A DNA stretch of 33,739 nt, taken from contig CAIKHZ010000162.1 of assembly GCA_903827375.1 (NCBI GenBank), positions 1 through 33,739 of the forward strand, read 5' to 3'. The notes under the pieces were generated by a model. The model searched no databases and had not been told where the DNA came from. It saw only the letters and a list, made by a program, of their open reading frames with translations. Positions 1-33,739 of the stretch are shown one piece after another. How positions within the stretch are numbered: the first letter of the stretch is position 1; each line of letters opens with the position of its first letter. A program made the position numbers and the translations under genes. Source of the stretch: Akkermansiaceae bacterium. Its GTDB lineage: Bacteria > Verrucomicrobiota > Verrucomicrobiia > Verrucomicrobiales > Akkermansiaceae.

Positions 1-87
1 CTACCCAAGAACATCCCAGCCGCGGGTCCCGATGTAGTCACGCGGGTGAAGCTTCAAGACCGCCGCAAAACGAGCAAAAAACCCTGA
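1..87 (+). CDS. 3' end of an unknown gene (partial)
   Basis: Reading frame 1 is open from the first base to a TGA at 85-87 and encodes a 28-residue tail ending in a basic stretch (DRRKTSKKP). A lysine-rich C-terminus fits a genuine gene end, but there is too little sequence to assign a family. A second frame stays open to about position 117 and cannot be excluded. The remaining bases up to the operator near 173 show no clear feature. Confidence 0.3.
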   Translation, partial: LPKNIPAAGPDVVTRVKLQDRRKTSKKP

Positions 88-172
88 TTTTAAAAGGAAA
101 ACCGGGATGATTGAGTGTCGGCAAAGTCTGGAAGTTCCGTCAAAAATGGAAAATTCCGGACTCCGGCAAAAA

Positions 173-198
173 CAAGAATCAATTTAGAATAATTCTTG
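173..198 (+). promoter_or_regulatory. Fur/PerR-like operator and promoter region before the regulator gene
   Basis: An AT-rich island interrupts GC-rich DNA 35 bases before the regulator start. It contains a perfect 5-1-5 inverted repeat, AGAAT-A-ATTCT (186-196). In its wider frame TTAGAATAATTCTTG (184-198) it matches 10 of 14 defined bases of the 7-1-7 PerR box. CAAGAAT at 173-179 and ATTCTTG at 192-198 form a second inverted pair. TAGAAT (185-190) could serve as a -10 element, so a bound repressor would block transcription. No good -35 is seen. Inference: autoregulation of the regulator-suf operon. Confidence 0.45.
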
Positions 199-232
199 CT
201 ATTGGCATTTTTGCGGGTAATTTCCCGCCGCC

Positions 233-661
233 ATGCAAGTAAAACCCACATCCAAGAGCGCCAACCCGGGATCTTCCGAGGATGCGTCCGGGCTGCGCAT
301 GACGCGGCAACGGCAGGAGGTTTACCGGGTATTGCTGGCGCAACGGGACCACCCGACGGCCAACGACGTGTTCATGCGGGTGAAGGACGGGTTGCCGCAC
401 ATTTCTCTGGCGACGGTGTACAACTGTCTGGAGGTGCTCGTCGAACATCGCTTGGTGCGGCAGGTGAATTTCGAGCGCGAACCATCGCGCTATTGCCCCA
501 ACCTCGAAGAACACTGCCATTTTCACGACCAACACACCGGCGTCATCCACGATGTGAAATTCAAACCCGGCGTCCGCCTTGGTGACGTGCTCGATCTGCC
601 CAACGGGGCGGTCATCGAGGACGTGGAAATCAATCTTCGCGGCCAATTGAGCTTGGCCTGA
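233..661 (+). CDS. Fur-family transcriptional regulator
   Basis: This 142-residue protein has the Fur/PerR layout. A winged-helix N-terminal half carries the recognition segment LATVYNCLEVL, and the C-terminal half holds a His-rich metal site (HCHFHDQH near residue 90). The CxxC pairs that bind structural zinc in most Fur and PerR proteins are absent. Only three cysteines are present and none are paired, as in Irr-like and some other divergent members. It lies 74 bases before sufC on the same strand, so it probably controls iron-sulfur cluster assembly in response to iron or peroxide. An operator-like inverted repeat lies just upstream. There is no Shine-Dalgarno sequence. The family assignment is firm, but the sensed signal is unknown. 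Confidence 0.88.
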   Translation: MQVKPTSKSANPGSSEDASGLRMTRQRQEVYRVLLAQRDHPTANDVFMRVKDGLPHISLATVYNCLEVLVEHRLVRQVNFEREPSRYCPNLEEHCHFHDQHTGVIHDVKFKPGVRLGDVLDLPNGAVIEDVEINLRGQLSLA

Positions 662-735
662 TCTGTCTTTCCCCCTAAACCGCCCGCCTCCCACTCCCCC
701 CTCCTCCTTTTCCCAACCATCCGCCACCCCACCTC

Positions 736-1488
736 ATGAGCCTGCACATCCACGACCTCCGCGCAACCCTCGAAGACGGCACCGAAATCCTCAAGGGCGT
801 GACCCTCGATATCCCCAAAGGCGAAGTCCATGCCATCATGGGCCCTAACGGCTCAGGCAAAAGCACCCTCTCCAAGGTCATCGCCGGCCACGAAGGCTAC
901 CTCGTCACCGGAGGTTCGGTCACCCTCGATGGCCAGGACATTTTTTCGATGTCCATCGATGAACGCTCGCGTGCCGGCATTTTTCTCGCCTTCCAATATC
1001 CGTCGGAAGTCCCCGGCGTTTCCAACGCCAACTTCATCCGCGCCGCGCTTCAGGCCCGCCTGCCCCAAGGCGAGGAGCTCGACGCCGTGGCCTACTACCA
1101 CCGCCTCTACGCCAAGATGGATTTGCTGGAGATCGACCGCAAGTTCACAGCCCGTTCGGTCAACGAAGGGTTTTCCGGCGGTGAGAAAAAGCGCAATGAA
1201 GTCCTCCAACTCATGATGCTTGAACCGCTCTACGGCATCCTCGATGAAACCGATTCCGGCCTCGATATCGATGCCTTGAAAATCGTCGCCAAGGGCGTCA
1301 ATGCCATGCGGGCACCGCATCGCGGGTTTCTGCTTATCACTCATTACCAACGGCTGTTGGATTACATCAAACCGGATTACGTCCACGTGATGGCCGAGGG
1401 ACGGATCGTCCGCTCCGGCGGCCCGGAACTCGCCCACGAATTGGAAAAAGACGGCTACGAATTCCTCAAGGATCTCGCCCCCGCCTGA
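736..1488 (+). CDS. sufC: SufC, Fe-S cluster assembly ATPase
   Basis: SufC is the ABC-type ATPase that drives the SufBCD scaffold during iron-sulfur cluster assembly in the cytoplasm. The 250-residue length is normal. Walker A is GPNGSGKST (36-44), the signature region contains FSGGEKKR (146-153), Walker B is [15 protein letters not shown] (165-179) with catalytic E171, and the H-loop histidine is H203. All ATPase motifs are intact. The 74-base leader after the regulator is almost purely pyrimidine and has no Shine-Dalgarno sequence. sufB follows after 38 bases, so the genes form one operon. Confidence 0.97.
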
Positions 1489-1526
1489 GCCTCACACCTT
1501 TCAGTCTTCAACTTTCAACTTCTCCC

Positions 1527-2963
1527 ATGTCCTATCAGCCCAGTGCCACTCTTGACGCGGAAACCCACGATGCGATCTCAGTTGACCGCAGCAAGGGCGA
1601 CTTCACCTTTCCCGAGCGCAACAAGCTCGACGCCGGCCGCGGCCTCACCGACAAGACCGTGGATTATATCTGCAATGTGAAGAACGACCCCCCATGGCTG
1701 CGCGAGTTCCGCCACAAGGCACTAAAGGTATTCCTCGAAAAACCCATGCCCACCCACTGGGCTAGCAAGGATTTGGAAAATATCAACTTCGACGAGATTC
1801 GCTATTATCTATCCGACGGCGAAAAGCCGAAGCGCTCGTGGGACGATGTGCCCGATGATATCAAGCGCACCTTCGACCGCCTCGGCATCCCCCAGCAAGA
1901 GCGGGCGTTTCTGGCCGGGGTGGAAGCCCAGTACGATTCGGAAGCGGCCTATTCCAACGTCAAGGATGAGCTGACGAAGCAGGGCGTCATTTTCGTCAAC
2001 TCCACCGAGGGCCTGCACCAGCACGAGGAGGTGTTTAGGCCGTGGTTCGGCAAGGTGATCCCCACCTCCGACAATAAGTTCTCGGCACTCAATTCAGCAG
2101 TTTTTTCCGGCGGCTCGTTCATCTATATTCCCAAGGGCGTCAAACTCAAACAACCGCTGCAGGCATACTTCCGCATCAATTCGGAAAACTTCGGCCAGTT
2201 CGAGCGCACCCTCATCATTGCTGACGAAGGGGCCGAATTGATGTACATGGAAGGCTGCACCGCTCCCAAGTTCGAAACCGCCACCCTCCACTCCGCGGTG
2301 GTCGAACTCGTCGCCCTCAAAGGCGCAAAAATCCAGTACGTCACCGTCCAAAACTGGTCGTCCAACGTGTTCAACCTGGTAACCAAACGCGGCCTCGCCA
2401 TGGAAGATGCTGAAGTGCGTTGGATCGATTGCAACATCGGTTCGCGCCTAACCATCAAGTACCCGGGCGTTATCATGAAGGGCCGCCGCGCCCGTGGCGA
2501 AGTCATCTCCATCGCCCTCGCCAACACCGGCCAGCACCAGGACACCGGTGCCAAGATGATCCACGCCGCCGACGAAACCACCTCTAACATCGTCTCAAAA
2601 TCCATTTCGGTGGGCAAGGGACGCGCCACCTACCGCGGCCAGGTTCACATTCCCAAACACCTCAAGGGCTGCAAAAATAACACCGAGTGCGACGCCCTGC
2701 TCATCAACACCAACAGCCGCACCGACACCTATCCGGCCATCACCGTCAAGGGCAACCGCCACTCCACCCAGCACGAGGCTTCCGTCTCCCAGGTGTCCGA
2801 AGATATGCTCTTCTATCTGATGCAACGCGGCCTTAACCAGGGCCAGGCGATGTCGCTGGCCGTCAACGGCTTCATCAACGACCTGGTGCGCGAATTCCCC
2901 ATGGAATATTCAGTCGAACTCAAACGCCTCATCGACCTCGAAATGGAAGGCTCGGTGGGCTGA
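1527..2963 (+). CDS. sufB: SufB, Fe-S cluster scaffold subunit
   Basis: SufB forms the SufBC2D complex and carries the nascent cluster. The 478-residue protein is full length. It has the family's central right-handed beta-helix region and conserved segments such as YMEGCTAP (240-247) and NNTECDALL (384-392). These place C244 and C388 where SufB proteins carry functional cysteines; the assignment is by family comparison from memory. The ATG follows a C/T-rich leader without a Shine-Dalgarno sequence. sufD starts 19 bases downstream. Confidence 0.97.
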
Positions 2964-2982
2964 TATTGAAACTTCTCATCTC

Positions 2983-4365
2983 ATGAATTCCCCAGTGCCA
3001 GCCCCAACCCCTTCCGCCGCCTTGCCCGCCTTACCCGCTTGGTTCACCAGCCGCCAGCAGGCGGCTTGGAGCCGTTACCTAGCGATCCCCACACCCAAGC
3101 GCGGCGATGAGATGTGGCGGTTTTCCAACATCAAGCAACTCGATTTCACTGGGTTTTCACGGAGCACGGGCGTCCCGGCTGTGAAAGAAGACGGCGCGAC
3201 CAGCTTGTCCCCGCATGAGAAGACAGGCATCCTGCCCGTCATCCCTGACAGGCAGGATGCCTGTCTTCCCTTGGATCTGATCGCCCGCTCCAGCGGCCTG
3301 GAAGACACGGCTGCCAAGCTCATTTTCATCAATGAAACCCTCGTCCACTCGCAATCCAGCTTGCCCGCCGGGGTGCTGTGCCTGTCATTGGCGGAGGCCT
3401 TGGTGAGCCACAGCGCGCTGGTGGAAACGCATTTCATGAAGCAGGAGCCGCGCCTTGGTTCCGCAAAATTTGCCGCGCTGCACGAGGCGTCAGTGGTCAA
3501 CGGGGTGTTCGTACATGTGCCGGACGATGTCGAAGTTGCCCATCCGATTGAAATCCACCACTGGCTGGCTGGCTCCAACACCCTGATTTTTCCACATACC
3601 TTGGTGGTTACGGGCCGCCATGCCAAAGTGCGCGTCGTCGAGATGTTTCGCTCGGCCGATGACCTCCAACCCGGCCTCGCCATCGCTTTCAACGATTTGG
3701 CAGCAGGCCCCGGCTCCAAGCTCGATTATGTGGCGATCCAGGCGTTCAACGAGCTCAGCCGGGTCATCCAGATCAACGAGACTGCGGCTGCCCGTGATGC
3801 CACCACCACCGGCTTTGTCCTCAATACCGGGGCGGCCTGGGCCCGCAACGAGTCGCTGTCCCGCCTTGAAGGCCCCGGTGCCCGTTCAGACATGCTTTCG
3901 GTGTCCATCGCAGCTCACGCCCAGGAATACGACCAGCGCACATTCCAACATCACGTGTCGCCGGGCGCATTTTCCGACTTGCTTTACAAGAATTTGCTTT
4001 ACGATTTTGCGGGCACGATTTTCTCCGGGCTCATATCAGTGGACGAGGGGGCGCATCACACCGATGCCTATCAGACATGTCGCAATCTGCTGATGAGCGA
4101 CACCTGCGAGGCCAACTCAATGCCCGGTCTCGAGATCAACGCAGACCAGGTGAAGTGCTCGCACGGCAGCACCTCGTCCCAAATCAGCGAGGAGGAAATC
4201 TTCTATCTGCGGGCCCGCGGCATCGACTCCGCCGCCGCCCGCCAACTCATCGCCCGCGGATTTTCCATCGAGGTGCTGGCACGACTTGGAGACGAGCCGC
4301 TGGAATCGCTCGTCATCGGCTTCATGGACGAAAAGTTCGCCTCCATCGCCAAAGCCAGCAACTGA
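2983..4365 (+). CDS. sufD: SufD, Fe-S assembly subunit with an in-frame repeat insertion
   Basis: SufD pairs with SufB in the SufBC2D scaffold. The C-terminal two thirds are typical, including LLMSDTCEANSMPGLEIN (369-386) and KCSHG, whose H394 corresponds to the functionally important histidine of the family. Residues about 61-98 do not look like SufD: they are encoded by a palindromic intergenic-type repeat, and the reading frame continues cleanly through it. The inserted segment lies in the variable N-terminal region between GDEMWRFSNIKQLDF and the resumed helix, so the protein is probably functional. No sufS, sufU/E or sufA follows, so the cysteine desulfurase must be encoded elsewhere. 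Confidence 0.95.
   Translation: MNSPVPAPTPSAALPALPAWFTSRQQAAWSRYLAIPTPKRGDEMWRFSNIKQLDFTGFSRSTGVPAVKEDGATSLSPHEKTGILPVIPDRQDACLPLDLIARSSGLEDTAAKLIFINETLVHSQSSLPAGVLCLSLAEALVSHSALVETHFMKQEPRLGSAKFAALHEASVVNGVFVHVPDDVEVAHPIEIHHWLAGSNTLIFPHTLVVTGRHAKVRVVEMFRSADDLQPGLAIAFNDLAAGPGSKLDYVAIQAFNELSRVIQINETAAARDATTTGFVLNTGAAWARNESLSRLEGPGARSDMLSVSIAAHAQEYDQRTFQHHVSPGAFSDLLYKNLLYDFAGTIFSGLISVDEGAHHTDAYQTCRNLLMSDTCEANSMPGLEINADQVKCSHGSTSSQISEEEIFYLRARGIDSAAARQLIARGFSIEVLARLGDEPLESLVIGFMDEKFASIAKASN
3168..3268. repeat. Palindromic repeat element inserted in sufD
   Basis: Bases 3219-3236 (GAAGACAGGCATCCTGCC) and 3251-3268 are perfect 18-bp inverted arms. The pairing continues, after one mismatch, with GTC/GAC (3238-3240 and 3247-3249), leaving a 6-base loop. 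A GGCGTCCCG module lies just upstream at 3169-3177. Both modules recur together at 25009-25041. The insertion keeps the sufD frame and encodes a peptide containing TGILPV and DRQDACLP. Confidence 0.85.
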
Positions 4366-4426
4366 TGCCAGACTCTGACAACATTGCTGTTGACCTCGCC
4401 CTCCGGAGCTGTCATCCACGCGTGGC

Positions 4427-5293
4427 GTGAAAAAGTATTTCCAATCCGGCATCATCCTTGTTCTCATCCTGTGGCTCTTCGGAGCCATGATCTACCTGCC
4501 ATCCACCGAAGGGAAACTGCAGGAAGCTGCCAGAGTGAAATTGGCGGCTGCCAAAGGCGGCGTATTCGCCAAGGTCTCGGCCGAGTTCAGTGGCCAGCAG
4601 GCAATCCTCACCGGAGCGGTGGCCACTGCTGCGGAAAAAGCCCAGGCACAAGCCCTCATCGAGAACCACCTCCGCCTGCCGGGTTGGTTCACCGGTAACA
4701 TGAATCCAGTCACCGGGGTGACCAATCACATTGCGGTGGATCCCGAACACGCCCCCTTCCGGCCGCAGCCGTGGCTCATTCTCACACTTTATGGTGGGAA
4801 CCAGCGCCTCGACGGGGTGCTGCCCTCCGCAGGACAACGCCAAGACCTCCTCAGCACCATCGTCAGCAAGTTGCCCCCACCGGTCACACCGCTCAACGAC
4901 CAGATTGCGGTTGCGGAAACCGCCCTTGCCGCCACCAACTGGGAAGCCACCCAGGCGGAGGTTCCTGACCTAACGGCTACACCCAACGAAGAACGCGCCA
5001 TCGCTGTGACCACCTGTGATGGCAAATGGAGCACGCTCCCGGCTACGGCCACCGACGCCGAAATTGCGGCTGCACTCAAGGCCAGCAAGGTGCCAGAGAA
5101 CGAAATCACCCACGCCTTGGCCAAGCTGCGTTCTTGGAAAAATCTCACGCCCGAGGAAATCAAACAACAAGCTGAGCAAAAGGCCGCCGCCGATGCTGCC
5201 GCCAAAGCCAAGACCAAGCCGTCACTCGCGCCTAACAAAAATCTCGGTCCCTTCAAAGGTCCCAACGGTGGTCTGGGCCCTTCCCCAAGATAA
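4427..5293 (+). CDS. Membrane-anchored protein with a BON-like domain
   Basis: The 288-residue protein starts with GTG. The first residues (MKKYFQSG) lead into one hydrophobic helix at about 8-24, giving an inner-membrane anchor or uncleaved signal. Residues about 30-104 resemble a BON domain: an amphipathic helix, the strand AILTGAVATAAEKAQA, and an ending strand VTNHIAVD. BON domains occur in periplasmic, envelope-associated proteins. Residues 105-220 are unassigned, and the tail is Ala/Lys-rich then Gly/Pro-rich, probably disordered. The gene lies 61 bases after sufD and 48 before the coiled-coil gene. No specific function can be assigned. Confidence 0.75.
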   Translation: MKKYFQSGIILVLILWLFGAMIYLPSTEGKLQEAARVKLAAAKGGVFAKVSAEFSGQQAILTGAVATAAEKAQAQALIENHLRLPGWFTGNMNPVTGVTNHIAVDPEHAPFRPQPWLILTLYGGNQRLDGVLPSAGQRQDLLSTIVSKLPPPVTPLNDQIAVAETALAATNWEATQAEVPDLTATPNEERAIAVTTCDGKWSTLPATATDAEIAAALKASKVPENEITHALAKLRSWKNLTPEEIKQQAEQKAAADAAAKAKTKPSLAPNKNLGPFKGPNGGLGPSPR

Positions 5294-5341
5294 TCCGTCC
5301 CCTCCCCTCATCCGCAGCAACTCCCATCCCACCACCCCATC

Positions 5342-6739
5342 ATGATCGCAGAAATCCTCCCAGGCAACCTCTGGCTTGTCATCAAATTTCTCCCACTCCT
5401 TGGCATCACCGCCTTGCTCTTTGGTTTGTTCGGCTGGTGGCTGCGCCGCAAATTCCACGCCCCGATAGTCTCTAGCAGCAAACCGAGCGCCCCCGATGAC
5501 CTGCCGGCCCGCGATCGCGCCAAAAAACTCGAGCATGCCTTGGCCAAGTCCGAAACGACCCAAAAATCCCTCAAGCACGAACTCGAAACCCTCCAGGCCA
5601 AGAGCGTCTCCAAACAAGCCCTCGATAAAGCCACCAAGGATCTCGCCGACGCCCAGCACCGCCTGGAGGCCGACCTCAAACGCATCCAGGCCCTTGAAGC
5701 CGAACTCAAAAAGGCCCGCGAAGCCCTCAACACGCTCAACTCCAATACCGCCGAGGCCAATAGAGGCCAGCGCGACCGCACATTCGTCCTCGAAAACGAG
5801 CTGTCCAAAACCCGCGAAGCCCTCGCCATCCTCGAGGCCCGCCCCGATAACTCACTCGCCCTCCAATCCGAAGTTGACCGCCTCCGCGAGACCCTCACCA
5901 ATTCCACCCGCGTCATCGGTGAATTGCGCAAACAGGAATCCACCACCGCCCAAGCCTTGGCCAAAACCCAAGCCCAACTCGAGGCCGCCACCCAGCAAGC
6001 CGCCTCCTCAACCGCCGCCGTCAGCCTGCTGCCCGCCATGGAGGCCGCTGAACGCCTCTCGCGCAAACCCGCCAAAGAACCCGTCTCCACCAAGGTCGCC
6101 GACGCCAAAGAAGCCGTCGAACGCCTCCAGGCACTCAACGCTCAAAAAGAAGCCGAACGCCTCGCCGCTGAACAAGCCGCCGCTGTCAGAAATTCCCAGG
6201 ACCGCCTAGCCGCCCAACAAGCCGCCCAACAAGCCGCAGCAGCCGCAGCAGCAGAACAAGCCGCACAAGCCGCCGCCGAACAAGCAGCCGCTGCCGCCGA
6301 GCAGGAGCGCCTAGCTGCTGAACAAGCCGCCGAACAAGCAGCCGCTGCCGCCGAGCAGGAGCGCCTAGCTGCTGAACAAGCCGCCGCTGCTGAGCAGGAG
6401 CGCCATGCAGCAGAGCAAGCCGCAGCAGAACAAGCCGCAGCAGAACAAGCCGCAGCAGCAGTAGCAGAACAGGAGCGCCTGGCTACTGAGCAAGCTGCCG
6501 AACAAGCCGCCGCTGAGGAGGAACGCCTGGCCGCCGAACAAGCCGCTGCCGCCGCCGCCGCCGCTGCCGCTGCCGCAGCCGAGTTGGCTGCCGCTGCCGA
6601 AACCGAGGTGCCAGCACCCGTTGCGGCTCAACAAATCGAGTTGGAACTCCCCCCTTCCGAAGCAACTTCTGAAGCAAGCGCGGACCCCATCCTTGCGGTT
6701 GGGACGGAGCAGCCTCACGACACGAATTCTCCCGGCTGA
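5342..6739 (+). CDS. Membrane-anchored Ala/Gln/Glu-rich coiled-coil protein
   Basis: This is a 465-residue protein with one transmembrane helix (about 11-33, followed by basic RRKFH), a heptad-type coiled coil (about 55-270), and a very long Ala/Gln/Glu segment (about 275-420) with repeats of the type AAEQERLAAEQ. The C-terminus is acidic and Pro/Ser-rich. The layout resembles TolA-like spacer proteins, but no TolA C-terminal domain is present. The repetitive part contains an exact 54-bp tandem duplication. The upstream leader is C-rich with no Shine-Dalgarno sequence. It probably forms an operon with the BON-like gene. A structural or envelope-spanning role is inference only. Confidence 0.8.
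   Translation: MIAEILPGNLWLVIKFLPLLGITALLFGLFGWWLRRKFHAPIVSSSKPSAPDDLPARDRAKKLEHALAKSETTQKSLKHELETLQAKSVSKQALDKATKDLADAQHRLEADLKRIQALEAELKKAREALNTLNSNTAEANRGQRDRTFVLENELSKTREALAILEARPDNSLALQSEVDRLRETLTNSTRVIGELRKQESTTAQALAKTQAQLEAATQQAASSTAAVSLLPAMEAAERLSRKPAKEPVSTKVADAKEAVERLQALNAQKEAERLAAEQAAAVRNSQDRLAAQQAAQQAAAAAAAEQAAQAAAEQAAAAAEQERLAAEQAAEQAAAAAEQERLAAEQAAAAEQERHAAEQAAAEQAAAEQAAAAVAEQERLATEQAAEQAAAEEERLAAEQAAAAAAAAAAAAAELAAAAETEVPAPVAAQQIELELPPSEATSEASADPILAVGTEQPHDTNSPG
6272..6379 (+). repeat. Exact 54-bp tandem duplication inside the coiled-coil gene
   Basis: Bases 6272-6325 are repeated without change at 6326-6379. Each copy encodes 18 residues, so the frame is preserved. The identity, synonymous positions included, indicates a recent event within an already repetitive region. 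Confidence 0.9.
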
Positions 6740-6767
6740 CCCACAGCGCGCAGCTCTGAACCATCTG

Positions 6768-7004
6768 ATGAGGCGCTGGTGGCTGCGGCTGGTGGCGACA
6801 TCGATCGGGCTAGGCTTCGTGTGGCTGACAATGGTGTTGGTGTGCCTGTTAGAAACATCGGTTATGTGGACGGGAGCGTCACTTCAAGCCGTAGATGGTG
6901 ACGCGCTGAAGCATCAGAGGGTGGGGAGAGTCGGCTTGGGTTTCCAACTTGATGAAGCGGGCTGGTTGCCCTGGCGCATCGATGCCAGCTTCGAAATGAG
7001 TTAG
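6768..7004 (+). CDS. Candidate small membrane protein or gene remnant
   Basis: A 79-residue frame starts at ATG 6768. Its N-terminus is basic (MRRWWLRL) and is followed by a strongly hydrophobic helix of about 22 residues, as in a real membrane anchor. The last 42 residues run antisense to the end of the fucosidase gene and look random. It may be the 5' end of a gene cut off where the minus-strand carbohydrate cluster begins, or a chance frame. No Shine-Dalgarno sequence or family was recognised. Confidence 0.28.
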   Translation: MRRWWLRLVATSIGLGFVWLTMVLVCLLETSVMWTGASLQAVDGDALKHQRVGRVGLGFQLDEAGWLPWRIDASFEMS

Positions 7005-8702
7005 AGGGACGACCCATGTTGATTCCCAGGTTTTGGCGCGCCAGACTTCCTGCCAGAGTTGGCCGTCCTGAGAGACTGAAAGGATCAAGCCTGTGGTCCG
7101 GCGCTCATTGGGGCGGTTGTCGATTTCCACCAAGTTGAGGGTTTTGACCGCCCCGAGGTCGATCTTCGCCCACGGGTTCTTTTCGTCGCCGGTATGAAAT
7201 GCAAAATCCAGTTTGTCGCCGGTGAAGAGACGCGGGTGATTGGCGGCATTATCCCAGGGCGAGCTGGAACTGATTTCCAACTTGGCAACGTCACTGAGAA
7301 TGGCCCCGTGCTCGGAAAGATATCCCTTGGGCACCTTAGCCACCCCGATGATGCGGCCGGCTTCGACCGGTTGATCCAAGGTCAGTTCGATCACTGTGAC
7401 CGGGGTATCACGATCCTTCGCGGCCACTTCGATGGAGAGTTCGTCGGCGCTTTGTTTGAAAGTAGCCTGAGCCCCGGTGAGCGTGCGGGCCGACACAACT
7501 TTGTAAGGAAGGGCATCAAATGCGAGTCCCGTCTTGGGCCAGTCATAGATATGCAAAAATAGCTTGTTGCCCTTGTGGCAGGATCCGCCCCAACTCCCGT
7601 TACGATAGGGACCGCCGCGAGTGCTGTAGATTCCCTGACCATACTTTTTCAGCCACTCGCCCATGGCTCGTGCGACTTTGGCCTCGCCGTCGGCGAAGGT
7701 GCCATCAGGCCGAGGCCCGAAGTTTAGCAACAGGTTGCCACCGCCGGTGGTGCAACTCACCAACATTCGGATGCAATCCTCCGGCCCCCGGAAGCCATCC
7801 TCGCCATGATAGGACCAACCTTGGCCGACGTGGATACACGACTCCCAGTCTTTGGCCAGGTCCATCGCGCCGATGCTACCCTCAGGCGTATAGTAGTCGC
7901 CCTGGGTCATCTTGGCGATTTCGGGAGTGGCCGGCCCGCGGTCTTCCGGGCTTTTTGGTCCGCAGAATTTTGCGGCCCGGTCATTGACGATGAGTTTGGG
8001 ATGCAGTTGATACATCATTGAGAAGAGCTCGTCGAACTTCCACTTGCCCCAGTCCTGGCCGCCGACGTGGTCGAACCACATCACGTCCACCTCGCCGTAG
8101 TTGGTTAGCAACTCTCTGACCTGCGTTCGGTAAAACTCGTCGTATTTCACATTGTCGCCGACCAGATAATCCGGGTGCCACCAATCGCGAGTCGAGTAAT
8201 AGAGGCCGAGTTTCATGCCTTGTTTGTGGCAGGCATCAGCGTAGGCTCGCACAATGTCTTTGGCATACGGACTGGCCATGATATCATGGTCAGATACCTT
8301 GGAATCGAATTGGGCAAACCCGTCGTGGTGCTTGGCAATGAGCACCATGTACTTCATCCCAGATGCCTTTGCGAAGCGGACCCATTCCTCTGCATTGTAT
8401 TTGGTTGGATTGAATTGCTTGTAGTAGTTGTCATACACCGGGTCTATGCCGCGAGGGGATTGGATGCCATTGATGTCCCAGGGACGGTTAGCCTGGCGGT
8501 CCCAACCAATCTCCTTGGACCCCACAGAGCACGGGCCCCAGTGAATGAACATGCCAAATTTGGCGTCGCGAAACCATTGCATGCGCTCGTCACGCTGGGC
8601 GGTGGATTCATGGATTTGTGGAACTTTTGATAGATCGGCCGCTCCTAGAGAGCTGGAGATCAGCAGCAGCGTGAACAAGCTGTGGCGTATGGTTGAATGC
8701 AT
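6879..8702 (-). CDS. Alpha-L-fucosidase (GH29) with C-terminal discoidin-like domain, exported
   Basis: GH29 enzymes remove alpha-L-fucose by a retaining mechanism. The chosen start gives 607 residues. An upstream ATG at 8780 would overlap the sulfatase gene and lacks a signal sequence in front. Residues 1-22 form a signal peptide. The catalytic (beta/alpha)8 domain (about 30-370) contains FGMFIHWGP (49-57), KHHDGF (124-129) and DVMWFDH, whose D211 is the likely nucleophile. A beta-sandwich follows (about 375-460), then a discoidin (F5/8C)-like domain (about 480-607), probably for sugar binding. It is last in the minus-strand cluster, 28 bases after the sulfatase, and probably acts in the periplasm or at the surface. 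The acid/base residue was not assigned. Confidence 0.93.
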   Translation of the reverse strand: MHSTIRHSLFTLLLISSSLGAADLSKVPQIHESTAQRDERMQWFRDAKFGMFIHWGPCSVGSKEIGWDRQANRPWDINGIQSPRGIDPVYDNYYKQFNPTKYNAEEWVRFAKASGMKYMVLIAKHHDGFAQFDSKVSDHDIMASPYAKDIVRAYADACHKQGMKLGLYYSTRDWWHPDYLVGDNVKYDEFYRTQVRELLTNYGEVDVMWFDHVGGQDWGKWKFDELFSMMYQLHPKLIVNDRAAKFCGPKSPEDRGPATPEIAKMTQGDYYTPEGSIGAMDLAKDWESCIHVGQGWSYHGEDGFRGPEDCIRMLVSCTTGGGNLLLNFGPRPDGTFADGEAKVARAMGEWLKKYGQGIYSTRGGPYRNGSWGGSCHKGNKLFLHIYDWPKTGLAFDALPYKVVSARTLTGAQATFKQSADELSIEVAAKDRDTPVTVIELTLDQPVEAGRIIGVAKVPKGYLSEHGAILSDVAKLEISSSSPWDNAANHPRLFTGDKLDFAFHTGDEKNPWAKIDLGAVKTLNLVEIDNRPNERRTTGLILSVSQDGQLWQEVWRAKTWESTWVVPLTHFEAGIDAPGQPARFIKLETQADSPHPLMLQRVTIYGLK

Positions 8703-8708
8703 GACGTT

Positions 8709-8714
8709 AGTATA
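8709..8714 (-). promoter_or_regulatory. Possible -10 element for the fucosidase gene
   Basis: The minus strand reads TATACT exactly six bases before the fucosidase ATG, inside an AT-rich patch of an otherwise GC-rich region. If used, transcription would begin at or next to the A of the start codon, giving a leaderless mRNA. No convincing -35 box is present, so this is weak. Confidence 0.3.
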
Positions 8715-8730
8715 ATTAGATTTGTGGGGG

Positions 8731-10167
8731 CTAAGGTGCTGTTTGCGGCCGCGGGCTTTGGACACGGGCGTTAGGCGCATAGGAGATACTGTCTTGAGGA
8801 GCCACTGTGTAACCCCACTTGTCGAGGTAGTACTGGCGCGGGCGGAAAGTGTCGCCGGCCTGCTTCAGCGCGGTATTCAAGCGTGCATCGAGGATTTGGC
8901 GCAACCCGGCACTGTCCGGATCATCCGTTAAGTTATGCAATTGGAGGGGATCGGTTTGGTTGTCAAAGAGCAACCAAGGCCCGGCGAGGTTACGCACATA
9001 TGTGTGGCGGTTGGTGCGAATGCCCCGATACTCGACCAAATGCGGGATGAACGGGGACACACTCATCATCAAGGCCGCTCGATCCGGGCCGTTGCCGCCG
9101 CCCCTAACTACAGCCGAAAGGTCCTCGCCCTCGACGCTGCGGGGAACCGCCACATCCGCGAGCCCGAGTAAGGTCGGCAGAATGTCCGGGGTATTGAGCG
9201 GAGTGCTGACGACCCGTGGAGCGGCCTGCGGGTCATGCAGGAGAAACGGGACATTGACGGCCTCGTCATAGGGCCATTGCTTCATCCGCGGCGAGACGTC
9301 ATGAGCGCCCATCATTTCGCCATGATCGGCGGTAAACACGACCAGCGTGTGTTCGTCCAACCCGGTTTCCTTGAGCGTGGTTAGCAGGTCACCGACGCAT
9401 TTGTCCAGAGCCGTGCAATGCGCATAGTAACCGACCAATTCCTTGCGCGCCGCCGCGGAGGACGCCGACGGGACGTTGCCGGCGAGTGATAGTTTATCAG
9501 GCTGATAGAGTGACTGGTACTCTGGCGGCGCCGTGTCGTGTGGGAAATGCGGTGGGCCGAAGGCCACGACGAGCAGGAATGGTTTGTCGGAAGGGGTGCG
9601 GCCGCGCAGGTATTGTTGAGCGTCGGCGGTTTGGGCGAAGGCGTCGTAGCCGGGCCAATATTGTTTTTCGGGTGAGGATCCGGCGTAGTAATGCGAGTGG
9701 TTGTAGTTATGATCGCACTCGGCGGCCTTCCAGTAATCGAATCCTTGGCGGCGCTCGGGTGGAATGAAGGAACTGCGGCCGTGGCCGTCGAGGTGCCACT
9801 TGCCGATGTAAGCCGTGTCGTAGCCAGCGGCCTTGAAGATCTCGCCCATGCACAGCTCAGCATCCGGCAGATAGAGGTCGTTCAGAAACATCCCCGTCGA
9901 GGTCGGATAGCGCCCGGTCAGCAGCGCCGCCCGGAACGGCGTACACACCGGGCACACCGATACCGCATTCGTAAAGCGGGTGCTTTGGGCCGCGAGAGCA
10001 TCGAGATGCGGCGTCTTGACATTGGGGTCTCCCGCATGGCCAAAGGCCGAGGCGCGCCACTGGTCCGCAAGCACGAATACGACGTTAGGTCTAGCATCAA
10101 CCAAACCGCCCACGATTGAGCAGGCAAGACCGATAGCGATGGCCAAGGCTATGCGGGGCAATTTCAT
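8731..10167 (-). CDS. Type I sulfatase (family S1), exported
   Basis: The 478-residue protein begins with a signal peptide (about 1-25). Metal-site motif VLADQWR follows at 32-38, and the sulfatase signature CTPFR at 75-79. C75 would be converted to formylglycine by an FGE- or anSME-type enzyme, and none is recognised in this window. Further family motifs are GYDTAYIGKWHLDGHG and VVFTADHGEMMGAHD. The enzyme hydrolyses sulfate esters, probably on a carbohydrate because its neighbours are a fucosidase and sugar-processing genes. The substrate position cannot be read from the sequence. The gap to the upstream TIM-barrel gene is 63 bases. Confidence 0.94.
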   Translation of the reverse strand: MKLPRIALAIAIGLACSIVGGLVDARPNVVFVLADQWRASAFGHAGDPNVKTPHLDALAAQSTRFTNAVSVCPVCTPFRAALLTGRYPTSTGMFLNDLYLPDAELCMGEIFKAAGYDTAYIGKWHLDGHGRSSFIPPERRQGFDYWKAAECDHNYNHSHYYAGSSPEKQYWPGYDAFAQTADAQQYLRGRTPSDKPFLLVVAFGPPHFPHDTAPPEYQSLYQPDKLSLAGNVPSASSAAARKELVGYYAHCTALDKCVGDLLTTLKETGLDEHTLVVFTADHGEMMGAHDVSPRMKQWPYDEAVNVPFLLHDPQAAPRVVSTPLNTPDILPTLLGLADVAVPRSVEGEDLSAVVRGGGNGPDRAALMMSVSPFIPHLVEYRGIRTNRHTYVRNLAGPWLLFDNQTDPLQLHNLTDDPDSAGLRQILDARLNTALKQAGDTFRPRQYYLDKWGYTVAPQDSISYAPNARVQSPRPQTAP

Positions 10168-10230
10168 CCCGCCACTACGGCAGGCAGCGCGCGCATTTTT
10201 CAGCGATCCGGCGGGACATTCCGCCCGGCC

Positions 10231-11136
10231 CTATCCGATGGCTTTGGTGTGGCAGGTTTTCAGGTAAGCGCAGGCTTTTGCGATGGCCGGGGTGAGTTCG
10301 TCGGGCTGTGGGCCGCCGTGCATGAACGGACTGAGCAACCCCTGATAGTTGATTTTCGCCAGCGACTTGAGCCACGGGACGAAATCCGACGGGCCGTGAC
10401 CCGGTAGCTGGTCGAGCCCGTCGGCTTTCTGCCAAGCATAGAAAAACAACAACTGGGATCCGGCCGTGGCGATAACGTCCTCCACCGAGGCGTGGATCGC
10501 CTGCAGGTGATAGGGCGCGACGGCCAAACCAATTTGCTGGGGTGCGGGGTTGAGATCCACAAACGCTTTGAACGAGTCGGGGGTGCCGAGCAGGGCGTCG
10601 CCGTGGTTCTCAATGGCCAAGCGCACCTTGGCCTTGGCGGCGAGTTCGATTTGGGGTTTTAGTTTTTCGAAAAACGTCTTCATCGCAGCAGTCAGCTCCG
10701 TCGGTTTGACGTGAATGTATTGGGACTCGCGAACGACGACGCCACCGCCGCACTTGCCGATGAATTCGGCGTAGGCGGGAAAGCCCACCGTCTCAGCAGG
10801 AGTGGAGTAGGTGGTGCAGCTGCCCAAGGCAAGGTGGTGCTTTTCTAGCAACTGCTTGAGTCCATCGGGGCCGAGGCGTGTGGCGGCGTCGGCGAGGTGT
10901 TTGCAGCTATCAAATGGGCACCAGATATCAATGGCCTCGAAGCCGAGTTTCGCCGCGCGTTCACAGGCATCTTCGATGGGAAGACCTCCAAACATCACCG
11001 AGGAGAATGCCAAACGCATCCGCCAAGTGGCTTCTTGGGCGGCGCGGGCCGGGCCGGACATGCCGGGAATGGCGAGGGCCGCCAGCGGGACGGCAGCGGA
11101 GCGGAGGAATTGGCGGCGAGTGATGGTTGGATGCAC
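10231..11136 (-). CDS. Tat-exported TIM-barrel protein, sugar isomerase/epimerase-like, with an altered metal site
   Basis: This 301-residue protein starts with GTG and carries a twin-arginine signal (TRRQFLRS, then a hydrophobic Ala/Pro stretch), so it should be exported folded. The body resembles the xylose isomerase/AP endonuclease-2-like TIM barrel, with AKLGFEAIDIWCPFD near 62-76 and AIENHG at 174-179. E176 matches the first metal ligand. The usual later ligands are not evident: GLAVAPYH replaces the Asp strand, LFFYAWQ the His-Lys-Asp strand, and LSPFMHG the final Glu strand. It could be a lyase or isomerase with a different centre, or a binding protein. It lies 51 bases after the oxidoreductase gene. 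Confidence 0.82.
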   Translation of the reverse strand: MHPTITRRQFLRSAAVPLAALAIPGMSGPARAAQEATWRMRLAFSSVMFGGLPIEDACERAAKLGFEAIDIWCPFDSCKHLADAATRLGPDGLKQLLEKHHLALGSCTTYSTPAETVGFPAYAEFIGKCGGGVVVRESQYIHVKPTELTAAMKTFFEKLKPQIELAAKAKVRLAIENHGDALLGTPDSFKAFVDLNPAPQQIGLAVAPYHLQAIHASVEDVIATAGSQLLFFYAWQKADGLDQLPGHGPSDFVPWLKSLAKINYQGLLSPFMHGGPQPDELTPAIAKACAYLKTCHTKAIG

Positions 11137-11187
11137 GGAAGTTATTGGATCGGTTCAAGGGTAGTTGCTAGGCGGCGGTGACGCAGC

Positions 11188-12582
11188 TCACCAAACGCGC
11201 CATTTTTCCCGTGATGGCCTGGACAGCATCTTCGTTGCATCGGCGTCGCCGGTGATTTCCTCTTTTTCAGGATTCCATTCGATCACCCGGCCCGTCCGCG
11301 CCGCAATGTCAGTGAGGTGGCAAATGGTATCGCAGCGAATGCCCATTTCAACGGGACAGATGGTTTCCTGGCGGGATTTCACGCAATCGATGAAATTGCG
11401 ATTGTGTTCGGGTGAGATCATCAACTGTTCGTCGGTGGGCTTGAAATCCAATTTCCAGAGCGCCTGATCGCTGGCACAGAACCCTTCCGCATCGCTGATC
11501 CACCCCTCGCTGCCATGGAAGATGATGCCATCGCCATCCTCCCAAGCGCGGGGGAGTGACGAGGCGACATTAGCCTTGGCCGTGCGGCAATCCATGAAGC
11601 GCAGTTTCACCCCGTTGGCATAATCACACATCACGTCCCACCGCTCCAAGGTCCGGAAAATCCCCTCTTGAGGAACGCTGCCCGTCCCGGCATAGCGGAT
11701 CGGACTGGTGTGGTCAGCCTTGTTAGCCCATTGGGCGAGGCCTAGTTCGTGGATGGCGCAACCCGCGAGAAACCCTAACGACGTCTCGGGGCAATGATAG
11801 CCGCCCCATTCTGTGGCGCGGTCTGCGGTGTAGGGCACCATCTCGGATGGCCCCATCCAAAGGTCGAAATCCAGGTCCGCCGGCACCGGTATCTCGATGG
11901 CCGAGCCGTAGGGCTTGACGTGATAACTGCCCACGTTGAATGACACGTCGCGGCTCCAAAGGTCGATGCGCTCGAGCTTGCCGATGTAGCCGTTTCTAAC
12001 CAGCTGGACCATCCGCCGGTACCTGCCGTTAGGCCCACCGGACCGGTATTGGGTGCCGAACTGGAAAATCCGTTGCTTATCCTTGATGGTCTGCCGCAAC
12101 AATTTGGTGAGGCTGAAATCCAGCGCCAGCGGTTTTTGGCAATAGACATCCTTGCCGGCCTTGGCCGCAGCTATGGACATCGGCGTGTGCCAGTGGTCGT
12201 GCACCCCGATGATGACCGCATCAACATCCGTCCGCGCCAGAATCTCCCGGAAATCCGCGTGCGCTTTCACCAAATTCTTCTCTCCGTACTTCTCGTTGAG
12301 ATTCGCAGCAGCCCCCTCGCGCCGACTCTTGTAGGCATCGGCCACCGCGATGATGCGCACATCTTCCATCTTGCTCAAGATCGGGATGTGATAGTTGCTG
12401 CCGATGTTGCCGCAACCCATTTGCCCGACATTGACCCGGTTGCTAGGCGCAGCGGCGCCGAACAAGGCACCCGTGTAAATGTTAGGAACGGCGAACACGG
12501 TGCTGGCCCCGACGGCGGTTTTGAGAAAATGCCGCCTTGAAATGTTAGAGACTGACTCGCGGGTGTTGGATGGCTGGATCAT
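11188..12582 (-). CDS. Tat-exported Gfo/Idh/MocA-family oxidoreductase
   Basis: The start at 12582 overlaps the stop of the upstream gene (ATGA), favouring coupled translation. An earlier ATG at 12633 would lie well inside that gene. The 464-residue product has a Tat signal (SRRHFLKTA, R16-R17), a Rossmann nucleotide-binding motif GQMGCGNIGSNY (53-64), HDHWHTP (128-134) and CQKPLALD (148-155). The lysine of the last motif corresponds to the catalytic EKP lysine of the family. Such enzymes oxidise or reduce sugar hydroxyls with a tightly bound NAD(P). Tat export implies that the protein folds with its cofactor in the cytoplasm and works in the periplasm. The substrate is unknown. Confidence 0.92.
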   Translation of the reverse strand: MIQPSNTRESVSNISRRHFLKTAVGASTVFAVPNIYTGALFGAAAPSNRVNVGQMGCGNIGSNYHIPILSKMEDVRIIAVADAYKSRREGAAANLNEKYGEKNLVKAHADFREILARTDVDAVIIGVHDHWHTPMSIAAAKAGKDVYCQKPLALDFSLTKLLRQTIKDKQRIFQFGTQYRSGGPNGRYRRMVQLVRNGYIGKLERIDLWSRDVSFNVGSYHVKPYGSAIEIPVPADLDFDLWMGPSEMVPYTADRATEWGGYHCPETSLGFLAGCAIHELGLAQWANKADHTSPIRYAGTGSVPQEGIFRTLERWDVMCDYANGVKLRFMDCRTAKANVASSLPRAWEDGDGIIFHGSEGWISDAEGFCASDQALWKLDFKPTDEQLMISPEHNRNFIDCVKSRQETICPVEMGIRCDTICHLTDIAARTGRVIEWNPEKEEITGDADATKMLSRPSREKWRVW

Positions 12583-13508
12583 GGTTTGGCAGGATTCGAT
12601 TTTACGTCTGATATCTGGATGGTGTTTGTCCATTCCCCGGCAAGTGTTGACAGCCTGGCGGTGTCGGCGGGTCCGGAGATGATGGCGAGGCCGTAGCGCA
12701 GCGTCCAGTGCTCGCCGGCCTTGAGTTGCGCCGGTGCGGACTCAAGCCCCAGCGCGGCGGATAGATAACAAAACGGCGTGCCCATCGTGAACCACTTCAC
12801 GGCGCGTGAATTGGCCGGGTGATCGATCATCAGCACGGTGACGGGGTGGCCGTCGATCTCACAGCGCGCGGCGGCCCAGGCCCCGGGGGTGAGTTTTTCG
12901 TCGCCGCGCACCACAGCTTGGCCAACGGTGTTAGAAAAAAGAAACTCAGCCTTGTTAGCCCATGCGGGCAGGAAGCGCATGCCAAGCCCGAAGTAATGAC
13001 TGCCGAAAAGACGGACCGACGTGCGTCCGGCGGCCGGAGCCAGGACGGATTCCCAGTCGAGCCAGTTCACTGCCTCCGCGCCCTTGCCGGTGGCGCGGAC
13101 ACGCACCCGGCGGGTTTCATCCAACAATTTCGTCCCATCCGTGGCGAGCCAGCGCAGGGTCTGGTTGAAGCCGTCAAATGCCGGAGCGGGCTTCACTTCC
13201 ACCGACTCTTGGCGACCTGCGTTCTTGATATCCTTTTCCGCCCAAAAATCTGTGTCATCAACGCCGATGGCAAACATCAATCCATGGTGATGGAAATGAT
13301 CCGGCGGCGAGTCTTCGATCAGTTGAACGGGCTTTTCTCCCGGCGCATAAAGTTGGGAGATATATGGTTTGTTAGGATTGGCATCCTTTTGCCACATCGC
13401 GATAATCGGCCCGTTTTCGGCGCGCAGGACAACGGGCGGCGGGGCCTCGGCGGCAACATGCACGACCATCAAGGCAATGGCCAACGGACAGCAGAGCGGA
13501 AGTTTCAT
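12579..13508 (-). CDS. Exported DUF6807/PmoA-like protein
   Basis: The start at 13508 gives a 309-residue protein with a clear signal peptide (MKLPLCCPLAIALMVVHVAA). The frame continues upstream into the neighbouring gene with no signal sequence, so the longer version was rejected. The motif PPDHFHHHGLMFAI (68-81) is typical of the family named PmoA in Pfam, despite no relation to methane monooxygenase. These proteins often sit beside Gfo/Idh/MocA enzymes and sugar epimerases. A beta-rich galactose-mutarotase-like fold is expected from family knowledge. The function is unproven, and a role in sugar processing is inferred from context. It overlaps the next gene by four bases and is 22 bases after the epimerase gene. 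Confidence 0.85.
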   Translation of the reverse strand: MKLPLCCPLAIALMVVHVAAEAPPPVVLRAENGPIIAMWQKDANPNKPYISQLYAPGEKPVQLIEDSPPDHFHHHGLMFAIGVDDTDFWAEKDIKNAGRQESVEVKPAPAFDGFNQTLRWLATDGTKLLDETRRVRVRATGKGAEAVNWLDWESVLAPAAGRTSVRLFGSHYFGLGMRFLPAWANKAEFLFSNTVGQAVVRGDEKLTPGAWAAARCEIDGHPVTVLMIDHPANSRAVKWFTMGTPFCYLSAALGLESAPAQLKAGEHWTLRYGLAIISGPADTARLSTLAGEWTNTIQISDVKSNPAKP

Positions 13509-13530
13509 GGCGGGGGCATGGATCCAATCA

Positions 13531-14355
13531 TCAAAGCAGCGCCTTGAGATGGGCGATGCTGGTGACGGCTTGCGGGACGGTGCCACACTCGACGGATAGC
13601 ACGATGTCGCGCGGGCATTTCTTGCAAATGGCGATGATGCGCGCCCAATCGATGACGCCTTCGCCGCATGCGCAACCCACCGGGGTGCCAGTGACTTGGC
13701 CGCGTTCGGCATCCGACTGGTTGATGGAAATGTCCTTGGCGTGGAGGTGGACGAGGCGTCCGGCGACCCGTTCCAGCCAAACATAGGGGTCATGGCCGCA
13801 GAGGTAGCTGTTGCCGGTGTCAAAATTGATGCCGATGGCAGGGGAATCCACCAGGGCGTGGATGCGGTCGAGGCCGTCAGGGTGTTTCGAGTACTGCTGG
13901 TGCGGCTCGATGCCTAGCAGAATGCCGCGCGGTTCGGCCATTTTGGCGGCTTCTTTCAGGACATAGCGCATCAGCACGTGGTCCTCGTCGGCGGTCGTCC
14001 AGTCGGGCTTCGGGCCTTCGTCGGTATTGACGACCGGGGCACCGCATTCGGCGGCGAAGCGGATCGCTTGTTTGAGATACTCGGTGCTGATTTCCGGCTT
14101 GCACAAGGGGGTATGGGCGGAAAATCCGGAGAGTTTCACCCCGGCGGCGGCACAGGCGCGGGAGATCCGCAAGGGGTCGTCGAGCATCGAGACGCTGTGA
14201 AAGTAGCCTGCCTCGCTGAGCAATTCGCGGCCCCAGTGCAACATGGGTTCCACATATTCGTAGCCGAGTTCCGCGGCCTTGTTCACGCCCCACTCGAACG
14301 ACTTGTCTTCATGGCGGACAAACTCGAGATTGATACCGATGCTGATGTTTCCCAT
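13531..14355 (-). CDS. Sugar phosphate isomerase/epimerase (TIM barrel), cytoplasmic
   Basis: This 274-residue protein has no signal sequence. It belongs to the AP endonuclease-2-like TIM-barrel family that includes tagatose/psicose 3-epimerases. The metal tetrad looks complete: E150 in LGIEPH, D179 in INFDTGN, H205 in VHLHAKD and E256 in LSVECG. It probably epimerises or isomerises the ketose or aldose released by the cluster, although the exact sugar cannot be read. It is the first gene of the minus-strand cluster and has one of the few good Shine-Dalgarno sequences in the window. The 208 bases to the divergent kdsB gene must hold its promoter, but no convincing hexamers were seen. Confidence 0.9.
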   Translation of the reverse strand: MGNISIGINLEFVRHEDKSFEWGVNKAAELGYEYVEPMLHWGRELLSEAGYFHSVSMLDDPLRISRACAAAGVKLSGFSAHTPLCKPEISTEYLKQAIRFAAECGAPVVNTDEGPKPDWTTADEDHVLMRYVLKEAAKMAEPRGILLGIEPHQQYSKHPDGLDRIHALVDSPAIGINFDTGNSYLCGHDPYVWLERVAGRLVHLHAKDISINQSDAERGQVTGTPVGCACGEGVIDWARIIAICKKCPRDIVLSVECGTVPQAVTSIAHLKALL

Positions 14356-14361
14356 AATGAT

Positions 14362-14366
14362 CTCCT
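14362..14366 (-). promoter_or_regulatory. Shine-Dalgarno sequence of the sugar epimerase gene
   Basis: AGGAG lies six bases before the ATG on the minus strand, the ideal distance. It stands out because nearly all other genes here have C/T-rich leaders without such a site. Confidence 0.75.
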
Positions 14367-14563
14367 CACGGTTGATGGTGATTGACTGATGTCGCGCGGA
14401 CTATGAACAAGCACCGATGGCTTTGTCTTTCAGCTGCGCTCAGTGGTAAATTTCGAAAAAACTGACCAGAGTCGCAGTCTCAGATTGAGGCCGGGATTTT
14501 TCAGGAAACAGGGCTTGTCCGGATGGGGGGACACGGCATACGATCCCTCAGCCTCTTGCAAGC

Positions 14564-15352
14564 GTGAGCCATCTTCCCCCAGCCAACCACATTCTCGGTA
14601 TCCTCCCTGCACGCTGGGCATCCACGCGCTTCCCTGGCAAGCCCCTCCATCTCATCGCCGGCAAACCCCTGATCCAACACGTCTGGGACCGCTGCCTGGC
14701 ATGTTCCAACCTCCATTCCCTGCTGGTTGCCACCGATGACCCCCGCATCCAGGAGGCAGTGCTGGGCTTCGGCGGCCAAGTGGCTATGACATCCGCGGCG
14801 CACCCAACGGGCACCGACCGCATTGCCGAGGCTGCTCGGGCGGTGCCGCACGCCACCCACATCATCAATATTCAAGGCGACGAGCCGCTCATCGACCCGG
14901 CACTCATCGACGAATTGGCCCTTGCCATGGTGAACAACCCGGCGTTGGACATGGCCACCGCCGCCAACCCGATGGATCCAAGCGATCCGGCGGTGTTAGA
15001 CCCCAATGTGGTGAAAGTGGTCACGTCGCTGAGTGGCCGGGCGCTGTATTTTTCACGTTCGCCGCTGCCCTACTTCCGCAACCCGGTGGCGGGGCTCACC
15101 GTGCTCCGGCACAAGGGGATTTACGCCTACACACGACGGTTTCTGGAGCAATTTGTCAGCTGGCCGCCCTCGCCACTGGAATGTGCCGAATCCCTCGAAC
15201 AACTCCGCGCCCTCGAAAACGGCGCAACCATCCACGTCATCACCACCACCGATACCTCGCCCGGCGTGGATACCCCGGAACAAGCCCGCACGGTCGAGGC
15301 CCTCCTTACTGCCCAGATCCTTCCTAACAACCCAAGTTTCCCACCCTCATGA
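14564..15352 (+). CDS. kdsB: KdsB, 3-deoxy-manno-octulosonate cytidylyltransferase
   Basis: KdsB activates Kdo with CTP to CMP-Kdo for the inner core of lipopolysaccharide. The 262-residue protein shows the nucleotide-binding start [17 protein letters not shown], the segment [15 protein letters not shown], and the family motif [10 protein letters not shown]. The start is GTG with no Shine-Dalgarno sequence. The final TGA overlaps the pyrG start (ATGA). The gene indicates a diderm with Kdo-containing LPS. Confidence 0.95.
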
Positions 15353-16959
15353 AATACATCTTCGTCACCGGCGGCGTCGTCTCATCCCTCGGCAAGGGCC
15401 TGGCCGCCGCCTCCATCGGCACCTTGCTCGAACACCGCGGCCTCAAAGTGCTGATCCAAAAATTCGACCCCTACCTGAACGTGGATCCGGGCACCATGTC
15501 GCCGTTTCAACATGGCGAGGTGTATGTGCTGGACGACGGCGCGGAGACCGACTTGGACCTCGGGCACTATGAGCGATTCACATCCGGCGTGCTCACCCGG
15601 ATGAACAGCCTGACATCCGGGCAGGTTTTCGATTCGGTCATCAAAAAAGAGCGCCGCGGAGAATACCTTGGCAAAACGGTGCAATTCATTCCGCACGTCA
15701 CCGATGAGATTAAAATCCGCTTGCACGACGTCACCACTAACAACCCTGATGTCAACGTGCTCATCACCGAGATTGGCGGCACGGTGGGCGATATGGAAGG
15801 CTTGCTTTTTATCGAAGCATTGCGCCAATTCACCCTCGAAGTCGGCAAGGAAAACGTCTGCTTCATCCACGTCACCCTGCTGCCCTTCATCAAGGCCGCC
15901 GGTGAAGTGAAGACCAAACCCACCCAGCAATCCGTCGCCAAACTCCGCGAACTCGGCATCCAACCCGATATCATCATCTGCCGCACCGAGGCCGATCTCG
16001 ACGAAGATAATCGGAAGAAAATCGCCATGTTCTGCAACGTGGATAAAAAGAATGTGGTGGCCTTCCGCGACGTCGCCCACACGATCTACGAATGCCCGCT
16101 CGACCTTCGCCGCGACAAAATCGACCGCCTGGTAGTGGATAAGATCGGCCTCGGCCACACCCCGCCGCCCGCCCTCGAAGGCTGGGAGCGCTTCGTCCAG
16201 CGAGTGATCCATCCCAAACACAAAGTGACCATCGCGGTGGCTGGCAAGTATGGATTGCTAGATGCCTACAAATCCATCTACGAATCACTCATCCACGCCG
16301 GCGCCCAGCACAATACCAAGGTGAAAATCCTGCGGGTGGAAGCCGAGGATATTGAAGCGCGCGGAGCCAGGGAAGTGCTCGGCGACGTGGACGGCATTCT
16401 CGTGCCGGGCGGTTTCGGCGACCGCGGCATTGAAGGAAAAATTCTAGCAGCCAAGTATGCCCGCGAGGAACAAATCCCGTATTTTGGCATTTGTTTGGGC
16501 ATGCAAATTGCCAGCATTGAATTTGCTCGTCACGTCTGCAAGTTGAAAGGTGCCAACTCGACCGAGTTTGACAAAGACACGCCGCACCCGATCATCAGCC
16601 TGCAAGAAGAGCAGATCGGCGTGGAGGATAAGGGGGCGACCATGCGTCTGGGTTCCTGCGAATCCATCCTGTTGCCCGGCACCAAGGCCGCCGAACTCTA
16701 TGGCAATGTCGAGCGCATCCACGAGCGCCACCGTCATCGGTACGAGTTTAATCCGGACTATCAAGAGCGCCTGCAAGAGGCGGGCATGGTCATTTCCTCG
16801 GTCTCGGCCAAAGAAGGGTTAGTGGAAATCGTCGAATTGCCAAGTCACCCGTTTTTCTTAGGTGCCCAATTTCATCCAGAGTTCCAATCCAAGCCCAACC
16901 ACCCGCATCCACTGTTTTCCGGCTTCGTGGCAGCCGCCTTGGCCTATTCCCAAAAATAA
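15349..16959 (+). CDS. pyrG: PyrG, CTP synthase
   Basis: PyrG aminates UTP to CTP using glutamine and ATP. The 536 residues comprise the synthetase domain (from [17 protein letters not shown] to about 270) and a class I glutamine amidotransferase domain (about 290-536). The amidotransferase nucleophile is C382 in FGICLGMQ, with H509 and E511 in QFHPEFQ completing the triad. Its four-base overlap with kdsB makes biochemical sense because KdsB consumes CTP. The enzyme is complete and of normal length. Confidence 0.98.
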
Positions 16960-16978
16960 CCCTCAGAACTCAGACAAT

Positions 16979-17014
16979 GGGGTCAGTCCTCGCATGGTAA
17001 CATTTGTTAGATGC
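16979..17014 (+). repeat. REP-like intergenic sequence: conserved head plus small hairpin
   Basis: GGGGTCAGTCCTCG starts at about 16979 and is followed by an imperfect hairpin in which GCA (16992-16994) faces TGC (17012-17014) and TAACA (16998-17002) faces TGTTA (17005-17009). The same 14-base head occurs in the opposite orientation at 26797-26810. The layout resembles REP sequences linked to IS200-like (RAYT) transposases, but no such transposase is in the window. Confidence 0.5.
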
Positions 17015-17040
17015 ATTACTCATCCGTCCAGAGCTGGCGC

Positions 17041-17084
17041 TTAGGGATTTCGACTGGCTCGCTCCGTTGTCAAAAGCGAGGTTG
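17041..17084 (+). repeat. 44-bp structured repeat, copy A
   Basis: This intergenic segment matches 38 of 44 bases of the minus strand at 33681-33724. It can fold: CGAC (17051-17054) pairs with GTTG (17081-17084), then after a three-base bulge CTCGCT (17058-17063) pairs with AGCGAG (17075-17080) around an 11-base loop. The rest of the 16960-17202 gap holds the REP-like element before it and a promoter after it. Confidence 0.7.
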
Positions 17085-17167
17085 TTTACTGGGGTTTGAG
17101 GGTCAACAGCCGCGTGCCGCGCGGCGGCTGCGTGCGAATTGAGGCTGTGCGTTTTCGATCATTGTCG

Positions 17168-17196
17168 TTGACGTCGGGGGGGCGGGTCGCTATCAC
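17168..17196 (+). promoter_or_regulatory. Sigma-70-type promoter of the SPFH gene, with G7 spacer tract
   Basis: TTGACG (17168-17173, five of six consensus bases) and TATCAC (17191-17196, four of six) are separated by exactly 17 bases. The spacer contains seven consecutive G residues (17176-17182). The expected transcription start falls on the A of the ATG at 17203, predicting a leaderless message. Confidence 0.55.
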
Positions 17197-17202
17197 GACC
17201 CC

Positions 17203-19716
17203 ATGTTAAATTTCATTTTGGATCAATTCGGGCTGCTGGTGCTTTTGATTCCTGCGGTGATTCTTGTATATCAATCAGTGGTGGTGGTGGGCGGCAATGA
17301 AATCGCCTTGATCGAGCGGCGCTGGTTTGGCCGCAAGATGCCCCAAGGCCGGGTGGTCGCCCTGGGCAACGAAGTGGGCATCCAAGCCCGCACGCTTGGG
17401 CCCGGCCTGCATTTTCTCATTCCGTTCATCTACAAGGCCACCAAAAGCCCGTTCACCGAAATTCTGGAGAATGGCATTGGTTTGATCGAATCGGTGGACG
17501 GCACATCCATCCCGGCTGGCAATATTTTTGCGGCGGTGGTGGCCGGTCACAATTCGTTCCAAGACGGCGAGGCCTTCATTAAAAATGGTGGTCAGAAGGG
17601 CCCGCAGATCGAGGTATTGCCGCCGGGCAAGTACCGGATCAACCCCTATTTGTTCAAGTTGACCAAAGGCAGCGTCACGGAGATCAAGGACTTTGAGATT
17701 GGCCTCGTTGACTCGGTGGACGGCAAAGCGATTCCCGAAGGCAAAATTTTTGCCGAAGCGGCGACGGGACATGCATCGTTCCAAAACGGGGAGGCGTTTA
17801 TCAAGAATGGCGGCCAGAAAGGCCCGCAGATCGAGATTATTCCGCCGGGTAACTACCGCATCAATCCCTACCTGTTCAAGGTCAGGAAAAACTCCGCCAC
17901 CATGATCAGTGAAGGCGAAATCGGCCTCATCGAATCCTCCGACGGCTCGGCCATCCCTGCCGGTCGCATCTTCGCCAACGTCGTCACAGGCCACAACTCG
18001 TTCCAGTCCGGCGAGGATTTCCGCAGGGCAGGCGGCCAAAAAGGCCCTCAAATCGAAATTCTGCCGCCCGGTGTCTATCGCATCAACCCGAACCTCTTCA
18101 CCGTCACCAAGGCCCAAGCCGTCGTCATCGCCAAGGGCCAGGTCGGCATGGTCACCGCCCAAGACGGAGCCCCCATCCCGATGGGCCGGTTGTTGGCACA
18201 AAGCGTGCCGGGCCACTCCAACTTTGAAAACGGTGAGGCGTTCCTCAAAAATGGCGGCCAGAAAGGCCCGCAAATCGATGTTCTGCTGCCCGGCACCTAC
18301 CGCATCAACCTCAATCTGTTCCAAATCCAGATTGCCCCGGCGGTGGTCATCGAGGCCAACAAAGTCGGCTTGGTGGCCGCCCTCGACGGCATCCCGCTGC
18401 CGGACCGCGAATACGTTGCCTGCCCGATCAGTGGCCACAACGACTATCAGGACGGATCCGCCTTCCTCACCAAACAAGGCCAACGTGGTCCGCAGCTCGA
18501 CGTGCTGAGGCCGGGTACCTACTACATCAATCCCTTCATGTTCAGCGTCGAACTCGACGACGTCGCCGTCATCGAGCGCGGCCAGGTCGGGGTGGTGGTC
18601 TCCAACGTGGGTGAGGATCCAACCGATGAGATGAAGAAGCGCCTAGGCTCGACACAAGTGGGAGCGTCGGTCGAGGAAGGCAAGGAGAAATATGTGGTGC
18701 CGAAAGGGTTCCGCGGTATTCAAGAGGAGGTCGCCGGCCCAGGTCGCTACTATCTGAACCGCCGCGCCTTCATGGTCTATGTCATCGATACCACGAACAT
18801 CACGATCGACTGGGACGACCAAAAAGACACCCGCTTCGATCAGCTCAATGTCATCTCAAAAGACGGCTTCCCAATCGAAGTCTCCGTCAAGGTGGTCATC
18901 CGCGTCCGCCCCGACCAAGCCCCCTACATGGTCGCTAAAGTCGGCTCCATCGACAACCTCATCCAACATGTCATCCATCCGATGATCGACTCATCGTTCC
19001 GCAACCAGGCGTCCACCGCCTCGGCGATGAACTTTCTGCAAAGCCGCTCGGAAGAACAGACCAAGGCGGAATCCCGGGCCCGGGCCGATCTGGAACGATA
19101 TCACGTCGAATGCGTGTCGGTTCTTATTTGCCAGATCCGCCTGCCTGAAGACCTGATGCAAACGCAGACGAAGCGCATCATCGCCGAACAACAACAGGAA
19201 ATGTTCAAAATGGAGCAGCGCTCACAAGCGGAGCGCACCGAGATGGAAAAGATGCGTGCCACCGCAGATCAGCAACCGACGCTGGTGGCCTCCGAGATTG
19301 CGGTGAAAGTGGCGACCCAGAAGAAGACCGAGATGATCACTCTAGCCGAAGGCAATGCCGAGGCCAAGGCGCTGGAAGGCACCGGCGAGGGCAAGCGCCT
19401 CAAAGCCATCGGCGATGGCGAGGCGTCAAAGATTGCGGCCATCGGTGAAGCCACCGCCCAAGCCTATAACAAACAGCAGGCCGCCATCGGCGAGGAAGCC
19501 ATCAAACAAATCAAGATCGTCGAACTCGTCGCCGCCGCCATCGAAAAAGGCCACATCAAAATCGTCCCGGATGTGCTCGTTGCCGGCAGCGGCAACGCCA
19601 CCGACGGCCTCATGGCCATGCTCACGAAACTGCTCCCAGGCCTCGACCTGCCAGCCCTGGCCAAGCGAAGCACTCCGCCAACACCCACCCTCATCTCCAA
19701 GGACCCAACGGTCTAA
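17203..19716 (+). CDS. Flotillin-like SPFH protein with five 74-residue tandem repeats
   Basis: This 837-residue protein has an N-terminal membrane helix (about 8-30), a short SPFH-like segment (31-90), five tandem repeats of exactly 74 residues (92-461), and then a sixth diverged start in register (QVGVV at 461). A Band-7/SPFH domain follows (about 500-690). The C-terminal region is Ala/Glu/Lys-rich and helical (about 650-785), like flotillin tails, and includes IGDGEASKIAAIGEATAQAY. SPFH proteins form large membrane-attached oligomeric cages or microdomain scaffolds. The repeats, each with a GHxSFQxGE and GGQKGPQI core ending PPGxYRINPxLF, look like copies of the first SPFH beta-subdomain. 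The client and role are unknown. Confidence 0.9.
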   Translation: MLNFILDQFGLLVLLIPAVILVYQSVVVVGGNEIALIERRWFGRKMPQGRVVALGNEVGIQARTLGPGLHFLIPFIYKATKSPFTEILENGIGLIESVDGTSIPAGNIFAAVVAGHNSFQDGEAFIKNGGQKGPQIEVLPPGKYRINPYLFKLTKGSVTEIKDFEIGLVDSVDGKAIPEGKIFAEAATGHASFQNGEAFIKNGGQKGPQIEIIPPGNYRINPYLFKVRKNSATMISEGEIGLIESSDGSAIPAGRIFANVVTGHNSFQSGEDFRRAGGQKGPQIEILPPGVYRINPNLFTVTKAQAVVIAKGQVGMVTAQDGAPIPMGRLLAQSVPGHSNFENGEAFLKNGGQKGPQIDVLLPGTYRINLNLFQIQIAPAVVIEANKVGLVAALDGIPLPDREYVACPISGHNDYQDGSAFLTKQGQRGPQLDVLRPGTYYINPFMFSVELDDVAVIERGQVGVVVSNVGEDPTDEMKKRLGSTQVGASVEEGKEKYVVPKGFRGIQEEVAGPGRYYLNRRAFMVYVIDTTNITIDWDDQKDTRFDQLNVISKDGFPIEVSVKVVIRVRPDQAPYMVAKVGSIDNLIQHVIHPMIDSSFRNQASTASAMNFLQSRSEEQTKAESRARADLERYHVECVSVLICQIRLPEDLMQTQTKRIIAEQQQEMFKMEQRSQAERTEMEKMRATADQQPTLVASEIAVKVATQKKTEMITLAEGNAEAKALEGTGEGKRLKAIGDGEASKIAAIGEATAQAYNKQQAAIGEEAIKQIKIVELVAAAIEKGHIKIVPDVLVAGSGNATDGLMAMLTKLLPGLDLPALAKRSTPPTPTLISKDPTV
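17476..18585 (+). repeat. Five in-frame 222-bp repeats within the SPFH gene
   Basis: The GH pair of the repeat core has its histidine at residues 116, 190, 264, 338 and 412, an exact 74-residue period with no indels. Copies 1-3 are very similar in protein, while 4 and 5 are more diverged. Synonymous positions differ between copies, so the expansion is not brand new and protein-level constraint is likely. Confidence 0.92.
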
Positions 19717-19744
19717 CACCCGAGATGCAACCCCCTGTTTCATC

Positions 19745-21439
19745 ATGAAAAACGGACCCATCCGCAACCTGTGGCTCGCCGTGGCCCTGCTGGCAAATCT
19801 AACACCCCTGCCAGCCTTCGCCGCCGAGGCTCCAAAGATCCCGCCGGTGCAGCCTGCGGCCATCAAAGCCTGGCAGGACAAACGCTTCGGCATGTTCATT
19901 CACTGGGGACCGGTGAGTCTTACCGCCCACGAGATCGGCTGGTCGCGAGGTGCCGAGACGCCCATTGAGACCTATGACAACCTCTACAAACAATTCAACC
20001 CAGCCCAATTCAATGCCGACGAATGGGTGAAGGTCGCCAAAGATGCCGGCATGAAGTACATCGTTCTAACGACCAAGCATCACGACGGGTTCTGCCTGTG
20101 GGACACCAAGCTCACCGACTTCAACATCATGAACAGCCCGTTCAAACGCGACGTCGTCAAGGAACTCTCTGCGGCCTGCAAAAAGGGCGGCATCGCGTTT
20201 GGCACCTACTACTCCGTCTGCGACTGGCACCATCCAGACTTTCCGCTCACCAGCCCCGGCGGTGGCGTCAAGCGCGCCAAGAGCGATCTGGATGCCTACA
20301 ATGCTTATTTGCTAGGCCAAATCCGCGAACTCATCACCAACTATGGTCCGCTCATCACCATTTGGAATGACGTGCCGCAAATGTTCGAGGGCCGCGGTGT
20401 GAAAACCATCGCCATGGCGCGCTCACTCCAGCCAGATATCACGATCAACAACCGCAGCGGCGACGGCGGCGATTACGAAACACCCGAACAACAAATCGGC
20501 GGCTTCAACATGCAGCGCCCGTGGGAAAGTTGCATGACTCTATCCGCTCACAATGCTTGGGCTTGGGGCGGTGCCAACGACGGCGTCAAACCACTCGCGG
20601 ATTGTTTGAAAATGCTCGTCAGCGGCGCAGGCGGCGACGGCAATGTCCTGTTGAACGTCGGCCCGCGGCCCGACGGCTTGATCGATCCCGCTCAAAGTGG
20701 CCGCCTCAAAGAGATGGGCGATTGGCTGACAAAATATGGTGAAAGCATCTATGCCACCCGCGGCGGCCCCTTCAAACCCGGCAAGTGGGGTGCCAGTACC
20801 CGCAAGGACAAGCGCATCTATGTCCACGTCTATCAATTTGATGGCGACGTGCTGGAATTGCCGGCGATTCCCGTGAAAATCACCGCCGCCCGGGTCCTAA
20901 CCGGCGGCCCGGTGGAATTTGAGCAAAGCGCCACCGGCATCACCCTGCGCGTCCCGGCGGCAAGCCATGCGGCCATCGACACGCTCATCGCGCTGGACAT
21001 CGACCAGCCCGCGCTGGACATCGCGCCAGTGTCGCTGACTCGCAAGAGTGCCTCACTCACCAACGGTGCCCATGCCACCACATCTAACGTTTTCCAGAAC
21101 AACCCGGAGTATGCCGCAGACAAGGCGCTAGACGGCGATTTGGAAACCCGTTGGGCAACGGATGCTGACACCCACAAAGCGTGGCTTGAGGTGGATCTGG
21201 GCAAGGTCCAAACGTTTTCCAAGGTCGCCATTCACGAGTGGGAAGGTGCCAACAAACGCATCCAGCAATTCGAGGTCCAATGCAAGGACACCGGTGATTG
21301 GACCACCCTGTTTGCCGGCACCACCATCGGACCCGATTTCCAGCACTCGTTCCCGGCCGTCAGCGCCCGTCTGCTGCGCCTCAACATTCTCGCTGCCACC
21401 GACGGACCCACCATTGACGAATTCGAGATTTTCAAGTGA
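19745..21439 (+). CDS. Alpha-L-fucosidase (GH29) with discoidin-like domain, exported
   Basis: This second GH29 enzyme has 564 residues. The start at 19745 is chosen because a signal peptide follows directly (about 1-27, ending PAFAAEA). The longer open frame upstream runs through the SPFH gene. The catalytic domain contains FGMFIHWGP (48-56), KHHDGF (111-116) and ITIWNDV, giving D209 as the likely nucleophile, a different context from the MWFD of the other fucosidase. The C-terminal discoidin-like domain (about 435-564) has the motif AADKALDGDLETRWATD. It starts 28 bases after the SPFH stop, and its TGA overlaps the MgtC start by one base. It probably acts on fucosylated glycans outside the cytoplasm. 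Confidence 0.93.
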   Translation: MKNGPIRNLWLAVALLANLTPLPAFAAEAPKIPPVQPAAIKAWQDKRFGMFIHWGPVSLTAHEIGWSRGAETPIETYDNLYKQFNPAQFNADEWVKVAKDAGMKYIVLTTKHHDGFCLWDTKLTDFNIMNSPFKRDVVKELSAACKKGGIAFGTYYSVCDWHHPDFPLTSPGGGVKRAKSDLDAYNAYLLGQIRELITNYGPLITIWNDVPQMFEGRGVKTIAMARSLQPDITINNRSGDGGDYETPEQQIGGFNMQRPWESCMTLSAHNAWAWGGANDGVKPLADCLKMLVSGAGGDGNVLLNVGPRPDGLIDPAQSGRLKEMGDWLTKYGESIYATRGGPFKPGKWGASTRKDKRIYVHVYQFDGDVLELPAIPVKITAARVLTGGPVEFEQSATGITLRVPAASHAAIDTLIALDIDQPALDIAPVSLTRKSASLTNGAHATTSNVFQNNPEYAADKALDGDLETRWATDADTHKAWLEVDLGKVQTFSKVAIHEWEGANKRIQQFEVQCKDTGDWTTLFAGTTIGPDFQHSFPAVSARLLRLNILAATDGPTIDEFEIFK

Positions 21440-22152
21440 TGCATTGCATAACTGATGTTTTTGTTCGTTCCCTGCGCATCTGGCTGGTCTCACCCTGGCT
21501 GGAAATCGTGCTGGCCCTGACCGCCCTGGCCAGCGGCGCGCTTGTGGGAGCCGAGCGGGAGCGGCATGAGAAGCCGGCCGGCTTGCGCACCCTGATCTTG
21601 GTTTGCCTTGGCTCGACGGTATTTACGATCACCTCGTTTGTGTTCTCCAGCAGCACCGGGGATTCCGGGCGGGTCGCGGGACAAATCGTTACGGGCATCG
21701 GGTTTCTCGGCGCAGGAGCCATTCTGCACTCCCGCAATGGCGTCTCCGGCATGACCACAGCCGCCACCATTTGGATCACTGCTGCCATCGGCATGGTCAT
21801 CGGCGCCGGCTTCCCGCTGGCTGGCTTGGGCCTCAGCCTGCTGGTGCGCATCGTGCTGGCGGCGGTCCTCAAGTGGGAAGTCCACCACTTGGGTGGCTTT
21901 CAAACCGTCGCCATCGAGCTCGAGTTCGATCCAGACCATGGCAAAACCCGCATCAAAATGGAGCGGCTGCGCGAGGAATTCCGAGTCACCAGCCAGGCCT
22001 TGACCTACGAAAATCTCCCTGATGGATCGGTGCGCACTCAACTCGACCTGCGCCTGCCTCGCCGCCATCTGCATGAGTTTCTCGACGATCTGGCAAACCT
22101 GCCCGGGGTAATCTCTATCCACGAACACGGACAAGTGTCACAATTGCCCTGA
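21439..22152 (+). CDS. MgtC/SapB-family membrane protein
   Basis: The 237-residue protein (start at 21439, or GTG three bases earlier) has about four to five hydrophobic helices in residues 15-145. It carries the family motifs GALVGAERER...KPAGLRT (33-51) and GIGFLGAGAIL (86-96). A soluble C-terminal domain (about 150-237) follows. MgtC proteins are linked to survival at low magnesium, phosphate balance or modulation of the F-type ATPase in pathogens; in free-living bacteria the role is unclear. Whether the overlap with the fucosidase gene reflects co-transcription or only compact packing is unknown. Confidence 0.9.
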   Translation: MHCITDVFVRSLRIWLVSPWLEIVLALTALASGALVGAERERHEKPAGLRTLILVCLGSTVFTITSFVFSSSTGDSGRVAGQIVTGIGFLGAGAILHSRNGVSGMTTAATIWITAAIGMVIGAGFPLAGLGLSLLVRIVLAAVLKWEVHHLGGFQTVAIELEFDPDHGKTRIKMERLREEFRVTSQALTYENLPDGSVRTQLDLRLPRRHLHEFLDDLANLPGVISIHEHGQVSQLP

Positions 22153-22262
22153 CCCGCCCACCCGCCTACCCGCCTACCCGCCCATTTGCCCTGACCTGCC
22201 CATTTGCCCATTTGCCCTGACCTGCCCACCTGCCCATTTGCCATGACCCGCCCACCCGCCCA
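22145..22262. repeat. Degenerate short tandem repeat array between mgtC-like and small gene
   Basis: From the end of the MgtC gene to inside the next gene the DNA consists almost entirely of 8-base units of the form CCYAYYYG (for example CCCATTTG, CCTACCCG), with 10-base CCCTGACCTG units between them. About thirteen units are visible. The array includes the last codons of the upstream gene and the first of the downstream gene. Confidence 0.8.
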
Positions 22263-22512
22263 AACCAAACCCCTGAGCGGGGTCGAACTCGTTAGGGAAG
22301 TGTGTCGGCGCATTCGCTTGGCCCGCAGCCATTGGGATGCCCACCACAACGGCGCCTGTCGTCAGGAACGCGAGCGGGCCCTGGCCCTCTATGCCACCCT
22401 GAGTGAGGCCGCCAAAGAGCAAGTGCCCCAAGTGCTGCGGGTATGGTTGCGCTACCGCAGCGAAAAGTACTTCGGGGCCAAGCGGACTCCGCCGGGCAGC
22501 CCGCGAAAGTAA
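22243..22512 (+). CDS. Small protein of unknown function
   Basis: This 89-residue protein is highly charged and has no signal or membrane segment. The body is predicted helical, with ELVREVCRRIRLARSHWD, then QERERALALYATL and VPQVLRVWLRYRSEKYFG. The regular amphipathic pattern and balanced charge argue that it is real. The first codons lie inside the short tandem repeat array, so the exact start is uncertain; an in-frame ATG at 22204 is also inside the array. No family was recognised. It precedes uxaC by 71 bases. Confidence 0.6.
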   Translation: MTRPPAQTKPLSGVELVREVCRRIRLARSHWDAHHNGACRQERERALALYATLSEAAKEQVPQVLRVWLRYRSEKYFGAKRTPPGSPRK

Positions 22513-22583
22513 TATTTGCCAACACGGCGGATTTACCAATTCCCGGCTTGGAAAACGCCACAGGATCCGCTGTGATTCGGGCC

Positions 22584-24086
22584 ATGGCCTACCTTGACGA
22601 GAATTTCCTGCTGCATTCAGCCACCGCCAGGCGGTTATTTCACGAGGTGGCCAAGGCACAGCCGATCATGGATTACCACTGCCATTTGTCGCCACGGGAT
22701 ATCGCTGTCAATCAACGCTGGGACAACCTGACGCAAATTTGGCTAGGCGGCGACCACTACAAATGGCGCTTGCTGCGAGCTAACGGGGTGGCTGAGGAAT
22801 TGATCACTGGAAGTGCCTCACCGCGCGAAAAATTCCAAGCGTGGGCGGCCACCGTGCCATCCACCCTGCGCAATCCCAGCCACCACTGGACCCACCTGGA
22901 ACTCCAACGCTACTTCGATATCCCCTTGCTGCTATCACCCGAAAGTGCCGACGAAATCTGGGAACGCGCTAACGAAAAACTCGCAGCACCGGAATTCTGC
23001 GCCCAACAACTCTTGCAGAAATTCAACGTCAGAATGGTCGGCACCACCGATGACCCCGCCGATCCGCTCGACCCCCACCACGCGATCGCCGCCGCCGGGC
23101 TGACCACGCGGGTGCTGCCCACGTTCCGGCCGGACAAGGCTTTGCAGGTGGACCAACCAGAGGCTCTGGCGCTTTGGCTGGACCGGCTTGAGGCGGTAGC
23201 GGACCAATCGATCATTCACCTATCAGACTTACTGATGGCATTGCAAAAGCGCCACGATGATTTCGACGCGGCGGGCGGGCGGCTGTCCGATCATGGCCTG
23301 GGGCGCTGTCCCGCGTTGGAGTGCTCGAATGCGGAGGCCTCGCTCATTTTCGACAAGGCAAGGTCCGGCATCGCCGCTAGTGCGGAGGAAACTGAGCGGT
23401 TCTCGTTCTATCTGATGGTGTTCTTCGGCCAACTCGATGCCGCACGCGGTTGGACCAAGCAACTCCACCTCGGCGCCCTGCGCAACACCCACTCTAGGAT
23501 GCATGCACAACTCGGCCCGGACAGCGGCTTCGACACCATCGGCGACGAGCGCCAAGGTGCCGCGCTTGCCAGATTCCTCGACGCTCTGGCCATGCGCGAC
23601 GCCTTGCCCAAGATGATTTTATACAACCTCAATCCGGCGGATAACTATCTGTTCGCCGCTATGACCGGCGCATTCCAAGATGGCAGCATCGCCGGCAAAA
23701 TCCAGTTCGGTTCCGGATGGTGGTTCCTCGACCAAAAACACGGCATCGAAATGCAACTCGACGCGCTCTCCGCCACCGGCCTGTTGTCCCGCTTCGTCGG
23801 CATGCTCACCGACTCGCGCTCGTTCCTGTCATTCCCTCGCCACGAGTACTTCCGGCGGATCCTGTGCAATTTACTTGGCCAAGAGGCCGAGCGCGGCGAG
23901 TTGCCGGACGATTTTGCCACCCTCGCCGGACTGGTTCGCGCCGTGTGCTACGAAAATGCCAGTGCTTATTTCCGCCTTGATGGTGACAATATTGTCACAA
24001 AGTCCGCACTGCGCCATGCCGTCGGCGAGCGTACCGATGGTGCGGAGGTCGCTGGAGCTTCCGCTTATACACCTTATGGAAAGTGA
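22584..24086 (+). CDS. uxaC: UxaC, glucuronate (uronate) isomerase
   Basis: UxaC isomerises D-glucuronate to D-fructuronate and D-galacturonate to D-tagaturonate in the cytoplasm. The start MAYLDENFLLHS matches the usual N-terminus, and the upstream extension of the frame is rejected. The 500-residue protein belongs to the amidohydrolase superfamily; the metal motif DYHCHLSP holds H32 and H34. Other family segments are FNVRMVGTTDDPADPL, KQLHLGALRN and GSGWWFLDQKHGIEMQ. It is slightly longer than typical members at the C-terminus. The gene fits use of uronic-acid-containing polysaccharide. The last 11 bases overlap the phosphoesterase gene. Confidence 0.95.
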   Translation: MAYLDENFLLHSATARRLFHEVAKAQPIMDYHCHLSPRDIAVNQRWDNLTQIWLGGDHYKWRLLRANGVAEELITGSASPREKFQAWAATVPSTLRNPSHHWTHLELQRYFDIPLLLSPESADEIWERANEKLAAPEFCAQQLLQKFNVRMVGTTDDPADPLDPHHAIAAAGLTTRVLPTFRPDKALQVDQPEALALWLDRLEAVADQSIIHLSDLLMALQKRHDDFDAAGGRLSDHGLGRCPALECSNAEASLIFDKARSGIAASAEETERFSFYLMVFFGQLDAARGWTKQLHLGALRNTHSRMHAQLGPDSGFDTIGDERQGAALARFLDALAMRDALPKMILYNLNPADNYLFAAMTGAFQDGSIAGKIQFGSGWWFLDQKHGIEMQLDALSATGLLSRFVGMLTDSRSFLSFPRHEYFRRILCNLLGQEAERGELPDDFATLAGLVRAVCYENASAYFRLDGDNIVTKSALRHAVGERTDGAEVAGASAYTPYGK

Positions 24087-24969
24087 AATTGTGACGGACA
24101 TCAATCCGCCGGACGTCAACGAGGTTGCGCTGGTGCCAAAACTTCAATCAAAACGGCCGCGCTCACACGGCAAACGCACGAAGTTATCCTGCCTGACCGT
24201 TTTTCTATCAGACATTCATCTGGGCACTGCAGAGAGCAAAGCCGATGAAGTCGTGGAATTCCTCAAACACATTCGCTGTCGCAAATTGGTGCTCAACGGG
24301 GACATCATTGACGGCTGGGCGCTGCGGCGGGGGGGGCGCTGGCGTTCCAGTCACAGCCGGGTGATCCGTAAATTGCTCAAAATGACCGAAAATGACGGTG
24401 CCGAGTTGATCTATCTGCGGGGCAACCATGATGATATTTTGGAACGCCTGCTGCCGCTGGCCTTCGGACGGCTCCAGTTCCTCAAGGAATACATCCACCT
24501 TTCTCCCACTGGCAAACGCTATCTCGTCGTCCATGGCGATGGATTCGATAGCGTCTCCACCAATCACAAATGGATCGCCTCGCTCGGCTCCGTTGGCTAT
24601 GACTTCCTGCTTCAGGTCAACCGGTATTACAACATCTGGCGGGCCTGGCGCGGCAAGGAGTACTTCTCGATCAGCAAGCTCGTCAAGGCCAAGGTCAAGT
24701 CCGCCGTGGCCTTTGTCGATCACTACGAAGAACTGCTCCAGGATCTCGCCCGCCACAAACAATGCCAAGGCATCATCTGTGGCCACATCCACACCCCCGA
24801 GGACAAGCAAATAGGCAACATCCACTACCTGAATTCCGGAGATTGGGTGGAAAGCCTAACTGCCATCATCGAGCACCTCGACGGCCGCATGGAATTGGTC
24901 AACTATAACGAATTTATCGCCAGATTCCCACCGCAGGATAACAACGGATTGTCCGGTGATCCGAAGTGA
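24076..24969 (+). CDS. LpxH-like metallophosphoesterase
   Basis: The 297-residue protein has all calcineurin-type phosphoesterase motifs: LSDIHLG (D46, H48), NGDIIDGW (D76), RGNHDD (N117, H118), VVHGD (H153) and CGHIHTP (H237, H239). It resembles the COG2908 group related to UDP-2,3-diacylglucosamine diphosphatase (LpxH), but the length and the internal YFSISKLVKAKVKSA segment mark a separate subgroup, so a lipid A role is plausible but not proven. The start overlaps uxaC; a GTG at 24091 is an alternative. A run of eight G at about 24329-24336 lies in the coding sequence. Confidence 0.88.
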   Translation: MESEIVTDINPPDVNEVALVPKLQSKRPRSHGKRTKLSCLTVFLSDIHLGTAESKADEVVEFLKHIRCRKLVLNGDIIDGWALRRGGRWRSSHSRVIRKLLKMTENDGAELIYLRGNHDDILERLLPLAFGRLQFLKEYIHLSPTGKRYLVVHGDGFDSVSTNHKWIASLGSVGYDFLLQVNRYYNIWRAWRGKEYFSISKLVKAKVKSAVAFVDHYEELLQDLARHKQCQGIICGHIHTPEDKQIGNIHYLNSGDWVESLTAIIEHLDGRMELVNYNEFIARFPPQDNNGLSGDPK

Positions 24970-25006
24970 GCACCAAGCCATGAAGCCGCCCGATCAATGG
25001 ATAGCG

Positions 25007-25044
25007 ACGGCGTCCCGCCGGCAGGTTGCGGCATCCTGCCGCAA
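25007..25044. repeat. Intergenic relative of the sufD palindromic element
   Basis: GGCGTCCCG (25009-25017) is followed by two alternative stems: CGGCAGG (25019-25025) with CCTGCCG (25035-25041), or TTGCGGCA (25026-25033) with TGCCGCAA (25037-25044). GGCATCCTGCC is identical to the core of the sufD insertion. The rest of the gap 24970-25123 shows nothing recognisable. Confidence 0.65.
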
Positions 25045-25123
25045 TCCACAGCGCAGCTGCTGTTCTGAGAAAGCCGCTCGCTCCAACAATGCCCGTTCGG
25101 CAAGAACAGGCTTTGGCCTTTTC

Positions 25124-25213
25124 ATGCGCCTCCCTGTATGCCTGCTCAGCAGTGCAACTTTTTCCAGTTGCCAAGGGACGGGAAACGGCGAAGGTCAGCT
25201 CATACACTCATGA
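25124..25213 (+). CDS. Candidate 29-residue lipoprotein
   Basis: The frame MRLPVCLLSSATFSSC plus a short polar tail looks like a miniature lipoprotein, with a basic start, a short hydrophobic stretch and a possible lipobox ending at C16. Its TGA overlaps the PhoH start codon (ATGA at 25210-25213), as expected for a translated, coupled gene. The -3 residue is Phe, which is unusual for a lipobox, and there is no Shine-Dalgarno sequence. It could also be a leader peptide or a chance frame. Confidence 0.35.
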   Translation: MRLPVCLLSSATFSSCQGTGNGEGQLIHS

Positions 25214-26739
25214 TTCACCAAACTGAAGAAATCCAGGCGGGCTTATTCGAGGATTCCGAGCATGACTCCCCATTAGTGACCCGCCGGGGACTGGTCGGGC
25301 CCAATCCCAAACCAGTGGACTTCGGACTGACGGCACCGTCCCAAGTGGTGAAAAACTATGTATTGGACACCAATGTATTGCTGCATGATGCGGCGGCGTT
25401 GGAGCGTTTCAAGGAGAACCACCTATGCATTCCGGTGGATGTATTAGCGGAGTTGGACAAGTTCAAGTCCGAGCAAAGTGAGCGTGGTGCCAACGCGCGG
25501 CGGGTCCACCGGCGGCTCATCGAGATGTTCGCAGGTGCCGCCAAAGTCACTGGCGGCGTGCCTACCGAGGGCGGCGGTACCGTGCGCCTGGTCATTTACG
25601 ACCCGGCAGCCTGCCCGAAAAATTCCGATGTGCTTAATCGCTTTCACCGGATTTTCCCGGATCGCGAGCGGGTTGATCATCGCATTTTAGCCGCCTGTTT
25701 GTTGCTCATGCAGCACAATGCGGCTCCGGTGGTGCTCGTCACCAAGGATCTGAACATGCACCTGAAGGCCCGCGCCGCAGGCATCGAGTGCCAGGACTAC
25801 CTCAGCGACAAGGTCGATGCCGCAGAGATTGCCAGCTACGACCTGCGCCACGTCGAAGTGGCCGTGGATGAACTCCAGCGCTTCGCAAGCTCCGGCGAAT
25901 TGCTGCCGGCCGCCCCACTCAACTCGGCCCTCCACACCAACGAATATGTCCTCTTGGGTGCCGGAGAAAAACAGACGATCCCAGCCCGCCTCCGCGCCGA
26001 CGGTCGCTTCGTGCGATTGAACCTGCCCGAGGCATTGAAGATACCCGATGGCCAATCCCTCAAACCACTCAACCTCGGCCAGCGCTGCCTCATCGATGCG
26101 CTGCTCAATCCCGAGATATCACTTGTCACTTGCTACGGCCACGCCGGTACCGGCAAAACCCTGGTCGCCGTCGCCGCAGGCCTTCACGAAATGTTCAAAC
26201 ACCGCTATCACGGCATGACCGTCAGCCGCCCGGTCATCGCCATGGGCGAGCAACTCGGGTTCCTCCCCGGCTCGCTCGAGGAAAAAATGCGGCCGTGGCT
26301 CCAACCGATCCATGATGCTCTGGACTTGCTGATGCGACCCGACACGCCGCTGGGACCGCGCCGCAAACAACCCCGCGCCAACCCTTCCTCCACCCCCCTC
26401 AAAAAACCCTACGAACTCCTCATGGAACAGGGAATCCTCGAAATCGAAGCCCTCTGCTATATCCGCGGCCGTTCTATACCTAACCGATTTTTCATCCTCG
26501 ACGAAGCCCAACAACTCACCCCGCTCGAGGCCAAAACCATCGTCACCCGCATGTCCCGCGATTCCAAATTGGTGATGGTCGGCGATCCAGCCCAAATCGA
26601 TAATCCCTATGTGGATAGCCGCTCTAACGGCCTAGTTTATACCCGCAACCGGCTCAAAGGCCAGCCGTTCACCGCGCACATCGCCCTCAACCGCGGTGAA
26701 CGCTCAGAACTGGCCGAAGCCGGTGCCCAGTTGATGTGA
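25210..26739 (+). CDS. PIN-PhoH fusion ATPase/ribonuclease
   Basis: The 509-residue protein combines an N-terminal PIN ribonuclease domain (about 48-205) with a C-terminal PhoH P-loop ATPase (about 285-509). PIN acidic residues are visible: D53 in VLDTNVLL, E81 in VLAELDKFK and D180 in VTKDLNM. The ATPase has Walker A GHAGTGKT (310-317), Walker B FFILDEAQ (427-434) and GDPAQIDNP (458-466). Related PhoH2/YlaK-type proteins act as RNA helicase-ribonucleases. The chosen start overlaps the stop of a candidate mini-lipoprotein gene; an ATG at 25138 would extend it with unconvincing sequence. It runs towards the large secreted-protein gene pair. Confidence 0.93.
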   Translation: MIHQTEEIQAGLFEDSEHDSPLVTRRGLVGPNPKPVDFGLTAPSQVVKNYVLDTNVLLHDAAALERFKENHLCIPVDVLAELDKFKSEQSERGANARRVHRRLIEMFAGAAKVTGGVPTEGGGTVRLVIYDPAACPKNSDVLNRFHRIFPDRERVDHRILAACLLLMQHNAAPVVLVTKDLNMHLKARAAGIECQDYLSDKVDAAEIASYDLRHVEVAVDELQRFASSGELLPAAPLNSALHTNEYVLLGAGEKQTIPARLRADGRFVRLNLPEALKIPDGQSLKPLNLGQRCLIDALLNPEISLVTCYGHAGTGKTLVAVAAGLHEMFKHRYHGMTVSRPVIAMGEQLGFLPGSLEEKMRPWLQPIHDALDLLMRPDTPLGPRRKQPRANPSSTPLKKPYELLMEQGILEIEALCYIRGRSIPNRFFILDEAQQLTPLEAKTIVTRMSRDSKLVMVGDPAQIDNPYVDSRSNGLVYTRNRLKGQPFTAHIALNRGERSELAEAGAQLM

Positions 26740-26796
26740 GGAGCAATGGAACAACCGTCTTGATCCGCGACGTTTGGAGGATGCATCGGCACTTCG

Positions 26797-26810
26797 AGGA
26801 CTGACCCCGT
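26797..26810 (-). repeat. Inverted copy of the 14-base REP-like head
   Basis: CGAGGACTGACCCC is the exact reverse complement of the sequence that begins at 16979. Flanking sequence is not conserved beyond a nearby GATGCAT. It sits in the gap between two convergent genes. Confidence 0.5.
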
Positions 26811-26825
26811 GGTGCTTTTGGGGTC
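26803..26825. terminator. Possible hairpin terminator in a convergent gap
   Basis: GACCCC (26803-26808) and GGGGTC (26820-26825) form a perfect six-base stem with an 11-base loop, 63 bases after the PhoH stop. No U-run follows on either strand, so rho-independent activity is uncertain. Confidence 0.3.
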
Positions 26826-26858
26826 GAGCACTGAGTTCTATGCTTAGCATCTGATAGA

Positions 26859-26876
26859 GCGGGCTCTGGTGCCCGC
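26859..26876 (-). terminator. Possible terminator of the FGE-like gene
   Basis: GCGGGC (26859-26864) and GCCCGC (26871-26876) form a compact GC-rich stem with a six-base loop, eight bases beyond the minus-strand stop. The following minus-strand sequence is only weakly T-rich. A nearby 11-base palindrome, ATGCTTAGCAT (26840-26850), adds further structure. Confidence 0.35.
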
Positions 26877-26884
26877 CGATCTGT

Positions 26885-28789
26885 TCATTTATCCGTGGCC
26901 TGCAAGCGTCCGAAGAGTTTGCCGTTGTTCGACGCGGCGGAGAGTGGAATTTCAACGGTGACATTCTGATAGTTCGAGTTGGGGATCGGCGTGACGGTAA
27001 AAACGACACCGTTGATCGGCCCCGTCGGGGTGGAGTCAGGGACGGCTGCGGCGTGCCACGAATCGACCATACCGAGGTCATTGCTATACTGGACGCTCAG
27101 CGCCGCCGTGCCGCGAGCGCCCGCCCTCAGGCATTGGAAGCTCATGACAAGCTTACCGCCGGCGTTGGTGGCGAGGGGCAGACGTGAGCGACTGTTGCCC
27201 ATCGGCGTGCCATTCAAGAGCCAGGCGAGGCCGTTTGCGACGCCGTCGTGGTTAGGATCGTCGGAGAAACCGGTTTGGGGAGCGCCCATGATCCACGACT
27301 CGAACGGGCTTCGGACTGTGGGATCACTGATCACCCGGAAACCCACATCGGAATAGGTATTATTGAAACCGTCATCCCATTTTTTGCCGACAACCCTGTC
27401 GTCCACGCCATTCAGGTTGCCACCATCACCACTGCCGTTGTCCTGGATCCACTCGGAAACGCAGGGACCGGGCGCATAGTGGATATAGGCCAAAGCCGCG
27501 TTCCACTCAGCCTCCGTCGGCAGGAAGAACTTCGATCCCGGCACGCGGTTCCAACTAACGAGCTCGGTGTGGGCTTGGTTGAACGTATAAGCTGCGGGCC
27601 AGCCTGAACTGGTGTTCAACCAGTTAATGAAATCCACGAGATCAACTCCATTTATCTGGCAGGCGGTATCGGTCAGTGCCAGGCCGGGATTATTGGGAAA
27701 GGCGTACCCCTTGGTCGCCAGATAGAACTTGTTAAACTGGTCGTTGAGGATCTGAGTATCGCCCGCGTTATATACAACCGTGACCGGATTGAACGTCAAT
27801 GAGAACTGGTTGGCATCCGTGCCGAAGGTCACGATCTCCGGCGGGGGCCAAGCATTCATCGTGATGGCCTTACTGGTGCCCCTCCCCCCTCCACCGGTCG
27901 CCGTGATGGTGACGACTTCCACCACGTCGTCCTTCATATTGATCGTGAAAGTGCCGTTTGCAAGCGTCTTGGTGTTGTCGCCGGACGTGCCGTCAGCGTT
28001 GCTGTCGAACTGCGCGTGACCGGTGCTGCTTGCCATGGTCACCAATGTTAAATTATCGGCGGTCATCGTGTTGCCGCTGGCGTTCTTGGCTGTCACCGTG
28101 ATGCTGAACGTCGAACCCGCCAACTGCGGTGAGCTTACCGCAACGTCGAAGTGGTCCAGCGAACCCACCGGAGGAACCGCCCGAATGACCCGAAACCCCG
28201 TGTCCGAGAATTTGTTAGTAAAAACGCCATTCCATTTCTTATTGGCAACCCCGTCGTTCACACCATCCATGACGGTGCCAACGCCAGTGCCGGCCTGGAT
28301 CCACTCGAAGGCGCAAGGACCCGGGGCGTAGTGATTCAAGGTGTAGCCCGCGTTCCATTCAGCCTCCTTCGGTAGGAAAAATCTTGCTCCCGACGCGCGA
28401 TTCCAGTTGACCAGAGCGGTGTGGCTCGCGTTGAACGTGTAAGCTGGTGGCAAGCCCAAACGGGTGTTCAGCCAGTTGATGAAATCCACCACTTCTATCC
28501 CACTGACCTGGCAGACGGTATCAGTCAGTGCCCGGCCGACGTTGATGGCATAGGCGGAACCCGTGGTCGCTTGATAGAACTTGTTGAACTGGTCGTTGAG
28601 GACCTCTGTGTCACCCATCTCGTAGGCGGCCGTGCTCGGATTGAACGTCATTGAGAACTGGCTGGTGCCCGTACCAAAGGTCTCGGTAGTCGCTGGCGCA
28701 CCGCCCGCCAGTCCGAGTGCCAGCAACGCGATCAGCGCGACCGTCGGCCGTGCCCGCTCACCTGCCATCGGATAGGTATGGGTTTGCAT
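26885..28789 (-). CDS. Secreted protein with two FGE/SUMF1-like modules
   Basis: This is a 634-residue protein with a signal peptide (about 10-33; M8 is an alternative start). Module 1 (37-204) and module 2 (321-488) are each 168 residues and align without gaps. Each shows the FGE-type landmarks VLNDQFNKFY, VDFINWLNT, FFLP(K/T)EAEWN, EWIQ and GFRVI. They are shorter than normal FGE domains and lack the paired active-site cysteines before GFR, so formylglycine synthesis is unlikely and a lectin-like or structural role fits better. An Ig/invasin-like domain (about 208-312) separates them. The C-terminal region (490-634) starts with a calcium-loop-like DPNHDGVANG and ends NGKLFGRLQA. It lies 33 bases after the giant gene. 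Confidence 0.82.
   Translation of the reverse strand: MQTHTYPMAGERARPTVALIALLALGLAGGAPATTETFGTGTSQFSMTFNPSTAAYEMGDTEVLNDQFNKFYQATTGSAYAINVGRALTDTVCQVSGIEVVDFINWLNTRLGLPPAYTFNASHTALVNWNRASGARFFLPKEAEWNAGYTLNHYAPGPCAFEWIQAGTGVGTVMDGVNDGVANKKWNGVFTNKFSDTGFRVIRAVPPVGSLDHFDVAVSSPQLAGSTFSITVTAKNASGNTMTADNLTLVTMASSTGHAQFDSNADGTSGDNTKTLANGTFTINMKDDVVEVVTITATGGGGRGTSKAITMNAWPPPEIVTFGTDANQFSLTFNPVTVVYNAGDTQILNDQFNKFYLATKGYAFPNNPGLALTDTACQINGVDLVDFINWLNTSSGWPAAYTFNQAHTELVSWNRVPGSKFFLPTEAEWNAALAYIHYAPGPCVSEWIQDNGSGDGGNLNGVDDRVVGKKWDDGFNNTYSDVGFRVISDPTVRSPFESWIMGAPQTGFSDDPNHDGVANGLAWLLNGTPMGNSRSRLPLATNAGGKLVMSFQCLRAGARGTAALSVQYSNDLGMVDSWHAAAVPDSTPTGPINGVVFTVTPIPNSNYQNVTVEIPLSAASNNGKLFGRLQATDK
27326..28681 (-). 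repeat. Intragenic duplication of the FGE-like module
   Basis: The segments at 28178-28681 and 27326-27829 are both 504 bp and encode two collinear 168-residue modules with no indel between them. Each keeps one cysteine in (T/A)CQ and one in GPC, which could form a disulfide. The modules are separated by an unrelated beta-rich linker domain. Confidence 0.85.
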
Positions 28790-28822
28790 TGAGTCTCTGC
28801 TCGTGATCTTGTTGCATCTCTC

Positions 28823-31800
28823 TCATTGTGCTTGGACGCGGACGAAGAGTTTGCCGTTGGCTGGAGCGCTGCTGACATGCACCGTCACCGTCTGGACGTC
28901 ACCGTTGGTGGTGACGTTCTCCTCGGTGGTTCCCGCGTCCACCACCCAAGCTTGCAGGTTCGTGGAGGTGAGCACCAGATAGGTGAGGCCGGACCCGACA
29001 CGCCGGGTGTATTGAAACCTCCCCGTGGCCGGAGCGAGCGGCTTGATGACCGGGTTGACCGATGATCCTTTGGTCGGCTTGAGACCGAAGGCGAATTCCT
29101 GTTGGTTGGTCATGCCATCATGGTCGGGGTCGTCCCCCGGCTGATCGTTCACGCCGGCGGTGAGACCCTGCGCGGGGTCACTCGCCCAGAGGGCATAAGC
29201 CGAAGAAGTGGTGAAACTCAGCGGGGTGGCTGGCCAGATGGTTTGCGTGGCGTTGGTGGCGCGGAAAGTGAAGTAATAGGTCGTGCCGGGTGCCAGATTG
29301 GTGAGCGTGCGAGCGAGATTGATGGACGTCACATTGGACCATGAGCCGATGCTTGCCGAGTTGGCCCAGTTGGCGGGGTTCATGCCGCCATTGATGGGAC
29401 CCCAGAAGGCGACCACGTCATAGTTGCTCGCGTTGCACATCAGCGTGGCGTTGAGCGTCGAGCTGGTGGTAGTCACTGCGGTGGCGGGCCGGTTGGCTAG
29501 GCTGCCGGTCGCCGGATACGTCGTGGCCAGCCCGTATTTGGCGGCCAGGTAGCCACCGACCAAAGCTTCATCGCTCGCTGACAGCGCGGTGGAGTACCCG
29601 ATGATTTCAGCAACGTCGAACATCATCGAGCCGAGGGTCTCGCACTTCCCAATTTGATAGAATGGATACTGTGCCAGATTTGCCGCGCTTGCGCTCGCAT
29701 CGACGGTGATCTTGAGAAGCATGAAGTCGGTGATGGGCGCGAGATGAAAGCCACTGCCAGCCACACTATTCTTCGCCAACGCTGTGCCGTTCTTGGAAAC
29801 TGCGTCCGGGAAGTGGTCTTGCCAGAACCCGTCGGTGCCATTCGCCAGATTGGAACTCGAGGACCGCACTGAACCAAAATCATTGGATTTGCGGCCGAGG
29901 AACGAACCGTCGCCGCTCCAAGTGGCGCTGGGCGAGCGCACCACGACATACTGCTCTTTGGCAAAGAACTTGCCGGCAACGTCGAACCAAGTGGCGTTGT
30001 CCTGGAACCGGACCACTGGTTGCGACATGATTTGATTCGCGACAAAGACCGGTGCACCGCTGGCCAAGGTCGCGTGATGCGCATTGCCGGAGCGGTCATT
30101 CCAGATATGTACCACCCCATCTGCATCGCTGGTGACGCCGACGGCCGCATCGAAGTGGCAGGCGAGACCCGTGGTGACGGGAACCGTGTAACTGTCCACG
30201 GCGATCACCGCAACGGCCGACGTGATGACCTGACCAGCGCCGGTGGTCGCCTTGGCTGTTAGATGATACTCGCCCGCCGGCACATTCGTCCACACCACCG
30301 AATAGGGCGCTGTGGCAATGGACCCGATCAGCGTGCCGCCATTATAGAAGGACACGTTGGTCACCGTGCCGGTCACATCCGCAGCATCGGCCGTCAACGT
30401 GAGCGTCGTCGGTTGTCCGGCCCGCAGACCGATGCGTGCGCCGTCCAGCGGTGAAGTCAGGCTCACGCCCGCCTCTGGAAACAACAACTCTTGCGGGATG
30501 ATCATGGCGGCCTGGCGGGACGGAATATACCAACACAGCCTCACCGTCGCCGGATTGGCAATGTCATTGTCGTAGTACTCCATCTTCAGGTTGTATTTCC
30601 GACCCGCCACCAAGGTGATGGGAGCGCTGTCGTTCCAGATGTTGCTGGACTGATTGTTCCAGTCATTGATCACCTGCGTGCCGTTGACCCACAAGCGAAC
30701 CCCGTCGCTGCTGCGCGTGGAAAACCGGTAGGTCCCGCTCTCCGGTGCCAGCACCTGTCCGGTCCAGCGCACACTGTAGGTGCCCGCGGCCAGCGGACTC
30801 GGTGGAACCGTGCCCCAATCAAAGTTCACGGCGGGGTCGCTGCGCGTCGCTTGGAGCGAGGTGAGATCCACGTTGTCGTAATAGTGTCCGGTCAGGCCGC
30901 TGCCACCGCTGCCAACCACAATATCCACGGTCGCCGGCGCCGACTGTGTTAGGCTGTCGGTAACCGTGAACGTGAACTGGTCTAAGTCCTGATAGCCCAT
31001 CGCGGGGGTGTAAGTCAGGTCGGGCGGCGTGCCTGTTAGGGTGCCGTGTGCCGGTTGGGTCACCACCGAGCAGGCCACCGGGTTTGACCGGCAGGAGGAG
31101 CCGGTGAGGGTGATGGCCATGGGCGTGTTGCCAGGAGTGACCACGATTTGCGGGTCGGCTATCGGCAACGTAGCGATGAGCGCTGGGCTGCTGGTGGCGG
31201 CTTCCAACGCGGCAAGGGTGCTGACTAGCATATTGTAGTTTCCGCCATTCGGCCACCAGGAGAGGTCCGCATACAAATCCGGCAGCGTCCAGCGGGCCGC
31301 CTCGCCATAATTCGCCAATCCCTCGAGGGCTGTGCTGCTGATATCACCCGAGTAAGCCACCTTGTCTATGCACACTTGGATCGATTCTTGCATGCGACAC
31401 TTCAGCAGCGCACTCATGGCGGCCGAAGTCGGGTAGGGGGTGAGCATCCGGTCACACGGTCCCTCGGTTCGCGCATCCTCCAACAGATCCGGTGCCAGTG
31501 CCTTAATGTCAGCCAAGGTCAAGCTGTTCTGCACGAAGTCGCTAAGTTGATTGCGCCACATGCCGGCCGGATGTTTGATTCCAGTCCGCACCGCCGGATA
31601 GAGCAAAGCCTTATCCGAAGTCAGGGTGTAAGGCACCAAACGACTGAACAGCGTCTCTGCCAGATAGCCGTTGGCGATCTGCAAGGGATCATCCCAATTG
31701 AAGCCGACCTCGAAGGGATAGGTGGGTGCCACGTTGGCGACCATCGATCCTAACATATCTGGCAGCGCCGGAGCCACATCCGCAGCGTTGATCTGGCCCA

Positions 31801-33676
31801 GCGCCTTGGCGGCTTTGGCGCGCACCCAGAGGTCAGTATCATTGAGTCGGCGTGCCAGGGCGGGCACCGCGATGGTGGCGTTCAAGCAACCTAGGGCGGT
31901 GCAAGCCGCCTCACGCTGATTGGCACTGGCGGGATTTTCCGCCATGGCGATCAGGGCGTTCAACTCAGCAGGGGTCAGAGTGCGGGTGGCCAATTCAGTG
32001 GCGGCATTGAAGCGCACAATCGGATCCCATTCGCCCAAGGCTGCAACCAATTGTGCCTTGGTATAAGTGCCACAGGCCTCGGTGAAGTGCGTAGCCCAGA
32101 GCGCATTGCTCAGTGCGCCGCTGCTTAGCGTGTTTGCCGGGTCTGCGTTCTTGCCGGTGATGTAAAGTTTCTTCAAGGGGATGGAGGCGTGCAGGAGATA
32201 ATAGGCGGTGGGGTTGCCAAAATCATAATAAGTATAGTAATCGTCCCAATAGTCGTAGGCTTGGCCGGGCCCCCATTGCTCGTCACCTTCATACACAAAG
32301 GACCCGTCGCAGCGGCGTTTCATGTCGCGGTCCCAGCGCAGGTTCTTTTCATATTCAGTCACCGCCGCCGGACCGCCCACATTGGCGCCCAGCGCCGTCC
32401 ATAGGTAACTGAACCCCTGCCCGGTGTGTCCGTATTGCTCGCCCGTGTAGCCCGCCACGGACATCCTCGAAAAATACTCCGTCTGCACCGGATGGTTGCC
32501 CATGCAAGCGAACATGACCGCCGCCAACCCGTCCCTGCCATTGCTGCAGTGGTCATAGTACGTGCGACTTTGATCCTGAAGTTGGTGTTCGCCGAAATAC
32601 GGTTGGTGTTCGCCATAGGGAATGGACCCGCGGTTGACATAGTAGCCAAAAAACTTCGCCGCCCGCTCGATGGCTGGATCGATCTCCGGGCTCACCACGC
32701 CGGCCTTTTTTCCTAACACAATCGAAAGTTGGGCTGCCAGTCCGGCCTGATTGACCGGGCCATACGAAGGGATCGAGCCATGGGTTCCCGCGGCCACCCA
32801 ACCGCCGGGCGGCGGCACAGTCGAAAACCCGTGACCCGCCGTGCCGAACATGCTCGAATGTTTGGCCGCGTAGATGACATACTCGCTGAGTCCGTGAAAG
32901 ACCGCATCGTCGTTGGTCAGCAGGTAATACTCGGCCAGAAAGATACTGTTGTAACAATTCCAAGCCGATATCCCGCTGCGCTCTAGGTCAAGGTCTCGGG
33001 GTGCCAGCGAGCGGGCATAAGACCGCAACATGGGCAGGTAGCTGCGATTGCCGGTAGCCAGCAGGGCCAGCGCATTGACGGCGCCCGCCCCGCCAGACCC
33101 GCCCCAACCTTTTTGTGCGAGACTCGCTGCGGCCCGATTCATGATCAGCGTGGTCTTGGGACAATTGTAGGGTGCCGTATCGGAGTAGGCACCCATGACG
33201 GGCAGGCTGATGGTCACATCCGCGGTGGCCACCCCGGAGCGCCAGCGTTTGAACCTCAGGATGCCATCGGCGGCCTCGGCGGCACCGATCGCCCAGCCCA
33301 GGCTTTTGCGGGCATCACCGGTGAATAGCGGCACCGCGCCACTGCCAGCACTCGCGCCCAGAATCACGTCATCGACGGTCAGGATGCCATCGGCCGGGGT
33401 GCCGGCGGCCACCGTAGTCACCAAAATCTGATAAGGGGCGAATGCCGTATAGCCATCCTGTGCGGGTGTCTCGGGCCAACCGTTGTCAATCCAGCCGCGC
33501 ATCCCGGTTGGTCCAAGGTTATAGGTCCAGGTGCGGTCAACCAACAAGCGATTGTTGTCGGCGGTGAGATCAATCTTCTTCGCAGTGACACCTTGGACAT
33601 TGCCGGGCAAGGCCAGCAGCAGGGTCAGGCAGAGCCCCTTGAACAAAGCACCCAGCGCAAGAGCATCAGATCTCAT
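28823..33676 (-). CDS. Giant secreted multidomain protein (DUF6288-like, HEAT, PA14)
   Basis: This is a 1617-residue protein. A signal peptide (about 1-30) is followed by a DUF6288-like region (about 33-545) with a PDZ-like start (ADGILTVDDVILG) and an alpha/alpha-barrel-like part rich in Tyr, Trp and Gly. HEAT-type repeats follow (about 545-640), with a helical region to about 835. Next come a cadherin/tandem-95-like domain (840-922), a PA14 domain (925-1066; GTYRFSTRSSDGVRLWVNG), an Ig-like domain (1070-1162), a LamG-like region (1165-1385) and an Fn3-like domain (1395-1490). The C-terminal region has a calcium-loop-like DDPDHDGMTNQQEF and ends NGKLFVRVQA, like its neighbour. PA14 and LamG suggest carbohydrate binding at the cell surface. 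The enzymatic role of DUF6288 is unknown. Confidence 0.85.
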   Translation of the reverse strand: MRSDALALGALFKGLCLTLLLALPGNVQGVTAKKIDLTADNNRLLVDRTWTYNLGPTGMRGWIDNGWPETPAQDGYTAFAPYQILVTTVAAGTPADGILTVDDVILGASAGSGAVPLFTGDARKSLGWAIGAAEAADGILRFKRWRSGVATADVTISLPVMGAYSDTAPYNCPKTTLIMNRAAASLAQKGWGGSGGAGAVNALALLATGNRSYLPMLRSYARSLAPRDLDLERSGISAWNCYNSIFLAEYYLLTNDDAVFHGLSEYVIYAAKHSSMFGTAGHGFSTVPPPGGWVAAGTHGSIPSYGPVNQAGLAAQLSIVLGKKAGVVSPEIDPAIERAAKFFGYYVNRGSIPYGEHQPYFGEHQLQDQSRTYYDHCSNGRDGLAAVMFACMGNHPVQTEYFSRMSVAGYTGEQYGHTGQGFSYLWTALGANVGGPAAVTEYEKNLRWDRDMKRRCDGSFVYEGDEQWGPGQAYDYWDDYYTYYDFGNPTAYYLLHASIPLKKLYITGKNADPANTLSSGALSNALWATHFTEACGTYTKAQLVAALGEWDPIVRFNAATELATRTLTPAELNALIAMAENPASANQREAACTALGCLNATIAVPALARRLNDTDLWVRAKAAKALGQINAADVAPALPDMLGSMVANVAPTYPFEVGFNWDDPLQIANGYLAETLFSRLVPYTLTSDKALLYPAVRTGIKHPAGMWRNQLSDFVQNSLTLADIKALAPDLLEDARTEGPCDRMLTPYPTSAAMSALLKCRMQESIQVCIDKVAYSGDISSTALEGLANYGEAARWTLPDLYADLSWWPNGGNYNMLVSTLAALEAATSSPALIATLPIADPQIVVTPGNTPMAITLTGSSCRSNPVACSVVTQPAHGTLTGTPPDLTYTPAMGYQDLDQFTFTVTDSLTQSAPATVDIVVGSGGSGLTGHYYDNVDLTSLQATRSDPAVNFDWGTVPPSPLAAGTYSVRWTGQVLAPESGTYRFSTRSSDGVRLWVNGTQVINDWNNQSSNIWNDSAPITLVAGRKYNLKMEYYDNDIANPATVRLCWYIPSRQAAMIIPQELLFPEAGVSLTSPLDGARIGLRAGQPTTLTLTADAADVTGTVTNVSFYNGGTLIGSIATAPYSVVWTNVPAGEYHLTAKATTGAGQVITSAVAVIAVDSYTVPVTTGLACHFDAAVGVTSDADGVVHIWNDRSGNAHHATLASGAPVFVANQIMSQPVVRFQDNATWFDVAGKFFAKEQYVVVRSPSATWSGDGSFLGRKSNDFGSVRSSSSNLANGTDGFWQDHFPDAVSKNGTALAKNSVAGSGFHLAPITDFMLLKITVDASASAANLAQYPFYQIGKCETLGSMMFDVAEIIGYSTALSASDEALVGGYLAAKYGLATTYPATGSLANRPATAVTTTSSTLNATLMCNASNYDVVAFWGPINGGMNPANWANSASIGSWSNVTSINLARTLTNLAPGTTYYFTFRATNATQTIWPATPLSFTTSSAYALWASDPAQGLTAGVNDQPGDDPDHDGMTNQQEFAFGLKPTKGSSVNPVIKPLAPATGRFQYTRRVGSGLTYLVLTSTNLQAWVVDAGTTEENVTTNGDVQTVTVHVSSAPANGKLFVRVQAQ

Positions 33677-33680
33677 TGTT

Positions 33681-33724
33681 CGACCTCGCTTTCGACAACA
33701 GAGCGAGCAAGTCGGATTCCCTAA
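33681..33724 (-). repeat. 44-bp structured repeat, copy B, before the giant gene
   Basis: On the minus strand this is 38/44 identical to 17041-17084 and ends four bases before the ATG of the giant secreted protein. The outer stem is CGAC/GTCG here and CGAC/GTTG in copy A, so pairing is retained despite the change. The AGCGAGG portion of the stem lies where a ribosome binding site would be. Confidence 0.7.
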
Positions 33725-33739
33725 CTGTCGGCTGTGGGC

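What the first reader, a model, noticed from the sequence alone, without database searches (positions are those of the whole stretch)
17476..18585. SPFH/flotillin-like protein enlarged by five exact 74-residue repeats
Five copies with a strict 74-residue period and no indels sit between the membrane helix and the Band-7 domain, and a sixth diverged start is in register. SPFH proteins assemble into membrane-attached cages. Repeated SPFH1-like beta-subdomains would lengthen the wall or neck of such a cage, a design not known to me. The conserved cores (GHxSFQxGE, GGQKGPQI) suggest repeat-to-repeat packing or a binding surface.
Basis: partly seen in the sequence, partly recalled or inferred. Interest (0 to 1): 0.78.

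Follow-up and report, generated by a model that had tools for sequence, protein, structure and literature searches.

The report
Bacterial membrane-anchored vault-like repeat protein
This bacterial gene encodes a membrane-anchored scaffold protein of the stomatin/flotillin class whose body is a stack of repeats predicted to fold like the wall of the eukaryotic vault particle, with a repeat number that differs between lineages, so it may be a bacterial, membrane-bound counterpart of half a vault.

Summary
The repeat array is real: 17476-18585 is five in-frame 74-residue repeats (period exact, identity 38-69%) in an 837-aa protein (17203-19716) with an N-terminal membrane helix and a C-terminal SPFH/Band-7 domain. 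Two degenerate modules flank it: one after the helix, and the SPFH1 subdomain itself, so there are seven modules. AlphaFold predicts three tandem repeats confidently (pLDDT 94.8). Each repeat is an SPFH1-like core plus an insert, and the stack best matches the wall repeats of the eukaryotic major vault protein (MVP). No MVP sequence similarity of the repeats was detected. Homologues occur in many phyla and in contigs classed as viral, with 1-5 full repeats; a tree of the SPFH part needs only three changes among 2, 3, 4 and 5 copies. No Pfam model matched the repeat. Cage assembly was not testable here. Best reading: a membrane-anchored, half-vault-like SPFH scaffold whose height is set by repeat number. 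In passing: MVP homologues are common in viral contigs, and five carry this gene directly downstream of MVP.

The parts
17203..19716 (+). CDS, 837 aa: membrane-anchored SPFH protein with tandem vault-like repeats
   Evidence: ORF; Band_7 E 2.5e-24; model
17227..17289 (+). N-terminal membrane helix, about residues 9-29; K/R-rich on its C-terminal side, so array and SPFH domain probably cytoplasmic (inference)
   Evidence: 19-residue Kyte-Doolittle mean 2.74 at residue 11; helix 9-25; hydrophobic segment in 76 of 76 rows; more K/R after than before in 75 of 76
17278..17475 (+). Degenerate N-terminal module, about residues 26-91
   Evidence: repeat-HMM match 38 bits over its second half; strands 33-39, 59-65, 68-71, 77-83
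17476..17697 (+). Repeat 1 (residues 92-165)
17698..17919 (+). Repeat 2 (residues 166-239)
17920..18141 (+). Repeat 3 (residues 240-313)
18142..18363 (+). Repeat 4 (residues 314-387)
18364..18585 (+). Repeat 5 (residues 388-461)
18586..18801 (+). Seventh module = SPFH1 subdomain (about residues 462-533)
   Evidence: (68 bits to the repeat HMM); boundaries approximate
18802..19146 (+). SPFH2 subdomain (about residues 534-648)
   Evidence: Band_7 505-676; stomatin SPFH 4fvg Z 14.0, rmsd 2.0, 109 aligned, model 528-650; boundaries approximate
19147..19545 (+). Long helical region (about residues 649-781); lower confidence
   Evidence: helices 649-725, 729-762, 764-781; pLDDT falls from about 80 to about 50
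19546..19713 (+). C-terminal tail, mostly low confidence

Best explanation
A stand-alone SPFH-superfamily membrane scaffold built like a membrane-tethered half-vault. Shown from sequence: an N-terminal hydrophobic segment, five full 74-residue repeats, two degenerate modules of the same kind, a Band-7 domain, and copy numbers that differ between lineages. Predicted: each module folds as an SPFH1/MVP-repeat-like beta unit (full repeats carry an inserted loop and short helix), the modules stack, and long helices follow SPFH2. Inferred from SPFH family knowledge: many copies stand side by side as a ring on the cytoplasmic face of the inner membrane, the repeats form the wall, the helices the roof, and repeat number sets wall height, hence the volume of the chamber over the enclosed membrane patch. 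The chamber would segregate or protect membrane proteins or lipids, as other SPFH cages are thought to do. Copy number seems to have risen from 3 to 4 and from 3 to 5 in two groups by whole-repeat duplication at the membrane-proximal end; the root of the tree is not known.
For: Array and copy number. Spacing between successive full repeats is 74 in 193 of 226 pairs in L040-L119. Three-repeat model pLDDT 94.8, pTM 0.87: the 13 best VIA rows are MVP (best Z 8.3, rmsd 3.1, 153 aligned of 222, on MVP residues 120-280), then SPFH1 domains; Foldseek ranks 1-12 are MVP, best E 4.5e-3. Full model: MVP R1-R7 crystal 3gnf, which stops before the shoulder, Z 13.2, rmsd 4.8, 342 aligned; Foldseek ranks 1-12 are MVP, best E 8.6e-17. 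SPFH part: prohibitin 9o9z_A Z 17.0, rmsd 7.2, 206 aligned, Band_7 E 2.5e-24. Hydrophobic N-terminal segment in 76 of 76 rows. SPFH-part tree of 59 sequences: the four copy-number classes need 3 changes, the least possible; the 5-copy (100/100) and 4-copy (98/95) groups each need one. Repeats tend to group by position, not by protein. Conservation across phyla: window against Geobacter L043 0.89 protein identity with fourfold-site identity 0.46.
Against: No oligomer was modelled or observed; cage formation is inference. Full-length model pTM is only 0.50 and the five models' mean pLDDT ranges 64.5-76.8, so the module-to-module path is uncertain. For the three-repeat model no Foldseek match has E<=0.001, and Z 8.3 (under 8 before realignment) is in the range that the tool warns may be a common arrangement. 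AlphaFold was trained on structures that include MVP (recalled). No MVP similarity of the repeats by sequence: Pfam scans, profiles against PDB sequences, profile-profile with viral MVPs (probability 1%; SPFH part only, 34%). No widely recurrent gene neighbour hints at cargo.
Confidence: 0.6

Rival explanations
1. Ligand-binding array: the repeats are mainly a display of the conserved insert (GHxxFQ / GQKGPQ) that binds a partner, lipid or small molecule, and wall height is incidental.
For: MVP repeats are shorter (about 54 residues each by the range, against 74), so the insert is an addition, and it is conserved: across 54 repeats G2, G9, F34, G39, G42, Q44 and G51 are invariant and D8, Y53, N56 at least 90%.
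Against: Much of the conservation (GPQ...PG.Y.IN) lies in the beta core and its turns and could be structural; no ligand or known binding fold was identified.
Confidence: 0.2
2. Extended spacer: the array merely holds an ordinary SPFH ring away from the membrane (a stalk, not a sealed wall).
For: Copy number varies by whole repeats and the order is membrane helix, array, SPFH.
Against: Copy number is stable within clades (3 changes on the tree) and the period is nearly fixed, which suggests specific packing rather than a loose spacer; the MVP match favours a wall.
Confidence: 0.15
3. On origin rather than function: the resemblance to MVP reflects independent tandem duplication of the common SPFH1 unit, without shared ancestry of the two arrays. 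This can hold together with the best explanation.
For: No sequence relationship of the repeats to MVP; each repeat also resembles SPFH1, so both arrays could have arisen by duplication of such a unit.
Against: The stack of three repeats matches three consecutive MVP repeats at 3.1 A over 153 residues.
Confidence: 0.55

Closest known systems
Major vault protein (MVP), eukaryotic vault
   Same: Tandem three-stranded beta repeats leading into an SPFH-like domain followed by long helices; first-ranked Foldseek match of the whole model and best match of three isolated repeats.
   Different: Here a membrane helix at the N terminus, 74-residue repeats with an insert instead of about 54, five full repeats plus two degenerate modules instead of nine, and no detectable Vault or MVP_shoulder signature.
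Prohibitin / stomatin / HflK-HflC / QmcA / Erlin cages (SPFH superfamily)
   Same: N-terminal membrane helix, SPFH1-SPFH2, long helices; Band_7 E 2.5e-24; prohibitin Z 17.0, stomatin SPFH Z 14.0.
   Different: Those have one SPFH1 module before SPFH2 (for Erlin and prohibitin: PMC12624060, passages; for the others recalled); here seven modules. The HflC equivalog model scores 24.1 bits against a cut-off of 134.4.
'Giant' SPFH2b flotillins of Hinderhofer et al. 2009 (PMC2636767; passages and section 11 read)
   Same: Bacterial SPFH proteins of 800-1000 aa.
   Different: Those are described as large through an expanded coiled coil, not through an N-terminal beta-repeat array; that paper's subfamilies 6-12 have no documented members, so this family may hide among them (not tested).

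Membership tests
SPFH / Band 7 superfamily | Band_7 domain above the curated cut-off | tested here: met
   86.7 bits against 23.6
SPFH / Band 7 superfamily | SPFH fold | tested here: met
   Predicted model; prohibitin 9o9z_A Z 17.0 (rmsd 7.2, 206 aligned), stomatin 4fvg Z 14.0 (rmsd 2.0, 109 aligned)
SPFH / Band 7 superfamily | Oligomeric ring or cage on a membrane | not testable with these tools
   Single-chain prediction only
Flotillin (FloT / SPFH2) | Operon with NfeD (operon feature of SPFH1, 2 and 5, from PMC2636767 passages; single-gene exceptions are reported there) | tested here: not met
   In the window the genes on either side are CTP synthase and alpha-L-fucosidase. Across L040-L148 no neighbour recurs widely, but no NfeD model was run on those neighbours
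Flotillin (FloT / SPFH2) | Flotillin-specific Pfam or NCBIfam model (that such models exist in the libraries is recalled) | tested here: not met
   Pfam at E<=1 gives only Band_7; NCBIfam only two sub-cut-off HflC models
HflC | NCBIfam equivalog cut-off | tested here: not met
   24.1 bits against 134.4
Major vault protein | MVP repeat Pfam families (Vault, Vault_3) | tested here: not met
   None in the window protein at E<=1, nor listed for 21 A5 members or 54 single repeats at E<=10; viral MVPs do score with the same library
Major vault protein | MVP_shoulder PF11978 | tested here: not met
   Not found in the window protein nor listed for A5 members, 21 of 21 of which match Band_7; it matches 11 of 11 viral MVPs
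Major vault protein | Tandem three-stranded beta repeats stacked ahead of the SPFH domain | tested here: met
   By predicted structure only:
Major vault protein | No membrane anchor upstream of the SPFH domain | tested here: not met
   Hydrophobic N-terminal helix predicted
Major vault protein | Two half-cages joined at the N termini | not testable with these tools
   Single-chain prediction only

The most novel reading that the evidence does not exclude
Bacteria of many phyla, and some huge phages, build membrane-anchored half-vaults: SPFH cages whose walls are stacks of vault-type repeats, with height set by repeat number. This family and MVP would derive from one prokaryotic repeat-SPFH ancestor, which would give the eukaryotic vault a prokaryotic origin; in some huge phages the two kinds of protein, encoded side by side, would work together.
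Probability: 0.25. Interest if true: 0.92.

Novelty: new variant of a known kind. Interest (0 to 1): 0.74.

Why it matters
The vault is one of the largest and least understood particles of eukaryotic cells. [quoted passage not shown] This bacterial family combines both traits in one chain: a membrane helix and a stack of repeats predicted to fold like MVP repeats. If the model is right, it is an intermediate design, it is present in cultured bacteria with naturally different repeat numbers, and it makes wall height, assembly and cargo testable in simple organisms. The viral MVP genes found on the way offer a second handle on vault function.

Tried and rejected
Searches by Vault (PF01505) and MVP_shoulder (PF11978) in the window's phylum gave 0 of 194 and 0 of 288 genomes, but no control genome rang either, so absence is not shown. 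Profile-profile comparison of the repeats with viral MVPs gave nothing. A viral-MVP HMM gave only weak scores to repeat-SPFH proteins (best E 0.008); I read these as the shared SPFH part and do not count them. The link is by predicted fold only. Defence-system library: no match for the three proteins scanned. Conserved neighbours: the largest recurrent family near the gene occurs in 10 of 109 loci (one member scanned is a PAS/HisKA protein), so I take the gene as a stand-alone cistron. That this gene and MVP are a regular pair was weakened: 5 of 33 viral/phage records with the repeat-SPFH gene carry MVP; of 44 MVP records that I picked from those in hand, leaving out the known pairs, 1 carries a repeat-SPFH gene, about 350 kb from its MVP; within about 6 kb of MVP 3 of 85 loci, from two contigs, have it. 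A very recent transfer between Geobacteraceae and Verrucomicrobiota was considered: protein identity 0.89 but fourfold sites only 0.46 identical, so transfer is likely (phyla mixed in one clade) but not recent. The antisense ORF 17275-18483 (402 aa) I take as a by-product of the coding strand; it was not tested further. Two loci counted as 2-copy are cut or short (L097 at a contig end, L118). Several viral loci are near-copies (L124, L125, L131, L137). L030, with one copy, was left out of the tree, which used 59 sequences that I chose.

Full report
Observation. The open reading frame 17203-19716 encodes 837 residues. Residues 92-461, exactly 17476-18585, are five 74-residue units with no indels. 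Self-identity at offset 74 is 0.43; the maximum over offsets 20-199 in 2000 shuffles was 0.134. The units are 38-69% identical to each other, with 21 invariant positions, so 'exact' describes the period, not the sequence. A repeat HMM built from the window units and refined on homologues finds seven modules: a short one after the membrane helix, five full ones, and one that coincides with the first half of the Band-7 domain (Band_7 residues 505-676, E 2.5e-24). No Pfam model matched the repeats with any consistency (at most 2 of 54 repeats for any family, best E 0.012), and the NCBIfam matches lie in the SPFH part.

Surroundings. The genes on either side are a CTP synthase (with a CMP-KDO synthetase-like gene upstream of it) and an alpha-L-fucosidase, then an MgtC-family protein. 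The window's genome has one match. Among 97 genomes of the family, 6 have a match at E<=1e-20, the window's own included; among 387 of the phylum, 29 at E<=1e-25, own included. Across the 109 loci L040-L148 no neighbour recurs widely.

Relatives. By record title and tree labels the 80 include Verrucomicrobiota, Geobacteraceae, Pseudomonadota, Nitrospirota, Bacteroidota, Acidobacteriota, Bacillota, Myxococcota, Elusimicrobiota, Fibrobacterota and others. Plasmid records: 67 with a match, mostly Rhizobium (48) and Streptomyces (16). Phage records: 10, among them a 642-kb uncultured phage and Vibrio phages; two of the ten, both of phage CBB, match in the SPFH part only, and one phage (Kuja) is listed twice. 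Viral contigs L124 and L126 carry a Gp23-like capsid relative and a terminase, respectively, near the gene. That the contigs are viral rests on IMG/VR; the 4-copy contigs L120-L122 group with Bacteroidota proteins and might be host sequence.

Copy number. Full repeats, last module not counted: 5 in 27, 4 in 17, 3 in 37 and 2 in 28 of 109 loci; L030 has one. Two of the 28 are cut or short (L097, L118); the other 26 are viral. Spacing is 74 in 193 of 226 successive pairs of L040-L119. On a tree of the SPFH part alone (59 sequences) copy number needs three changes, the least possible for four classes; the 5-copy group (12 sequences; Verrucomicrobiota, Geobacteraceae and others mixed) and the 4-copy group (8) are each one group with support 100/100 and 98/95, and 3-copy forms lie around both. 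In a tree of 67 single repeats, which has few columns and many open forks, repeats tend to group by position: the last repeats together, the penultimate together, and the extra repeats of 4- and 5-copy forms with the first repeat of 3-copy forms. So growth seems to have occurred at the membrane-proximal end, separately in the two groups; neither tree is rooted.

Structure. AlphaFold2 on the full protein with 76 rows: mean pLDDT 76.8, pTM 0.50; the seven modules share the strand pattern of the repeat core, and the five full repeats add a short helix in the insert. Three repeats alone (residues 240-461, 93 rows): pLDDT 94.8, pTM 0.87. Foldseek against the PDB with the full model ranks twelve MVP chains first (best E 8.6e-17), then prohibitin, HflC, erlin and stomatin. 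VIA-align gives Z 17.0 (rmsd 7.2, 206 aligned) for prohibitin over the SPFH part and Z 13.2, rmsd 4.8, 342 aligned residues for the MVP R1-R7 crystal, which stops before the shoulder, over model 24-531. With the three-repeat model the 13 best VIA rows are MVP (7pkz_A Z 8.3, rmsd 3.1, 153 residues over chain 120-280, that is about 54 residues a repeat), and the next rows are SPFH1 subdomains (prohibitin 44 residues at 1.1 A); Foldseek agrees in order, but its best E is 4.5e-3 and none reaches 0.001. Reading: each repeat is an SPFH1/MVP-repeat core plus a roughly 20-residue insert. Limits: AlphaFold was trained on structures including MVP (recalled); the full model's pTM is low; Z near 8 is modest.

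Sequence test against MVP. A profile of 54 repeats finds no MVP in PDB sequences, nor does the two-repeat-plus-SPFH profile; no Vault Pfam family is listed; profile-profile against viral MVPs gives probability 1% for the repeats and 34% for the SPFH part. So I do not file it as an MVP; it is an SPFH protein that appears to be built like one.

Topology. A hydrophobic N-terminal segment is present in 76 of 76 aligned family members, and 75 of 76 have more K/R in the 30 residues after than before it. By the positive-inside rule (established knowledge) the array and SPFH domain would be cytoplasmic.

How it most likely works. SPFH proteins form membrane-bound half-cages, and in MVP repeats precede the SPFH domain and a closed double cage results (PMC13100048, passages; see also PMC12624060, passages). 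By analogy the seven modules form the wall of a membrane-seated cage, the helices its roof, and repeat number sets the height. Shown: sequence array, copy-number variation, hydrophobic N-terminal segment. Predicted: fold and stacking. Inferred: ring assembly, chamber, cargo segregation.

Comparison with print. Papers seen: PMC13347060, PMC12624060, PMC10308929, PMC9605863, PMC13100048, PMC12660748 (passages); PMC13174449 (outline with abstract, passages); PMC2636767 (passages, section 11); PMC13086221 (outline with abstract, sections 19 and 20). Searches found no description of a bacterial SPFH protein with tandem MVP-like repeats; they cover open-access PMC papers only, and I saw titles and abstract starts of what they listed. 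[quoted passage not shown] the start of PMC9778704's abstract says vaults are absent in prokaryotic cells (search listing). PMC12660748 mentions a predicted vault protein in Borgs. Whether the 1,977-bp flotillin of PMC10308929 or the P. aeruginosa proteins of PMC13086221 belong here was not tested.

A side finding. Beside the 2-copy gene in a 369-kb viral contig lies a 1050-residue MVP homologue (MVP_shoulder E 6.8e-29). Viral MVPs proved common: 146 of 169 candidate stretches encode a relative, 80 kept; 11 of 11 aligned members carry MVP_shoulder and Vault_3, and their profile finds eukaryotic MVP at E 1.3e-33 over the shoulder and helical part. Five of 33 records with the repeat-SPFH gene carry MVP, in each case directly upstream on the same strand with gaps of 79-196 bp (two of the five MVP genes are cut by the contig end). 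In one of the five (L144) the MVP is only 37-40% identical to the others while the repeat-SPFH protein is 64-70% identical. Of the MVP records examined, most lack the gene. This suggests, but does not show, a working pair in some huge phages.

Noticed in passing
L142:1697-4846 (+), also L136, L140, L144, L148: Major-vault-protein homologues in viral contigs lie 79-196 bp upstream of the 2-copy repeat-SPFH gene on the same strand in five records.
   Followed up: partly
L160-L239; LR756500.1, LR756501.1, LR756503.1: MVP homologues are widespread in viral contigs: 146 of 169 candidate stretches encode a relative; three huge-phage records of 462 and 735 kb carry one, two of them of the same length and with the same coordinates.
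   Followed up: partly
   Followed up: no
L124:3040-4554 and relatives in L125, L127, L129, L131, L137: A gene that in L124 is nicotinamide phosphoribosyltransferase-like recurs near the repeat-SPFH gene in six viral loci, several from near-identical contigs; curious given that vaults bind ADP-ribose (PMC13174449 abstract).
   Followed up: no
L035 (Rhizobium binae plasmid p7): A 2-copy 'flotillin family protein' is followed by a DNA repair exonuclease and an AAA ATPase gene on the same strand.
   Followed up: no
BFVD A0A3G5A4K1 (Harvfovirus): The best match of the full model in the viral structure library is an 802-residue giant-virus 'prohibitin domain' protein (E 3.0e-14, 959 alignment columns), perhaps another MVP-like protein.
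   Followed up: no
window 5342-6739 (+): 465-aa ORF with tandem repeats (54-bp and shorter units) at 6197-6608; no Pfam match at E<=0.001.
   Followed up: no
window 22152-22262: Short tandem array, unit about 26 bp, at and just after the 3' end of the MgtC-family gene.
   Followed up: no
window 6882-10167 (-) and 19355-21436 (+): Two alpha-L-fucosidases with F5/8 domains and a sulfatase, suggesting use of sulfated fucose-rich glycans.
   Followed up: no
window 28826-33676 (-): 1617-residue protein with DUF6288, HEAT, PA14 and bacterial Ig domains.
   Followed up: no
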